Below are positions 1 through 64,000 of a stretch of DNA of 64,000 bases, one piece after another; the stretch's first letter is position 1; each line of letters begins with the position of its first letter. Made by a program: the position numbers and the translations under genes. This DNA comes from Bryobacteraceae bacterium. Its GTDB lineage: Bacteria > Acidobacteriota > Terriglobia > Bryobacterales > Bryobacteraceae. Under the pieces are notes generated by a model, which was given only the letters and a program-made list of their open reading frames with translations, was not told the origin of the DNA and ran no database searches. The stretch is from the NCBI GenBank assembly GCA_025056455.1, contig JANWVY010000001.1, positions 877,757 to 941,756 on the forward strand. The letters run 5' to 3'.

Positions 1-1
1 T

Positions 2-403
2 GCAAGCCGGTCGGAGCTCGCGCGGCTGTTTGCCCACTGCGACCTCTTCATTCATCCCAATCCGCGAGAACCATTTGGCATCGGCCCGCTCGAGGCCATG
101 GCGGCCGCGCTGCCCGTCGTGTTGCCAAACACAGGCGGGGTAACCATGTACGCCAACCAGCAGAACTCCTACTGCGCCGATCCCACGCCAGAGGCGTTCG
201 CGGAAGCGGTGGAGCAGGTGTTCAAAGATCGCGCGCGCCGGGACCAGGTGGTCCAAGCGGCGCTGGCCACAGCGAGCGAAAACAGCTGGGCTCACGCTGC
301 GCGTCACTTTCTGGAAACCTATCGCGTGATTCATGCCCAAGTGCAGGGCCGGCAATGTTCCGGTCCGCAACCGCTATTTATCTCCACTCGGGAGTATTTT
401 TGA
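2..403 (+). CDS. Glycosyltransferase family 4, C-terminal part (partial at window start)
   Basis: The window opens inside this gene; the frame is open from base 2 and ends at TGA 401-403. About 133 residues remain. They carry the donor-binding signature of GT4 (GT-B fold) enzymes: the E-x7-E motif in EPFGIGPLEAMA, followed by LPVVLPNTGGV. Enzymes of this family transfer a sugar from a nucleotide-sugar to a lipid or glycan acceptor in the cytoplasm or at the inner membrane; the acceptor cannot be told from this fragment. The TGA overlaps the ATG of the next gene (TGATGA), so the two are probably translationally coupled. Confidence 0.9.
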   Translation, partial: ASRSELARLFAHCDLFIHPNPREPFGIGPLEAMAAALPVVLPNTGGVTMYANQQNSYCADPTPEAFAEAVEQVFKDRARRDQVVQAALATASENSWAHAARHFLETYRVIHAQVQGRQCSGPQPLFISTREYF

Positions 404-1326
404 TGAATCTTCTCTCACGTCGCAATTTTTTGCTGCTCGCGCCGGCGGTTTTTCGCAACCAAGCTACGTCTTTACCCAGCCGCTGGATGCAAGACCATCA
501 CTACGAGGCGCACGCCGTTGTGCTGCTTCTCGGCGTGCCTTTGCTCCGTAGGAGAGGTGTGGGCGGAGCTTGGCTCCGCATGCAAGGAAACCAAAATCTG
601 GCTAGCCAGCTGTTGAGCTTCCAATTTGCGGCAGGTTCAATTCCTAGCAAGGCCGCCGGTCTCAACCGCCTGGGCTACCTCGAGGAAGAAGTCCGACTCG
701 ACGCTAGCGGCCGCCGGCGGGCGAATTACTTTGGCGTCATGACCGCTTCGCAAGAAGAAACCTTCGAGCAAGCCCGGCAGGCGGTTCGTCAAACAGGCGC
801 GTCGGAAAAAACCTTTGTTGCGATGCGTGGCGAGATCGATCAAAGCGTGGTGCGCAATTGCACGACCGTTCTCACTTTCGATCATTGTCCCGGCTGGCCC
901 CATGTCGATCAGCTGGCCGGACAGTGCCGCCAGAGCTTGGCGAACCTCCAACTTTCCGAGACAGGGGCCCATTCCCCGCTCACCTTTCTCCATGCCCTCT
1001 ACGAGGCCATGCGGTCGGGCGGCGAGCAAAAGCAGCGCTTTTGCCATAGCGGCAAACCCTATGTCCTGCACACCCGCGCGCGCAAAGATCCAAAAAGCGG
1101 CAGCGACTTCCTTGAACGTGGCTTGGTGGAGCGCGAGGATGATGTCTGGAACCTCGAAGGTCAAATTCATAAAGGGCATCCGGCCGGGCGGGGCGCACCC
1201 AGCTCCACTTTTCAGATTTGGTACGCCCATCAAGCTCCCGCCGTGAAACCCTTGCGCTTTACACTCAAGCCCAAATCCTTTTTGAAGTTGAGCTTCGAGT
1301 TGCGGGCGGAAAATCAAACGCGCTGA
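403..1326 (+). CDS. Hypothetical exported protein, probably Acidobacteria-specific
   Basis: 307 residues if started at the ATG overlapping the stop of the glycosyltransferase. The N-terminus (RRNFLLLAPAVF) resembles a short twin-arginine or Sec signal. The rest has no domain I can name with confidence; segments such as GVGGAW, GLNRLGYLEE and the C-terminal run FQIWYA...PLRFTLKPKSFLKLSFE remind me of an uncharacterised acidobacterial family. A long antisense frame (637-1431, minus) covers most of it; the plus frame is preferred because it is coupled to the upstream gene and has a signal-like start. Function unknown. Confidence 0.6.
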   Translation: MNLLSRRNFLLLAPAVFRNQATSLPSRWMQDHHYEAHAVVLLLGVPLLRRRGVGGAWLRMQGNQNLASQLLSFQFAAGSIPSKAAGLNRLGYLEEEVRLDASGRRRANYFGVMTASQEETFEQARQAVRQTGASEKTFVAMRGEIDQSVVRNCTTVLTFDHCPGWPHVDQLAGQCRQSLANLQLSETGAHSPLTFLHALYEAMRSGGEQKQRFCHSGKPYVLHTRARKDPKSGSDFLERGLVEREDDVWNLEGQIHKGHPAGRGAPSSTFQIWYAHQAPAVKPLRFTLKPKSFLKLSFELRAENQTR

Positions 1327-1456
1327 TTGGACTCGACTCTCAAGCAGCCAGAGGGTTGGCCAGTAAGCCACCCTCACCCCTGGGCCAGCAAGCCGCCCCC
1401 CTTCAACGTTGGCGCCAGCTTCTTCCGACATATTTTTTGCCAGATTTTCATTCCCC

Positions 1457-1484
1457 TCGACAAAAAAAGCTGATAGAGTATAGG
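1457..1484 (+). promoter_or_regulatory. Candidate sigma-70 promoter of the RRM gene
   Basis: TCGACA at 1457-1462 matches the -35 consensus in five of six positions. After a 16-base spacer beginning with a run of A, TATAGG at 1479-1484 matches the -10 box in four of six. Transcription would start near 1491, leaving a leader of about 178 bases. This is pattern matching only. Confidence 0.4.
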
Positions 1485-1500
1485 TGCAGTTGTTTTCTGA

Positions 1501-1573
1501 TTGCCCCTTGCTCGTTCGGGTTAGGGCAGTTCGAGGAGGCTAGTTGAGAAACCCGGTTCGGGCAAGGTTTTTT
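1501..1573 (+). promoter_or_regulatory. Candidate attenuator-like leader of the RRM gene
   Basis: TTGCCC at 1501-1506 can pair with GGGCAA at 1560-1565, and CGGGTT at 1517-1522 with AACCCG at 1550-1555, giving a hairpin followed by a run of six T at 1568-1573. The same 5' arm (TGCCC, 1502-1506) can instead pair with GGGCA at 1524-1528, which would prevent the first fold. Two exclusive folds ahead of a T-run are the layout of an attenuator, but no known riboswitch was recognised and the stems are short and interrupted. Confidence 0.3.
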
Positions 1574-1668
1574 CCCCGCTTGGTTGCCTGCCGCTGGATT
1601 GCTGGTTCTGGTTGGGCTAAATCCTAATCCTTCTGGGTCTCTCTTCTGCAACGTTTGGAGTTTGGATT

Positions 1669-2004
1669 GTGAAGAATATTTTTGTTGGAAATTTGTCTTT
1701 TGGCTCCACAGAAGAAGACGTGCGGGCCATGTTCGAGCAGTATGGAAGTGTGGACCGCGTCAGCGTGATCACCGACCGGGAGACTGGCCGTTCGCGTGGC
1801 TTTGCGTTCGTTGAAATGGGCGATGACGCAGAAGCCGATCGGGCAATTGCCTCTCTGAACGGAGCGCAAGTGGCTGGTCGCACCATTAACGTCAACGAGG
1901 CCCGACCCAAATCGGAGCGACCTATGGGCGGATTTAGCGAGCGTCGAGGCGGCTCCGGGCGAGGGCGTGGCTCTCGTGGCTCTGGCTACGGCGATCGCTA
2001 TTAA
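1669..2004 (+). CDS. RRM-domain RNA-binding protein
   Basis: 111 residues with a GTG start preceded by GGAG eight bases upstream. Residues 1-80 form one RNA recognition motif: RNP-2 is IFVGNL near the N-terminus and RNP-1 is RGFAFVEM around residue 45. The tail from residue 88 is rich in Gly, Arg and Ser (RGG-like). The arrangement matches the small bacterial Rbp proteins, cytoplasmic RNA binders known to be cold-inducible in cyanobacteria. Its long 5' leader and a strong hairpin after the stop suggest a monocistronic, post-transcriptionally controlled transcript. The targets are unknown. Confidence 0.93.
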   Translation: MKNIFVGNLSFGSTEEDVRAMFEQYGSVDRVSVITDRETGRSRGFAFVEMGDDAEADRAIASLNGAQVAGRTINVNEARPKSERPMGGFSERRGGSGRGRGSRGSGYGDRY

Positions 2005-2016
2005 CGATTCCGAAGA

Positions 2017-2045
2017 TCGGAAGCCAGGATGGTCCTGGCTTCCGA
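2017..2045 (+). terminator. Hairpin between convergent genes, probable terminator
   Basis: A perfect 13-bp stem (2017-2029 with 2033-2045) closes a 3-base loop. It lies between the stops of the RRM gene (2004) and the convergent threonine synthase gene (2081). A TTTT follows on the plus strand at about ten bases; there is no clear T-run on the minus side. It is likely to end RRM transcription and may act on both strands. Confidence 0.55.
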
Positions 2046-2080
2046 CGTCCAGGTTTTGTCAACCAGTGGCTTGGTCCCGG

Positions 2081-3307
2081 CTAACGCGGGGTGATTAAGC
2101 CGCCGAATTTGCTCGCTTCGCTACTGAATTCTCGCGGAAATCGCGTTGAATATGCTTCCAGATACTTCAGGCCGGTGCCGGTGTTATAAACCACAACTCG
2201 TTCGTGCGGTTGAATATGGCCCCGGGCCAACAGCTCTGGGAGAGCGGCAACGCAAGCAGCACCCTCCGGTGCGGCAAAGAGTCCCTCGAGCGAGGCCAGC
2301 TCGGCCCCTGCCTGGAGCGCTGCCGCGTCGCTGACCGCAATGGCGACGCCGCCGCTTTCGCGGACTGCTCGCAAAATAAGAAAATCTCCGAGCGGCTTGG
2401 GGACTCTCAAACCGCTCGCCACGGTAAAGGCGTTTTGAAAAAACTCGCTCCGCTCAGCGCCCTGCTCATAAGCGCGAACGATCGGCATACAACCTTCCAC
2501 CTGCACGGCGATCATTTTCGGTTTTTTCCCACGGACCCAACCCATGGCTTCCATTTCGTGAAAGGCTTTCCACATGCCGATCATCCCCACGCCGCCGCCC
2601 GTGGGATAGAGCACCGCGTCAGGCAATTGCCAGCGGAATTGCTCTGCGATCTCATATCCCATGGTTTTCTTTCCTTCGATGCGGTAAGGCTCTTTGAGCG
2701 TGGTCACCTCAAACCATCCCTCGACGGGGGCTTTCGCTGCCACGAGTTTTGCGCAGTCGCTGATTAAGCCATCAACGAGCGTGACATGCGCTCCAAAGGC
2801 CTGACATTCGATAAAGTTCGATTGCGGCACGTCGGCGGGCATGAAAATGTGAGCTTCCATTCCCGCTGCGGCCGCATAAGCAGCGAGGGCGCTGGCCGCA
2901 TTTCCGGCTGACGGGATGGCCACCTTCTTAACGCCAAGTTCCTTGGCCATCGAGATTGCGCAAGAAAGGCCACGAGCCTTAAAAGAACCTGTGGGATTCA
3001 CACCGTCATCCTTGACATAAAGCTTGGGCATGCCCAACTTCTCCCCGAGGCGGCGGGCGTGAATCATCGGGGTCAAACCTTCGCCGAGCGAAACGATGGA
3101 AGAAGGTTTCGTCACGGGAAGGACCGGAGCATAGCGCCACATGCTGCTCGGGCCATCGGGAATCCAATCGCGATTCCAGTTTTGACGGGCCTTCTCGAGG
3201 TCGTAACGCACCAGGAGAGGAAATCCAGCGCGCGAAAGGTTATGGAGTACACCTGCCGGATGCCTCTCTCCGGTCATGCTGCACTCAAGATGGGAAATGG
3301 TAGTCAT
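2081..3307 (-). CDS. thrC: Threonine synthase
   Basis: 408 residues from the ATG at 3307; a longer frame exists upstream but would add 56 low-complexity residues and run toward the divergent gene. It is a fold-type II PLP enzyme that converts O-phosphohomoserine to threonine, the last step of threonine synthesis, in the cytoplasm. The PLP lysine is in NPTGSFKARG (about Lys110), the phosphate-binding and substrate loops are IPSAGNAASALAAYAAAAG and YPTGGGVGMIGMW. The N-terminus contains LECSMTGERHPAG, as in the long archaeal/Acidobacteria-type enzymes. It stands alone, with no thrA or thrB nearby in the window. Confidence 0.92.
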   Translation of the reverse strand: MTTISHLECSMTGERHPAGVLHNLSRAGFPLLVRYDLEKARQNWNRDWIPDGPSSMWRYAPVLPVTKPSSIVSLGEGLTPMIHARRLGEKLGMPKLYVKDDGVNPTGSFKARGLSCAISMAKELGVKKVAIPSAGNAASALAAYAAAAGMEAHIFMPADVPQSNFIECQAFGAHVTLVDGLISDCAKLVAAKAPVEGWFEVTTLKEPYRIEGKKTMGYEIAEQFRWQLPDAVLYPTGGGVGMIGMWKAFHEMEAMGWVRGKKPKMIAVQVEGCMPIVRAYEQGAERSEFFQNAFTVASGLRVPKPLGDFLILRAVRESGGVAIAVSDAAALQAGAELASLEGLFAAPEGAACVAALPELLARGHIQPHERVVVYNTGTGLKYLEAYSTRFPREFSSEASKFGGLITPR

Positions 3308-3418
3308 GGACGCTACGATGATAGCGCGGAGAAAGGGATCCGCTGATCGGCTTCCCAATCGTCCTTCTGGCAGCAGCGCCTCGCGGCAAGGTCGACCTGG
3401 TTGCGGTATGCTTGCCCC

Positions 3419-4681
3419 ATGCAACGACGTCAACTCCTCGCGGCCACGCTGGCCGCAACGCCACTTCTCGGTCAACCGGCCGGGAGGAAATTTCGCACCG
3501 CCCTCATCGGATCGGGCTGGTGGGGAACGAACATTCTCCGTGAGGCCATCGCCTCCGGCGAGTGCCGGGCGGTCGCTCTCTGCGATCCGGATCCTTCACA
3601 AATGGAAAAGACTGCTGGCGAACTTGCGAAAATCAGCAGCGACCAGCCCAAACGCTATCTCGATTATCGCGAAATGCTGAGCAAGGAGCGGCCAGACATC
3701 GCCATTGTCGCAACGCCAGATCACTGGCATGCCTTGCCCACTATCGAAGCCGTGAAAGCAGGGGCACACGTCTACGTGGAGAAGCCCATCGCCCATACCA
3801 TCGACGAAGGTAAAGCGATGGTGAGGGCCGCCCGGGAGGCAGGCCGCGTGGTGCAAGTGGGCTTGCACCGGCGCGTTTCCCCGCATCCGATCTCGGGCAT
3901 GCAATTTTTGAAGTCCGGCAAGGTGGGCAAGATCGGCATGGTCCGCATGTTCGCCCACAGTGCGGGACAAGCGGGGTCAAAGACTCCCGACAGCGATCCG
4001 CCGCCAGGAATGGATTGGGACTTGTGGCTGGGACCAGCGCCGAAGCGCCCGTTCAATAAAGCCATTCACCCGCGCGGGTTTCGCCAGTTTCTCGACTTTG
4101 CGAACGGCACACTAGGAGATTGGGGCGTCCACTGGCTGGACCAGCTGCTGTGGTGGACCGAGGAAACCCACCCCAAGCGCGTCTACAGCACGGGAGGCCG
4201 ATTCATTCGCCAAGACTCGACCGATGCGCCGGATACGCAAATCGTCACCTACGAATTCGAGACCTTTCGCGCAACCTGGGAACAACGTCATTATGGCGGC
4301 AACAATGCCGAGCACCACGCGATTGGCGCTTATTTTTATGGCACAGAGGGGACGTTTCACATGGGCTGGCGCGATGGCTGGACTTTTTATCCCGCCGATC
4401 CGAAGCACAAGCCCATTCACGTTGAGCCTCAGCTGAATGCGCCCGACGGCCAAAACATCAAGGAACTTTGGGCCGATTTTCTCGACGCCATCCGGAACAA
4501 GCGCAAACCGGTGCGCGACATCGAGATTGGCTATCGCGCGACGGCAGCCTCGCTGCTCGGGATGGTGAGCTGGCGGCTCGGACGTGCCATTCCCTGGGAT
4601 GGCCATCAATGTCCTGGGGACGCCGAAGCGAACCGTCTTCTCCGCAGGCCCTACCGCGAGCCGTGGGTATATCCGAGCTAG
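3419..4681 (+). CDS. Gfo/Idh/MocA family oxidoreductase with Tat-like signal
   Basis: 420 residues from the ATG at 3419. The N-terminus QRRQLLAATLAATPLLGQ is a Tat-type signal. The Rossmann domain starts at FRTALIGSGWWG and contains the family hallmark ATPDHWHALPTIEAVKAGAHVYVEKPIAH with the catalytic EKP lysine. The second half (WDLWLGPAPKRPFN, DWGVHWLDQLLWW) is typical of the large exported Gfo/Idh group common in Acidobacteria and Planctomycetes. These enzymes oxidise or reduce sugar-related substrates using bound NAD(P); the substrate is not predictable here. It is divergent from thrC and convergent with the RNase H gene. Confidence 0.9.
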   Translation: MQRRQLLAATLAATPLLGQPAGRKFRTALIGSGWWGTNILREAIASGECRAVALCDPDPSQMEKTAGELAKISSDQPKRYLDYREMLSKERPDIAIVATPDHWHALPTIEAVKAGAHVYVEKPIAHTIDEGKAMVRAAREAGRVVQVGLHRRVSPHPISGMQFLKSGKVGKIGMVRMFAHSAGQAGSKTPDSDPPPGMDWDLWLGPAPKRPFNKAIHPRGFRQFLDFANGTLGDWGVHWLDQLLWWTEETHPKRVYSTGGRFIRQDSTDAPDTQIVTYEFETFRATWEQRHYGGNNAEHHAIGAYFYGTEGTFHMGWRDGWTFYPADPKHKPIHVEPQLNAPDGQNIKELWADFLDAIRNKRKPVRDIEIGYRATAASLLGMVSWRLGRAIPWDGHQCPGDAEANRLLRRPYREPWVYPS

Positions 4682-4706
4682 GCCCGCGAGAGGCTTTTTA
4701 GCCCCG

Positions 4707-5345
4707 TTATTTCCGCCCGAAATCGGCAGGTACTTCGCCCCAAGCCTCGGTGTCCCACTTCAGTAAAGGGTTGCGGACCGGATGGCGGCGCAGCCAGGTT
4801 TCGGCACGCTCGATTAACCGAAACAGCTCTTCATTGCGCGGCGTGCGCTCGTGCTTGGTCCGGCATTTGCCTTGTCGCACCCAGGCGAGAGCGGTTTTCG
4901 AGTCTGAATACACCGGCACGTCGGTCCTGCCCTGTCGCTCGAGCAACGCCAAGGCGTGCACAAGCGCGAGAAACTCGCCGATATTGTTGGTTCCATCTTC
5001 GTAGGGGCCTCGATGAAACATCTCTTCGCCAGTAGCAAGCCACACGCCGCGGTATTCCATCGGGCCAGGCACTCCGGCGCAAGCGGCGTCGACGGCTACG
5101 GCGTGAGTTTGTACTCCAAGCCGCTCGAGCTCTTCGGCGGATTTTGGGGCGGGCCGGGAAGTCTTGCCAGCAAATTGTTCATAGCTCTCTTGGTAGGCTT
5201 GTTCAGCTTCCCTACGGCTTGAAAAGCCTTTAAACTTCGCCCCAGCAAACCCACTCACCTGAGCCTGCGCTTGCTCCCAGCTAGCGTAGACCCCCGGCTG
5301 ACGTCCTTGCCAGACCACATAATACTTGGTTTTGATTTTCGCCAC
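4707..5345 (-). CDS. rnhA: Ribonuclease H type 1 with N-terminal hybrid-binding domain
   Basis: 212 residues. Residues 5-55 form the caulimovirus-viroplasmin-like RNA/DNA hybrid-binding domain (YYVVWQGRQPGVYASWEQAQAQV and FKGFSSRREAEQAY). The catalytic domain starts near residue 80; the acidic residues are Asp86 (AVDAAC), Glu124 (IGEFLALVHAL), Asp148 (VYSDSKTA) and a C-terminal Asp in PADFGRK. It cleaves the RNA strand of RNA-DNA hybrids in the cytoplasm, removing R-loops and primers. The WGEVPADFGRK ending matches the subgroup with this two-domain layout. It is transcribed toward the Gfo/Idh gene. Confidence 0.92.
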   Translation of the reverse strand: MAKIKTKYYVVWQGRQPGVYASWEQAQAQVSGFAGAKFKGFSSRREAEQAYQESYEQFAGKTSRPAPKSAEELERLGVQTHAVAVDAACAGVPGPMEYRGVWLATGEEMFHRGPYEDGTNNIGEFLALVHALALLERQGRTDVPVYSDSKTALAWVRQGKCRTKHERTPRNEELFRLIERAETWLRRHPVRNPLLKWDTEAWGEVPADFGRK

Positions 5346-5407
5346 CCCCTATCATTGTGCCTGGAGGGCCGTCTTGCTGCATTGGTAGGCTGCGATACGC
5401 TGATGGC

Positions 5408-6040
5408 ATGATGCTTGCGCTGGCGCTAGTGGCAGTGCTCGGCGCGCAACCCGTAGCCCTCTATCCGGTAGACGATACCAACCGCGACCCCGGGTTTCGG
5501 GCGTTTGTTCAGCGCCTACAAGCTGCCGTTACGAAGCGGGACACCAAAGCGCTTCGCAAACTCACGGCGGAGGACGTGGTTTGTGGACCTGCGAAAGAGG
5601 ACAAAGGTTGGAAAAAGTTTGTCGAGAAGTGGCGTCCGGATGATCCCCAAGAGCCGAAACTGTGGCTCGCGCTGGCCGACATTCTCGCCGCGGGGTTCAT
5701 CCGCGAGCATCCCCGACTGTATCTATCGCCCTATCAGGTGTGGCGTTTTCCGAACGATCTTGATCGCAAGACTCATCTCGTGATCGCGCGTGACAAGTCC
5801 GCCTTACGCGAGCGACCAGCGATCGATGCGCCTGTGGTGACGTTTCTCTCCTTTGACATCGTTGAGTCGTTAGGACCCGCGGTCAAGGGTACTGGGCTTG
5901 CTGAATGGCGGCCTGTTCGGACGCTGACCGGTCAGCAAGGCTTTGTTCTTTCGCGGGATTTGGTGAGCCCGCTGGCTCCGCGGGCGCAGTTCGGGCTCGA
6001 TCGCGGACGCTGGCAGATGATTGCCCTGGAAGAGGAGTGA
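5408..6040 (+). CDS. Exported SH3-like domain protein of unknown function
   Basis: 210 residues from the ATG at 5408; a second in-frame ATG follows at once. The N-terminus MMLALALVAVLGAQP is a probable signal peptide. Residues about 25-120 are an uncharacterised domain (FRAFVQRLQAAVTKRD... LRKLTAEDV). Residues about 135-205 resemble a bacterial SH3 domain: ALRERPAIDAPVVTFLSFD, then WRPVRTLTGQQGFVLSRDLVSP. Such domains usually bind cell-wall or protein ligands in the periplasm. No neighbour gives a clear role. Confidence 0.75.
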   Translation: MMLALALVAVLGAQPVALYPVDDTNRDPGFRAFVQRLQAAVTKRDTKALRKLTAEDVVCGPAKEDKGWKKFVEKWRPDDPQEPKLWLALADILAAGFIREHPRLYLSPYQVWRFPNDLDRKTHLVIARDKSALRERPAIDAPVVTFLSFDIVESLGPAVKGTGLAEWRPVRTLTGQQGFVLSRDLVSPLAPRAQFGLDRGRWQMIALEEE

Positions 6041-6175
6041 TTCCGCCATCCTCCGCGGCGCTAGCAAGCCGCCTTGCATCAGGATCTTGTATCGGCCTTG
6101 ACGAGGACCGCCGCCCGCCAAAGGAAAAATTCGAGCTTCCCTTTTCCCGCCTTCCTGTTCGACAATGAGGCTGCG

Positions 6176-6703
6176 ATGTTTACCGTGCGCACGATTTTCC
6201 CCGAACAGCAACGCGTGGAGACTTTAAACTACGAACTTGAGCCCACCAACGACCACGGCAAAGCGGTGTGCGCACTGCTGTTTGAATTTCTAAGCGGCCA
6301 GCCGCCTGAATTCCGATCGCGGCTTCCGTTTCTCAAAAAAGGTGACACCGAGATGGAATGGATGGCAGGTGGCGGTGCGGCCCTGCTGACATTCTATGAA
6401 CAAGGAGAGCCGCTCTCGATGGGGATTCTGCTGAGCGGCCTCCAGGGTGAGTCCGATGCGCAGATGCTCGAGGCACTGCGCCAAGCTGTGCTCGAGCCTG
6501 TCTTTGGTGCAGAAGCAGAGAAGTTTCTCCAGGCCCCGGAGCGGCCACTGCTGTTAAACGTCATTTTTCCGGGAAATGCCGAACTCATTCCGCGCACGCA
6601 ACTGTTGTCGGCTGCCGTGGCCAGCGTGTTTTTCCGCACTCTGCTCGCCCGGCAACCCTCTGCGGGCGCGTCGCCAGCGGGCCCCAAGGCAGCGGACTAT
6701 TGA
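6176..6703 (+). CDS. Hypothetical protein
   Basis: 175 residues from the ATG at 6176. The frame is open further upstream, but that part looks non-coding. No signal peptide or membrane segment is evident; the sequence is a mixed alpha/beta cytoplasmic protein (VRTIFPEQQRVETLNYELEP at the start, EMEWMAGGGAALLTFYEQGE in the middle). I do not recognise the family. Its stop is seven bases from the stop of the convergent membrane-protein gene. Confidence 0.65.
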   Translation: MFTVRTIFPEQQRVETLNYELEPTNDHGKAVCALLFEFLSGQPPEFRSRLPFLKKGDTEMEWMAGGGAALLTFYEQGEPLSMGILLSGLQGESDAQMLEALRQAVLEPVFGAEAEKFLQAPERPLLLNVIFPGNAELIPRTQLLSAAVASVFFRTLLARQPSAGASPAGPKAADY

Positions 6704-6709
6704 GCGCCT

Positions 6710-7381
6710 CTAGGAGATTGCCGCCTCTTGATCTCTGCCCGTCTGCGAAGACGAACCAGAGCCGGGCTCTGGTTCAAGTGGTTGAGGTTGGCCCCCGCCG
6801 CTGGTGTTCGCCTGAAGCGGGTCAGAAGACGCTTGGACCGGAGCGGGCGCCGGCGCCTGAGCCAAAGCCTGGCGTTGTTCGCCCGCTGGCGTGCTGAGTT
6901 GCGCGCCCACCGGGCTTTCTTCGAGCGCATGGTAGAACTTGGGAAACTGTGCGAGCGCCAAACCGAACAACAGGTGACTGATAGCAGCCGCGAGGGGACG
7001 AACATAGTCGCCAAGCAGAGGGACGTACCGCATCCAGAAAAACTCGTACACCATCAGCGACACGATGACGCCAAAAACAAATGCCGTCAACGAGAGGCGG
7101 CGACCCGTAGAAGGTTTGGGAATGACCCAGCCTAAGAACATTCCCAAGCATCCGCAGGCGAAAGTGTGCGCCGCCAGGCCAGTCCAGGTCGAGCTCGAGA
7201 GCGCAAGTCCCCACGTGGCACGCTGCTGCAAGGACGAAGCGATGAGATTGAAGAGTCCCCAAGGGGATCGGAAGCCGAGATAAGACAGCAGCAGGAACCA
7301 CAGCAAGATTAGCAATCCACCGAGTATTCCCGCCTCCAATCCGGCGAGCAGCCGCGGCAGCAAGTTGCGGCGAGGATTCAT
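6710..7381 (-). CDS. Hypothetical membrane protein with Pro/Gln-rich tail
   Basis: 223 residues. Four hydrophobic helices are visible: about 14-37 (GILGGLLILLWFLLLSYLG), 68-88, 97-112 and 128-145. The last 70 residues are polar and rich in Pro, Gln, Ala, Ser and Gly and are probably a disordered cytoplasmic or periplasmic tail. No family was recognised. It is divergent from the ketosynthase gene with only 39 bases between the starts, so they share a promoter region. Confidence 0.7.
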   Translation of the reverse strand: MNPRRNLLPRLLAGLEAGILGGLLILLWFLLLSYLGFRSPWGLFNLIASSLQQRATWGLALSSSTWTGLAAHTFACGCLGMFLGWVIPKPSTGRRLSLTAFVFGVIVSLMVYEFFWMRYVPLLGDYVRPLAAAISHLLFGLALAQFPKFYHALEESPVGAQLSTPAGEQRQALAQAPAPAPVQASSDPLQANTSGGGQPQPLEPEPGSGSSSQTGRDQEAAIS

Positions 7382-7420
7382 GAAAACAGCCTATACTAAC
7401 ACAAGTTCTCTCAAACGATC

Positions 7421-8671
7421 ATGAAACACCGGGCCGTGGTGACGGGTATTGGCGTGGTGAGTCCCAATGGAGTTGGACGAGAGCCATTCTGGCGGGCGTG
7501 TCTCGAAGGCCGGAGCGGCGTCAAGCGCATCCAAGCTTTCGATCCTTCACCCTACCCCGTACAGATTGCAGGAGAAGTCACCGACTTCAACGAGGAGGAG
7601 TGGGTCGCGCCGAAGGACCGGCCTCATGTGGCGCGTACTGTCCCCTTCTCGATTGCCGCTACGGCAGAAGCGCTCGCCGATGCAGGCATCGATCCAGCTT
7701 CCATGTCCAAAGAGCAGCTGCGGGGCGTGGGCGTGATCGTGGGCTCGGGTGGCGGGGCGCAAGAGTTTACCGAACAACAGTACCGCCTGTACTATTCAAA
7801 CCAACTCAAACAGTGCAGCGTGTATGTGATTCCGAGCTCTACTGCGGGCACTCTCGCCAGCGAAGTCTCCATGCGCTTTGGATTTCGTGGCTTGAGCCAC
7901 GTGATCACAACCGGTTGCACCTCCTCGACCGACGCGCTTGGCTATGCCTACCGCACCATCCAGCAAGGCATCCTGGACACCATTGTGGTTGGTGGGGTAG
8001 ATGCTCCGATTACAGTTTTGGTGCTTCGTGGTTTTATCCTCATGCGGATTTTGAGCACGAAGTGGAACGCTGCTCCGGAGAAGGCATCAAGGCCCTTTTC
8101 AGCGGACCGTGATGGCTTTGTGCTTGGTGAAGGCGCGTGGTTCTTTGTGGTAGAGTCCCTTGAGAAGGCCAAAGCGCGCGGCGCCAGGATTTACGGGGAA
8201 ATCGCCGGCTATGGTTCAACCTGCGAAGCTTATCACCGTGTGCGGCTGGAAGAATGCGGCGAAGAACCAGCGCGCGCGATGTTGCTGGCGCTGGCCGAGG
8301 GTGGGGTGCCGGCCGAAGCCGTGGATTACGTGAGTTATCACGGTACGTCGACCGAGCTCAATGATCGCATTGAAACGAGAGCCATGCATCTTGCTTTTGG
8401 CCGCCACGCTCGCAAGCTGGCAGGATCGGCGCTGAAAAGCATCATCGGCCATCCGCAAGGCGCCTGCGGGGCAGCTGGAATCGCAGCCACGCTGCTGGCC
8501 ATGCGAGACGGCAAGGTGCATCCCACCATTAACCTGGACCATCCGAGTCCGGAGTGCGATCTCGACTATGTGCCCAAGGTCGCCCGTTCCCTTCCCGTGG
8601 AGTACGCTGTGGCCAACTGTATTGCGTTTGGAAGTAAGAACTCTGCGATTCTCCTTCGGCGCGTTTCTTGA
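7421..8671 (+). CDS. Beta-ketoacyl-ACP synthase (FabF/KAS II-like)
   Basis: 416 residues, full length for a thiolase-fold condensing enzyme. The catalytic triad is intact: Cys166 in TTGCTSSTDALG, His307 in SYHGTSTELND and His344 in SIIGHPQGACGAAG, with the supporting Lys339. It condenses malonyl-ACP with an acyl chain in the cytoplasm. The loop around the active Cys (TTGCTSS in place of the usual TACATG/TACASS) places it outside housekeeping FabF and nearer to the FabF-like group linked to specialised lipids or polyketides. No ACP, ketoreductase or dehydratase is adjacent, so its pathway is unknown. Confidence 0.88.
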   Translation: MKHRAVVTGIGVVSPNGVGREPFWRACLEGRSGVKRIQAFDPSPYPVQIAGEVTDFNEEEWVAPKDRPHVARTVPFSIAATAEALADAGIDPASMSKEQLRGVGVIVGSGGGAQEFTEQQYRLYYSNQLKQCSVYVIPSSTAGTLASEVSMRFGFRGLSHVITTGCTSSTDALGYAYRTIQQGILDTIVVGGVDAPITVLVLRGFILMRILSTKWNAAPEKASRPFSADRDGFVLGEGAWFFVVESLEKAKARGARIYGEIAGYGSTCEAYHRVRLEECGEEPARAMLLALAEGGVPAEAVDYVSYHGTSTELNDRIETRAMHLAFGRHARKLAGSALKSIIGHPQGACGAAGIAATLLAMRDGKVHPTINLDHPSPECDLDYVPKVARSLPVEYAVANCIAFGSKNSAILLRRVS

Positions 8672-8680
8672 GCCAGCCCG

Positions 8681-11600
8681 TTACTTTACAGAAAGAAGGA
8701 CCGGGGGGCTATTCTGCCCAGCGGCACGGATCTGCAAGGGCACATCATCGCCGAGCCGTGTTTCAAGGGGCACGATAGCGCGAACTTCGTAGCCGCCCCC
8801 ACCCGCAGGATTGAGAATGGCGGATTTCAGCGGGGCCTCCCGGCCGTCTACCAGCACGACAGGCGTTGAGATCACGCGCGCGGGGGGCGAAGTGGGTGGC
8901 GGCGTCCCGGCTTCTACTTCTTGATCCACCGCACCCAATCCGTTGCAGAGGATGATGATTTCCTCGCCGCGCCGTACTGGATTCTGAGGGCCAATCAACG
9001 TGCCGTCGGCTGCCCTCAGTACGCTACCTCGCGCCGGCTGGCTCGTATCTGGAATGAAGACACCCGGACGGGCCTTGGCGACCGCGAGATCCTCAGGGAC
9101 ACTGGGTATCGTTTCACGGATCACTACGAGCGATTGCAAATCATCGGGGGTAAGTCCGAAGGGAATCACCGCGTTGATTTGATTACGGCTCACATAGCGT
9201 AGGGCCAGGCGTCGGCCGGCCAGCTCCACGCGCGTGCCTGCTAATTCCCGCGGGAGATTCTGAAGATCGGGCGCTTCCTGGGTAACTGGCGCTAGCTCCA
9301 ATCCGAAGATGGTCACTAGGCTGCCGGGCGCCACGAGCGGAATCTCCTGGTAGGTGGCGGAATCTACAATCGCCGTACGAACAGGAATTGGCGGCGGTGG
9401 AGGGGAATTTGCGAAGCGCACAGTATGGAGCTTGTCCTCGACGCCCAGCCGGTTGCCGACGATCAGATAAATTTGAAACGTGATCAGCACACTTGCCACG
9501 TTGCGGTTCACCGGAGTCCAGCTTCCGGTAAAGGTGAAGTTGCCGTTGTCGCGCAGCCGCACTGCAGGATCTCCATTCGAAAAAATCGCCCTTACGTCGG
9601 CGCTATAACTCCCCGAGCAGTTTACTGGGCGAGAGTAGATACGGAGAGAAATCACGCCGCCAGGCGATTCTTCGGCTCGTGGCGACTCAACCGTAGTTTG
9701 TAGCGTACAAGTCGCCTGTTCGCGCTCAGCCTTGAAGCCTTCCGTGTTGCCGACCAAGCTGAGAACGCTCAAAGTCCGCAAGGTGCCATCGGAAAAACGG
9801 ATCTGGACGTTACTGCGGTAGATGCCGGGCCCGAGATTCGAAAAATCTGGCTGTACGAGAATGCGAGCTTGCTCCCCGCGAGCGAGCCTGCCCGTTGCGG
9901 GCGCTACGGTCAGCCAGTCCTGACCGCTTGGCAAATTTCGAGCGGTTACATAATCCAAATCCTCTAAGCCCAGGTTGGCGATTTGCACGCTCTGAGAACC
10001 AGGCCTGGCGCCTGGAGCTGCAACAAATACCAGCGCGGCCGGCGCAAGCTCCGGCGGAGGAACTTGCCCGGGCGCCAGTACGGTGAAGTACACTGCGAGT
10101 TTCTGTGGTGAATTCGGAGCGCGCCCGGAGGGATCGCTCACGCGCAGCAAGGCGTTGTAATGACCGGGCGGTAGTCCAGCGGGATCGACGCGAACGGAAA
10201 CCTGAGCGGCTTGGCGGTGAGGCGCAAGGCTCCCGGACGCGTTTTCGAGCCGCAGCCAGCGCTCTGCGGCGAGGAATTCAACATCCACTCGAAAGGATAG
10301 ATCCCCCTCCCCGACGTTGAGTACGCCAAAAAATTGTGGCAGCGGAGGGCCTCCGCCGGCCACAGCCGTAAAGCGCAGCGAAGGGTGAGTGAGCAGAATT
10401 CGCGGCCGCGGCGCTTCTGCGACCACCAGCGTGACGAGCACTCGCTGCGTAGAGCCTAGGGCTCGGATTTCAATGCTGCCTGTATAGGTGTTTGGTGGCA
10501 GATTCGCGGCATCGACTTGTACTTGAACGAATGCTTTTTCGCTGGCGCGCACACTTATTTGGTCTGCTGTTGCCCGGAGCCACGGCGCTCCGTCTTCGGT
10601 GTAGGTGGTCAGTTCGAAGAACAACTCGCCTCCGCCCGAATTGCGCACCGTGATCAACCCGTTTTGAGGAGCATCTCCGGCCTTGACAGCGAACTCCAGT
10701 CGCGTGTCCTCGACGTTCAGTTTGGGTGGCTCCTCGGCCTCCACCAAGAGCCTCACCTGCACGCTTCGCGCGGGCGGATTGGCACCAGGAGATCGAAGGG
10801 TGATGGTGGCGGTATATTCACCCGGAGGCAGTCTGCCTGGATCAACGCGGACTTCGAGCTCGGAGGGCATGACGCCCTCTTCGGCAGTGAGACTGAGCCA
10901 GCCCGCACCGCGAGACAGCTGCACGCTCGCCTGGAACCGCATCCCCACCAGTGCACCTTGAAGCAGGATCGTTTGCGGCGGAGGCGACGGACCAGAACTC
11001 TTGGCCTGAAATAAAAGATTGGCTGGAGTGACGCTGAAGCTAGGCGCGACTGGCTGCACCATTCGAATGCGATGATTGCCTGTATCGGCAATGAGCAGGT
11101 TACCTCTCGAGTCAACAGCAACGCCGTTGGGTGTATTGAGCAGCGCCCCTGTGGCAAGCGCACCGTCGCCAGCAAATCCAGGACGTCCTGAGCCAGCCAC
11201 CACGGTCAGCATGCCACCCGATAGCCGGTAGACGACGTGCTGGGTCCGGTCAACAAAATAAACATCACCCTCGGGACTCACGGCGATTTGCGCGGGTTGA
11301 TCCAGTTGGACCTCTCGCGCCTGCGCGCTCTGTCCGGGCGCGAGCCGCCGGGAGCCCCCGCCCGCCACAATTGTGACAACGCCGTTGCTGAGCCGGCGGA
11401 TAACACGGTTCCCCGTGTCCCCGATGTAAATCACGCCGGTTGGATCGATCGCGACACCTCGTGGTGAGTTGAACCGGGCGGCAGTCGCCGTTACATTGTC
11501 GACCGCTGGGCCTGCCGCGCCGTCTGCAGCTCCGGCGAGCGTGCGGACTTGACCACCATCCAGGATCCGGATGCGGTGGGCGGCCGTCTCTGCAAACAGT

Positions 11601-13102
11601 AGCCTTCCCTGAGCATCCAAGGCCAGCTGCCAGGGCCAAGCCAGCGGGGTGGAACTGGCAGGACCATCGGCTCCAATTCTTGCTTCGCCCGTACCGGCGA
11701 CTGTTGTGACCTGACCGTTGCGAGCCACACGGCGGATGACATGACCCCGGCCATTGACATCCGCCGGACTATCTGTGTAAAAGACGTTTCCCTCGCGATC
11801 CGCCACGGCGCTGATGGGACCTACTGCAGCGGTTCGGGTTGCCGGCACGCCGTTATCGCCCAGAGCAAGCACACCGTTGCCGGCGAGAGTGGAAACTTGC
11901 GAGGGACTCGCGCGGCGGAGGCGATAGTTCCCGTTGTCGGCGATCAGAAGCCCGCTCCCATCACCGGCCACGCCGAAAGGGGAATTCAAGTAAGCGGCCA
12001 GTGCGGGTGTGCCGTCGTCATAGGCTTGAAAACGGCCGTTGCCGGCCAGAGTTGTCACTTCGCCGCCGATCACAATCCGCCGCAAGCGAAAATTTTCGCG
12101 GTCTGCAAGAAGAACCGCCCCGGCGGAGTCAAAGACAAAACCCGATGGCGAATGAAAGAGAGCCGTGTTGGAGTTACCGGCTTGGAAGCCAGGCGTACCG
12201 GCTCCCACGCTTGGCTCGAAGGCGCCTCCTCGCACGCGCCCGAGGCGGTGAGAGGTGAGCGAAGCGGCCCAGAGATTCCCTTCGCGATCAAAGGCCACGC
12301 CGGAAGGAGCACTCATCCGTGCCAGCAACGTCAGATTGCCCGAGGCGTCCCACTGCCGGATCGCATTCGCATTCAACTCGGCTAAAACGAGATGACCGCT
12401 GGAACTGACGGCAAGGGACTCAACGCCTCCAAGAGCAGTTTGCGTTGCAGGGACCGTAGGCGAGAGCGTGACGTTGGCTCCGCCATTTCCCGCAATGGTG
12501 GTGATCAATCCCGAGGGGCTAATTCGTCGAATGCGCCCAAAGCCGCGGTCGTTGACGTATACATTTCCTGCGCTGTCGACCACAACAGTGTACGGCAGAC
12601 AGAGGACAGCGTTCCCTGCGAGACCATGATCCCCACTGAAACCGCAAGTTCCATTGCCGGCCACGGTCGTGATGATTCCATCAGGTGAAACGCGCCGTAC
12701 CCGGTGATTTAACGTGTCAGCGACATACAAATTGCCTTGGCGGTCGTAAGCGACGCTACTCGGCGACCAGAGTGAAGCTTGGGTGGCTGGCTCCCCATCG
12801 CCAGAAAACGTCGCCAGGCCATTGCCGGCGAGCACCCGCAGCGTTCCATCTCGTTCGAGACGCATCACCATATGATTGCTTTGGTCAGCAAAGACAGCCC
12901 GGCCTTCACCATCCAGCGCAACGCCCACAAAGCGTCCCAGAGGAGCCTCGGTTGCGGGACGGCCCTCACCGCGGAAAATCCAGTCAGTGCCAACCAGAGT
13001 TGTGATTACGGATTGCGCAGACAACGCAGCTGTCAACAAAGTGGTTTTCAAAAAAAAGAAAACCCAGCGTCCACTCGTTGAAAGCGCCACAGACCCAATC
13101 AT
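8681..13102 (-). CDS. Very large secreted NHL-repeat beta-propeller protein with Solibacter-type C-terminal domain
   Basis: 1473 residues from the ATG at 13102. A TTG at 13162 with GAGG seven bases upstream would add 20 residues and is a real alternative. After a signal peptide (WVFFFLKTTLLTAALSAQS), residues about 40-640 hold a long series of NHL units of the form LYVADTLNHRVRRVSPDG-ITTVAGNG, enough for two propellers. Residues about 650-1150 contain five or six BACON/choice-of-anchor-like beta domains (AGWLSLTAEEG, WLTVAPATG). The last ~230 residues match the uncharacterised Solibacter C-terminal domain (VDSATYQEIPLVAPGSLVTI, FGLELAP). It is probably a surface or extracellular carbohydrate- or protein-binding protein. 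It follows the small barrel gene on the same strand. Confidence 0.88.
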   Translation of the reverse strand: MIGSVALSTSGRWVFFFLKTTLLTAALSAQSVITTLVGTDWIFRGEGRPATEAPLGRFVGVALDGEGRAVFADQSNHMVMRLERDGTLRVLAGNGLATFSGDGEPATQASLWSPSSVAYDRQGNLYVADTLNHRVRRVSPDGIITTVAGNGTCGFSGDHGLAGNAVLCLPYTVVVDSAGNVYVNDRGFGRIRRISPSGLITTIAGNGGANVTLSPTVPATQTALGGVESLAVSSSGHLVLAELNANAIRQWDASGNLTLLARMSAPSGVAFDREGNLWAASLTSHRLGRVRGGAFEPSVGAGTPGFQAGNSNTALFHSPSGFVFDSAGAVLLADRENFRLRRIVIGGEVTTLAGNGRFQAYDDGTPALAAYLNSPFGVAGDGSGLLIADNGNYRLRRASPSQVSTLAGNGVLALGDNGVPATRTAAVGPISAVADREGNVFYTDSPADVNGRGHVIRRVARNGQVTTVAGTGEARIGADGPASSTPLAWPWQLALDAQGRLLFAETAAHRIRILDGGQVRTLAGAADGAAGPAVDNVTATAARFNSPRGVAIDPTGVIYIGDTGNRVIRRLSNGVVTIVAGGGSRRLAPGQSAQAREVQLDQPAQIAVSPEGDVYFVDRTQHVVYRLSGGMLTVVAGSGRPGFAGDGALATGALLNTPNGVAVDSRGNLLIADTGNHRIRMVQPVAPSFSVTPANLLFQAKSSGPSPPPQTILLQGALVGMRFQASVQLSRGAGWLSLTAEEGVMPSELEVRVDPGRLPPGEYTATITLRSPGANPPARSVQVRLLVEAEEPPKLNVEDTRLEFAVKAGDAPQNGLITVRNSGGGELFFELTTYTEDGAPWLRATADQISVRASEKAFVQVQVDAANLPPNTYTGSIEIRALGSTQRVLVTLVVAEAPRPRILLTHPSLRFTAVAGGGPPLPQFFGVLNVGEGDLSFRVDVEFLAAERWLRLENASGSLAPHRQAAQVSVRVDPAGLPPGHYNALLRVSDPSGRAPNSPQKLAVYFTVLAPGQVPPPELAPAALVFVAAPGARPGSQSVQIANLGLEDLDYVTARNLPSGQDWLTVAPATGRLARGEQARILVQPDFSNLGPGIYRSNVQIRFSDGTLRTLSVLSLVGNTEGFKAEREQATCTLQTTVESPRAEESPGGVISLRIYSRPVNCSGSYSADVRAIFSNGDPAVRLRDNGNFTFTGSWTPVNRNVASVLITFQIYLIVGNRLGVEDKLHTVRFANSPPPPPIPVRTAIVDSATYQEIPLVAPGSLVTIFGLELAPVTQEAPDLQNLPRELAGTRVELAGRRLALRYVSRNQINAVIPFGLTPDDLQSLVVIRETIPSVPEDLAVAKARPGVFIPDTSQPARGSVLRAADGTLIGPQNPVRRGEEIIILCNGLGAVDQEVEAGTPPPTSPPARVISTPVVLVDGREAPLKSAILNPAGGGGYEVRAIVPLETRLGDDVPLQIRAAGQNSPPVLLSVK

Positions 13103-13196
13103 GCACTGGTTACAACTTGCCCGCCCCAAAACGAACTGCTTTCGGTTGGTCCGGGTGTTCAAGATTCAACCTCGCTGGCTGCCCCTCGTCTGATTC

Positions 13197-13817
13197 CTAG
13201 CGGCCCCAAATATAGAACACGCCAAAAGTGATTTTCATGAAGGGATCGTTAAAAGCAGGAATGTCCGAGTTAGGCTTGTAGCCCTTGGCCTCGATTCGGA
13301 TTCCCACATTCTGGCGCGCGTACCAGCGTAAGCCGCCCCCGAAATTAACTGCCAGATCCGTACGCTCGGGATCCGGCAATCGTGGCCCGCCGACGATTTC
13401 CGCTTGCCCAGCGTTCTTTCGCAGTCCTCCAACGCCAAAGGCAAAGTAGGGCATCACGGAAGGATTCCGCTTGAAAGGCACACGAAGGTGAATTCCTCCG
13501 TGGAAGTCGGAGAAGGAGTTTTTCCGGCGGACTTGGACGCGCCGTCCCGTCCCCTGTGCGACGATTTCTTCCTCTGCTGTCCGGTTCAGCAAGTCTGGGA
13601 AATAAGTGAATTCAAAATAGGGCAGCAACCACCGATTTGCGGCAACGGCAAAATTTGCTCCTGCTCCGGCGGCCGTTCTGCCCAACCCCCCTGCGAATCC
13701 CCCAAAAGCGCCAAACTCCACGGTGCCGGCATTCAGGTAGCTGACGTTTTGCCCCCAAGCTCGTAGCCCAGCAAGAGCGGTGAATGCGATGAGGACGAAG
13801 CGAAATTTGTATTTCAT
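13197..13817 (-). CDS. Small outer-membrane beta-barrel protein
   Basis: 206 residues. A signal peptide (FRFVLIAFTALAGLRAWGQ) is followed by alternating hydrophobic strands typical of an eight-stranded barrel, such as VEFGAFGGFAGG, WLLPYFEFTYF, VMPYFAFGVGG, LAVNFGGGLRWY and a final MKITFGVFYIWGR ending in a polar residue after aromatic ones. It belongs to the general OmpA/opacity-like small barrels of the outer membrane. It lies upstream of the giant NHL gene on the same strand with a short gap, so the two may be co-transcribed. The precise role is unknown. Confidence 0.8.
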   Translation of the reverse strand: MKYKFRFVLIAFTALAGLRAWGQNVSYLNAGTVEFGAFGGFAGGLGRTAAGAGANFAVAANRWLLPYFEFTYFPDLLNRTAEEEIVAQGTGRRVQVRRKNSFSDFHGGIHLRVPFKRNPSVMPYFAFGVGGLRKNAGQAEIVGGPRLPDPERTDLAVNFGGGLRWYARQNVGIRIEAKGYKPNSDIPAFNDPFMKITFGVFYIWGR

Positions 13818-13973
13818 AATTTATTTTTGTTTTTGCGAGTCTATCATAAGCTCGTAGCGCAGAAGGAAACCGGCGGCGCTTAGAATCAATTTTCGTTGGT
13901 TCGTCGCGCGGCCATGGTCCGCTGGCACTTGATAGTGGCGAAAAACGCCGCAGCGTTTCCATCAAAGCGAGGA

Positions 13974-16900
13974 TCAAAAAATGCAGCGGAAGCCGGTCCC
14001 GTTATAACCTTTGCGTCCATCAGCGGGAAACTTGTAGGAAATGCGCATCTGGTCACGGCCTTGGGCGAAATTTCCGCCTCGGAGCACAATCCCGCTGCCA
14101 GGTGAGTTTCCGGCGTAGGTGATCTCGGAGACATTACCCGTCATGTCGAAAAGGCCGAACGCATTCGGCTCGAGCATGGCGACGGCCTGCGGGGCTGGCT
14201 TAAAGTCAAAATAGGAAATTCTGGCCGAGGCTTGCGATCCTCCGATGAAAATCGCCTCGTAATTTCCTCCTCGCGCCGCAAACTCCCACTCCGCCTCGGT
14301 TGGTAAACGGCCATTGGGATTGGCCCAAGCGCAGTAGCTTTGGGCATCGGACGCCGTCACATTGACAACCGGCGACCGCGAATTGCTCCAAGATTTATCA
14401 AACACTGGCGGCTCTGGCATCTTCGCGCCGGTTTCAGAAGCGTACTTTTTGTACGCCTCGACAGTCACTTCGTGCTTACCAATATGGAAGGGGTTCACGG
14501 TCACAGCACGCGGAGATTCGAGTCTCTTATCGCATTTTGCGTCGCCTGTAACACATCCCATTTGGAAAGAGCCGCCAGGCAGCCGAACGTAGATCAATCC
14601 ATCTCGGCCCACACGCGTTGCGCCCGCTTTGGCCCCATCCGCGGGCTCTTTTTTGCTATCTCCAGCCTCCTTTTTCTTTTTGAGCTCATCCAGCCGGGCC
14701 ATCTCGCGAAGCAGGTTCTGCGCTTCTGGTTCAAACGGGCTCGCTTGATAGCGGTCTAAGAAGCGGCGGATTTCCTCGGCGCTATTCCTGGCCCGAGCGG
14801 TATTCCAGTCTTGAATCATGCGGAGGCGCTCTTCCGCCAGCTTCCGGGGCCGGCTGTTCGGAAAGCTTCGGAGGTATTCTTCGAGGTCGCTTGCCTGGAT
14901 GGAATCCTTTATCTTGGCCCAGGCTTCTACGGCGCGTAAATCTTCTAGCAGCTTGGTCGCTTCTCCCTCAAACGGACTTCCGGGGTAGCGGTCGCGAAAG
15001 GCTTCAAGGGATTCCAGCGTGGGTTGCACCTTGATCCTTTCCCATTCTCGCAGCGCATTCCACTCATTGAGCCGGATTCGCGCTTCGGCCGCGTGCGGCG
15101 ACTTGGGATGCTCCCGAAGATAACGTTCCATGGCGGCGGGGTCTTTACTGGCCAGGGTTTGCTGCCAGGCCGCCTCAGCGGCTTGCTTGAGCTCGTTCAG
15201 CATCTGCCGCGCCTCGGGCGCATACCTGCCCGCAGGAAAGGTTTGCAGATAGGCTTCGAGATTCGCGACTTCGCGCTTTCGCGAAGCCTCCAACCAAGTC
15301 TTCTCCTCCCCTTCAAGACGCGCCAGCAGCTGCCGCGCCAGTTCGTGGAAAACTCCGTCCGGATACGCGGCAAGAAACTTCTTCAGGGCACTCGGATCCG
15401 TCGCTGATCGTAACTGTTGCCAGACCCGGTCCTCGGCCTCGAGATAGGTGAGGCGCTTTCGGGCGGCAGCAGCATAGGCGCCATCCGGGTGGGCCGCTAA
15501 GAAACTTTTGAGCGCATCTCGGTTGCGCAGATCCAGATTGAGCCATTCCCGGGTCTCGCGAGCCGCTGCTTGGAGGTGTTTTTCCGGCGTCCTTGCGGGT
15601 TGCCGCGCCTGGCCCGCAGGCTGCTGAATCGTCGGAGACGCCCGGCTCGCTTGCCGGTCAGAGGGACCAGGCCGCTGCTCGCGCAACATGAACCAGCTGA
15701 CAGCCCCAACGACACATCCAGCCGCCGCGATTGCTCTGAGCCGCCGAAACAGAGCCCGTTTCCGCGCCTCGAGCGCCTGGAGCAAGACTTGGGCTTCCGC
15801 AGCGTGCTTGCTATGCGGGTAACGGGAAACAAAGGCGCGGCACTGAGCTAAATTCATGCTCTGACACACCTGCCGCCAGGCAGATTCTTCTTGGCGCAGC
15901 TGCGCGGCACGGGCCAGAGCGAGTTTGCCGAATTTGCTGCTAGCGCGAGTGGCGAAAGCTTCAAGCAGCGCAGGGTCGTCGCTCAAAGAAAGTCTGTTCC
16001 AGTTTTCTTCTTCGGCTTGCCAGGAGGCAAGCAAGCTTCCGGCTTGCGCCGCTCGCGGGGCATAGAAGAATTCAGCTAAGTAAAGGCGCAAGGCTTCCGG
16101 CTCGCCTGCCTCTATGGCCGACTGGTAAGTGCGCGCTTCCTTGGCCACCACCTCGAGCCGCTGCTTGGCTTCCGCCCGATGAAGGCCCAGCGGGTAATCG
16201 CTCAAATACCGCTCAATCTGGTGGACATCCCAGCTGTTTGCCACTGCTTCCCACGCCTTCTGCTCGCTCGCCCGGCGAATCGCTTCGATTGCGTTCAACG
16301 CCTCATCAAAGTGGATTCCGCGCGGATACTGCTCGAGGTAGCGCTGGAGCGAGACAAGCGTCGATTCCGCTTGCGCCTGGCGCCAGGCTTGCTCATCGGC
16401 CTCGCGCTCCAAGGCCTCGATCGCCTCTCTCGCTTCAGCAGCATGCAAGCCTTGGGGAAAACGCGCGAGATACATTTGGAAGGCAGCTCGATCCTTTTGC
16501 GCCTGAGCCTGCTGCCAGGCTTCTCGCTCGGCCAGCCGTTGTAACTCCTCAATCGCAGCCTGTGCCTGCCCGGCATAATTTCCAGAAGGAGACTGCCGGA
16601 GGTAGTTCTCGTAGGCAAGAACTGTATTCTGGCTGCAGGCCTCGAGCCACAACTGGCGGTCCCGCTGGATCTCGTTTAGCCGCTGCCGGGCGGGCTGAGC
16701 CAGTGGTCCATCGCCGAATTTTTCCAGAAAAGCGCGGAGCGCAGGCTCGGCTTGCTCACCGGAGCCGATTGCTTTCCACTCGGCTTGCTCCGCAGCAGCG
16801 AGCAGTTCGAGGCGGCGTGCCGCCTCGCTCGCAAAACGTCCGTTGGGATAGGCTTTCAAAAAAGCTTTTAAGCCTTGGCGCTGCAGCGGCCCTTGGATGG

Positions 16901-19334
16901 TCGGAATTTCCTCCCAAGCTGCCCGCTCTTGCACAAGTTGCGAGAGGAGCTTTTCGGCTTCGCGGTCAAAACGCCCCTCCGGATATTTCCGGCGAAACTC
17001 CACGACCTGTTTCTCATCCGGCTGAGACTGCAACAGTTGCCGCCATGTCTCGGTCTCCTCAAGCACTTGCGCCAGCAACAAGCGAGCCTGCCCCGCGTAG
17101 CGACCGGAAGGGAAATCACGCAGAAACTTTTGGAGCGCCTCGATCGAAGGTTGCCGTTCGAGCTTCTGCCATGAGGTTCGCTCCCGTTCTAACGTGGCGA
17201 GCTGACTTTCGGCCTGCGGCCGGTGTCGGGCATTTGGGAACTGTGTTAAGTAGGCCTGGAGCGCAGCTTGGTCGAGTTTGTCGGTGCGCTCCCAGGCTTG
17301 GTCGTCCGCTTGTTGCGCAAGTGATTCGATGCGCTCGAGGCGCTGTCGCGCCTCGGCGGCGTGAGGTCCTTTTGGAAAGTGGAGAAGAAAATTCCTGAGT
17401 TGTGCCAGGGTCCCCGGAGCATCATCCTCGACGGGAAGACTCTCCCAAGCTCGCCGCTCGCGCTCAAACTCTTGGAGCATTTCGGAGGCCTGCGCCGCAT
17501 GCGGGCCCTGCGGAAAGCGTTCCAGAAACGAAGACAGCGCCAGAGAACTCGGCGCCGTCACAATCTGCTCCCAGAGCTGGGCTTCGGCACGCAACTCTTC
17601 CAGCCGCTGTTGCGCCGCGGCCCGGAAGCGGCTCTGCGGATTTTGGAGGAGAAATAGCTCCACCTCTTCGGCCCGGTACGAAACGCGCGTCCTCTCCCAG
17701 GCCGCCGCTTCGTTTCGTAATTTTCCAAGCAGCGCACGAGCCTTCAGGGCATGGGCACCAGCGGGATAGCGTGCCAGATAGCTCTCCAGGGCCTCTTCTT
17801 GTTCCGACTCTGAAGCCAGCCGCCAGGCCTCGTTTTCTGCGCGCAATTCCTCTAGTCTTGTTTTGGCTTTCCAGGCATATTGACCTTGTGGAAATTCGGC
17901 GAGAAATTTTTCTAACGCGATGATGTCGTCGGAGTCCTGAATACGCTGCCAGCTGCGCTGCTCAGCTTCCAGAGACTCTAAACGTTGCTGGGCCTGAGCC
18001 GCATGAAGGCCGGCCGGATACTGGCGAAGGTACAAACGGTAGGCAGGGATCTGATCTTGGGCGGTTGCCAGCCGCCAGGCCGCTGCCTCAGCCGCGAGTT
18101 CGGCAAGCCGCTCTCTTGCCGCTGACTCATGGGGGCCTCCGGGAAATTGTTGGAGGAAATTCTCAAGCCGTTGCGGATCGGTGGTAAAGCGGACTTGTTC
18201 CCAAACTCCGAACTCCGCCTCGAGCCATTCGAGCCTCCGTTGGGCCGTTTCGGCGTAGATACCGTTTGGAAAGCGTTGCAGGAATGCTTGTAGAGTAGCG
18301 ACGCTGGCTTCCTTGCGAACCGATTCCCAGCTTGCTTCCTCCAGTTGCAGTTCGAGCAGCCGCTGCTGCGCTTCCCAGCTAAACTGGCTCTCCGGGAACC
18401 GCTCCAGAAATTCCTGGATGGCCTTCGCATCATTTGTGCCTTTGACCCGGCTCCACAGGTTCAACTCCTCCTCCGCCGATTCAAGCAAGGATTCCGCATC
18501 GCCGTAACCCTCGAGGGCGGCTTCTAGCTCCTGTACAAATTCCAGGCAACTTCTGAACCGCTGTTCCGGAAGCTTGGCTGTGGCCTTGGATAGAACAGCA
18601 TAGGCTCGCTCGGGAAACAGCTTGCTCACAGAGCGCAAGCTGGGCAAAGGATGATTCCGGATCTGGTCAAAGAGAACATACAGCGTATTGCCCTGAAACG
18701 GCTTGCGTCCGAGCAACAGTTCGTAGGCCAGGACAGCGAAAGAGAACTGGTCGCCCTTTGGTCCCCACGGCAGGCCAGTGATGGCCTCAGGCGGCATGTA
18801 GTGCGGCGTTCCGGCCATCATACCTGCCTCGGTCAGCGTGTTGGAGCTGGCCGCTAAGCCGCCTTCGAGGCTTTTCGCAATGCCAAAATCCGTCAACTTG
18901 ACCACGCCATCGGAGCGGATCATCACATTTTCCGGTTTGACATCGCGATGAATGACGGCGCGGGAGTGTGCGTAGTCGAGCGCCGAAGCGATTTGGCTGA
19001 GAATTCGCAACCGCTCGGAGAGTGCCAACCGTTTCTCTTTCTGAACCAGCTGCCGTAGGTTGACCCCCTCAACCAGCTCCATGACGATGTAAACGGGCTC
19101 GCGATCCGCTTCAAAGTCATGGATGATGACGATGTTGGGGTGAGAAAGCTGCGCTGCGTTGCGGGCTTCGCGGCGAAAACGTTCCTTGAGCAGGGGCACG
19201 ACAGAGACGTCGCCTTCGATGCGCAAGGTTTTAATCGCGACGGAACGGCCGAGATTCGGGTCATAGCCGAGCAGGATGGAGCCCATCCCGCCGCTTCCCA
19301 AGCTCCCCTTAATCTCGTAGCGACCGAGTTTCAA
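13974..19334 (-). CDS. Giant transmembrane Ser/Thr kinase with 28 helical repeats and SUMF1-like domain
   Basis: 1786 residues. The TTG start is supported by AAGG five to nine bases upstream. Residues 5-275 are a Hanks-type kinase with all key residues: GSGGMG loop, Lys35 (VAIKTL), HRDVKPEN (Asp131) and DFG (149-151). From about 300 to 1185 run 21 repeats of roughly 42 residues with consensus W-x(13)-FL-x-x-[FY]P-x-G-x(3)-A-x-x-A-x(2)-L-x(2)-L-x-x-E. One membrane helix follows (about 1192-1212, IAAAGCVVGAVSWFML), then a Pro/Gln linker, seven more repeats (about 1260-1550) and a SUMF1/FGE-like domain ending in GFRCIF (about 1578-1786). The kinase side should be cytoplasmic and the SUMF1 side periplasmic. 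The SUMF1 domain keeps RLPTEAEWEFAARGG and GLFDMTGNVSE but I see no FGE-type catalytic cysteine pair, so it is more likely a binding module. Substrates are unknown. Confidence 0.93.
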   Translation of the reverse strand: MKLGRYEIKGSLGSGGMGSILLGYDPNLGRSVAIKTLRIEGDVSVVPLLKERFRREARNAAQLSHPNIVIIHDFEADREPVYIVMELVEGVNLRQLVQKEKRLALSERLRILSQIASALDYAHSRAVIHRDVKPENVMIRSDGVVKLTDFGIAKSLEGGLAASSNTLTEAGMMAGTPHYMPPEAITGLPWGPKGDQFSFAVLAYELLLGRKPFQGNTLYVLFDQIRNHPLPSLRSVSKLFPERAYAVLSKATAKLPEQRFRSCLEFVQELEAALEGYGDAESLLESAEEELNLWSRVKGTNDAKAIQEFLERFPESQFSWEAQQRLLELQLEEASWESVRKEASVATLQAFLQRFPNGIYAETAQRRLEWLEAEFGVWEQVRFTTDPQRLENFLQQFPGGPHESAARERLAELAAEAAAWRLATAQDQIPAYRLYLRQYPAGLHAAQAQQRLESLEAEQRSWQRIQDSDDIIALEKFLAEFPQGQYAWKAKTRLEELRAENEAWRLASESEQEEALESYLARYPAGAHALKARALLGKLRNEAAAWERTRVSYRAEEVELFLLQNPQSRFRAAAQQRLEELRAEAQLWEQIVTAPSSLALSSFLERFPQGPHAAQASEMLQEFERERRAWESLPVEDDAPGTLAQLRNFLLHFPKGPHAAEARQRLERIESLAQQADDQAWERTDKLDQAALQAYLTQFPNARHRPQAESQLATLERERTSWQKLERQPSIEALQKFLRDFPSGRYAGQARLLLAQVLEETETWRQLLQSQPDEKQVVEFRRKYPEGRFDREAEKLLSQLVQERAAWEEIPTIQGPLQRQGLKAFLKAYPNGRFASEAARRLELLAAAEQAEWKAIGSGEQAEPALRAFLEKFGDGPLAQPARQRLNEIQRDRQLWLEACSQNTVLAYENYLRQSPSGNYAGQAQAAIEELQRLAEREAWQQAQAQKDRAAFQMYLARFPQGLHAAEAREAIEALEREADEQAWRQAQAESTLVSLQRYLEQYPRGIHFDEALNAIEAIRRASEQKAWEAVANSWDVHQIERYLSDYPLGLHRAEAKQRLEVVAKEARTYQSAIEAGEPEALRLYLAEFFYAPRAAQAGSLLASWQAEEENWNRLSLSDDPALLEAFATRASSKFGKLALARAAQLRQEESAWRQVCQSMNLAQCRAFVSRYPHSKHAAEAQVLLQALEARKRALFRRLRAIAAAGCVVGAVSWFMLREQRPGPSDRQASRASPTIQQPAGQARQPARTPEKHLQAAARETREWLNLDLRNRDALKSFLAAHPDGAYAAAARKRLTYLEAEDRVWQQLRSATDPSALKKFLAAYPDGVFHELARQLLARLEGEEKTWLEASRKREVANLEAYLQTFPAGRYAPEARQMLNELKQAAEAAWQQTLASKDPAAMERYLREHPKSPHAAEARIRLNEWNALREWERIKVQPTLESLEAFRDRYPGSPFEGEATKLLEDLRAVEAWAKIKDSIQASDLEEYLRSFPNSRPRKLAEERLRMIQDWNTARARNSAEEIRRFLDRYQASPFEPEAQNLLREMARLDELKKKKEAGDSKKEPADGAKAGATRVGRDGLIYVRLPGGSFQMGCVTGDAKCDKRLESPRAVTVNPFHIGKHEVTVEAYKKYASETGAKMPEPPVFDKSWSNSRSPVVNVTASDAQSYCAWANPNGRLPTEAEWEFAARGGNYEAIFIGGSQASARISYFDFKPAPQAVAMLEPNAFGLFDMTGNVSEITYAGNSPGSGIVLRGGNFAQGRDQMRISYKFPADGRKGYNGTGFRCIF

Positions 19335-19346
19335 CGCGCACCTTTA

Positions 19347-19409
19347 GAAGACACAACGCGCGCGGCTCTCTTCCTAGAGGCCCAGGCGTCCAGACTGGAT
19401 TGTGTCTTC
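19347..19409 (-). promoter_or_regulatory. Perfect inverted repeat abutting the ribosome-binding site of the giant kinase
   Basis: GAAGACACAA and TTGTGTCTTC (10 bp, perfect) occupy 19400-19409 and 19347-19356, 43 bases apart. On the minus-strand RNA the second arm ends directly before TAAAGG (19346-19341), the presumed Shine-Dalgarno of the kinase. An inner stem (GGC-CTCT with AGAG-GCC) can form in the loop. This could be an operator or an RNA hairpin limiting translation. Confidence 0.45.
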
Positions 19410-19441
19410 AGCTTATCAGATGCAGTTTGCAGCGGGGCACG

Positions 19442-20404
19442 CTACTTGCGCCGGAGCGCACGCCGGGCCGCCTCAGCCACTTTGGCGGCAGTCAAGCCGT
19501 ATTTTTGGAGGAGCGCCTCCGGAGAACCAGATTCGGCGTAAGTGTTTTCCAGGCCGACATACTCCATCACGCAAGGCCGAGTCCGCGAGACGACCTGGGC
19601 CACTCTTACCCCGAGCCCGCCATCCACCAGATGCTCCTCACTGACGACAATCGCGCCCGTTTCCGAAGCTGCTTTTGTAATGGCCGCTTCGTCAAGCGGT
19701 TTTATGGTGGGCATATCGATCACGCGGGCCGAGATGCCGTCGGCATCGAGCATTTCCGCAGCGCGAATGGATTCGGCTACCATAAGCCCGTGCGCCATGA
19801 GAGTGACGTCTTTGCCGTCTAGCAACTGAATGGCTTTGCCGATTTCGAATTTCTGGTCCTTGGAATACACGACGGGCACTTTGGGCCTGCCCGCGCGAAT
19901 AAATACTGGGCCCACGTGCGAGGCCGCCAGTCGAACAAAGGCGCCCATGGCCACTTCATCAGCCGGGCTCAACACCACAAACCCGGGGAGGCTACAGGCA
20001 AGCGCTAGGTCCTCAATGCTCATTTGCGACGGGCCGTCTTCACCGATGGAAATCCCCGAGTGCGTTCCTACCACTTTTACATTCGTGTTGGGATACGCCA
20101 CGGTAACCCGCAGCTGTTCAAAACCTTTGTTGAGGACAAAAGCAGAGAAACTGGCTACGAAGGGAATCTTGCCGCTCGAAGCAAGACCGGCTCCCACCGC
20201 CACCATATTCGCCTCCGCGATGCCGCAAGAAAAGAACCGGTCAGGAAACTCCTTGGCGAAATAATGCACCATGGTGGACTTGGAGAGGTCCGCGTCACAC
20301 ACAACCACGTCTTTGTTTTCCCGGCCGATCTCCACCAAGGCCCGGCCAAACGCTTCCCGAGTCGCTTGACCAAGCTTCAGTTCGTATTTTGTGCTGACAG
20401 CCAT
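19442..20404 (-). CDS. Transketolase C-terminal subunit (split transketolase)
   Basis: 320 residues from the ATG at 20404, one base after the stop of the N-terminal subunit (TAA-g-ATG), so the two subunits are translationally coupled. It has the pyrimidine-binding domain (VVVCDADLSKSTMVHYFAKE, CGIAEANMVAVGAGLA with the conserved Glu, HSGISIGEDGPSQM) and the C-terminal transketolase domain (VEEHL-like VSEEHLVDGGLG). With its partner it transfers two-carbon units between sugar phosphates in the pentose phosphate pathway, using TPP, in the cytoplasm. Confidence 0.93.
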   Translation of the reverse strand: MAVSTKYELKLGQATREAFGRALVEIGRENKDVVVCDADLSKSTMVHYFAKEFPDRFFSCGIAEANMVAVGAGLASSGKIPFVASFSAFVLNKGFEQLRVTVAYPNTNVKVVGTHSGISIGEDGPSQMSIEDLALACSLPGFVVLSPADEVAMGAFVRLAASHVGPVFIRAGRPKVPVVYSKDQKFEIGKAIQLLDGKDVTLMAHGLMVAESIRAAEMLDADGISARVIDMPTIKPLDEAAITKAASETGAIVVSEEHLVDGGLGVRVAQVVSRTRPCVMEYVGLENTYAESGSPEALLQKYGLTAAKVAEAARRALRRK

Positions 20405-20405
20405 C

Positions 20406-21224
20406 TTATGCAAGCTCCTTTAAAGCAAGTGCCAGTTCCTCGCGGGTTGGGGCTGTGCCGTGGAATTTCGGATTATTTTCCATAAACGACACGCCTTTGC
20501 CTTTAATGGTGTGGGCAATTAAACAAGTAGGCCGGCCTTTGGTGGCCGCCGCTTCCGCAAAAGCCGAGCGAATGGCCTCGAGATCGTGCCCGTCTAGTTC
20601 TAGGGTATGCCAGCCGAAGGCGCGCCACTTCTCGGCGAGGGGCTCCAGCTCCATAATGTCCTTCACCCAGCCGTCGAGCTGGATTTTGTTGTAGTCGACG
20701 ATGGCAACAATATTGTCCACTTTATGGAAAGCGGCAAACATGGCAGCCTCCCAAATCTGGCCCTCTTGAATTTCGCCATCTCCCAGCATGACGTAGACAC
20801 GCGAGGGGCGATGGTCAAGGCGCGCCGCTAAAGCCATGCCCAAGCCGATCGAAAGCCCTTGCCCGAGCGAACCCGTAGAGGCCTCGAGAGCTGGAATAAA
20901 TCGGCGGTCGGGGTGTCCCTGGTAGATCGAGCCGAGCTGCCGGAGCGTCTTGAGCTCACTCACGGGCGTATAGCCGCACTCCGCCATGATCGCGTACAGC
21001 ACCGGGCAAGCGTGCCCTTTTCCGAGAATGAACCGGTCTCGATCTGGCCAGTGCGGATTTTTCGGATCGTGACGCATGACCTCTTTGTAGAGCACAGCCA
21101 GGATTTCAACTGCTGACAGCGAACCACCCGGATGCCCGGATTTGGCTTCCGTGATCATTTCGACAATATGACGCCGGATCAGCTTGCAGAACTGCTGGAG
21201 TTGATTGAGATCGGTGGTGGACAT
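20406..21224 (-). CDS. Transketolase N-terminal subunit (split transketolase)
   Basis: 272 residues, the TPP-binding half. It has the metal/diphosphate motif GDGEIQEGQIWEAAMFAAFH...NIVAIVDYN (GDG-x25-N type), SGHPGGSLSAVEIL, GKGHACPVLYA and STGSLGQGLSIGLGMA. Two-gene transketolases are common in archaea and in several bacterial phyla. Nothing appears to be missing. It is the first gene of a two-gene operon with the C-terminal subunit. Confidence 0.93.
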   Translation of the reverse strand: MSTTDLNQLQQFCKLIRRHIVEMITEAKSGHPGGSLSAVEILAVLYKEVMRHDPKNPHWPDRDRFILGKGHACPVLYAIMAECGYTPVSELKTLRQLGSIYQGHPDRRFIPALEASTGSLGQGLSIGLGMALAARLDHRPSRVYVMLGDGEIQEGQIWEAAMFAAFHKVDNIVAIVDYNKIQLDGWVKDIMELEPLAEKWRAFGWHTLELDGHDLEAIRSAFAEAAATKGRPTCLIAHTIKGKGVSFMENNPKFHGTAPTREELALALKELA

Positions 21225-21364
21225 GCGTAAACCATCAGCGTATCATTTCGACCGCGGCGGAATCAGAGCCCTCTGCGGTGGCCTTTTGGACCGAATCGAG
21301 GCCTGTCTGGGAAGGGAAGTGCTCCTAAGGCAGAGCGAGCATATCTGTGCCCGTTACGGGCCAC

Positions 21365-24190
21365 TTAGCGCCCCGGCGCGTTCGCAAGTTGCGTGACGCC
21401 AAACACCTGCCCCCCAACCAAGATCCAACCATAGCGCGGCAGGCCAGTTTCGTTCGGCTCCACCCGGGCGGAAACAACGCCGTTGCGATTCGCTACCACC
21501 GTCATCCAGCTCACGCCAGGCTCAGGCGCCCATCGAAACGTGCTGGGCGTTGCCGAGACGGTGACGCGAACTTCGCCTCCCTCGGGGCCAATGAAAGTCT
21601 CGCGAGGTGTAAGGCTCAGCGAGGCGACGTCGGTATTCTGAGAGCCAAACTGTTCCACGGGAATTTCAACTTGCGCGATGCGCAGCACTCCCCGCCGATC
21701 TTCGGCTGCGGGGTTTGCTTGGATCTGGATCGGGATCATACGCTGTCCCGCACCTCGCGCAACGCCAACCGAAATCCATTCGTCGCTGGAGGAAACGCTC
21801 CATTCACAGGTTGGGCCCGTCTGCACAACCACATTGAATGTCGCACCCGTGGTGTTCGCCACAATCCGAGCGGGTACGGGCAGATAGCTACAGGCGTCAG
21901 TGAAGGAAACGGTGCCAGCGGAATGCCAGTCCGTCGTCCGCCCCGTGATATCGACCACCTTGGCGAACACGCTATAGGCATCCGTTTCCGGCGCGAGAAA
22001 ACGGATTGCGACTTGCAGCCGGCTCTCTACCGGACTAATGGCGGCCCGGCTCTGATAGGTAACCTCACAGTAGCGGTTGCTCACCATGCGATTGGCGGCG
22101 ATCGCGACGTCGACGAAGTCTCCTTGAGTGTTCGCCAAACCAAAACGATTGCTGGCGAAATCGACTCGCAAATGGCAGCTATGAGCCAAATCGAGACCGG
22201 TATGAACCAGGAGGTGCACGGCGGCGATGTCAGCGGCGCCATTGGGATCGCGGAAACCAATTTGCCAGGTGCTTGGCGCCAAGCGCGGAATCTCGCCACG
22301 GGAGGGGCTCACGAAGGTGAGCGCAGGCGGCTCCGGACGCCCTTGCTGACGGGCCAGGATCGTTTGCCGGCCTATGGTGATGCTACCGTGGCGCGCACTG
22401 GTCTCCACGTTCTCCGCAAGGGCTGCTTCAACAGTTGCGCTGGCTTGCAGCCAGCCGGACTGCACGGGCTGGATCCAATAGGAGTTACTATGCACGGGGT
22501 AGCGGCAGCCTGCGCTGCCTTCCACGTTGAGGAAAATGCGATCGAGCTCGCCCGGCAGGAGGAATAGCCCTCGCTCGAGGGACGGTACGGTGTCTGTAAC
22601 CGAGACGCAGGATGGCCGGTAGTGAACAGCAACTCGCAGCCGCTCCGGGTTGGCTTCAACGACTTCCAGTTCAAGGTCCGAATAAGGGTCTTCCCAACGG
22701 CGCCCCGGTTTGAGCGTAGGATCGAGGAAATTGCCCGGCGCGGTGGCGAACTGGTTTACCGGCGGCGGATTGAAATCGATTAAATCCGAAGCGATGCCAG
22801 TGGCCGCATCTTCTAGACGAATCAGCGCCCCTTGGTACGCACTGCGAACATTCACAGGCCACAACGAATCGAATAGGCCAATAGGCTGACGGTATTCAAT
22901 CCACAACCATTGACCGGACCCGATGTTGCGCCGGATTCGGAGGGCTCGCGGACGGTCGCCTTCGGCCTGCATGGGCATGATGTCAAAAACGCCGTCTCCC
23001 GTCACCTCAACGACCGCCGTGCGAGGATCGTGCCAGCCCATTCGCACTTTGTGCGCCATGGTATGGTGCGAGACAGCCTGATTTCCCATGGTCGAAAAGC
23101 GGTCACCATATTCCGCCGAGATAGCATGAAGGCGATCGGGGCCTGCGGCCATACCCGGGTAACGTAGCGTCCGTGCGTGTCCCAATCCAAAGTTGTGGCC
23201 GAGTTCATGCGTGGCCACCATCAGCACGTTGCTAATGTCGTTGGCGACTGGCTGCCAGGCAAAGGACACGCGAATGGGGCCGTCGCCTGGAGAGCTCGTG
23301 TTCAGACATCCCACCGATCCAAGGCCCAACCACGGGCACCCGCTGGCTGGGCGGGTGAAAAGAATGTAGACGCGATCATATTCGCGGAAATCCACCTCTG
23401 CATCCGCCGCCCGGATGGCTGCGAGTCTTAAGCCCGTGGATTCGTCACAACTGTAGCTTCGATCGAGTTCATACCATCCAAAGACGTCTCCCTGGATGGA
23501 CACTTGATCAAAGGAACCTTCTGCATAAAAGGTATGAACGGTACGGCCGGATCGCCCGAAAAAAGCCTCCGCCACCTGCGCCCGGGAGACTGGCGGCGCG
23601 GGTACTCCTGGAAAGCGGACCATCAAGACCGCGACACGCTGCACGCCCAGCGGAGTACAACGCGGACCTTCTTGCGCTTGTACGCTTTCGGCCGCCCGTG
23701 TCACGATCAAGCGGTCACCAAGCCGCAGTCCCTCCAGTCGAATGATGCTCCCGCAGGTGGTTCCGACAGCTTCGTTGGCTGGGAGGGACGCCTCGACCGC
23801 TCTCGCCTCCGAATAATAGCGGTAGATCCACAGCGGTTCTCGAGAAGAGTCTTCTGGGTCGGCAACAACGACTTCGACTGGGCCTTCGTACTCCTCAGGC
23901 GACTCTAGCAGCGGTGCCAGACGGGAATCAGCCTGCTTCCAAAACGCACTGACACTGGGTTCGAGAACGAGGGACCGCGCCATTCGAGGATCAAGGGCGG
24001 CGATTTTGCGCAGCGCGCGGTAGCGCTCTTCGACCCTCGGGAAAAGGGTGGAGGCGGAGCGGCTCGCTTTTGCGCCCGCAAGCTCGCGGAGACTCTGGTT
24101 CGTGGATTCTGTGCGATCCCGTAAAGACCGCAGATCCTCTCCCCTAGCAATCAAACATCCGGATGCTAGAAGTACTGCAAGACGAAACAT
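21365..24190 (-). CDS. Secreted M11 (gametolysin)-like zinc metalloprotease with BACON-like C-domains
   Basis: 941 residues. A signal peptide (FRLAVLLASGCLIARG) is followed by a propeptide-like region to about 180. The catalytic domain (about 185-450) has HELGHNFGLGH at 328-338, a full metzincin zinc site HExxHxxGxxH, and a Met-turn near residue 368 (FSTMGN). The C-terminal third has beta-rich modules including a BACON-like one (CEWSVSSSDEWISVGVARGAG) and a final similar domain (FRWAPEPGVSWMTVVANRNG). It is expected to degrade extracellular protein. TATACT on the minus strand at 24214-24219 could be its -10 box, and a small hairpin overlaps it. The Oar-like receptor gene lies upstream on the same strand. 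Confidence 0.88.
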   Translation of the reverse strand: MFRLAVLLASGCLIARGEDLRSLRDRTESTNQSLRELAGAKASRSASTLFPRVEERYRALRKIAALDPRMARSLVLEPSVSAFWKQADSRLAPLLESPEEYEGPVEVVVADPEDSSREPLWIYRYYSEARAVEASLPANEAVGTTCGSIIRLEGLRLGDRLIVTRAAESVQAQEGPRCTPLGVQRVAVLMVRFPGVPAPPVSRAQVAEAFFGRSGRTVHTFYAEGSFDQVSIQGDVFGWYELDRSYSCDESTGLRLAAIRAADAEVDFREYDRVYILFTRPASGCPWLGLGSVGCLNTSSPGDGPIRVSFAWQPVANDISNVLMVATHELGHNFGLGHARTLRYPGMAAGPDRLHAISAEYGDRFSTMGNQAVSHHTMAHKVRMGWHDPRTAVVEVTGDGVFDIMPMQAEGDRPRALRIRRNIGSGQWLWIEYRQPIGLFDSLWPVNVRSAYQGALIRLEDAATGIASDLIDFNPPPVNQFATAPGNFLDPTLKPGRRWEDPYSDLELEVVEANPERLRVAVHYRPSCVSVTDTVPSLERGLFLLPGELDRIFLNVEGSAGCRYPVHSNSYWIQPVQSGWLQASATVEAALAENVETSARHGSITIGRQTILARQQGRPEPPALTFVSPSRGEIPRLAPSTWQIGFRDPNGAADIAAVHLLVHTGLDLAHSCHLRVDFASNRFGLANTQGDFVDVAIAANRMVSNRYCEVTYQSRAAISPVESRLQVAIRFLAPETDAYSVFAKVVDITGRTTDWHSAGTVSFTDACSYLPVPARIVANTTGATFNVVVQTGPTCEWSVSSSDEWISVGVARGAGQRMIPIQIQANPAAEDRRGVLRIAQVEIPVEQFGSQNTDVASLSLTPRETFIGPEGGEVRVTVSATPSTFRWAPEPGVSWMTVVANRNGVVSARVEPNETGLPRYGWILVGGQVFGVTQLANAPGR

Positions 24191-24265
24191 GAGCGGGTCG
24201 TCCGGATATTCCCAGTATATCGGAGCAACCGGACCTGACGCGCGGAGTAAGGCGCAAACTCGAGC

Positions 24266-27200
24266 CTAGAATTGGAACCGGGCGCCCAGTTGTAGGGCAC
24301 GCGCGCCGCCAGAGCCAAAAACTTGCGTAATGCGCTGCGTCGGTTTGCCGAATTGATTGGCCACCCCCGTCGCATCCGGCGTGAGGTTGAAGTTGAACCC
24401 GCTTAAGTTGGCCACGTTAAAGAGATTGAAGATCTCGGCAAACACACTCAGCCGGTAGCGTTCGCTCTTGCCGAAGTTGAAGAACTTCGTAATTCGCACA
24501 TCCTGCGTACTAAAGGAGTCCCCAAATTCGTATTCTGCCGGTAGTCTTAGGTAGGGAATGTTCTGACCGCGAACATCTCGAACAAACTGAGCGGAGGTCG
24601 CTGGCGGGCCGGCGGGATAGAAGCGTTGATTCCAGGCATCGACCGCTCTTTGCAAATCGGCTTTACCCAGACCGCGGTTGAAGCGGTTGAACTCGATGCC
24701 GGGCAGCGGCGCAGCGTTGATGCCGTTGCCATCCAGATCGACGTTTGGTACCAGGAACCCGAGGGGGCCGCGCGAAGAGGACTGCGAAATCACCGAAAGC
24801 TGGAAATTCCAGGGCAGCTCAACGATTCCGGAAACATTCAGGATATGCCGCGGCCCTTGGGGGCCCCAGCTTTGGTTCCAGCGATCCATGTTGATAATGC
24901 CGTTGTAGCCGAACTGGTGGGTCAGCGCATAGGATGTTGTGAACTGGAAACGGTTGGACATGCGCTTGTCGGCCTTCACTAGGAGGGCGTTGTAAACTTG
25001 ACGGCCGCCCGGAACCCAGAAGGTAATGGCGCCGGTGGAGCAAGCAGCAGCTGGATTATTGGCTTGCGCGGGGGTGCATTGCGGGATGACGGGCGTTCGG
25101 ACACCGTTAATGCGGCGCTGGAAACGATTCAAATCCAGTTCACCGAGCAAGGTGTTCAGAAAGACGCGACGCACAAAATCCACGGACAAGACCAAATCGT
25201 TGCGGATCTCGCGCTGGAGGCCCAGATTCATGTGCAGGCCCCTCTGGACGGGATACTTTTTCGGATACAACTGGGCAGCTTGTTTCGAGATGTCCATGTT
25301 TCGCACGGAAAGATCGTTGCGCCGGAGCGCAGCCAGCTGCGCCTCGACGGAGGGCAGCGCGAGGTTCATGACTTGGAGGAAGTGACCGAGCGTAAAGTCT
25401 GTTGGGCCACGGTCAAACAGCAGCGGATCGCCGGGCCGAGCATAAACAAGGTTGGTGAGAGGGTTGGGGATACCGGAGGTTGAGAACTGAATACGGCCGT
25501 TGCCCACTGGTCCAATGTAAGCTCGCTCTTGCAAACGTCGCCACAGCAATTCCGTTTCGTAGTAAATACCGCCGCCACCGCGGATTACAGTCTTATTGCT
25601 ATTGCCCACATTCCAGGCAAAGCCGAGCGACGGCGAAAAGTTGCGGTAGTTATTGTCGGTGGGGCTGAGATCGTTGCCATAGAGCGGAGCAAGCAAGGCG
25701 GGCTTGGGAAGATCCCGGTTGACGAGTGTGCTCTCGAAATTCCACGCCAGGCCATAGTTGAGGGTGAACTTGGGGCGAATCCGCCAGGTGTCTTGAAAGA
25801 AAAAGCGATACCGTGCGTTCAGCTTGGCTTTTTCCACTTGGAAGGGAGGCGGCTGGCTCGGATCCCCAATTCCAATGACACCTCCGGCAAAGGGCAACCG
25901 CAGCAGATCTGCATTGGTACGAATTTCCGTCGGCACCTGGATGCGTGGTGCCCCGGGAGGAAGAGCCGCGTTGAAGAGCCCGTTGACAATTTCTGGGGAA
26001 TAGACTTGGACGCAGGCCGGATCACAAAATCCCCAAAAACCTGTGCCGGGAGCGCGCTCTAGTTCGGTTCCGAAACGCAGCCGGTGCGTGCCTTTTTGCC
26101 AAGTCGTGTTGTTGAGCAGAGTAAAGCGCCGCAGATCTCTTCCTTGAGTCGCGTTGGAGGTGTTGCCAGAAGTGAAGTTTGTGCCGATGATTTGAACTTG
26201 CGGCAAGCCTAGACCGAGGCAACCCGGGCAGTCTTGCTCGCGCGGAAACAAGTTGCGGTTTTGCCAGTAGGTGTAATTAAAGCGGAAGTCGTTGACCAAG
26301 TTGGCCCGGAAGCTGCTCGTAATGCCGAGCACCGATTGATCCGAAAAATTCGTGTTGCGCAGCCAGTTGGAGGGCAACGTAGCGCCGCCGCTCGGTCCGA
26401 ACCCTCGGTTGCCATCATGGGAGTAGCGGGCGAACAGGCTGTGATTGGCGTTAAACCGGTAGTCGAATTTCGCGCTCAGGTTGGTCCCGCGGTACGGGCT
26501 TGGATAGCTGGCAGCGAGATTTCGAATCGAAGGCGCATCCGGGGAAACAGTGAAGGCTTGCACTTGGTTGGTGTACTCGTAGTTGAAAAAGAAAAACAAC
26601 TTGTCCTTTTTGATCGGCCCGCTGAACCAGAAACCGGGGTTGCGCCGCGCAAAGAAGGGGTTCGGGTTGATGGGGTTGCGAATCAGCGCGGGGTAGGCAG
26701 CCATGTTGTGATCCCGGAAAAAGAAGTAGCCACTACCATGGAAGTCGTTGCCACCTGAGCGAGTAACGACATTCACCGCACCCACACTTGTAATCCCTGT
26801 CGAGAGGTCAAAATTCACGGCTGAAAGCTGAAACTCCTGCACGACTTCCTGCGAGAAGTTCATGCCAGTGTTGCCTTCAATGGCGTTGCGAATGTTGCCT
26901 CCATCGACAGTAATGGCGGTTTTGTTGGCTTCGCCGCCCAGCACAGAGACCGAAAATAAGGAGTTGTATTGCGAAGTGGTGCCGGGACTTACAGTGACGC
27001 CCGGCTCCAGGAACGCAAGGTTCAGAAAGCTCCGCCCATTGAGCGGGAGCTCCTGGATCTTCGTGCGGGTAATGACGCCGTCGATGGTATGGCTATCGTA
27101 AGAGAGCTGAGCGACGGCCGATTCTACGGTAATGATCTCGTTCGGGGCGCCCACTTGAAGCGCCGCCTGAATGGTCGTTGTGTTGCCAACGTTTACTGTC

Positions 27201-27478
27201 GCCCGCTGAAGCAATTGGCGAAAGCCTTTCGCCTCGACCCGAACCTCATATTCACCGGCGGGCAAGAGTGACGCTTGAAAACTGCCGCTGTCGTCACTGG
27301 TCAACGAGCGCGAAGAACCGAGCTCGATGTTGCGAATCGTGATCGCTGCTCCAGGTACGACCGCCCCGGTCTCGTCCGTCACCCGCCCTTCGATCGTTCC
27401 CGTGGGAACTTGCGATAGAAGGGTCATCGCGCCAAGAGTTAGCTTGAGGCAAGCAAACCACACATTTCGCCACTGCAT
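24266..27478 (-). CDS. Oar-like TonB-dependent receptor with carboxypeptidase-regulatory N-domain
   Basis: 1070 residues from the ATG at 27478, which has GAGAGG seven bases upstream. After a signal peptide come a carboxypeptidase-regulatory beta-sandwich (about 30-115: GTIEGRVTDETGAVVPGAAI), a plug domain (LPLNGRSFLNLAFLEPGV, VDGGNIRNAIEGN, VNVVTRSGGNDFHGS) and a large barrel with many aromatic strand ends, finishing in LQLGARFQF. This is the expanded Acidobacteria receptor family, thought to import glycans, peptides or other polymers through the outer membrane. A small 6-bp hairpin (27511-27525) lies in its leader. Confidence 0.92.
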   Translation of the reverse strand: MQWRNVWFACLKLTLGAMTLLSQVPTGTIEGRVTDETGAVVPGAAITIRNIELGSSRSLTSDDSGSFQASLLPAGEYEVRVEAKGFRQLLQRATVNVGNTTTIQAALQVGAPNEIITVESAVAQLSYDSHTIDGVITRTKIQELPLNGRSFLNLAFLEPGVTVSPGTTSQYNSLFSVSVLGGEANKTAITVDGGNIRNAIEGNTGMNFSQEVVQEFQLSAVNFDLSTGITSVGAVNVVTRSGGNDFHGSGYFFFRDHNMAAYPALIRNPINPNPFFARRNPGFWFSGPIKKDKLFFFFNYEYTNQVQAFTVSPDAPSIRNLAASYPSPYRGTNLSAKFDYRFNANHSLFARYSHDGNRGFGPSGGATLPSNWLRNTNFSDQSVLGITSSFRANLVNDFRFNYTYWQNRNLFPREQDCPGCLGLGLPQVQIIGTNFTSGNTSNATQGRDLRRFTLLNNTTWQKGTHRLRFGTELERAPGTGFWGFCDPACVQVYSPEIVNGLFNAALPPGAPRIQVPTEIRTNADLLRLPFAGGVIGIGDPSQPPPFQVEKAKLNARYRFFFQDTWRIRPKFTLNYGLAWNFESTLVNRDLPKPALLAPLYGNDLSPTDNNYRNFSPSLGFAWNVGNSNKTVIRGGGGIYYETELLWRRLQERAYIGPVGNGRIQFSTSGIPNPLTNLVYARPGDPLLFDRGPTDFTLGHFLQVMNLALPSVEAQLAALRRNDLSVRNMDISKQAAQLYPKKYPVQRGLHMNLGLQREIRNDLVLSVDFVRRVFLNTLLGELDLNRFQRRINGVRTPVIPQCTPAQANNPAAACSTGAITFWVPGGRQVYNALLVKADKRMSNRFQFTTSYALTHQFGYNGIINMDRWNQSWGPQGPRHILNVSGIVELPWNFQLSVISQSSSRGPLGFLVPNVDLDGNGINAAPLPGIEFNRFNRGLGKADLQRAVDAWNQRFYPAGPPATSAQFVRDVRGQNIPYLRLPAEYEFGDSFSTQDVRITKFFNFGKSERYRLSVFAEIFNLFNVANLSGFNFNLTPDATGVANQFGKPTQRITQVFGSGGARALQLGARFQF

Positions 27479-27675
27479 GTCGCATCCTCTCCCCGATTGA
27501 AATCGAACACCCACTCCTCGAGTGGCGTGATGGTTTCATAATCGGGACAAGGTGTCAAGAGCTCTTTCGCCACTGGACAGTAACACTAAACAGTTCGGTC
27601 CTTCTGCTCGCGAGGACGCCTTAAGCGGGCCGAGGACCCTAGCTGATTCAAAGCGGGTTTGGTTATCGTTTTGAT

Positions 27676-29031
27676 TTGAGTCCAACTTCTTACCAGCGCC
27701 ACTTTTGGATGATTCCGGCGATTGTCATGCTGGGGGTTTACTGGCAGGGAATGACTGCCTGGTTCCAGCAGGATGATTTCGCCTGGCTCAGCCTGCTGGC
27801 TGGAGTCCGGGAAGGGGAGCCGCTGTGGAAGGCTTTGTTTCAACCCTCGCAGCACGGCACTTGGCGGCCGCTGAGCGAACGTGCCTACTTTTTATTGTTT
27901 CCTTGGTTGTTTGGATACGAGGCTTGGCCGATGCGAGCGGTGTGTTTCGCCACTCAGCTGGCTAGCCTCGCACTTGCGGGCGCCATTACGCACCAGCTGA
28001 CAGGCTCCACGCTGGCTGCCGTGGCTGCCCCACTGATCTGGATCGCAAACAGCAAGATGGTGATCGCCATGGTTTCGAACGGGGCTTATGTGCATGTGCT
28101 TGGCGGCTTCTTCCTCTTACTCGCTGTATGGTTTCTGCTGACCGGTCGCTGGAAAGGCATGTGGATGGCTTTCCTGACTGGTTTCCTGGCGAGCGAAACG
28201 AATCTCGTCTTCCCTGCTCTGGCCTCGGCTTATAGCTTGTTTCTCCGGCGCGATCTGCTCTCAAGAACACTCTGGCTCTGGCCGGTTAGCATCGCCTACG
28301 CGATTCTGCACCTGGCTTTCATCCCCAAGATGAGTAGCGGAGCATACGCTCTGCAACTTAGCCCGCAGATGTTGTGGACCCTTGGCCGCTACTGGATTTG
28401 GATCTTTGAACCCGACAACCTGCCCGCCTTTAGCTTTATTCCTCCATTGCTCGCGCGCGCTTTCGCCGTCTCGATTTCCTTGCTCCTAGCGGTCTATATC
28501 ATTTGGCAAACACGATTGAAACAGTTTTTGCCTCTTCTGTTTCTGGTTTGGTTTGTGGTCCTCATCAGCCCTGTCCTTCCTCTGCAGCGAGAGCCGGCCG
28601 GATACTATCTGACGATTCCTCTAGCCGCCTTTGGGATGCTCGCCGCTTCACCGCTGGCTGTGCGGAAGGTATTACCCTGGGGGCTTGCCGGCACCATGCT
28701 CTATCTGGGACTGATGATCCCCGTGGCCTACGGGGCGACGCGCTGGTGGACGGAACGCAGCCATGTAGCCGAACGCCTCGTGAAGCGCGTTTTCGCGGTG
28801 CATCAACTTCATCCGGAAAAAACGATTGTTTTGGAAAACGTAACCGATGAACAATTCTGGGCGGCGATCGCCCACTATCCTTTTCTGCGCGGGGGCAAAA
28901 CATATGTCTTTCTGGATCCACGCTCTCGCTCGCACATCGAGCCTCATCCGGAATCAGGCGTCATTTTGGATGAGTTTTTCCCCGAGCGGATCGAGGGACC
29001 TCTTCTCCGCCTAGATGCAAGAGACCGCTAA
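27676..29031 (+). CDS. Multi-pass membrane protein, GT-C glycosyltransferase-like
   Basis: 451 residues from a TTG; an ATG at 27709 is the alternative and neither has a clear Shine-Dalgarno. About ten membrane helices are visible. The first extracytoplasmic loop holds WFQQDDFAWLSL, resembling the acidic DD motif that GT-C enzymes use to handle a polyprenyl-phosphate sugar, and TWRPLSERAYFLLF follows. The last ~110 residues are a soluble domain. It may glycosylate lipid or protein on the periplasmic side of the inner membrane, but the assignment rests on topology and one motif. Its stop region is 28 bases before moeA. Confidence 0.65.
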   Translation: MSPTSYQRHFWMIPAIVMLGVYWQGMTAWFQQDDFAWLSLLAGVREGEPLWKALFQPSQHGTWRPLSERAYFLLFPWLFGYEAWPMRAVCFATQLASLALAGAITHQLTGSTLAAVAAPLIWIANSKMVIAMVSNGAYVHVLGGFFLLLAVWFLLTGRWKGMWMAFLTGFLASETNLVFPALASAYSLFLRRDLLSRTLWLWPVSIAYAILHLAFIPKMSSGAYALQLSPQMLWTLGRYWIWIFEPDNLPAFSFIPPLLARAFAVSISLLLAVYIIWQTRLKQFLPLLFLVWFVVLISPVLPLQREPAGYYLTIPLAAFGMLAASPLAVRKVLPWGLAGTMLYLGLMIPVAYGATRWWTERSHVAERLVKRVFAVHQLHPEKTIVLENVTDEQFWAAIAHYPFLRGGKTYVFLDPRSRSHIEPHPESGVILDEFFPERIEGPLLRLDARDR

Positions 29032-29059
29032 TGGGGCGCCTCGCGCCATAATCAAAAAG

Positions 29060-30250
29060 ATGACGGCTCTTTCCTTTCGCCAAGCGCGGGAGATTGTCGT
29101 GCAAAAGCTGCGCGAGCAGGTTGCGCCACCAACCGAACAGACGCCGCTGGTAGAAGCCCTTGGTCGGGTGCTTGCTGCCGATGTGAAAGCAGACCGTGAT
29201 TTCCCCCCAGTTGCTCGTTCCATTCGCGATGGTTTTGCCGTTCGAAGCTGTGATCTACCAGGATCGCTGGAGGTCACTGGCGAGATTCGTGCTGGCGAGG
29301 GTGTGCACCAGCGTGTGGGGCCCGGCCAAGCTATCGAGATCATGACGGGAGCGCCACTGCCGGAAGGCGCTGATGCGGTCGTGATGGTCGAACATGTCGT
29401 CCGGGAAGGCAAGCACATTCACGTGAGCCGCGCACCGCAACCTGGCCAGTTCGTCAATCCGGCTGGGGCCGAGGCCAAAGCAGGCAGCATCGTCGTGGCG
29501 CGGGGCGAACGGCTGACCTTCCCGCGCATCGCGATGCTGGCGGCCGTAGGGCAAGTGGAAGTGCCAGTGTTTCGCAAACCCCACATCGCCATTCTGCCCA
29601 CCGGCGATGAGGTTGTCCCAGTAGAATCAAATCCAGAACCGTTCCAGGTGCGGAACTCCAACGCCTATTCGCTGGCCGCGCAAGTGAGCCGGTGTGGAGG
29701 CCTGCCCCATCTTGTCGGGGTCGCCCGGGACGAATATCACCACACGAAAGCGTGTATTGAGCAAGGGCTTGAGAGCGATTTGCTGCTGCTATCAGGCGGG
29801 GTATCCGCGGGCAAATACGATCTGGTGGAGACCGTGTTAGCGGGCCTGGGTGCGGAGTTTTTCTTTACCCGCGTCGCGATTCAACCCGGACAACCTTTGG
29901 TGTTCGGCCGGGCCCGGGGGACCTTCTTCTTCGGACTTCCGGGAAACCCCGCCTCGACCATGGTAACGTTTGAAATTTTTGCCCGAGCTGCCGTGGAAAT
30001 ATTAGCCGGAGTTGCGACGCCGAGTTTGCCGCTCACTTATGCGAGTCTAACCCGGGACTTCCAACACAAAACCGGGCTCACTCGTTTTCTTCCGGCGTGG
30101 CTTGATCCCGAGGGTCTCCGCGTAACTCCCATCCCCTGGCAGGGCTCGAGTGATTTACCTGCATTGGCTCGCTCCAACTGCTTTTTGGTTGCCGACAGCG
30201 AGCAGGCCCACTGGGCCTGTGGCGATCTGATTCCGGTATTACTGCCATGA
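29060..30250 (+). CDS. moeA: Molybdopterin molybdotransferase
   Basis: 396 residues from the ATG at 29060. MoeA inserts molybdate into adenylylated molybdopterin to give the finished molybdenum cofactor in the cytoplasm. Visible signatures are VARSIRDGFAVR, EIMTGAPLPEGADAVVMVEH, ILPTGDEVV and the GGVSAGKYDLVE and FFFGLPGNPASTMVTFEIF segments. It begins a run of four genes linked by 4-base ATGA overlaps (moeA, moaC, mogA, VWFA protein), so a single transcript is likely. Confidence 0.93.
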   Translation: MTALSFRQAREIVVQKLREQVAPPTEQTPLVEALGRVLAADVKADRDFPPVARSIRDGFAVRSCDLPGSLEVTGEIRAGEGVHQRVGPGQAIEIMTGAPLPEGADAVVMVEHVVREGKHIHVSRAPQPGQFVNPAGAEAKAGSIVVARGERLTFPRIAMLAAVGQVEVPVFRKPHIAILPTGDEVVPVESNPEPFQVRNSNAYSLAAQVSRCGGLPHLVGVARDEYHHTKACIEQGLESDLLLLSGGVSAGKYDLVETVLAGLGAEFFFTRVAIQPGQPLVFGRARGTFFFGLPGNPASTMVTFEIFARAAVEILAGVATPSLPLTYASLTRDFQHKTGLTRFLPAWLDPEGLRVTPIPWQGSSDLPALARSNCFLVADSEQAHWACGDLIPVLLP

Positions 30251-30717
30251 AAAAACTTTCTCATTACGACGCCTCGGGCCGCGCCCAGATGGTGGACATT
30301 TCGGATAAACCATTCACCAAGCGCACAGCAAGAGCGCAAGCTTTTGTTCGCATCCGCCCGTCCGTGCTCCGGGCGCTGCCCTCGAACCCGAAGGGCGACC
30401 CCCTCGAAATTGCCCGATTTGCCGGTATCTGCGCGGCCAAGAAGACCTCGGAGCTCATTCCCTTGTGTCACCCTTTGATGCTAAGCCAGGTGGATGTGGA
30501 GGCGAAAATGGAATCCAAAGGCATTCGCATTACCAGCACAGTTTCAACGACCGGCCCTACTGGCGTGGAGATGGAAGCTTTGACGGCCGCTGCGGTCGCT
30601 GCGCTCACCGTGTACGATATGACGAAGGCTTTGGATAAATCCATCGAGATTCAAGATCTGTATTTGTTATCGAAGACCGGGGGCAAGAGTGGGGAGTTCC
30701 AGCGCCAACCGTCATGA
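30247..30717 (+). CDS. moaC: Cyclic pyranopterin monophosphate synthase
   Basis: 156 residues, the usual length. MoaC makes cyclic pyranopterin monophosphate from the MoaA product, an early step of molybdenum cofactor synthesis. The motifs AQMVDISDKPFTKRTARAQA, GICAAKKTSELIPLCHPL and MEALTAAAVAALTVYDMTKALDK are all present, including the catalytic Asp and Lys residues of the C-terminal segment. The ATG overlaps the moeA stop and the stop overlaps the mogA start. Confidence 0.94.
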   Translation: MKKLSHYDASGRAQMVDISDKPFTKRTARAQAFVRIRPSVLRALPSNPKGDPLEIARFAGICAAKKTSELIPLCHPLMLSQVDVEAKMESKGIRITSTVSTTGPTGVEMEALTAAAVAALTVYDMTKALDKSIEIQDLYLLSKTGGKSGEFQRQPS

Positions 30718-31223
30718 TCCAGGTAGCCATTCTCACGATTAGCGATTCCTGCTCTCAAGGCGAGCGTCAGGACCGCTCTGGCCCTGCGCTTCGCGAATTT
30801 GTGGAGAGGCTTGGTTGGCAGGTCGCAAGTCAAGAAATCCTTCCCGATGAGCGCCGGCAGATCGGGCAGCGGCTGCGCGAGTTTGCCGATGCGCAAACCT
30901 GCCAGCTGATTCTTGCCACAGGCGGTACGGGCCTAGGGCCGCGCGATGTCACCCCAGAAGCGGTCCGGGACGTGATCGAGCGAGAAATTCCCGGGCTCGG
31001 TGAACAGATGCGGGCCTACGGCCGGCAGTTCACGCCGCTGGCGAGCTTATCGCGCAGTTTAGCTGGGACACGGGGCCAAACGCTGATTGTCGCCCTGCCT
31101 GGCTCTCCCAAAGGCGCTGTTCAGTCTTTGGAAGCGATCGCGGATCTCATTCCGCACCTGGTTGATTTGCTTCAGGGCAGATCCGAACATCCTTATGCGT
31201 TGAAACTTGGTGGTGCCACATGA
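30714..31223 (+). CDS. mogA: Molybdopterin adenylyltransferase (MogA/MoaB type)
   Basis: 169 residues. It adenylylates molybdopterin before molybdate insertion by MoeA. Key segments are ILTISDSCSQGERQDRSG, ILATGGTGLGPRDVTPEAV (the MPT-binding TGGTG loop) and IVALPGSPKGAVQSLEAI. The single-domain form could be named MogA or MoaB; sequence alone does not decide. It overlaps its neighbours by four bases on both sides. Confidence 0.9.
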   Translation: MIQVAILTISDSCSQGERQDRSGPALREFVERLGWQVASQEILPDERRQIGQRLREFADAQTCQLILATGGTGLGPRDVTPEAVRDVIEREIPGLGEQMRAYGRQFTPLASLSRSLAGTRGQTLIVALPGSPKGAVQSLEAIADLIPHLVDLLQGRSEHPYALKLGGAT

Positions 31224-32281
31224 CATCCATTAAAGAGGTGTTGGTCAAAGTCCTCTCGGCAATTTTTCTGGGTGCTTGCCTTCTTGCGGCGCAAGATCCG
31301 CAGACCACCATCCGGACTCAAATCATCAACATCGTTGCCCCGACCGTGGTGATGGACAAAAACGGCATGTTTGTCAACGGTCTAACGGCTCAGGATTTTC
31401 GCCTTTACGACAACGACAAGTTGCAAGACATCCGGGTGGATGTCTCATTCCAGCCGATTGACGTCGTGGTGTGCATCCAGGCCGACGCCGTGACTCAGGA
31501 TGTGCTACCCCGGATCCGCAAGATTGGCCCCTTGCTCGAGAACTTGGTTCTCGGCGAGCAGGGTCAAGTGGCCATCATTGCCTTCGATCATCGCATTCGC
31601 GTGATGCAAGATTTCACGTCGGATGGCGAGAAAATCAAGGAGGCCCTTCATAAGATCACGCCTGGCAGCACGACAGCGGTACAAATCGATGCGGTCAACA
31701 CTGGAGTGCGCATGCTTTCGCGGCGCGGAAAAGACCGCCGGCGCGTGCTGCTGCTTATTAGCGAAACCCGCGATAAGGGAAGTGAAGGCAAACTGCGCGA
31801 CACTCTGTTGCTTGCCGAGCTCAACAATGTTCTGGTGTACACGGTGAACATGAGTCGTTTTATCAACACTTTGCTCGCGAAGGCGCAGCCGCCCCGCCCG
31901 GATCCGATCCCGCCTTCGGCCCGGCCGATGCAAGGCGGCGTGCCTCAGACGCCAACCACGATGGCGCAGTTGCAGTTGGGCAACGTGTTGCCGGCCTTTG
32001 TGGAAATTTTCCGCTCCACGAAAGCGATATTCGTTTCCAATCCTGCCGAGGTGCTCACCAAGTACACCGGGGGCCGCGAGTTTGGCTTTGTCTCGCAGCG
32101 GGCGCTGGAAGAGGCAATTTCCAAAATTGGCGAGGAGCTTCACAGCCAGTACCTCATCAGCTACAACCCGAACAACAAACTAGAAGGTGGCTGGCACACC
32201 ATCCGCGTCGAGGTGCGGAACCGACCTGGCTTAGAAATTCGAACTCGTTCAGGATACTGGCTGGCCGGCGTGCCAGAATAA
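31220..32281 (+). CDS. VWFA-related acidobacterial domain protein, exported
   Basis: 353 residues with a signal peptide (VLSAIFLGACLLAAQ). It follows the acidobacterial VWFA-related pattern: an N-terminal beta region with VTAQDF-like GLTAQDFRLYDNDKLQDI, then a von Willebrand A fold (VVVCIQADAV in place of the DxSxS start, LLLISETRDKG), and the closing QYLISYNPNN...WHTIRVEVRNRPGLEIRTRSGYW. The MIDAS DxSxS motif is not kept, so metal binding is doubtful. Coupling to the molybdenum cofactor genes by a 4-base overlap is unexpected and may be only genomic packing. Confidence 0.85.
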   Translation: MTSIKEVLVKVLSAIFLGACLLAAQDPQTTIRTQIINIVAPTVVMDKNGMFVNGLTAQDFRLYDNDKLQDIRVDVSFQPIDVVVCIQADAVTQDVLPRIRKIGPLLENLVLGEQGQVAIIAFDHRIRVMQDFTSDGEKIKEALHKITPGSTTAVQIDAVNTGVRMLSRRGKDRRRVLLLISETRDKGSEGKLRDTLLLAELNNVLVYTVNMSRFINTLLAKAQPPRPDPIPPSARPMQGGVPQTPTTMAQLQLGNVLPAFVEIFRSTKAIFVSNPAEVLTKYTGGREFGFVSQRALEEAISKIGEELHSQYLISYNPNNKLEGGWHTIRVEVRNRPGLEIRTRSGYWLAGVPE

Positions 32282-32315
32282 CTGCCACAAGGATCCTCCA
32301 GGCGTTGGACGATTT

Positions 32316-32334
32316 CCAAGAAAGTACTTCTTGG
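32316..32334 (+). terminator. Weak hairpin after the moeA-VWFA operon
   Basis: CCAAGAA (32316-32322) and TTCTTGG (32328-32334) form a 7-bp stem with a 5-base loop, 35 bases after the VWFA gene stop. A TTTT follows after eight bases. It could be a weak terminator; the stem is AT-rich, so confidence is low. Confidence 0.3.
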
Positions 32335-32386
32335 CAAAACACTTTTGCTTCAGCCGCTGACTAAGCTGAGATTGGAGGCATCTCGG

Positions 32387-33409
32387 TTGCCGAAATCTGT
32401 TCCATGGCGTGGCGCGATCATCGGTTGCGGCTTTTTCGGGCGCATTCAGCTCGAAGCCTGGTTGCGTATTCCTGGAGTTCAGATGGTGGCGGCTTGCGAC
32501 GCGATCCGGTCGCGAGCCGAACAAGCCGCGCCTTGCGCCTACACGGATCCTGAACGGATGCTTTCGGAGCAAAAGCTCGATTTTGTGGACATCGCGACGC
32601 AGCCCAATACCCATCTCGAGCTCATCCAAGTGGCGCTGCGGTACAAGTTGCCGGTCATCTGTCAAAAGCCGCTGGCTGAGTCTCTCAGTCAGGCGGCGGA
32701 AATCAAAGAGATGGTGAAGACGGCAGGCGGTCGGGTAATGATCCATGAGAACTGGCGCTGGCAGCCCTGGTACCGGGAACTTCAAAAACTGCTCTCCAGT
32801 GGCCGCATCGGAGCCCCAATTACCTACACCTTCCGGATTCGCCAGCGCGACGGTTTGGGTCTGGAGCCTTACCCCAATCAGCCATACTTCCGTACCATGC
32901 CTCGTTTGCTGATCTTTGAAACCTTGATTCATCCGATCGATACGGCGCGCTTTTTGTTCGGGGAAATTGAAACGGTGTTTGCTCACGCCAGGCGCTACAA
33001 CCCGGGGATTCAAGGCGAGGATCGCGCGATCGTGGTCCTTTCGCATCGCGGCGGGCTCGACGGAATTGTCGACGGGCACCGGTTCCTTGACCCCGATCCG
33101 CCAGGCCCAGCGATGGGCGACACGGTGGTGGAGGGGGAGGAAGGATCACTGCGAGTCCTCGCTACGGGAGAAATCTGGCTGGGGGGCGAACGCTTGTATT
33201 TTCCGTCTCAGCAGTCCGGATACAGAGGGGATAGCGTACTGGCTACGCAGCAGCATTTCCTCAACTGTTTGCAAACGGGGGATGAATTCGAAACTTCCGT
33301 GGAAAACTATTTCCCTAGTTTTCTCGCCACAGAGGCAGCCTATCAAAGCATCTCAACTGGTTGCCGGACGAGCTTGAACGACCTCTCTCTGAAGACGCTT
33401 AGAAGATGA
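32387..33409 (+). CDS. Gfo/Idh/MocA family oxidoreductase (cytoplasmic type)
   Basis: 340 residues from the TTG at 32387, chosen because GGAGG sits eight bases upstream (32374-32378); the frame extends further without a better start. The Rossmann nucleotide site is GAIIGCGFFGRIQLEAWLR and the family motif is ATQPNTHLELIQVALRYKLPVICQKPLAESL, with QKP in place of the common EKP but the Lys kept. It has no signal peptide, unlike the two other Gfo/Idh proteins in the window. The C-terminal half has the alpha/beta sheet domain (ETLIHPIDTARFLFGEIE). The substrate is unknown. The stop overlaps the convergent barrel gene by 11 bases. Confidence 0.85.
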   Translation: MPKSVPWRGAIIGCGFFGRIQLEAWLRIPGVQMVAACDAIRSRAEQAAPCAYTDPERMLSEQKLDFVDIATQPNTHLELIQVALRYKLPVICQKPLAESLSQAAEIKEMVKTAGGRVMIHENWRWQPWYRELQKLLSSGRIGAPITYTFRIRQRDGLGLEPYPNQPYFRTMPRLLIFETLIHPIDTARFLFGEIETVFAHARRYNPGIQGEDRAIVVLSHRGGLDGIVDGHRFLDPDPPGPAMGDTVVEGEEGSLRVLATGEIWLGGERLYFPSQQSGYRGDSVLATQQHFLNCLQTGDEFETSVENYFPSFLATEAAYQSISTGCRTSLNDLSLKTLRR

Positions 33410-35210
33410 AGGCGAGACCGCCACGCAGAGCCCGCGGTGTGTGCACCAGCTGAACGCGCCGCCCGTTGCCGAGCGTGACAGGCTGGTATCCTTGGGCCAA
33501 AATATTACGGATGTCAGCAGTCAGTTCAATTTTTCCTGGCATTCCGCTCACGCTCGGCAGAGGCTGGCGCACCTGAAAATTCCAGCCCTGTGAGAGATTC
33601 AAGCTTTGGGTCATGTAAAAATGCCCAGGCGTGAGCGAGCGGCCGTTCATAAAGTGATAGTGGGAGGAAATTTTTGTGCCCGAGGCGGGCAAGACGGCCG
33701 CCAGACGGACAATCGCCGAGTGCCTTTGCCGGGTGTGCAGTACATTCCGCAATTCGGAGGCATCGTTCGAGTTGAGTTGATCGCGGGACGCCTCCAAAAC
33801 ACCGCTATTGGCATAGGCCAACGTGAAGCTCCATTTGTCGGACAACTCCTGTTCAAAGGCGGCCATGAATCCCAAGGTTTTGTAACGCCCGCCATTGAAA
33901 ATCGAAGCCGTGGAGAATAAATCGGGCAACAGATTCGATCCTTGCAGTGCGCCGTCGGCTGACGTGGCGAGCAGGGCGGCGTTGTTTACCGATTCATGGT
34001 AAGCCGCAGCCATGATTTTCTTCCCGTCCAGCTTTTTGGAATAAGACAGTTCAAAATTCACGGCCCGCTGGATGCGGGTGTCGCCGTCCCGTAAGGAGAC
34101 TCTGGGGAAGGAGGCCCAAGAAGAAGCGTCGGTGAGATTACTCGACTCGTCGCCGTTGGCTTTGCGATAGAGTTCAGAAGCAGGAAGGCCCGAGCTGTAG
34201 CCAAGTTCGAACGTGCCCCAGCGCTCGAGGCGATGCTGGAGCCGGGCGAAGGGGGAAACGTAATTTAAACGTTCAAGAAAGGAAACCGACTCTAGCGTAC
34301 TGCCATAGGTCAACAGAGTTTTGTCGCCCAGCTGGAGCCGGTCGGAAATGCCGACCGAGAGGGTGCGTAAAACGGGGGCGGCGCCACTTTGACCCGTCAA
34401 AAGGCCGACCCCAGCTCGACCGCTCAAGGAAATCTGCCGCAGGGTAATCGCCAGCTCCGGGCTGCGCGAATCGCCCTGTGAGCGGCTAAATGCCGTCCGG
34501 AAGCCGGTGGAAGGAACTCCCGTCTGGGCTCCATAGCCTACGTTCCCGCTCACCTCTAAGTGGTTCGTTCCGAGGAAAGAAGTGGCGAGGGCGAAGGCCG
34601 TACCGAGGTCGGGCTGGCTGCCGAGGTTCGGCATAACGGCAGCGTCACCTCCGGAGAGCAGGACGGCCCCCCTGGTTTGAGAAAACTTGCCCCTACCGGA
34701 CTTGGCCCAGGTCCAAAGATCCTCTTTGCCGCTGGCGCCTAAAATCCTTAAGATCGGCCGTGTTGCTAACGAGCCCCGCAACGTCCACTTCCAATCGTCG
34801 CTCATCATCGCTTTGTCGATGGGAAGAGAATAGACCAACTCAATCGAGCTGATCATGGCCGCCACTTGAATTGAGAGGATTTGGCGAATCCCTGGCTGGA
34901 CAGCGATATTCGAGCGGACGGCGGGAAGAAAGCTAGCCAAAGTCACCCGCACCGTGTACATGTCCGCGGGGAGGGAGTCAAACTGGAAGGTGCCTTGATC
35001 TGAGGTCAGCGTTTTGGCCACTTGGCGCTCAAGCCGATTGAACAATGTTACCGTGGCCCCCATCTGGGGAACACCGATGGCGTTGCGCACGACACCGGCG
35101 ATGCTGCCCGTGAGTGAGGTCTGGCCCGGAGGGGGGGCCGGGATCGCGAAGGGCGCGCTGACAAGCGCCAGGGAAGCGAGTCGGATCAGTGATGTCAGCT
35201 TAGCGGGCAT
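33399..35210 (-). CDS. Outer-membrane barrel protein with carboxypeptidase-regulatory domain but no plug
   Basis: 603 residues. A signal peptide (IRLASLALVSAPFAIPAP) is followed by a carboxypeptidase-regulatory beta-sandwich at about 33-115 (LTGSIAGVVRNAIGVPQMGA, DQGTFQFDSLPADMYTVRV). The expected TonB plug is not seen; after residue 140 the sequence passes to barrel-like strands that continue to the end (LRGGLAFIF). It resembles a shortened Oar-like receptor. It might be an outer-membrane channel, an adhesin or a degenerate receptor. The 11-base 3' overlap with a convergent gene is unusual but both frames look intact. Confidence 0.75.
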   Translation of the reverse strand: MPAKLTSLIRLASLALVSAPFAIPAPPPGQTSLTGSIAGVVRNAIGVPQMGATVTLFNRLERQVAKTLTSDQGTFQFDSLPADMYTVRVTLASFLPAVRSNIAVQPGIRQILSIQVAAMISSIELVYSLPIDKAMMSDDWKWTLRGSLATRPILRILGASGKEDLWTWAKSGRGKFSQTRGAVLLSGGDAAVMPNLGSQPDLGTAFALATSFLGTNHLEVSGNVGYGAQTGVPSTGFRTAFSRSQGDSRSPELAITLRQISLSGRAGVGLLTGQSGAAPVLRTLSVGISDRLQLGDKTLLTYGSTLESVSFLERLNYVSPFARLQHRLERWGTFELGYSSGLPASELYRKANGDESSNLTDASSWASFPRVSLRDGDTRIQRAVNFELSYSKKLDGKKIMAAAYHESVNNAALLATSADGALQGSNLLPDLFSTASIFNGGRYKTLGFMAAFEQELSDKWSFTLAYANSGVLEASRDQLNSNDASELRNVLHTRQRHSAIVRLAAVLPASGTKISSHYHFMNGRSLTPGHFYMTQSLNLSQGWNFQVRQPLPSVSGMPGKIELTADIRNILAQGYQPVTLGNGRRVQLVHTPRALRGGLAFIF

Positions 35211-35266
35211 TCGCTTGGAAGCCTCAATTCTTACACCGGCAGGGCAGAAGCGCGTGCCGGGCTAGT

Positions 35267-36937
35267 TTAAACCACCGTGAAGGTGGCGGAGGGCGTCAGC
35301 GTTTGGTTGCCCACCTTGTCCTGAACCTTCATTCGCAACAAATACTGTCCGGGCTCCATGTTCTGAAGCGGAAGAATCTTTTCAATCGTAACCTGTTGTG
35401 CTGAGGCCCCGTCGATTTTCTCAATCTCCTCGGTGAAATCGAAGATCTTCTCATTGGTGCCTTGTTTGATTACTTCGTATTCGATCGTTCCGCTCGGCTT
35501 GCGCGTCTTTTCGTCCGTCGCAAAGTTGTAGAGCTGGAGATAGATCCCCATTTTTTCGTCACGCCGGAAGGTTTCCCCGACGCGCGGCCTCACCTTCGAC
35601 GTACCAATGACGAACTGTCCAGTCCCAATGGACCGCGTGGGCACCTTTTCGATGAGATCAGCCAAGACCAGCGAACTCGACCCTAGCTTCTCTTCGTCAT
35701 AGCGCGGAACATGCAACGCCATCTCATAGTTGTTCATGTTCCCGCCCGTGACGTCTTTGACCACCAAGTTCAGGCGGTAAGTTCCAGGAGCCAGGGGCAC
35801 CGATTTTTGATACACCGAAGCACCCTTCATGGCCTGGGCAAGCAGCTCCGTGGGGGTCTCCACGGTCACGACATCTTCAAAAACGTTCACCACCCGGCGG
35901 GCCATGGAAGTGATACGAGCATAGATATTGACCACCGCCCGTGACACGCCATCCTTTTGCTGGAATTGCAAGTCTTTCTTTTCGAGCTGAACAGTGAGGT
36001 TGGTGAGGATGGTGGAATTGGTCAGCCGCATAAAGTCCGCCCGTACCTTCAAGGGCAGGAGGTTGTAGCGGATGGTAGAGGTTACAGCGGCTTCTAAATC
36101 CTTGAATTTGATGGAGGGCGGCTTCTGAAGGTTGGCAAACTGCTGCAATCGCTCAAACTGGTTCATGCGTTGCGGCAGAGGCTGAGTGCCGGTGCCAAGT
36201 CGGGTACCGTCGGTACGGCTAAAGCGGTCCGCCTTCGAGGCTAAGCCCATCTGCTCCATTAGAGTTAAACCGGCGTTTGGCACCATCATCAAGGCATCCT
36301 TCTCCGATGGGTCCATGGTCATGCGGTATTCGCCGGTCATGGTGGTGTCCACAAACTCAATGATCACATCCGAGCCGATCCCCTCAATCCAGCGATAGCG
36401 CCATTTCTCAAACGGGAACGTTGAAGTGGTGCCACCACCTTCCTCAAAAGGACGCTCATAGGTGCCGCCTGAGGGGTGGGACTCGATCTCATCCGGGGGC
36501 CCGAAGGCAATATAAATTCTGCCACGGTCCGTCTTCCAGCCGGGAATGCCTGAAGCAAAGCGCTCGTTCGCGTAGGCGATCCGGCGATAGTGTTCTTCCT
36601 TAAACTCATTCTCTTGGGTATCCGGCGTGGGGTCCCGGCGGAGCCAGAATTGTTCAATGAACTGCTCGCGCTCCTCGTCCGTATTCAAGCGCTTGAAAGC
36701 GGCGCGTTCTTCGTCCGTAATGATGTAGGCGACATCCTCGTTCAGCCACTTGCGGTAAGGGGTTTCGAGCTCCTTGCGAAGCTTCTCTTCCCGCTTTTTC
36801 CGTTCCTTTTCACTGAGTGGTTTAGCAACCGTTTCCCGATTCTCCGCCGTCGCCGTAGCTCGGTTTTTTTGAGCGAAAGAAGGAAACGGCAGCAGGGAGA
36901 TGAACGACGTTAAGGCGATCAGCAGCTTCGCTTTCAT
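35267..36937 (-). CDS. GWxTD-domain exported protein
   Basis: 556 residues from the ATG at 36937, preceded by AGGGAA. The frame extends 64 residues upstream without a better start. A signal peptide (LLIALTSFISLLPFPSFAQ) leads into a Lys/Glu-rich stretch, then the GWxTD region: FIEQFWLRRDPTPDTQENEFKEEHYRR split here as seen at about 135-160, and GWKTDRGRIYIAFGPPDEI at about 170, the signature of the family. The C-terminal half has beta-rich domains with extensional strands (QYLLRMKVQDKVGNQTLTPS). The family is widespread in Acidobacteria and Bacteroidetes-like phyla; the function is not established. Confidence 0.88.
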   Translation of the reverse strand: MKAKLLIALTSFISLLPFPSFAQKNRATATAENRETVAKPLSEKERKKREEKLRKELETPYRKWLNEDVAYIITDEERAAFKRLNTDEEREQFIEQFWLRRDPTPDTQENEFKEEHYRRIAYANERFASGIPGWKTDRGRIYIAFGPPDEIESHPSGGTYERPFEEGGGTTSTFPFEKWRYRWIEGIGSDVIIEFVDTTMTGEYRMTMDPSEKDALMMVPNAGLTLMEQMGLASKADRFSRTDGTRLGTGTQPLPQRMNQFERLQQFANLQKPPSIKFKDLEAAVTSTIRYNLLPLKVRADFMRLTNSTILTNLTVQLEKKDLQFQQKDGVSRAVVNIYARITSMARRVVNVFEDVVTVETPTELLAQAMKGASVYQKSVPLAPGTYRLNLVVKDVTGGNMNNYEMALHVPRYDEEKLGSSSLVLADLIEKVPTRSIGTGQFVIGTSKVRPRVGETFRRDEKMGIYLQLYNFATDEKTRKPSGTIEYEVIKQGTNEKIFDFTEEIEKIDGASAQQVTIEKILPLQNMEPGQYLLRMKVQDKVGNQTLTPSATFTVV

Positions 36938-37138
36938 ATGCTTCCCTACGGACGGCTTTAAACTACTCTTGATTCTAGAACCCGCACCCGAGGGCGTCAA
37001 GCACACCCTCAGACGAATCGTTGCATCCTGCGGGCAGCCACTAGACCTTTTCCTGGCATATGTGTAGATGCTGCCGATGGCGGTTTCGTTGCAAGGTGAA
37101 GTCCGGCTTTCGATCGGTGAACTCCACACTGCCCACCC

Positions 37139-37528
37139 CTATTCTTCGTCGCAAAAAAGGCGAGCCCAGTTCGTCCGGTAGGACTCCGTGCGGTCCTCCC
37201 CCTGAACCATCACGCGGCACTGGTAGCTCTCGATCAGTGGTAGGAGAAACCCCTGCATCTTGGCGAGAACGGCCTCGGTGGTCATTTGGTGGACGTGAAT
37301 CCGAGCCTCGTGCACCACAACCACACCTAGTAGTTCATAGGAAACTGGTTCGCCCTGGGAGAGAAGCTCGCCGAGCTGGCGCCTGGCTTCCACGTTGGCA
37401 CAAAACAAGAACTCGCGTTGTGCCCCCTCCTGCACGTAGACCTCGGGGATGGCGGAGAGTGCATTCTCAATGGAGCGGACATTGAAACGGGGTGGGTGAG
37501 TGGGAACCAGTTCGTATCGAAATTCCAT
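37139..37528 (-). CDS. Hypothetical protein
   Basis: 129 residues from the ATG at 37528 (a TTG 18 bases upstream is possible). It is a small soluble alpha/beta protein beginning MEFRYELVPTHPPRFNVRSI with no signal or membrane segment. I do not recognise the family. It sits between the GWxTD gene and tRNA-Leu on the same strand. Confidence 0.6.
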   Translation of the reverse strand: MEFRYELVPTHPPRFNVRSIENALSAIPEVYVQEGAQREFLFCANVEARRQLGELLSQGEPVSYELLGVVVVHEARIHVHQMTTEAVLAKMQGFLLPLIESYQCRVMVQGEDRTESYRTNWARLFCDEE

Positions 37529-37592
37529 CGCGGAACCCGAAATCAACGGGGGCCAGATGAGTCAACAAAGCCGGGAAGCCTGACCGTGCGGT

Positions 37593-37681
37593 TGGTGCTG
37601 GAGGTGGGGGTCGAACCCACATGCCCAGTGAAGGGCGCGGGATTTTGAGTCCCGTGCGTCTGCCAGTTCCGCCACTCCAGC
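37593..37681 (-). tRNA. tRNA-Leu (anticodon CAA)
   Basis: The minus-strand sequence folds as a class II tRNA of 89 bases including an encoded CCA. The acceptor stem pairs GCTGGAG with CTCCAGC, the anticodon loop is CTCAAAA with anticodon CAA, there is a long variable arm typical of Leu and the T-loop is GGTTCGACCCC. It decodes UUG. The 3' CCA is genomic (complement of TGG at 37593-37595). Confidence 0.95.
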
Positions 37682-37823
37682 AGGAACTCTTCTTGAGTAT
37701 ACCAGTCTGGCCTTTTCGCGAAGCGCCCCGATGCAAGGATTTTCGGCGCTTCTGTCAAAACCAGCGGGAGCGTCGATCGGGCCGGGGTGGGGGGCTGGCG
37801 GGCTAGGTTCGCCCCGCTCCCCC

Positions 37824-39683
37824 TCATCGCCAGCTTTCATCAAAGAAGCCGGCAGCGCGAAGCTCGCCAGTCGACTCCAAGACCGCCCAGTCGCCAAGCC
37901 GCGGATATAACAACGCGTTGGTGCCCTGAAAATCCTTCGCGCCAAAGGTGTGGCCGGAGTTGATCACCACATACTTCTTGGGATTGAGAGGGTTGGGATA
38001 GATGGCCACCAGCAGCAGGTGCTCGCCCTTCCACTCGCGATGGCCAACCCGCACCCGCCGGGTATCCCAACGCAGTGGCGTTTGGGGAAGAACCCGGGAA
38101 ATGAGCCGGTTGCTGGTCGGGTCGCCAAAAAGAACCAGATGGTGGTTGGCGATATCCTCCGGCGTAAGCTCGCGGTCGTTTTTCAGGCGGATATCGGCGC
38201 GTAGATATTTGTCATATTCTTGACGGAAACGCTCCAAGCGCTCCAGGGCAGCGCGGTGAACCACTTCGTCGCCCGGCCGGCCGGTAGGGCGCACACACAA
38301 AAAACTCTCGCCGAAGGCGTCGTCGATGGGCCCTTGCAAACCGTGGCGCTTGCGGAATCCTTTGGTTGGGCGCGCCGCCACCCACCCGCCAGAGAGCTTT
38401 TCCAATTCGCGGACTTGAGTCAGCACTTGGCCCTCGATCTCCACGTCCGAGGGTTCCTCCAAACGGATGCGGCGCACGCCATGGGCCTCGATCAAGACCC
38501 TACGGCCTTGGCGCCGGGCGTCGATTTCCGCTCTTTCGTAATGTTTTTCGAGTTCTTCGAGATGAACCCAGAAACAGCGGTTGTAGCGCGTGGTGTAGGT
38601 CACAAAACGCACGCGGTCTGGCGGCTGTGTCCGCTGAAGGAGAGCCTGCGCCAGAAACGCTTCGGAAAGCTTCTTGCTCTCCGGAGCGAAGCGATGGCCT
38701 ACAGCCGGACCCGTGAGGAACAACGGCCGCAAATCGCTGGGCTCTAGCCTTTCCCGGCCAAGCTGCTCTGCGATGAGCTTCGCGGCCCGCAGCTGGGGAT
38801 CGTCGACGCTGCCGTAGCCAACCGCGGGCACCATGACCGCATTCCGGGCATAAAGATAAGCGTCGTAGATGCGCCATGCCAGGATTTCATGCTGCGGGGC
38901 CTGGGCAATCCGGGCATGTCCTTGGGTGTCCGTGAAGCCTGCTCCGGCCTCGATTGCCGCCCACTGATCCGGATGGTGCAGTCCGAGATGCCAGGCGCCC
39001 GCCCCGCCCATGGAGAAGCCCCGCAAGACGATCCGGCGTGAATCCACAGCGTAGTTGGTTTGAGCCGCTGCGAGTGCTTCAAACACATCGGTTTCACCCG
39101 CCCAGCGATAGGCGTTATTGGTACGCCCAAAAACGTGGAGTTCGAGCCGGTCCCCGGCGACCGCGGCGGGCTTGCCCCACTCCGCCTCAGCCAGAAAAAG
39201 AACCTCATTTAGCCTTGCGTTGCGTCCATGCAAGACTACGTCGAGCCGCATGGGCGTCTTTGCGTCATAGCTCTCCGGAAGGATCATCACGTAGGGTTGT
39301 ACGCTGTCATCGACGCGCGATCGATAAGCGCGCGCCACCCGTCCCCTGCGTCCAGGCCAGGAGGGCTTACCCTCGCCGAGCTCAGAGGCCCGCTGCAGGC
39401 CCACATCCAGCAGCTTCAGCGCATCTTCGTAGTAGTTTTCTGCGTAGAATTCTTCCGGGTGGCGGAGAATCCATTCGACGGCTTTGTGATAAACGCGCAC
39501 GTCAGCCAAAAGGGCTGAGGGCGAAGACCGTTCCAGCGCGCGGATCTTGTCACCGAGCACCCCGAGTTTGGCTCGCAAGGCCACCAGTTGCTCGGGCGTT
39601 GGTGTGTAGGGGAGAGGATGCGGGGCAGGCGCCTGGCTCCAGAGCACAGGGCCAAGGAGAACGGAAACCAGCAAACAAGACAT
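37824..39683 (-). CDS. Exported alpha/beta-hydrolase (prolyl-oligopeptidase/esterase-like)
   Basis: 619 residues with a signal peptide (CLLVSVLLGPVLWSQAP). The hydrolase domain runs from about 130 to 330; it has an oxyanion-hole segment LDVVLHGRN (about 148-155), the nucleophile elbow RGFSMGGAGAWH (Ser224), and the candidate catalytic His in PAVGHRFAPESKK. The C-terminal 250 residues form a beta-rich domain (FLCVRPTGRPGDEV, HLLLVAIYPNPLNPKKYVVINSG). It is probably a periplasmic or secreted esterase or peptidase. A feruloyl-esterase-like role on plant polymers is possible but not shown. Confidence 0.8.
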   Translation of the reverse strand: MSCLLVSVLLGPVLWSQAPAPHPLPYTPTPEQLVALRAKLGVLGDKIRALERSSPSALLADVRVYHKAVEWILRHPEEFYAENYYEDALKLLDVGLQRASELGEGKPSWPGRRGRVARAYRSRVDDSVQPYVMILPESYDAKTPMRLDVVLHGRNARLNEVLFLAEAEWGKPAAVAGDRLELHVFGRTNNAYRWAGETDVFEALAAAQTNYAVDSRRIVLRGFSMGGAGAWHLGLHHPDQWAAIEAGAGFTDTQGHARIAQAPQHEILAWRIYDAYLYARNAVMVPAVGYGSVDDPQLRAAKLIAEQLGRERLEPSDLRPLFLTGPAVGHRFAPESKKLSEAFLAQALLQRTQPPDRVRFVTYTTRYNRCFWVHLEELEKHYERAEIDARRQGRRVLIEAHGVRRIRLEEPSDVEIEGQVLTQVRELEKLSGGWVAARPTKGFRKRHGLQGPIDDAFGESFLCVRPTGRPGDEVVHRAALERLERFRQEYDKYLRADIRLKNDRELTPEDIANHHLVLFGDPTSNRLISRVLPQTPLRWDTRRVRVGHREWKGEHLLLVAIYPNPLNPKKYVVINSGHTFGAKDFQGTNALLYPRLGDWAVLESTGELRAAGFFDESWR

Positions 39684-39716
39684 GTTGGGCCGGGCTTTCC
39701 AAGGATGGTGCGGAAT

Positions 39717-40787
39717 TTAGCCGTGCCGGATCACAAGCACATCCCCATCCTTGACAATGTAGTCCTTGCCTTCGAGCCGCAGCAAGCCTTTTTCCCGCGC
39801 ACCCGCATAGCCCCCCAGCTCAATGAGCGATTTCCAATTCACCACCTCAGCACGAATAAATTTCTTTTCGAAGTCGCTGTGGATGGCACCGGCAGCCTTG
39901 ACGGCGGTGGAGTTCATGGGAATCGTCCAGGCACGGACTTCAGTTTCTCCTGCGGTCAGAAAACTCATCAAACCAAGCAAGGCGTAGGTCGCGGTGATCA
40001 AGCGGTGGAGCCCTGGCTCCTGGAGCCCGTAGCTGGCCATGAGTTCAGCCGCTTCCTGTGGGGGCAACTCCGCGAGCTCGGCTTCGATCTTTCCGCAAAT
40101 CGCCGTGAGGTGGGTTCTCGGCCGGGCGCCGAGCTTCTCTCTGTATTGCTGTTCTACCTCGTGCAGAGTCGCAGCATGTTCCTCACCCAGATTCAGCACG
40201 TAAAGCATAGGCTTAAGGGAGAGAAACTGAAAGCCGCGAATGCGTTTTTCTTCTTCTTCGTTCAGGACCAACTCGCGCAAGGGGGTGTTCGATTCGAGCG
40301 TTTGCTTGCAGCGCGTCAAGAGCTCATGCTCGTGATCAAGCTCCGGATTCTTGATTTTCTTCCGGTCCTTTTCCAGCCGTTCGAGCCTCTTTTCCACCAC
40401 TGCCAAATCGCTCAAGATTAACTCCGTGTCGACATCGTCCCGGTCGCGGACTGGATCCACGGTTTCCTTTTCGTGCGGCACTGTGGGATCTTCAAACACT
40501 CGCAACACGTGCGCCAGAGCGTCGACAACGCGTAAGCTGGCCAGATAGGAGGGCTCACGCAGCGCTTCTTTCGAAATCGCCGGAAAGTCGACATACTCCA
40601 CTACGGCGTGCGTTACTTTGGGAGGCCGGAAGAGCTTGGCAAGTTCGTCCAGGCGCGTGTCGGGCACCTTGGCCACGCCGACACGTGTTTCAAGCGAACC
40701 TAGCCGTGTCGCTTCCTGAACGCCAGTGAGAATTGTAAAAAGCGACGTTTTGCCCGTCATGGGCAGACCAATAATTGCGGTTCTCAT
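39717..40787 (-). CDS. YchF/Obg-family GTPase-like ATPase, divergent
   Basis: 356 residues, near the usual YchF length. The P-loop is GLPMTGKTSLF, the nucleotide base motif NLGE (N-x-x-E, ATP-type of YchF) is kept, and the C-terminal TGS-like domain is well conserved (TAGETEVRAWTIPMNSTAVK, GAIHSDFEKKFIRAEVVNW, GKDYIVKDGDV). In place of the canonical DIAGLVKGASKGEGLGN switch region the sequence has DFPAISKEALREPSYL, so the DxxG glycine is lost and the loop is shorter. YchF interacts with ribosomes and stress control. It may still bind nucleotide, but hydrolysis is uncertain. Confidence 0.85.
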   Translation of the reverse strand: MRTAIIGLPMTGKTSLFTILTGVQEATRLGSLETRVGVAKVPDTRLDELAKLFRPPKVTHAVVEYVDFPAISKEALREPSYLASLRVVDALAHVLRVFEDPTVPHEKETVDPVRDRDDVDTELILSDLAVVEKRLERLEKDRKKIKNPELDHEHELLTRCKQTLESNTPLRELVLNEEEEKRIRGFQFLSLKPMLYVLNLGEEHAATLHEVEQQYREKLGARPRTHLTAICGKIEAELAELPPQEAAELMASYGLQEPGLHRLITATYALLGLMSFLTAGETEVRAWTIPMNSTAVKAAGAIHSDFEKKFIRAEVVNWKSLIELGGYAGAREKGLLRLEGKDYIVKDGDVLVIRHG

Positions 40788-40803
40788 TGTGATGACTGGT
40801 TGT

Positions 40804-41787
40804 TTATAGGGGAACTTCCACCAACGTTAAGATTTCTTGCAAGATCCGGTCGGCAAGATCGTGCGAGCGCTGCAAGGGAGCAACCCGATGATGGAGCACC
40901 AGGCGGTGTGCAAAGACCGGCAGCACAAGCCGTTTGACGTCATCGGGAATGGCATATTCGCGGCCTTCGATAAGAGCCAAAGCTTGCGTTGCCCGGTAAA
41001 GAGCCTTCGCGCCGCGCGGGCTGACGCCGAGCGAAAGCGAGTCATGGTGTCGAGTTTTGCCCACGATGGCCAGCATGTAATCCACGAGCGCCTCGTCGAC
41101 GCGCACCTTCGGCACGTAGGATTGAAGCTGAACGAGCTCGTCGGGGTTCAACACCGGGCGTACGTCGCCTTGGGGACGAACGCCGTCTTGGAGAATCTCG
41201 CGCTCAGAGGCCTGATCGGGATATCCCATGCGTAGTCTCATCAGAAAGCGGTCCAGTTGCGATTCAGGCAAGGGATAGGTGCCATGATGTTCAACTGGAT
41301 TCTGCGTGGCGACGACCATGAAGGGTTCTTCCAGAGGATAAGAGCGGCCGTCAATCGTGACCTGGCGCTCGTTCATCGCCTCGAGGAGCGCCGACTGCGT
41401 TTTGGGGGTTGCGCGGTTGATCTCGTCGCCAAGCAAGAAATTCGTGAAGATGGGTCCAGGCTTAAACTCAAACTGGGCTGTTTGCGCGTTATACACGGTG
41501 ACGCCGAGTACGTCGCTCGGCAGCATGTCCGAGGTGAATTGGAGGCGGTGGAACGAGCACCGCACCGAGCGAGCCAAGGCTTGTGCCAGCGTCGTCTTGC
41601 CAACGCCGGGTACGTCCTCAATCAAGAGGTGACCCTTCGCCAGCAGGCATACCAGGCTCAAACGCACCACTTCTGGCTTGCCCCGAATTGCCATCCCGAG
41701 GGTTTCCTCAAGCTCCGCCACTCGCGAAGAAACCCAAGACAAGGAAATCCCGGCCGGCGGGGCAGTCACAATTTCCCGCTGGCTCAT
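40804..41787 (-). CDS. MoxR-type AAA+ ATPase
   Basis: 327 residues from the ATG at 41787. Walker A is EDVPGVGKTTLAQALARS, Walker B LLGDEINRATPKTQSALLEAM, sensor 1 VVATQNP, and the arginine finger/sensor 2 region is SPRGAKALYRATQALALIEGR. MoxR ATPases act as chaperones for assembly or activation of protein complexes, often with VWFA-domain partners. The usual DUF58/VWA partner genes are not next to it here. Confidence 0.92.
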   Translation of the reverse strand: MSQREIVTAPPAGISLSWVSSRVAELEETLGMAIRGKPEVVRLSLVCLLAKGHLLIEDVPGVGKTTLAQALARSVRCSFHRLQFTSDMLPSDVLGVTVYNAQTAQFEFKPGPIFTNFLLGDEINRATPKTQSALLEAMNERQVTIDGRSYPLEEPFMVVATQNPVEHHGTYPLPESQLDRFLMRLRMGYPDQASEREILQDGVRPQGDVRPVLNPDELVQLQSYVPKVRVDEALVDYMLAIVGKTRHHDSLSLGVSPRGAKALYRATQALALIEGREYAIPDDVKRLVLPVFAHRLVLHHRVAPLQRSHDLADRILQEILTLVEVPL

Positions 41788-41877
41788 GACAACAGTGTAT
41801 CGAATCTGCCCGCCTCCCCCGCGCTCTAACTGGGGAAACCATCCACTGGGCCTGGCTAGTAGACTCAAGGCTGCCTT

Positions 41878-42336
41878 CTAGCACTCGCGGCTAGGGAGTG
41901 GTGTTTCGAGCAAGTTTTCATCGCCTGCAAGCAACATATAGGTGGCAAGGGCCATTCCGGTCATTCGCCCCTCGCTGTCACGAAGCTCAACGCTGCCCAC
42001 CACCAAGGTCGAACCGAGTCGCAGCAGCTTGGAGCGGGCCACCAGTTTGCCGCGCGTGACAGGCCGAAAGTAGTTGATCTTGAGCTCCACCGTGGCACAG
42101 CGCCGTCTACCGCCGAAATGGCGCATAATGGCCAAGCCGACCGCTGCGTCGGCCAGCGCGGCGCTCACGCCGCCATGTAAGCCTCCGGCCAGATTCTTCA
42201 GGTCGGGACGGAAGGGAATTTCCACCGTGACCCCATCGCGATGAACTCTGGCAATGCGCAAGCCGAGACTGTGGTTAAATGGCATGTGCCCCACAAGTTC
42301 GCGGAGTTGGTGCAGAGAAAGCGGAGTGTACGTCAT
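41878..42336 (-). CDS. PaaI-like acyl-CoA thioesterase (hotdog fold)
   Basis: 152 residues. The hotdog fold is shown by NLAGGLHGGVSAALADAAVGLAIM, with the catalytic Asp in ALADAA and the HGG motif, and TVELKINYFRPVTRGKLVA. It hydrolyses an acyl-CoA thioester; the substrate is unknown. Its ATG overlaps the era stop by four bases, so it belongs to the phoH-ybeY-corC-era operon. Confidence 0.88.
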   Translation of the reverse strand: MTYTPLSLHQLRELVGHMPFNHSLGLRIARVHRDGVTVEIPFRPDLKNLAGGLHGGVSAALADAAVGLAIMRHFGGRRRCATVELKINYFRPVTRGKLVARSKLLRLGSTLVVGSVELRDSEGRMTGMALATYMLLAGDENLLETPLPSREC

Positions 42337-43289
42337 GGCGCATCGTCCATGTGCGAGAGGGCGGACTGCTCCAGTTCGTTCAGAAACTGGGGCCGGTCAC
42401 GCCAGTGCTCTGAGACCTTGACGAAAAGCTCGAGGTACACCTTACGATTCAACAGGCGCTCAATCTCGAGCCGAGCAGCCGTGCCGATTTGTTTGAGCAT
42501 CTCGCCTTTTTTGCCGACGATGATGGTTTTTTGACCAGGCTTTTCAACATGGATCGTGGCGAGGATCCGCGTCAGGGGGCCAGCTCGGGATTGTGTCTCT
42601 TCCCACTGATCTACCAGGACAGCGACGGCATGTGGCACCTCCTGATGAGTGTAATGAAGAATTTTTTCGCGGATCAGCTCCGCAGCCAGAAACCGCTCTG
42701 GCTGGTTAGTGAGGTAGTCAGCGGGGAAATATTGGGGGCCGGGCGGCAAGCGAGACAGGATCGCCTCCCGCACGCGCTCAACGCCGTCTAGCGTAAGAGC
42801 GGAGATTGGGATAATTTCGGCAAATTCACGCAACCCGTTGTAGTGCGCCATCAGCGGAAGCAGGGTGGCTTTTGAGGCAAGGGCGTCGATCTTATTTAGG
42901 ACCAGCACGACCGGCGTGGACAGCCCGTGAATCCATTGCAACGCCTCCTCATCAGCCTTCGAGAACGGGCGGCTGGCGTCAACGACGAAGAGAATGACAT
43001 CGCGTCCGTTGAGAGCCTCGCGGATTTTGGCGTTCATGCGCTGGTGGAGAAGAGTTTTCGGCTCGTTGATTCCCGGCGTATCGAGGAAAATGATTTGAGC
43101 ACCGGGCCGGTTTTTAGACGGCATTTCCGTCCAAACGCCGAGAATCGACGTACGTGTGGTTTGCGGCTTGTCGGCGACGATGGCCAGTTTAGCGCCAAGC
43201 AGCGCATTCAACAGGGTCGACTTTCCGGCATTCGGACGCCCCAGAATGGCGACGAAACCGGAACGGAAATTTGTTTTAGTGGGATCCAT
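42333..43289 (-). CDS. era: GTPase Era
   Basis: 318 residues. The G-domain has GRPNAGKST (G1), DKPQTTR (G2), DTPG (G3), NKID (G4) and SA in PISALTLDG (G5). The C-terminal KH domain has IIVGKKGEMLKQIGTAARLEIERLLNRKVYL split in the family style. Era assists assembly of the 30S subunit by binding the 3' end of 16S rRNA. The start overlaps the corC stop by 14 bases and the stop overlaps the thioesterase. Confidence 0.96.
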   Translation of the reverse strand: MDPTKTNFRSGFVAILGRPNAGKSTLLNALLGAKLAIVADKPQTTRTSILGVWTEMPSKNRPGAQIIFLDTPGINEPKTLLHQRMNAKIREALNGRDVILFVVDASRPFSKADEEALQWIHGLSTPVVLVLNKIDALASKATLLPLMAHYNGLREFAEIIPISALTLDGVERVREAILSRLPPGPQYFPADYLTNQPERFLAAELIREKILHYTHQEVPHAVAVLVDQWEETQSRAGPLTRILATIHVEKPGQKTIIVGKKGEMLKQIGTAARLEIERLLNRKVYLELFVKVSEHWRDRPQFLNELEQSALSHMDDAP

Positions 43290-44535
43290 TTAGCGCCTTT
43301 CGAACCCGAACGCGCTCCACGCGGCGATCATCACTAGCAAGCACTTCCAGGACAATCCCCGCACGTTCAACGGTCTCGCCGGCCTTGGGAACACACCCGC
43401 ACCATTCGGTGACTAAACCGCCGACCGTGGTGGCCTCGGTTCCCTCGTCAGGCGTGAAGTCCAGCAGCTTTTTCAGATTATCAAGGTCGAAGTTACCCGC
43501 TACGACGTAGGCGCCGTCGCCATCCGGTAGCGCGTCCACGCCGGGCTCGTGCTCATCGCGAATTTCTCCCAGAATTTCTTCGACGAGATCCTCCATCGTG
43601 GCCAGACCGGCCGTGTTGCCATATTCGTCGATAACAACCACCATGTGGACGCCGTCTCGCTGCATTTCGCGCAGAAGCTGGTCGACCGGCTTGGTTTCAG
43701 GAACATACGGGATGGGCCGCATCATGGAGCGAACTTGGCGCATGGCGCGCTCTTGCTCTTCCAGCTCGAACATATCGCGTACATGAACGAAGCCGACAAT
43801 CGAGTCAATCGTACCTTCGTAGACAGGGACGCGCGAATACTGTTCGTTAATAACCAGCTGGCGAAGGTCCTCCAACGACTTGTCGGCGGCGATGGCCACG
43901 ATGTGCGGCCGCGGCGTCATCACCTCGCGCACGGTTTTTGCGCCAAAAGCAACAACCGAGTGAATCAACTCTTCGTCTTTTTCTTTCAAAATGCCTTCTT
44001 CTTTGCCCGCCTCGATAAGAGCCTCAATATGTTCTTCTTGGGTGGGCTCTTGATTGACGCCAGGAGCTTTGTCGCTGAGGTCGGCGAGACTTTGGACAAA
44101 ATCGAGCAGAGCAATGACGGGCTTGGCGGCAATCGCCAGGAGGCGGAGCAAACCGACCAGCGCGAGGGCCCAGTGCCCGGCGGTCCGCGTATACAGATAA
44201 CGTGGCACCACGTAGCTGGTGATCAACATCAGGAGTGCACTAACGGCGCTTGCCTCCAGGATCGATGGCCACAGCGGTTCCTCGCGGACGAAGATCGCCA
44301 TCGTAATAACGGTCAGCGCGATGATGCCGAAGTGACGGATGAGGGAATAGGCAAGGGCTCCATCTTCGGCGTCTAGGCCCAACTTTTCCTGCAACGTTTC
44401 TCGATAGAACTGGAGCGAAGGGAGTTCTCGCGCCCGAATGCGCAAGCTTTGTCGGCACAGTAAATGGACGTAGCTGACGGCCAGCACGAGCAACGCCGTC
44501 AGCAACAACAGGACGGTCAGCAGGAACAGGATCAT
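43276..44535 (-). CDS. CorC/HlyC-type CBS-domain membrane protein
   Basis: 419 residues from the ATG at 44535, which overlaps the ybeY stop by one base (TAATG). A hydrophobic N-terminal part (about 1-150) has four or so membrane helices and resembles the DUF21/CNNM domain, though it looks shortened. Two CBS motifs follow (VREVMTPRPHIVAIAADKSL; MMRPIPYVPETKPVDQLLREM), then a CorC_HlyC domain (YVVAGNFDLDNLKKLLDF, TVGGLVTEWCGCVPKAGE). The family is tied to Mg/Co efflux. Its position beside ybeY and era is a conserved arrangement. Confidence 0.88.
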   Translation of the reverse strand: MILFLLTVLLLLTALLVLAVSYVHLLCRQSLRIRARELPSLQFYRETLQEKLGLDAEDGALAYSLIRHFGIIALTVITMAIFVREEPLWPSILEASAVSALLMLITSYVVPRYLYTRTAGHWALALVGLLRLLAIAAKPVIALLDFVQSLADLSDKAPGVNQEPTQEEHIEALIEAGKEEGILKEKDEELIHSVVAFGAKTVREVMTPRPHIVAIAADKSLEDLRQLVINEQYSRVPVYEGTIDSIVGFVHVRDMFELEEQERAMRQVRSMMRPIPYVPETKPVDQLLREMQRDGVHMVVVIDEYGNTAGLATMEDLVEEILGEIRDEHEPGVDALPDGDGAYVVAGNFDLDNLKKLLDFTPDEGTEATTVGGLVTEWCGCVPKAGETVERAGIVLEVLASDDRRVERVRVRKALNGSH

Positions 44536-44984
44536 TACGCGCTCCGCTTTCGCGCCCGTTCCGTCAAGCCAAGGGGAAGACCGAAATACTTCCGCCACTT
44601 TGCCTCGGCTCGCGCCATCGCGCCCCCGTCGCGTTCATGATCCATCCCGATGAGGTGGAGGGCGCCATGCAGCATGAGGATTTGAATTTCTTCTTCAAGC
44701 GTATGGCGGAACTCAGCGGCCTGCGCTGCGGCCCGGTCAACTGAGATTGCAACCTCGCCAAGAAAATCTGCCTGGGGGAGGGGGAAGCTCAATACATCGG
44801 TGGGATAGTCCTTTTTCCGGAACGCCAGATTCCAAGCGTGGAGTTTCTCGTCACGCGTGAGAAGGCAGTTAAAATGTGCCCTAGCCACTTCTTTTTCTAA
44901 CTGGCGGTGGAAGGTGCGTAGCCGTTTGCGATCGAGACCTGCTGGGCAACGATCAAAAAGAAATATGCTGGGCTCGGAAGACAT
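44535..44984 (-). CDS. ybeY: Endoribonuclease YbeY
   Basis: 149 residues. The Zn-binding signature is HGALHLIGMDHERD (H-x3-H-x5-H). YbeY is a single-strand endoribonuclease needed for maturation of the 3' end of 16S rRNA and ribosome quality control. It lies 17 bases after phoH and its stop overlaps corC. Era, two genes later, acts in the same process. Confidence 0.95.
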   Translation of the reverse strand: MSSEPSIFLFDRCPAGLDRKRLRTFHRQLEKEVARAHFNCLLTRDEKLHAWNLAFRKKDYPTDVLSFPLPQADFLGEVAISVDRAAAQAAEFRHTLEEEIQILMLHGALHLIGMDHERDGGAMARAEAKWRKYFGLPLGLTERARKRSA

Positions 44985-45001
44985 CGCAACGGGCGTGGAA
45001 T

Positions 45002-46063
45002 TTAGGCGTTCACGGGTCGCGCGAAGCCCGGCGACTGGGGACGGTCGAAAGTTTCTGAAGCGAGCGGCTCGACGGAGCGCAGGGGCTCGGCCAGCCGGAG
45101 CGAGAGTTGGCCCGTGTTCTGAGCGTCCTGGTGTTTTTCGTAGGCCTTGATGATGCGTTGAACCAGGCCGTGACGCACGACGTCGCGCTCATCAAAGTGG
45201 ATGAAGCTGATCCCCTCAACGCCCGACAAGACGTCGATGGCGTCCAGCAGACCGCACTTCCGGCCAGAGGGCAAATCCACCTGGGTGAGGTCGCCGGTGA
45301 CCACCATTTTGGAGTTGAAGCCTTGCCGGGTGAGCACCATCTTCATCTGTTCCGGGGTGCAGTTTTGCGCCTCATCCATAATAATGAAGCTATCGTTAAG
45401 CGTGCGCCCGCGCATAAAGGCCAGCGGAGCCACTTCAATCACCGAGCGCTCCATCAGCTTTTCCACTTTTTCCGCATCGAGCATGTCGTAAAGCGCGTCA
45501 TAGAGCGGGCGCAGATAGGGATCGATTTTTTCTTGCAGCGTTCCGGGTAGAAATCCCAGCCGCTCACCCGCCTCCACCGCGGGACGGGTCAGAATCAGGC
45601 GGCTGACACGTTTGTTTAAGTAAGCCGACACCGCCATGGCCACGGCCAGGTAGGTTTTGCCCGTGCCAGCAGGCCCGATGCCGAAGACCAAATCGTTGCG
45701 CTCAATGGCCTCGACATAGCGTTGCTGGTTAATGCTCTTGGGTGCGAGCATCTTTTTCCCAAACGCGCGCTGACGGCCGCTTTTGACCAAATTGCGGAGG
45801 CTGACGCTGCCATCCCCCGTCACCACGCGCAAATAGCTGTTTAGGTCGCCGTTGGTAAAGACCGTGCCCTCGCTGACTAACTGAATGTACTCGCAGAGGA
45901 TATCCTCGGCGCGCTTAACCCCAGCTTCTTCTCCCTCGATTTCCAAACAGTCATGGCGCAGCGAAGCCTTCACTCCCAGTCCGGTCTCTAGCACGCGGAT
46001 ATTCTCGTCTCGGGTCCCAAAGAGAGATTCGATGCCACGAGTTATCGGAACAGTAATGATCAT
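45002..46063 (-). CDS. phoH: PhoH family protein (PhoH-like ATPase)
   Basis: 353 residues. A KH-like N-domain ([21 protein letters not shown]) is followed by the PhoH ATPase: Walker [20 protein letters not shown], Walker [22 protein letters not shown], and [11 protein letters not shown]. Proteins of this family are predicted RNA helicase/nuclease partners, often in front of ybeY and era. It starts the operon phoH-ybeY-corC-era-thioesterase. A good candidate promoter lies about 105 bases upstream. Confidence 0.94.
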
Positions 46064-46173
46064 CTGTTAGGGATTGAAGTTACCTGAACGTAATTTGCGG
46101 AGAAACGGATGCTTTCTGTGGTGGGTAGGACATGCTTCCGCCGGGTGCGGAAATCGACCTTGCATCCTGCCTC

Positions 46174-46200
46174 AGTATAACACGCTTTGGGGAAACGCAA
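46174..46200 (-). promoter_or_regulatory. Candidate extended -10 promoter of the phoH operon
   Basis: On the minus strand TGTTATACT (46182-46174) forms an extended -10 (TG-n-TATACT). TTGCGT lies at 46200-46195, 15 bases upstream, a weak -35. Transcription would begin near 46167, giving a leader of about 105 bases before phoH. The neighbouring gene 46219-47334 reads in the same direction and ends just upstream. Confidence 0.5.
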
Positions 46201-46218
46201 CCCCACTTTTACAAGGCG

Positions 46219-47334
46219 CTAGAATTTTCTCAGTTCGTCGATGACCGCTTGTAAGCCCTTCCGGCGGTAAAGCTCAGCCAGGCGCTGCTCTTCGGGCGAA
46301 GGATTCAAAACCTTGCGCAGGCGGCTTTCCTCCAGGACGGCGCGCTGCGGGATCCAAACGGTGCCGTCTGCAAACTCGACGTGGCTGAGGAAAGCCGAAA
46401 GACCGGCGATGGACACGGGCTTGCCATTACGCTGGGTCAGCTTTAGGGATGCTTCCTGGCGGACGCGCGTTGATTCTCTGGGACCCAGATTCACCTCGGC
46501 TGGCAGGGTTCCGGCGTAAATTTCTTCTCCCTGGTCGTTGGCGAAGATCCAACCTACTTCCAGGTAGCGAATGGGCCGGTTGCTGATATTCTCCAGTACG
46601 AGCTGAGGAGCATGCGCCTCACCCGGCGCCACCAGCGCTGAGCCTGAGGCGCGTACCGGTTCATCGGCCATCTGCAAAAAAGCAAAGCTCAGGCTGCGCC
46701 GCGGCTCCTGGTTTGTCGTACGGCCGCGGGCGACCTGCACGTCCACTTTCATCCGCTCGGATAACCTCGCCTGAACGTCTTTCAAATGCTGCTGCAAGGT
46801 CTCGGCGCCCGCCGTCTCGTAAAGCTGTTTGAGATACCGACGGTCGCGGCGGGCCTCTAGCTCCCACTGCGTCATGCTGCGCCGGGAATTCAGCCGATTG
46901 GCGCCATAGAAGCTGAGATCGTCAAACAGGACGCCATCGAGAGTGATCTCCACCAGTGGCCCGTCGGTGTTGGGTTGGGGGCGCAATAGCCGCAAATCGA
47001 GCTTGATAGGAAAAGCCTCACCTGGTCCTACGTCAAGGCTAGGCACGGAGACAGAAGCCTTTCCGCCAGGGGCCACTTCTTGCGCCTGGACCAGCAAAGT
47101 GACGCCGCGGATGCGCTTGGCCCCGACATTGCGCAAAGTGAGTGAGGTGCGGAGATCGAGTAGCATGGCGCTGCCTCGGGGCGTTGCGCTCGATCCGCCC
47201 CAGTCGGCCGCTACTACCGCAATCGGCGCGTCCTCGGGCAGCGAGATGTTCATCGAGCTTCGGGAGTCCAAACGCAGCTGGGCCAGGGTAACACTCGCCA
47301 CGGCGAAGCTGAGGAAGACGAGCTTACTGAACAT
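46219..47334 (-). CDS. Hypothetical exported protein, third gene of the ECF sigma cluster
   Basis: 371 residues from the ATG at 47334 (an in-frame start six bases upstream is possible). A signal peptide (LVFLSFAVASVTLAQ) leads to beta-rich regions at 30-150 and 220-330 that look like two Ig/CARDB-type folds (LTLRNVGAKRIRGVTLLV; LVLENISNRPIRYLEVGW). I do not recognise the family. It overlaps the anti-sigma gene by 11 bases, so it is co-expressed with the sigma/anti-sigma pair and may be its envelope target or sensor partner. Confidence 0.7.
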   Translation of the reverse strand: MFSKLVFLSFAVASVTLAQLRLDSRSSMNISLPEDAPIAVVAADWGGSSATPRGSAMLLDLRTSLTLRNVGAKRIRGVTLLVQAQEVAPGGKASVSVPSLDVGPGEAFPIKLDLRLLRPQPNTDGPLVEITLDGVLFDDLSFYGANRLNSRRSMTQWELEARRDRRYLKQLYETAGAETLQQHLKDVQARLSERMKVDVQVARGRTTNQEPRRSLSFAFLQMADEPVRASGSALVAPGEAHAPQLVLENISNRPIRYLEVGWIFANDQGEEIYAGTLPAEVNLGPRESTRVRQEASLKLTQRNGKPVSIAGLSAFLSHVEFADGTVWIPQRAVLEESRLRKVLNPSPEEQRLAELYRRKGLQAVIDELRKF

Positions 47335-47905
47335 ACACATTGTTGATCGTTACCTGTCCACTTTCTGAGTCGACATAGCGAGCGCGGACCACGCCTTGCA
47401 GGCTAACGCTCGTCGCCACTTCCGTGTCGTTGGGATGACGCAACTGCAAAACTCGGCCATGATGTTTCAATTCAATGCCGGAAGCGGTCGATCCGGCCAT
47501 GACCGGCGGCGCTTCCGGGACCGCCGTTAAGCGAGCCTGCTGACGAGCCGAAGGCGGCGGCTGGTTCACCCACCAGGCAAGTAGAACCACAAGGAGCGCT
47601 GAGGCAAGCACTAGCGCCGGGCGCCAGCCAGTGAGGTGGCGCGGGCGCAGCTGAGGAGCAACGATTTCGCCTGCTGTCAAACCAAGGTGGATATTCGCCG
47701 TCATCTCGGCCGCCAGACGCTCCCAGTCCAACCCCGGGGGCAGTTGTCCCGCCTCCGCGCGCAGCTCCTGTTGGGCGCGAAGGAAGCGGCCGTAGGACTG
47801 GCGGCAATCCGGACACTGCTTTAAATGCGAGGCCACGCGGCGGCGGCTGAAAAAGCCGAGTTCCCCGCCTACATACAACGCCAGATCGTATTCCGATGCG
47901 TGCAT
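47324..47905 (-). CDS. Anti-sigma factor with zinc-finger domain
   Basis: 193 residues from the ATG at 47905, preceded by AAGGGG. Residues about 20-40 hold the anti-sigma zinc site HLKQCPDCRQSYG (H-x3-C-x2-C). A single membrane helix (about 97-117, WRPALVLASALLVVLLAWWV) separates it from a periplasmic tail of about 75 residues. This is the layout of membrane-bound ECF anti-sigma factors: it holds the sigma factor until a periplasmic signal. It starts one base after the sigma stop (TGA-g-ATG). Confidence 0.88.
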   Translation of the reverse strand: MHASEYDLALYVGGELGFFSRRRVASHLKQCPDCRQSYGRFLRAQQELRAEAGQLPPGLDWERLAAEMTANIHLGLTAGEIVAPQLRPRHLTGWRPALVLASALLVVLLAWWVNQPPPSARQQARLTAVPEAPPVMAGSTASGIELKHHGRVLQLRHPNDTEVATSVSLQGVVRARYVDSESGQVTINNVYVQ

Positions 47906-47906
47906 C

Positions 47907-48494
47907 TCAGCCCCTTCTTTTCTCAAGAAAACGCTTGAACTTGACCCTTGCGTTGGCGATGTGGCTGCGCACGGTCGCCTTGGAACAATTCAAATGTTTG
48001 GCTACTTGCTCGGCGGGCAGCTCCTCGACGTCCCTGAGCAGCAAAGCCGCGCGCTCTCGGGCCGTCAAACTCTGAAGTCCAGCTTCGAGCCGCATTTGCC
48101 TCTCCGATCGCAAAACCAGTTGCTCCGGGGAGTCGGCTGGCGATGCCAGCGGCGGCAAATCCTCTAAATCACTGACCGGCAATCGGCTATGCCGGCGCAG
48201 GTGGTCGATCGCGGTGTTGGTGGCGATTTTCGACAGCCAGTGAGCAGCCTTTTCTGGATCTCGCAACTGATCTTGCCGTTGGAGAACCTTAATAAAAACC
48301 TCTTGCGTCACGTCTTGCGCGTCTGGCACATTGCCCACAATCCGGTACACCAGCAAGAAGATGCGCCGCATGTGGTCGGCAATAAACTGATTTTGCCGCT
48401 CGAGGTCGGGATTGACGGCAGCCGGATGTCGCCGGCCGAAATCCTCACTAGACGTCTCGCTCATGACAGCTCGAAGTCGGCGATCGAAGGCCAT
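47907..48494 (-). CDS. ECF-type sigma-70 factor
   Basis: 195 residues from 48494; an ATG at 48464 would make it ten shorter and is also plausible. Region 2 is FLLVYRIVGNVPDAQDVTQEVF (with the DVTQEVF -10 binding helix) and region 4 is LTARERAALLLRDVEELPAEQVAKHLNCSKATVRSHIANARVKFK split at its usual helix-turn-helix. The two are joined by a short linker, as in ECF sigma factors. It likely directs its own gene cluster in response to envelope stress through the adjacent anti-sigma factor. Confidence 0.94.
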   Translation of the reverse strand: MAFDRRLRAVMSETSSEDFGRRHPAAVNPDLERQNQFIADHMRRIFLLVYRIVGNVPDAQDVTQEVFIKVLQRQDQLRDPEKAAHWLSKIATNTAIDHLRRHSRLPVSDLEDLPPLASPADSPEQLVLRSERQMRLEAGLQSLTARERAALLLRDVEELPAEQVAKHLNCSKATVRSHIANARVKFKRFLEKRRG

Positions 48495-48669
48495 ACCCCA
48501 GGCGCGCTCCTCTGATTTTCCTGCTCACATGGCATGACGGAGCGGACCGGCGAACCGTGCAGGCCTACAGTCAAATTCTACTCCGAAGCTTGCGGCCTGG
48601 CAGCGAAAGCCTCTTTGACCTGGTGAAAGGCGTGGTCCGGGAGCTTTCCGCTGAGCCTCAGGCCCTTGC

Positions 48670-50085
48670 TTAGTGCGCGCCCTTGCCGAGCAGAACCTGG
48701 GGGATCGTGCGGATCAAAATCTTCCAGTCAAGCGACAAGGACCAGTTGTCGATGTACTGCATGTCGAGCTTCATCCAGGTTTCAAAATCGAGTCGGTCCC
48801 GCCCGCTGACGGCCCACAAGCACGTCAGTCCAGGGCGCATCCGCAGGCGGCGCCGCTGCCAGCGCTCGTATCGCTCCACCTCCTCCGGTACGGCCGGGCG
48901 CGGGCCGACAAGCGACATATCCCCACGCAACACATTCCACAGCTGGGGCCATTCGTCGATGGAGAACTTTCGCAACCAGCGTCCGAGGGGCGTCATGCGG
49001 GGATCGTTTGCGATCTTAAAGGCCACCTCTTTTTCATTTAAATGAGCAAACCTCGATTTCAGCTCTTCGGCGTTGGCCACCATGGATCGAAACTTGTAGA
49101 ATACAAAGCGCCTTCCATTCAGTCCGCAGCGCACTTGTTTGAAAATTGCCGGTCCCGAGGAAGTCAGTTTGATCAACAAGGCAATGACCAGCATGAGCGG
49201 AGATAAAAGAACCAGCGCAGCGCTAGCAATGACGATGTCAGTAAGTCGCTTCACCAGCAAGCGCAGATCGTCGTGCGGCGCAGCAACAAAGGTCAGCAGA
49301 GGGGCTTCGCCGAGACGGTCGAGGTAAATGTCGCTGTTGACGTGTGGGAAAAAGTCGACGGCGACCCGCGTGCGCACTCCCTCTTCATCGCACAACAGAA
49401 AGGCGTCTTCTAAACTCGCTAAACGGTCACTGTCCACGGCAAAAAGGATCTCATCTACGACATACTCCCGCAGGATCCGCGGCAACTCGCTGATCGGATA
49501 GACCGGGTATGGGGCGTTAAGCTGCACCCGCTCAGGGCAATCTTCACCCGCGGTCGCCAGGAAAGCTAACAGCCGGAAACCATAATCCTGAGAGCGTTCG
49601 ATCAGCTGGCCAAGCCGGTGGGCGCGATCCGTTAAACCGACAATCAGCACGTAGTGCGGCGCAGCAAACTCTTTTCGCACAAGCCCGATGATCTTGCCGA
49701 TTTTCCAGCGGAAGGCAACTAGCAAAAGCCAGGTGTAGAGGCCAAAGAGACCCAAAAAGACACGGCTTAAGTCCAGCCGGAGAGAGAATTCGAACAAGAT
49801 GACAGCAATCAGGCCAAAGCCGCACTGCCGCGTGGCGTCCCGCAAGATGACCATCGGATGAGCCGAATCCAGCCGTTCGTAGATGCTTAACCAGTAGCCC
49901 AGCACCACCCAAGTGAGCAACGAGAAGCCTAAAAGCAGAGCTTTGTTCGGCGCGGGGATTTCGAAGTAACGCTCAAGCGGGAGCCAGAGGCGGGTCTGAT
50001 AGGCTGCTTCAAACGCCAGCGTGGCGAGAATCACATCGGAGACGCCAAACAGCAGGCGCGCTTTGCGACGATGTTGGCTGTACAC
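48670..50085 (-). CDS. Polyprenyl-phosphate sugar-phosphate transferase (WcaJ/PglC-type)
   Basis: 471 residues from a GTG. The N-terminal half has four membrane helices and a CoA-binding-like Rossmann domain (YVLIVGLTDRAHRLGQLIE). The C-terminal half is the bacterial sugar transferase: KRLTDIVIASAALVLLSPLM, YKFRSMVANAEELK, DEWPQLWNVLRGDMSLVGPRP and YIDNWSLSLDWKILIRTIP. It transfers a sugar-1-phosphate to undecaprenyl phosphate, starting exopolysaccharide or glycoconjugate synthesis at the inner membrane. No other exopolysaccharide gene is adjacent. An extended -10 lies only 8 bases before the GTG, suggesting a leaderless message. Confidence 0.92.
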   Translation of the reverse strand: MYSQHRRKARLLFGVSDVILATLAFEAAYQTRLWLPLERYFEIPAPNKALLLGFSLLTWVVLGYWLSIYERLDSAHPMVILRDATRQCGFGLIAVILFEFSLRLDLSRVFLGLFGLYTWLLLVAFRWKIGKIIGLVRKEFAAPHYVLIVGLTDRAHRLGQLIERSQDYGFRLLAFLATAGEDCPERVQLNAPYPVYPISELPRILREYVVDEILFAVDSDRLASLEDAFLLCDEEGVRTRVAVDFFPHVNSDIYLDRLGEAPLLTFVAAPHDDLRLLVKRLTDIVIASAALVLLSPLMLVIALLIKLTSSGPAIFKQVRCGLNGRRFVFYKFRSMVANAEELKSRFAHLNEKEVAFKIANDPRMTPLGRWLRKFSIDEWPQLWNVLRGDMSLVGPRPAVPEEVERYERWQRRRLRMRPGLTCLWAVSGRDRLDFETWMKLDMQYIDNWSLSLDWKILIRTIPQVLLGKGAH

Positions 50086-50093
50086 CGAAGATC

Positions 50094-50121
50094 ATCATAA
50101 CAAAGGACTTCTGAAGAACAA
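50094..50121 (-). promoter_or_regulatory. Candidate promoter of the sugar-phosphate transferase gene
   Basis: On the minus strand TGTTATGAT gives an extended -10 with TATGAT at 50099-50094. TTGTTC at 50121-50116 is a weak -35 with a 16-base spacer. The GTG start at 50085 follows after only eight bases, so the transcript would begin at or next to the start codon. The stretch 50130-50210 further upstream is purine-rich and shows no gene. Confidence 0.4.
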
Positions 50122-50229
50122 CAGCAGAGATAAGGGCCTGGGCCTAGAAGGCAGAAGTGAAGCGAAGAGAGAGGCCAAGGGAGGAAAGCGCGAGGAGGCC
50201 AAGCGCTGAGTTTAACTGAGCTAGCTCGC

Positions 50230-50946
50230 TTAGTTGACCGTGCGCCGCGGCTTTCGCCGTGGTTGCGCCAGCTCGAGGGCGCTAGCTGGCTCGAAGAACG
50301 CGTCATCGGTCAGCTGTCCAGTTGGAGCCGCCCGCAGCAAGGCTTCACCCGTGGAAAAGCCCTCCCCAGAGGCGCGTAACACCTCCATCCAAGCCCCAAA
50401 AATAAGATGTTCGGTGGCCAGCGCGCGGAGGTCTCCAGTTTCCCAAAAACCGGTGTTATCCCTTACTTCCAGATTGCGAATAAAGTTGGCCTGCAGCTCC
50501 CTCAGCAACCGGGCCACTCGAAGATGCACTTCGATGGCCCCCGTCAAGGTAGTCGACAGACTGACTTCCAAGAAACACTTCTCCTCGCCGGGCAGAGAGA
50601 AAGCCACTGTGGGATGGGGTGGCAGCTCGCAATAGCTGACGAGGCGCCCCGCTTGATTAAAGGTCAGACACACGGCATCGGTCCAGGGCGGTAGCAGGAC
50701 CACACCTCGCAGTTCATCTTCAATCAGAGTCGGCAAGAGGGCTTGCTCGGGACTTCCGCTCGGTTCGATCCAGGGACCGTTCACATGGCGGAAAAGCATC
50801 CCCGAAATCAGACGGCGATACTCACAGCACTCCCACCGCCAAACCTTCACTCTCTGTCTGGTGTAAGCAATGAGTTCGTCGAGAAGGGAAGGATCATTCA
50901 GGCTGCCTGAGTAGCCGATGGAGACACCCAGAAACGGAATTTGCAT
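50230..50946 (-). CDS. Hypothetical protein
   Basis: 238 residues from the ATG at 50946; the frame extends 50 residues further but these look non-coding. The start MQIPFLGVSIGYSGSL and several beta-strands (GVVLLPPWTDAVCLTFNQAGRL split here) suggest a soluble protein without signal or membrane helix. I do not recognise the family. It lies between the sugar transferase and the phosphodiesterase genes on the same strand, but without overlap. Confidence 0.55.
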   Translation of the reverse strand: MQIPFLGVSIGYSGSLNDPSLLDELIAYTRQRVKVWRWECCEYRRLISGMLFRHVNGPWIEPSGSPEQALLPTLIEDELRGVVLLPPWTDAVCLTFNQAGRLVSYCELPPHPTVAFSLPGEEKCFLEVSLSTTLTGAIEVHLRVARLLRELQANFIRNLEVRDNTGFWETGDLRALATEHLIFGAWMEVLRASGEGFSTGEALLRAAPTGQLTDDAFFEPASALELAQPRRKPRRTVN

Positions 50947-51028
50947 TCTGCATATTCGTGGCGAGCGGAATTCATTTTTCTCAGGCAAGTTCCAGCCTGA
51001 GCCAGCCAGTAAAGCGGGGAGCCGCAGG

Positions 51029-51889
51029 TCAGGGCGCAGGAGGCTTGCTCGCTGCAACACGCTGCTTGAGAAACGCCAGAAGCCGAGCTGGGTCATCGGT
51101 GATGATGGCGTCCACTTTGGCGCGAATTAACCGCTCCCAGTCCCGCTCCGTGTTCGCCGTCCAGGGCACTACTTGAAGCCCAGCGGCATGAGCTTCCTCG
51201 ACTTGCTCGGCAGTGACCAACAGGTGATGAGGCGAAACGATCCCCGCCCCGGCCTCCCGCGCGATGGCCACAAAGCTTTTGGGCGGGCCTGCATAAAGCG
51301 CCGCCAGCCGCACTTCCGGAAGAATCTTTTTCATGGCGTGCAGCGTGCGATAGTCAAAGGACTGAACAATCGTTCGGGACACCACGGAATGCTTGCGCAG
51401 AGCCTCGGCCAGCAGTCGGGCGAATTCCTCCGGAGAGGGCGTCAACTGAGGCCGGTCCTTGAAGATTTTGGTTTCGATATTGAAGTCAAAGCGACCTCGC
51501 GCCGCAAGCTTCAGCACCTGCTCGAGCGAAGGCACACGGGCACCGGGCGCCGGCTGCTGGTTTGGGAATTCGGGATTGACCTTGGAACCACAGTCCCACT
51601 GCTGCAATTCGGCAAAAGTCATCTCGCGGATCGTTCTCTTGGCGCCCTCCGGCCCGGAGCAGTAGGTCAGATTCATGACGGGATCATGAGAAACGACAAG
51701 CACGTTATCGCGCGTGACGGCCAAATCCAGCTCCAGCACATCCACTCCGGCCGCAATCGCATACTCAAAGGCAGGTAGCGTGTTCTCCGGACGCACGGCT
51801 CTTGCTCCGCGGTGGCCGTGGACAAGAATTCGATCTGCCGCTCCGAGATTCGTCATGACCATGAGCACACACAGGAAGCGGATTGCCAT
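51029..51889 (-). CDS. Glycerophosphodiester phosphodiesterase (exported)
   Basis: 286 residues from the ATG at 51889, which begins a signal peptide (IRFLCVLMVMTNLGAA). The frame is open upstream, into the region of the divergent Gfo/Idh start. The GDPD barrel is shown by VHGHRGARAVRPENTLPAF (HR and E of the metal site), LELDLAVTRDNVLVVSHDP and PWTANTERDWERLI. It hydrolyses glycerophosphodiesters to glycerol-3-phosphate and an alcohol, probably in the periplasm. Confidence 0.92.
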   Translation of the reverse strand: MAIRFLCVLMVMTNLGAADRILVHGHRGARAVRPENTLPAFEYAIAAGVDVLELDLAVTRDNVLVVSHDPVMNLTYCSGPEGAKRTIREMTFAELQQWDCGSKVNPEFPNQQPAPGARVPSLEQVLKLAARGRFDFNIETKIFKDRPQLTPSPEEFARLLAEALRKHSVVSRTIVQSFDYRTLHAMKKILPEVRLAALYAGPPKSFVAIAREAGAGIVSPHHLLVTAEQVEEAHAAGLQVVPWTANTERDWERLIRAKVDAIITDDPARLLAFLKQRVAASKPPAP

Positions 51890-52007
51890 TCTGGCGGCCG
51901 CGGCGGCGCTCGAGGCGCTGGCAAGCGGGGCAAACCGTGCTGCTCGACACAGTATCATGAGCAAAGCATAAACGACATTCATTTCAAGATCTTTACGGAG
52001 GGCGCAG

Positions 52008-53342
52008 ATGGCTGATCTCTCGCGACGCAACTTTTCAAAGACAGCGGGAGTTGTGACGGCTGCAAGCTATGCACGCATTTTGGGCGCCAATGACCGCGTA
52101 CAGCTTGGCTACATCGGCGTGGGCAACCGCGGCACGCAAGTACACGAGGCGTTTCTCGAACACGGCGACCAGATTACGGTTGCCTTGTGCGATCTGCGAG
52201 ATGACTACATGGAGCACAATGCGAAGCTTTCACGCGGCAGTCCGAAGCTTTACCGGGAATACCGGAAGTTGCTGGAAGACAACCAGGTGCAGGCCGTCGT
52301 AATCGCCACACCCGACCACTGGCACGCCTTGCAATTCATTGACGCCTGCCAGGCGGGCAAAGACGTTTACGTAGAAAAGCCGCTCTCGCTTACCGTGCAG
52401 GAAGGCCGTCGCATGGTGGACGTGGCGCAAGAAACCAAACGCGTGACACAGGTTGGCATCCACCGGCGGTCAGCAAAATTTCTACAAGAAGCGGTAGAGG
52501 TGGTTCGGTCGGGATTGCTCGGCCCAGTCACGGTTTGCAAAGGCTGGCATTTGCAAAACGAGTGGCCTAAGGGCATCGGAAATCCGCCCGATGAGAAGCC
52601 AGTCAGTGAAGCGGAATGGGATCAATGGCTGGGTCCAGCGCCCAAAGTTCCCTATAACAAGAACCGCACCTATTATCGCTTTCGCTGGTTTTACGATTAT
52701 TCTGGCGGGCAGCTAACCAATTTCGGCGTGCATTACATGGATATGCTGCGATGGGCCATTGGCAAGGATGCGCCCACGGCGGTTACGGCGATGGGTGGCA
52801 AGTATGCCATCCAAGATAACCGAGAAATTCCCGATACCCTTGAGGCGCTCTGGGAATTTGAAGGGGGACCCCTCATGGTATTTTCGCAGTACAACGCGAA
52901 TTCGGCGCCAGGCAACTTGCAAGGCGCGGAAATGGAAATCCGAGGGACCAAAGGCACGATGTACATTCACAGCAACCGCTGGGAAGTCATCCCCGAGCGC
53001 TATACCGACCTTGAAGTGCCAGTTCGCTCGCCCCTGAACCGAGACGCCGAGCGCAGCTACCGTCCCTCCATGAGGACCTCGATTGAGCCTCTGTCAGGCA
53101 AGGGGAGCGCCAGCACAGCCTTCCACACCCGGAATTTTTTAGATTGCGTCAAAAGCCGCGCCAGAACAAACTGCGATGTCTTAGAAGGACACCGCTCCAC
53201 AGCCGCCACATTGATTGCAAAAATTGCGCTGCGCCTGAGAGCCTATTTGGAATGGGACAGCAAGGCTGAACGGTTCACCAACAACGCGGCGGCAAACCGA
53301 TACCTAGGCTACCAGTACCGGGCGCCTTATAAGCTCGGATAG
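52008..53342 (+). CDS. Gfo/Idh/MocA family oxidoreductase with Tat signal
   Basis: 444 residues. The N-terminus ADLSRRNFSKTAGVVTAAS is a Tat signal. The Rossmann motif is LGYIGVGNRGTQ, and the family hallmark ATPDHWHALQFIDACQAGKDVYVEKPLSL contains the catalytic EKP. The second half has the conserved WDQWLGPAPKVPYNKNRTYY and TNFGVHYMDMLRW. GAGG-like purines precede the ATG (CGGAGGGCGCAG). It resembles the exported Gfo/Idh at 3419-4681 and is followed by a Tat-type sugar isomerase on the same strand, nine bases away, so the two probably act on one sugar in the periplasm. Confidence 0.92.
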   Translation: MADLSRRNFSKTAGVVTAASYARILGANDRVQLGYIGVGNRGTQVHEAFLEHGDQITVALCDLRDDYMEHNAKLSRGSPKLYREYRKLLEDNQVQAVVIATPDHWHALQFIDACQAGKDVYVEKPLSLTVQEGRRMVDVAQETKRVTQVGIHRRSAKFLQEAVEVVRSGLLGPVTVCKGWHLQNEWPKGIGNPPDEKPVSEAEWDQWLGPAPKVPYNKNRTYYRFRWFYDYSGGQLTNFGVHYMDMLRWAIGKDAPTAVTAMGGKYAIQDNREIPDTLEALWEFEGGPLMVFSQYNANSAPGNLQGAEMEIRGTKGTMYIHSNRWEVIPERYTDLEVPVRSPLNRDAERSYRPSMRTSIEPLSGKGSASTAFHTRNFLDCVKSRARTNCDVLEGHRSTAATLIAKIALRLRAYLEWDSKAERFTNNAAANRYLGYQYRAPYKLG

Positions 53343-53351
53343 GGCGGAGTT

Positions 53352-54224
53352 GTGACACGAAGACGATTTTTAACTTCGAGCGCGGTGGGCATGGCTGTCT
53401 CGACGGCCGCTCCTGCCAGGCCTACCCTGTGCATTTTTTCCAAGCATCTAGCCAAACTCGATTACGAGCAGCTCGGCAAGGTCGCCAAGGAGCTGGGTTT
53501 TGAAGGCGTCGATCTGACAGTTCGCCCGGGCGGGCATGTCTTGCCGGAGAGAGTTGTTGAAGACTTGCCACGCGCCTGCCAAGCCATTCGTGCTTACGGC
53601 CTCGAAGTGCCCATGATTACCACCAGTCTACTGCGCGCGGACGAGCCGACCGCCGGGACCACACTCGCCACTGCGGCGCGCCTCAAAATCGCCAAGTTCA
53701 AAAGCGGCTACTGGAGATACGGCGCAGCCGATCCGGAGAAAAAGATTGCCGAAGTCAAAGCCGCCACCCAGGGACTGGTGCACTTGGCGGCCCAGCATGG
53801 CGTCGAGTTAGGCTTTCACAACCACTCCGGCGATTACGTCGGCTCGGCTCTTTGGGATGTGCGGGAAATTCTCGCCGGACTCGATCCTCGGTGGGCAGGC
53901 TTCTACTTTGACCCTGCACATGCCACGGTTGAAGGCGGATTGTTTAGCTGGCAGGTGAACCTGCGCCTTGCGTCCAAGCGGCTCAAGATGGTGGCAGTCA
54001 AAGATTTTTTCTGGGAAAAAGTGGGCGGGAAGTGGAGAATTACCTGGTGTCCGCTGGGAGAGGGTATGGTGAACTGGGCTGGCGTTTTCCAGACTTTAGC
54101 TCAAGCACGGTTCACCGGACCCATTTCCTTGCACATTGAATACGAAGCCCGAGATGAACTAGCGGCCATCGCGCGAGACCTTGATTTTTTGCGCAGCCAA
54201 GTCAAAAAGGCCTATGCCGTGTGA
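53352..54224 (+). CDS. Sugar phosphate isomerase/epimerase (TIM barrel), Tat-exported
   Basis: 290 residues with a GTG start. The N-terminus TRRRFLTSSAVGMAVSTAAPA is a Tat signal. The xylose-isomerase-like TIM barrel has metal-site segments VELGFHNHSGDYVG and AGFYFDPAHATVEGG, and LHIEYEARDE near the end. Proteins of this family isomerise or epimerise sugars using a divalent metal. It is nine bases after the Gfo/Idh gene and the two would be co-translated. Confidence 0.9.
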   Translation: MTRRRFLTSSAVGMAVSTAAPARPTLCIFSKHLAKLDYEQLGKVAKELGFEGVDLTVRPGGHVLPERVVEDLPRACQAIRAYGLEVPMITTSLLRADEPTAGTTLATAARLKIAKFKSGYWRYGAADPEKKIAEVKAATQGLVHLAAQHGVELGFHNHSGDYVGSALWDVREILAGLDPRWAGFYFDPAHATVEGGLFSWQVNLRLASKRLKMVAVKDFFWEKVGGKWRITWCPLGEGMVNWAGVFQTLAQARFTGPISLHIEYEARDELAAIARDLDFLRSQVKKAYAV

Positions 54225-54359
54225 AGCGGCCTCGCAAGGCGCGAATCCGCAGCCCGTCGAGACAAGCCAAAAGAGCGGCAAAGACTAACCGTCTGGGTCA
54301 GGAGGTAACGGGCTTCGGAAGTCCAGCCTCTTATCTGGTCCGGACCGCGCAGCAGGCTC

Positions 54360-55469
54360 TTACCAGCACTGCTCGTAGAGGGCCCGGAAATCCTGCAAGT
54401 CACAAGCGCGGGGACTTTCCAGATGTGCTGTATCGGCATAAGAGGCTTGCGCCAAATCAGCGAGGTCCTGTTGCCGAATGCCAAGAGAGCGCAAACTCAC
54501 ATCAAGGCCCACCTGTTTCCGTAAATCCACCAGCGCTTGGGTGAGACTCGCCACGGTGAGTAATCTCTCCAACCTTTCGATGCGGTCCCGCTCACTCTCT
54601 GGAAGGAAGTTCACAACAGCTGGAAGCACGCAAGCCATGGCCACTCCGTCAGCAACACCGGCAGCCAGAGAGATGGCCGTGGCCAGCGATCGAGCGAGGC
54701 CCCCACCTTTGGCGGAAGCCGCACCCGCTAGCAAGGAGGCGCTGGCTAGGCCTGAGCGAGCTTCTAAATTCCTCCCTTCGGATACGGCCTGGGGAAGGTG
54801 TTGATGGGTGAGCCGGACACTGTCCGCGGCGAGCGCTTCGCAAAGTGGATGGAAGGGTTTTGCAAAATAGGCATCCACACTGTATCCCAGAGCTTCCATT
54901 CCGGCAACCGCCGTCTCCCAAGGACTTGTCGTCAGAGAAAGCTCAGGATCCACTAAAGCGAGCGTGGGAGCCAAATACTTCGACTGAATGGTGACCTTTC
55001 GTTTGCCCCGAGTCACGACGGTGGCCAAAGCGCTCACTTCACCCCCACAGCCACCCAGAACAGGGACCGTCACCAGCGGCGGCATTTCGGAAGTGATGGT
55101 GGCCATGGGAGAAATGCCAAAAGCGTATTCAGAAAGCGGGTGAGGGTGATGGATCTTTAGGCGGATGGCCTTCGACGCGTTCATCACCCGGCTATCGCCA
55201 ACCGCCACCAGAGCATCGCACTCTTCAATGACAAACGTCTCCGCACCATCGAGAACATTCTGCTCCGTCGGTTCAGCATCAATTCCTGCAAACAGTACAC
55301 AGGTTTGCATCAGGCGGCACACACGATTTAGAACGGGCGATCCTTCCATTTCCCTTCCGGTCACGAGCATTGGACGGTGAATGGCGCGGTCAACAAGTTC
55401 CGCCGGCAATCTCTCCACCGCACCCAATCCGTATGCGACACAGATCGGAAATGAAAAATCGGAAATCAT
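54360..55469 (-). CDS. Iron-containing alcohol dehydrogenase homologue lacking metal ligands
   Basis: 369 residues, full length for group III Fe-ADH/glycerol-dehydrogenase-like folds. The Rossmann half and helical half align throughout, e.g. ECDALVAVGDSRVMNASKAI and GMEALGYSVDAYFAK. The dinucleotide loop GGGSxxD is GDSRVMN. The metal residues expected as Asp and His in GMDALAHAIE are Glu192 and Tyr196. In the HxxxH...PHG segment the positions are Arg260, Thr264 and Asp274. All metal ligands are therefore changed. The gene is intact, so it is not a simple pseudogene; it may bind a ligand without dehydrogenase activity or use a different chemistry. Confidence 0.75.
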   Translation of the reverse strand: MISDFSFPICVAYGLGAVERLPAELVDRAIHRPMLVTGREMEGSPVLNRVCRLMQTCVLFAGIDAEPTEQNVLDGAETFVIEECDALVAVGDSRVMNASKAIRLKIHHPHPLSEYAFGISPMATITSEMPPLVTVPVLGGCGGEVSALATVVTRGKRKVTIQSKYLAPTLALVDPELSLTTSPWETAVAGMEALGYSVDAYFAKPFHPLCEALAADSVRLTHQHLPQAVSEGRNLEARSGLASASLLAGAASAKGGGLARSLATAISLAAGVADGVAMACVLPAVVNFLPESERDRIERLERLLTVASLTQALVDLRKQVGLDVSLRSLGIRQQDLADLAQASYADTAHLESPRACDLQDFRALYEQCW

Positions 55470-55754
55470 TCTTGCCTTCTCGATCGATCTCAGTTTAGCC
55501 GATTCAGGAATTTTACTTTAGGAATAAGCGGCTCAGAATCAGGCAATTGTGTCCGAATTCTTCAGGGGATCTAGGCCCAGACGGAGCGCTTTAGAAGGCA
55601 TTTTCCGCGGCCAGTTACCTGATTTTTAAGCAGCGGAAATTTTGGAACGCTACCCGCGCTTTGACCGGGGTGCGGGCCTCGTCACGAGGGATTGCTGAAG
55701 GAGGCAGGCAGATGGGGCTACCGCCTCACTTCAGCCTAAGGCAAAAGGCCAGGT
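55470..55754. other. 285-base gene-free stretch
   Basis: No convincing gene is present between the starts and stops of the two minus-strand genes. It should hold the promoter of the Fe-ADH homologue gene and the 3' end of the aminotransferase transcript. A hairpin lies at 55694-55735. Confidence 0.4.
55694..55735. repeat. Bulged inverted repeat
   Basis: GCTGAAGGAGGC (55694-55705) pairs with GCCTC-A-CTTCAGC (55723-55735): 12 bp with one bulged A and a 17-base loop. It lies 20 bases beyond the aminotransferase stop. No T-run follows on the minus strand, so it is a weak terminator candidate at most. Confidence 0.3.
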
Positions 55755-56957
55755 TTACCAGGTTAAGAGAAATTTCTCAAAGCGGTCCATCGCCTCTTCG
55801 AGGATGGAGAACTCCGAGGCATAGCAGATCCGCACGGAGCCTTCTCCTCCAGCGCCAAAGGCGACGCCAGGCGCTAACCCCACCTTGGATTCGAGCAACA
55901 AGCGGCGGCAAAATTCGAAGGAGTCCGCAAGACCTTCAATTTGCGGAAAGAGATAAAACGCTCCCTCGGGCTTGGGAAGGCGCACGCGCTTCATTTGAGA
56001 CAGACGCTGGAGGCAGAAATTCCGGTTGAATTCCAGTTGAGCGAGCATTTCTTTTAAGGACTGCTCGCCCTCAAAAAGCGCCGTTTCCGCTGCGCGTTGT
56101 GCAAAGCTCGGCGCGTGCGAAACGATAAATTCGTTCAATTGTGCAGCCTTTTCACAAAGATCAGGGCGAGAAATGAGCCAGCCCACCCTCCATCCGGTCA
56201 TGCGCCAGGCCTTCGAAAAAGATTGCACGACAATGATGGCATCCTGCGCTTCGCCGTGTTTGAGAATTGAAGGAACTGGCTTGGGGGAAGGACCATGGGC
56301 ATAATAAATCCGGTCGTAGACTTCATCCGCCAGCAACCACAAATGGTGGCGCCGCGCAAAGTCAAGCAACCGCTGCTGGTCGTGTTCCGTGGCGACCCAC
56401 CCTAAAGGATTTGAGGGTGAAGTGTAAAGCAACAGGCGTGTGCGCGGCGTGATGGCAGCCTCGAGAGCATCGAAATCAATTTCGTATCGGCTTCCGCAAA
56501 ACGGCTGCGCCACTTGCCGCACCACTGCATGACACATTTGGATGATGGCGGAGCCATTGGGCCAGGCTGGCGTGAGAACGATTGCTTCATCGCCCGGATC
56601 GAGCACACAACGTATGGCCACATGCAGCGCCTGCACGCCCGAAGCCGTAATGACGATCCGCGTGAAGGGGTCGAGGCTGACGCCTTGAATCTCCGCGTAA
56701 TAACGGGCTAACGCCTGGCGGGTGGAAGGCAGACCGGCGTTTTCTGTGTAGAAGGTGAAGCCCTCGGCGAGAGCTCGCTGGGCTGCTTGCTTGATGAACT
56801 CCGGGGTGGGAAGATTGCTTTCCCCAAAATAAAGCCGGAGCACTTTCTCTTGCGGCGTGCGTGCGGATAAATCCATCTTCATGGCCAGCTCGCCGAGTTC
56901 TCGGATTCGCGAGTACGGAACAGAAGCCGCTGAAGAACCAAGCGTGGGAGTGATCAT
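55755..56957 (-). CDS. Aminotransferase class I/II (PLP-dependent)
   Basis: 400 residues from the ATG at 56957. PLP-site segments are visible: FTFYTENAGLPSTRQALARY, VLTPAWPNG, LLYTSPSNPLGWV (the Asn of the PLP ring contact), ADEVYDRIYY, and the Schiff-base lysine in VQSFSKAWRMTGWRVGW. It is a fold-type I aminotransferase of the aspartate aminotransferase superfamily. The exact amino acid is not clear from sequence. It lies between the Fe-ADH homologue and the FmdB gene, all on the same strand. Confidence 0.92.
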   Translation of the reverse strand: MITPTLGSSAASVPYSRIRELGELAMKMDLSARTPQEKVLRLYFGESNLPTPEFIKQAAQRALAEGFTFYTENAGLPSTRQALARYYAEIQGVSLDPFTRIVITASGVQALHVAIRCVLDPGDEAIVLTPAWPNGSAIIQMCHAVVRQVAQPFCGSRYEIDFDALEAAITPRTRLLLYTSPSNPLGWVATEHDQQRLLDFARRHHLWLLADEVYDRIYYAHGPSPKPVPSILKHGEAQDAIIVVQSFSKAWRMTGWRVGWLISRPDLCEKAAQLNEFIVSHAPSFAQRAAETALFEGEQSLKEMLAQLEFNRNFCLQRLSQMKRVRLPKPEGAFYLFPQIEGLADSFEFCRRLLLESKVGLAPGVAFGAGGEGSVRICYASEFSILEEAMDRFEKFLLTW

Positions 56958-57026
56958 GGGTCGGATCGCTCGTTGAAACACGAAAGGCGCCACCGCAGAG
57001 GTGGCGCCGGGTAGGATGAGCCAAAT

Positions 57027-57332
57027 TCAGTTTGCGGCGCTGGCGGACGGTTTGGATTCCGTTTTGGCGGACGCAGTCTCGGCTTTCTGTTCAGAGGAGC
57101 CGCCGTTTGAGGAGGCCGTCCCGTTCTTCTTGCTGTCCCCGTTTGCGCCGTTCGCCCGCGCATAGTCCGTGATATACCAGCCGGTTCCCTTGAACTGAAA
57201 GGCGGGCGGCGAAACGATTTTCTCTACATCTCCTCCACACTCCTCATGCACCGTGAGGGGAGGATCCGAGAATTTCTGCATCACCTCAAACACTTGATCA
57301 CATTGTTTGCATCGGTATTCGTATAGAGGCAT
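57027..57332 (-). CDS. FmdB-family zinc-ribbon protein
   Basis: 101 residues from the ATG at 57332. Residues 1-45 form the small FmdB ribbon: MPLYEYRCKQCDQVFEVMQ with the first C-x2-C pair, then HEECGGDVEKIVSPPAFQFK, in which the second site keeps one Cys and a nearby His instead of two Cys. The tail from residue 55 is Ala/Ser/Lys-rich and disordered. The role of the family is not established. It lies 36 bases downstream of the S41-like gene on the same strand. Confidence 0.9.
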   Translation of the reverse strand: MPLYEYRCKQCDQVFEVMQKFSDPPLTVHEECGGDVEKIVSPPAFQFKGTGWYITDYARANGANGDSKKNGTASSNGGSSEQKAETASAKTESKPSASAAN

Positions 57333-57368
57333 GGATCTTCCTCCCAACAATCAGTCAGAATTTGCTGC

Positions 57369-58625
57369 TCAACGCTGCAAGCCGTGCGAAAAAACTTGAG
57401 CTACCTGCTTGCCCGAATTCAAAACCTCGATGGCTTTTTTGAGCAACGGGTCATCAGCCGTCTTCGAGCCATCCGGCCGGGCGGGCGACTGGGGCGTAGA
57501 GGGTGGTTCCTGCGACTCCAACTCATCGCCCGGCAGTTCGTTCTCCGAGACCGGGTGATTGGGCGTCACTCCGGTGTCTTGGATGGCCTTGCCACTGGGC
57601 GAATAGTATTTTGCGACGGAGAGAATGACGGCGCTGCCATCGTCCATGAGGATGGCCTTGCGAACGGCAGCGTCGCCGTAGGAACGCTCTCCAACTACGT
57701 CGGCGCGCTTGGAATCTAGCAGGGCCGCGGCTAAGATCTCTGCCCCGTTCGCCGTGCCGCGGTTGGTGATCACCACGAGTGGGCCTTTCCAAATCGCCTT
57801 GCCAGGTTTGGCCTCGAAGTCTTGACGGCCGGTTTTCTGGCCTTGTAGGTAACAAATCAGGCCGCTCTCCAAAAACAAATTGGCGATGGCGATGCCTTCT
57901 TCCGGCGAGCCGGTAGGAGCATCGCGCAAATCGAGAATGAGTTTCTTGGCTCCCTGTTTCTGTAACTCTGTAATCGCCTGGGCGACCTCACGAGCTTTGC
58001 CCGGTTCGGTACTCGAGAGGCTGATCCGACCAATCGAATCCGGTAGCATTTTGTAGCTGACCGGAGGCAGGACGATGGGAGCGCGCACGAGCCCGATTTT
58101 TTGCGGCTCGGTTCCCCGCCGCACGCGCAACACCGTCAGCTCGACGCTGGTCCCCGGATCTCCATGCAGCAGCATCTCCGCGTAGGCTAAGGGCATATCG
58201 CGCGTGGTCACCGCGCCAATGGCTTCGAGAACGTCTCCTGTGGCAAGCCCTGCTTTGGCCGCCGGCGAACCTGGAATCGCGTCAACGACATTGAGATAGC
58301 CAAACTTCTTGGAGAGAACCAAGCCGACACCGGCCTTGGGGGCATCTTTATACTTGAGATATTGCTTATATTGGTCCGCATTCAGATAGCTTGCGTAAGG
58401 GTCAATGGACTCAAGCAATCCATTGAGAGCACCCAAGGTGACGCTCTTCATGTCGGGCTCTTCGACATAATCGCTCTTGATGCGGGATAAGACCTCGGTA
58501 TACACCGCCAGGTGCTTATAGGCGTCCTCGGGCGGAGCACTGCGTCCCTTCACAGCGCCTACGAGCAGCGCAATCATGAGACATGCCGAGGAGGTCACAA
58601 CTAGAAACTTGAAGCGGCTATTCAT
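57369..58625 (-). CDS. S41 (C-terminal processing) protease homologue with replaced active site
   Basis: 418 residues. A signal anchor (about 8-26) is followed by the CtpA-like helical part, a PDZ domain (about 98-165: YLNVVDAIPGSPAAKAGLATG) and the S41 catalytic fold. Where active enzymes have GSASASE, FGKG and VQ, this protein has GTANGAE (Asn293 for Ser), YGDA (Asp318 for Lys) and VR (Arg322 for Gln). The rest of the fold, including LILDLRDAPTGSPEEG, is well kept. It is therefore a probable inactive S41 homologue acting as a scaffold or regulator in the periplasm. Residues were read from the codons at 57747-57749, 57672-57674 and 57660-57662. Confidence 0.85.
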   Translation of the reverse strand: MNSRFKFLVVTSSACLMIALLVGAVKGRSAPPEDAYKHLAVYTEVLSRIKSDYVEEPDMKSVTLGALNGLLESIDPYASYLNADQYKQYLKYKDAPKAGVGLVLSKKFGYLNVVDAIPGSPAAKAGLATGDVLEAIGAVTTRDMPLAYAEMLLHGDPGTSVELTVLRVRRGTEPQKIGLVRAPIVLPPVSYKMLPDSIGRISLSSTEPGKAREVAQAITELQKQGAKKLILDLRDAPTGSPEEGIAIANLFLESGLICYLQGQKTGRQDFEAKPGKAIWKGPLVVITNRGTANGAEILAAALLDSKRADVVGERSYGDAAVRKAILMDDGSAVILSVAKYYSPSGKAIQDTGVTPNHPVSENELPGDELESQEPPSTPQSPARPDGSKTADDPLLKKAIEVLNSGKQVAQVFSHGLQR

Positions 58626-58691
58626 GAAACCCGCCTTTCTTCCACGCCGGCCCAGAGCGGCTCTCTCTTATCAGTATAGACGAGCCACCGT

Positions 58692-59228
58692 CTACAGGCG
58701 CTGCGCCGCAACACGAAATCCTTGATATTGTTTGTGAAACATACCAGGCATCACGAGCGGAAGCAGCACCAGAGCGGCGCCGTTCTCAAGCAAACTCAGC
58801 CCGATGGCGTTGAACAAAGGCGCCTCTTCGGCCGTAGGCACCAGCGAGGAAAGTTGCACGCTGAGGAACCTGCCAAACAACGAGAGAAGGAACAGCGCCA
58901 GGAGCATGCACACGGAGGTCCGCCAACTGAGCAGCCACATCACTTTGAAACTTTCCGTGTATCCCATGGGGGCCTCTTTGCCGTCCACCAAAGTCAGTAA
59001 ACGAAAACCAGCGTAGCGGCCGCGCATCATGCGCCGTACGAGCCAGGGAGCGATCAAGATGAGATAGAAAATGACGAACAGCAGTTCAGCCTTAGGCGGA
59101 ATTGTCCCGTAGATCTGGTAGACTACAGTGGACCAGATGACATCCAGAACGACCGCCGGCCACACCAGCCGCCAAGCCAGCTGCATTCGTTCCCGAAATG
59201 TGAGGACACAACGAAACAACGAGAGCAT
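58692..59228 (-). CDS. Hypothetical membrane protein
   Basis: 178 residues with four likely membrane helices: about 20-40 (VWPAVVLDVIWSTVVYQIYG), 46-64 (AELLFVIFYLILIAPWLV), 100-125 (WRTSVCMLLALFLLSLFGRFL) and 142-165. Arg-rich segments follow helix two. No family was recognised. It lies between the S41-like and receiver-like genes and may be in the same transcript, with a six-base gap after the receiver-like gene. Confidence 0.7.
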   Translation of the reverse strand: MLSLFRCVLTFRERMQLAWRLVWPAVVLDVIWSTVVYQIYGTIPPKAELLFVIFYLILIAPWLVRRMMRGRYAGFRLLTLVDGKEAPMGYTESFKVMWLLSWRTSVCMLLALFLLSLFGRFLSVQLSSLVPTAEEAPLFNAIGLSLLENGAALVLLPLVMPGMFHKQYQGFRVAAQRL

Positions 59229-59234
59229 GCCGGG

Positions 59235-59615
59235 CTAACTCGCGTGCCGTTTGAGAATTTGTTGCAGATTTTGCGAGAAGGCTGATCGGGCCATGACCAG
59301 ATCGCTACCGGCTTCTTGCGCCTTCACCTTCAGATCGCCCTGCACATGGGATACATAGCTGAGCACGTGGATGGATTTCAAATTCTCGTCTTTTTTGAGT
59401 TTCTGAATTAACTTCACCGGCTCGGCGGAGGGGATATTCAGATCCAGAATCACCAAGGCCGGCGGCGCGGTTTTGAGATGGTTGAAAAAATCCTCTTCGG
59501 TTTTCACATAGTCTACTTGCATCCCATTGCGTTTCGCCGCGTCCGTGATTTTCACGGTGAAAAGAAGATCGCTAACCAGGGCGAGGATTCGTTTGCTCTC
59601 CTGCTTGTTGCTCAT
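59235..59615 (-). CDS. Receiver-domain-like protein with altered conserved Lys
   Basis: 126 residues from the ATG at 59615. It has a single CheY-like fold: ILALVSDLLFTVKITDAAK at the start, VILDLNIPSAEPVKLIQKL with the candidate phosphorylated Asp, and HVLSYVSHVQGDLKVKAQEAG. The usual N-terminal acidic pair is reduced to SD and the conserved Lys near the C-terminus is Arg (VMARSAF). No output domain is fused. It may be a stand-alone, atypical or non-phosphorylated receiver. It precedes the membrane-protein gene by six bases on the same strand. Confidence 0.8.
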   Translation of the reverse strand: MSNKQESKRILALVSDLLFTVKITDAAKRNGMQVDYVKTEEDFFNHLKTAPPALVILDLNIPSAEPVKLIQKLKKDENLKSIHVLSYVSHVQGDLKVKAQEAGSDLVMARSAFSQNLQQILKRHAS

Positions 59616-59827
59616 GATTTTATCGATCAAGGACTGAAGTCGCTCGGAAAAGGAGGGTAAGACACTTTCATCGTACTCGGAGCAAGACGCTGCTTTCAAG
59701 CAAACCGATCGACTCAGTCACGGGGATTCAGGTTGCGCTTCGGGTTGCGCCGCGTCATCAGAAGATACGGCGCGCGATCGTTTCGCGCCACAATCGAGAA
59801 CCCTTCGCCCTCCACCATCGAGGCCGT

Positions 59828-60655
59828 TCAGCTCTTCCGGGACGACTTTCTGAGAGCCTCCTGAATTTTGTTTGCGAGATCCTTTTTCCTTTTCCCTTCA
59901 GGGGCTTCGGAGAGAGCAGCCTCTGCTTCGCTCAGGAGTGTTTTCATGACGTCGGGCCGGTCGAGTCTACGGGAATCAAAGAGGGTCGAGGCCTCGTAAA
60001 GACTCTCGGCAACGGCCAGTCGGAATGCGGGCCCTGGAACTTTGACCGGCCGCGTCGCAAACCGGCTACGGGCCTCAGCTGCATCCTCAGCGCCGGCGGC
60101 TTTTGTGGTGGCGAGAACAAGGCCGCGCTGGAAGGCAAGTTTCATGGCTGAGTCGATCTCAGCCGGAGGTATGAGAATCCCTCGCGAGACCTGAACAAGC
60201 GCGGGCACCTCCGCGGTGTTGCCCGCTGGAAACGGAAAGTCCAAGCTGACTTCAGCCAGCGAAGCTGCTTTCATTTTGCGCCAGGTTTCCAACAGCTGGG
60301 CGGCGTAATTGGCCGCCAAGGAACGCATGTCATTCACCTGTTTGCGGAAGGGCGTGGGGTTGGCTTTATTTTCTCGGGCGCCGAACTCGAACTTCTCCGC
60401 AAAGTCGAGAGCTCCGCGCAGCAGGCCGGAGCAAACCACCAGCCGCCAAGCAAGCCCGCGATCGCTGAACTCATTGTTGGTTTTGGTTAATTGCTCAAGA
60501 TGGTCGTTGGCCTTGCGGTAGTCGCCCGCAGCAAAGGTCTCCTGTGCGGCCTGCCAATAAAAGGCTGGAGTGCCTTTGGCGGGAGGAGGAGGCGCACTCG
60601 AACAGCCAGCGAGCAGCATGAGAGCGAGGGCACAGACAAGCAGACGTCGGTGCAT
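59828..60655 (-). CDS. Exported lipoprotein of unknown function
   Basis: 275 residues from the ATG at 60655, preceded by AAAGGAGA. The frame extends further upstream into the region of the 5S gene, but this start has the signal. The lipobox is LLAGC (Cys about 18). Residues about 30-125 are helical and may contain TPR-like units (FYWQAAQETFAAGDYRKAND). The rest is unrecognised. It follows the rRNA operon terminator on the same strand. Confidence 0.75.
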   Translation of the reverse strand: MHRRLLVCALALMLLAGCSSAPPPPAKGTPAFYWQAAQETFAAGDYRKANDHLEQLTKTNNEFSDRGLAWRLVVCSGLLRGALDFAEKFEFGARENKANPTPFRKQVNDMRSLAANYAAQLLETWRKMKAASLAEVSLDFPFPAGNTAEVPALVQVSRGILIPPAEIDSAMKLAFQRGLVLATTKAAGAEDAAEARSRFATRPVKVPGPAFRLAVAESLYEASTLFDSRRLDRPDVMKTLLSEAEAALSEAPEGKRKKDLANKIQEALRKSSRKS

Positions 60656-60812
60656 GGCAGAAATCTCCTTTGCGGAGATCAAATCACAAGCGGAAGTGCT
60701 TGACAAGCGGCATGGCCTTTGTAGAGCGAGGAAAGCAGGCGGAGACGCCGGCCGGTTGAGTCCAGAGAGCAACTGGCAGCGCGTCGTGAGTGCGCAGAGG
60801 AATGGAGAACTG

Positions 60813-60849
60813 GAAAAGCAAAAAGCCCAGCCGGTTGAGCTGGGCTTTT
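60813..60849 (-). terminator. Rho-independent terminator of the rRNA operon
   Basis: AAAAGCCCAGC (60821-60831) and GCTGGGCTTTT (60839-60849) form an 11-bp stem with a 7-base loop. On the minus strand the 3' side is T-rich (TTTTTGCTTTT), as expected after 5S rRNA. It lies about 10 bases beyond the 3' end of 5S. Confidence 0.9.
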
Positions 60850-60859
60850 CGTCATAATC

Positions 60860-60971
<112 letters not shown>

Positions 60972-61062
60972 AAAGCTTGTGGAAACTTGTGGCATCTGGC
61001 ATGAAAAGGTTGATGGGCGCGGCGATGAGGCAAGCGTGGAATGCATCGATAGTAAATTTTAT
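60972..61062 (-). other. 23S-5S intergenic spacer
   Basis: About 91 bases separate the two rRNAs. No tRNA is present. It contains one arm of the 23S processing stem (61054-61062). Confidence 0.7.

Positions 61063-61070
<8 letters not shown>
61054..61070 (-). repeat. 3' arm of the 23S processing stem
   Basis: AAATTTTATGGTCAAGC on the plus strand is the exact reverse complement of 63984-64000. The two arms bracket the 23S gene and would form the long helix cut by RNase III. Confidence 0.85.
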
Positions 61071-63983
<2,913 letters not shown>

Positions 63984-63991
<8 letters not shown>

Positions 63992-64000
63992 ATAAAATTT
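63984..64000 (-). repeat. 5' arm of the 23S processing stem
   Basis: GCTTGACCATAAAATTT is complementary over all 17 bases to 61054-61070. The arm reaches the last base of the window, so the stem may be longer. Confidence 0.85.

Follow-up and report, generated by a model that had tools for sequence, protein, structure and literature searches.

The window analyzed here, a stretch of 64,000 nucleotides from a Bryobacteraceae bacterium, carries on its minus strand a gene (13974..19334, stop codon included) for a 1786-amino-acid Hanks-type kinase in which tandem units of one repeat family lie on both sides of a single predicted membrane helix. The chain runs from the kinase domain through 21 units, a hydrophobic segment and seven further units to an FGE/SUMF1-like domain, with the 28 units making up about two thirds of its length. 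This architecture had been proposed in the original prediction, and Pfam, a unit HMM and hydropathy all bore it out. Each component is of a known kind; what is unusual is the way they are combined, a variant shared by a few related genomes. With reasonable confidence, we read the protein as a receptor-type kinase that sits in the inner membrane, has a TPR scaffold in the cytoplasm and extends a periplasmic arm that would carry an FGE-like sensor, perhaps directed towards a predicted outer-membrane barrel.

Gene and kinase domain

The gene starts with TTG, an in-frame stop lies four codons 5′ of it with no other start between, and its reading frame leads into KLGRYEIKG, a typical kinase opening. 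The same open frame was recovered in a genome search, and the plus-strand reading of the interval contains many stops. We rejected an artefact of frame or assembly, as the open frame is free of stops and full-length relatives are present in two other genomes. Directly upstream, a transketolase, named by eye, is encoded as two overlapping genes (19442-21224). Minus-strand genes for 5S and LSU rRNA occupy the end of the window (60857-63991), the last 2 kb of which show marked GC and AT skew.

Pfam, a PDB search and alignment place the Hanks-type Ser/Thr kinase domain at residues 4-278 (18501..19325, minus strand). Pfam PF00069 matches at 3.7e-49, with the best stretch at residues 6-259, and PknB is the best PDB match. 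The glycine loop, VAIK lysine, HRD and DFG of Hanks-type kinases are all present, and the loop glycines, K35, HRD131, N136 and DFG149-151 are invariant in a four-row alignment of the window kinase and its relatives, showing that the catalytic residues are retained; phosphotransfer activity itself is predicted. A PASTA kinase (PknB/Stk1) was rejected, because NF033483 scored 275.3 bits against a cut-off of 450 with the match confined to residues 4-298; the Pfam search of the protein returned no PASTA repeats.

One repeat family on both sides of a predicted membrane helix

The upstream array, presumed cytoplasmic, has 21 units at residues 294-1192 (15759..18455, minus strand), and the downstream array, presumed periplasmic, has seven at residues 1264-1549 (14688..15545, minus strand). 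All four rounds of an iterated unit HMM returned these 28 units. One unit, at 1112-1150, is weak (i-Evalue from 0.0024 to 0.01 between runs, and missed at 0.01 in one run), so that 27 to 28 is a fair count. Because the first HMM seeds had been picked by a regular expression built on the motif of the earlier reading, the two arrays were also tested against each other, with unit boundaries taken from the joint HMM. An HMM built from the 21 upstream units recovered all seven downstream units (E 2e-63), and one built from the seven downstream units recovered 21 of 21 upstream units (408.7 bits, E 8.9e-130), while the top score among 500 shuffles of the upstream region was 8.5 bits. The two arrays are one family beyond chance, and the expected internal repeat thus stands well above the shuffled background.

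Each unit has a core of W, then L-x2-F/Y-L-x2-F/Y-P-x-G and A-x2-A-x3-L-x2-L. The units had been described as 42 residues long, which holds for most spacings, though the actual range is 41-46. They had also been described as diverged at the DNA level, in agreement with a mean pairwise identity of 30% among units and with the absence of any DNA tandem array in the TRF report on the window's kinase gene. Over the repeats, Pfam YfiO (PF13525) matches at 4.1e-30 (105.5 bits, cut-off 25) and the NCBIfam model OM_YfiO TIGR03302 at 87.2 bits (cut-off 81.4). A novel repeat fold was rejected on account of the YfiO match above cut-off, and sequence profile and structure models agree in direction, both pointing to TPR units of the described BamD/YfiO type.

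AlphaFold2 models were built from four-row alignments for residues 1190-1786 and 1-1196, and both showed helix pairs in the repeats, which the original prediction had described as helical. In the model of 1190-1786, each of the seven downstream units forms a short and a long helix with block pLDDT of 84-94; the FGE-like part is modeled poorly (block pLDDT 26-75), and its fold is therefore judged from sequence. In the model of 1-1196, moderately confident helix pairs extend through nearly all of the upstream array and weaken around residues 600-870. A Foldseek search with the downstream model placed BamD first, from a BamA-BamD fusion (E 4.0e-4, with low TM of 0.12-0.16), FGE ninth and PvdO tenth. 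With the 1-1196 model, all 50 matches listed were kinases and do not address the repeats. In a VIA-align comparison, BamD aligned over 83 residues with Z as high as 7.9, a value that can be generic for helical repeats. BamD itself was rejected as an identity for this 1786-residue protein, which begins with its kinase domain and has no signal or lipobox that we could see.

The segment between the arrays, residues 1199-1217 (15684..15740, minus strand), is the sole stretch of the chain above a mean Kyte-Doolittle hydropathy of 1.6 (1.78; next best 1.02), and FRRLR lies on its N side. Hydropathy and charge therefore predict one membrane helix with an array on either side. A hydrophobic stretch is found between the arrays of the relatives as well (2.16 in genome G002, 2.32 in G001 and 1.98 in G007).

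The terminal FGE-like domain

Pfam FGE-sulfatase (PF03781) matches residues 1583-1785 (13980..14588, minus strand) at 1e-34 (120.8 bits, cut-off 23.3), and a PDB search with this domain gave matches to human FGE. The catalytic cysteines of FGE fall between an RGG-like motif and the closing GFRC, and the corresponding stretch was located by these motifs, as the PDB alignments shown do not cover it. The window's domain has four cysteines, in MGC, AKC, YCAW and GFRC, and in the window, G002 and G001 the stretch separating the RGG motif from GFRC contains no cysteine. The G007 domain has two there, spaced 8 instead of the 5 of the human catalytic pair, Cys336/Cys341 (extract of PMC4505483). With the pair missing, an active formylglycine-generating enzyme was rejected and a binding role is preferred, so that the terminal domain is probably a binding domain.

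Relatives and distribution

Of 12 genomes in the genus, four have strong arrays at 1e-20 (the window's own, G001, G002 and G007), and at E 1e-15 such arrays were found in 7 of 396 genomes of the phylum, the window's own included; at 1e-8, arrays were found in 26 of 200 family genomes, from which 17 stretches were taken. A search for homologues with the same two-sided layout yielded full-length proteins in G001 (1773 amino acids, 20+5 units) and G002 (1700 amino acids, 18+5 units), and in G007 a gene in two pieces at contig ends, with the kinase and 11 units on contig C37 and two units, the predicted membrane helix, six units and the FGE domain on C30. Taken as a kinase, at least two units, a membrane helix, at least two units and an FGE domain, this layout occurs in 3 of 168 kinase ORFs (window, G001, G002), in addition to the split G007 gene; the 168 are distinct ORFs from the fetched loci, with those shorter than 400 amino acids dropped, a sample biased to kinase or repeat hits. 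In 18 other unit-bearing kinase ORFs, the units are on one side of the membrane helix or no helix was called. The original prediction had called a matched array on both faces of the membrane unusual, and the two-sided layout is indeed rare among the fetched kinases; the units belong to a described family. A literature search, with most subscription journals outside its scope, gave no two-sided repeat kinase among the matches listed.

The repeat is also found in proteins of the family other than kinases, since a caspase-fold protein (L078:3313-4695) carries two of the Trp units. In G450, a gene adjoining a kinase-TM-FGE gene encodes a hydrophobic segment, five units and a ricin-B lectin domain (L172:3708-5354). 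A consensus-like repeat searched against plasmids matched three Rhizobium records annotated as adenylate/guanylate cyclase. Unit-free kinase-FGE proteins are present at loci L006, L013 and L172 with a membrane helix and at L202 without a called one, and every one of the 41 genomes searched for receptor kinases gave matches.

Array growth and trees

At the end of C37 (L023:5834-6363), a 258-bp block of two units is repeated 2.1 times at 99%, and at the other G007 contig end (L063:5294-5516) there are near-identical 123-bp units at 86%. These near-identical units probably mark where the assembly broke inside the kinase gene, and the block shows that duplication has enlarged the array in G007. 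Expansion by duplication of the unit, as had been proposed, is thus plausible, but derivation of one array from the other inside the chain is unsupported, because identity between arrays (0.27-0.28) is no higher than within them (0.26-0.30). Unit order in the upstream array is kept between the window and G002, where 0 of 500 order shuffles reached the score, and is weaker or absent in the other comparisons (window against G001, 31 of 500; G002 against G001, 208; window against G007, 161). For the downstream arrays, the score was reached by 181 of 500 shuffles between window and G002, 12 between window and G001, 33 between G002 and G001, and 308 between window and G007. The three units nearest the kinase are the most alike, with 51, 51 and 45% identity between window and G002.

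The kinase tree, with rows from an explicit list, grouped the window kinase with those of G002 and G001 (99/99). The G007 kinase paired instead with a four-unit kinase of G133 (93/91), and those of G258, G283 and G501 formed a separate group (99/98). On these groupings, the combination of a kinase with this repeat probably arose more than once, and the G007 line may have exchanged its kinase. In the FGE tree the domains of the four kinases form one group (98/98). Taken as unrooted, the tree joins them to those of six barrel loci, whose surroundings were read and are described below, and to three more FGE domains (95/93). The rows of the FGE tree were picked by likeness to the window domain, which is present twice, and the tree, drawn with a midpoint root, has two long branches and leaves 9 of 17 inner branches open.

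A predicted barrel gene beside the kinase gene

The next gene downstream (13197..13817, minus strand) encodes a protein of 206 amino acids with a signal-like start by eye and no Pfam hit. Its G001 relative matches OMP_b-brl below cut-off, weak evidence on which we predict an outer-membrane barrel. It is followed by a gene for a 1493-amino-acid NHL/BACON protein (8681..13162, minus strand), which is near the kinase gene in three of the four genomes (window, G002 and G007). The barrel gene adjoins the kinase gene in all four, divergently in G007, and within the genus a barrel match was found in 4 of 12 genomes, exactly those with the kinase array. For unlinked traits the chance of the same four is 1 in 495, a figure that applies to independent events, which these four are not since the genomes are related.

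Barrel matches at 0.001 occurred in 25 of 200 family genomes, 21 of them outside the genus, and we fetched the 11 stronger loci of these, reading 9-19 kb of each. An FGE gene is present in six (G059, G214, G172, G210, G207 and G133), and in four of the six a kinase gene also lies beside it (not in G059 or G207); three of these four (G214, G172 and G210) belong to one genus. All six FGE proteins are fusions of a C14 caspase-fold domain with FGE (L191:10678-12201, L193:3379-4920, L190:10079-11647, L195:15131-16711, L196:10497-12068 and L197:570-2111), and all start with a hydrophobic, signal-like N-terminal stretch. By eye, the C14 domains that we read seem to have lost or changed the usual caspase catalytic residues. 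Prokaryotes are known to have caspase-FGE fusions, which make up 4.9% of the sequences in PMC3501461. The four kinases all carry TPRs, are encoded by genes separate from the C14-FGE gene, and are not the nearest kinases to that of the window. At the other 5 of 11 loci, some on short contigs, the stretch read had no FGE gene, and two of the 11 (G093 and G133) encode an NHL protein matched in six stretches.

Proposed function and alternatives

We infer topology, ligand, barrel contact, kinase activity and substrates in the account that follows. The kinase and about 21 BamD-type TPR units would lie in the cytoplasm, one helix would pass through the inner membrane, and seven periplasmic units would serve as a spacer and hold the non-catalytic FGE-like (C-type-lectin-like) domain. 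This domain would bind a periplasmic ligand or protein; the neighboring barrel protein is the best single candidate, although the odds are somewhat against it. Binding may alter the dimerization or position of the kinase, and the long cytoplasmic array may recruit substrates or partners, the usual role of TPR domains. A receptor kinase is the simplest account, in which TPR arrays would lengthen both arms of the short kinase-TM-FGE form.

A weaker but serious competitor is that the chain works chiefly as a scaffold or tether in the envelope, with the arrays assembling proteins on both faces, the kinase acting on the recruits and the FGE-like domain serving as an anchor. The share of the chain taken by the units fits such a role, as do the predicted barrel gene next door and the closest fold found, BamD, itself a scaffold of the barrel assembly machine. 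However, the kinase has kept its catalytic residues, and the short kinase-TM-FGE proteins of the family, in which no units were detected, indicate that kinase and FGE occur together without a scaffold. Somewhat less probable still is a new signaling module spanning the envelope, in which an outer-membrane barrel, an FGE-like sensor in the periplasm and a kinase in the inner membrane would act together, encoded by separate genes in other genera and joined in a single chain in this genus; the solenoid on both faces would act as a matched arm passing force or position across the membrane.

It is very unlikely that the hydrophobic segment stays out of the membrane and the whole chain is cytoplasmic: its hydropathy is modest and the units on both sides are similar, but three relatives have a hydrophobic stretch here, after which a charged, low-complexity linker is seen by eye, and the starts of the separate FGE proteins encoded at barrel loci are signal-like. 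Least probable of all is that the FGE-like domain works with the kinase as an enzyme, forming formylglycine or carrying out some other oxidation, since against the strong Pfam match and the PDB matches to human FGE stand the missing cysteines in window, G002 and G001 and the altered spacing in G007. Returning to the receptor kinase, ligands are known for few of the receptor kinases that abound in these bacteria, and the recurring neighborhood of barrel, kinase and FGE, fused in some genomes and split in others, offers a specific candidate partner.

Comparison with known systems

FGE-type-domain kinases and TPR kinases were described in 2005 (PMC1262709, in extract). The chlamydial kinase with a DUF323/FGE domain likewise joins a Hanks kinase to an FGE-like C-terminal domain, but the extract names no repeat array around a membrane helix (PMC1262709). 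Within the family, the L006 (558 amino acids) and L013 (585 amino acids) proteins also have a kinase, a single membrane helix and an FGE-sulfatase domain, with units undetected on either side.

Kinases of G258, G283 and G133, and of G501 without a called membrane helix, resemble the window kinase in that a run of units (3-20 by threshold) follows the kinase. In contrast to it, their units (19-20 in G258, 9-11 in G283 and four in G133) lie before the membrane helix only, and there is no FGE domain. The units of G283 and G258 match the unit HMM, with Pfam YfiO below cut-off in the former and absent in the latter. The proteins of L066, L068 and L072, which run kinase-TPR-TM-PEGA with one to four units, are likewise membrane kinases with a solenoid inside and few units outside; however, their inside solenoid matches other TPR families, PEGA takes the place of FGE, and the Trp units come after the membrane helix only.

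The BamD/YfiO and YbgF TPR proteins (PF13525, TIGR03302) share the unit profile and the helix pairs, and the periplasm is where BamD acts. BamD is, however, a short lipoprotein with far fewer copies of the unit, whereas the window kinase has 28 tandem units, at a spacing of about 42 that is longer than that of BamD, on both sides of a predicted helix and fused to a kinase. One solenoid family on both faces of a membrane helix would make this protein a case for studying adaptation to two compartments.
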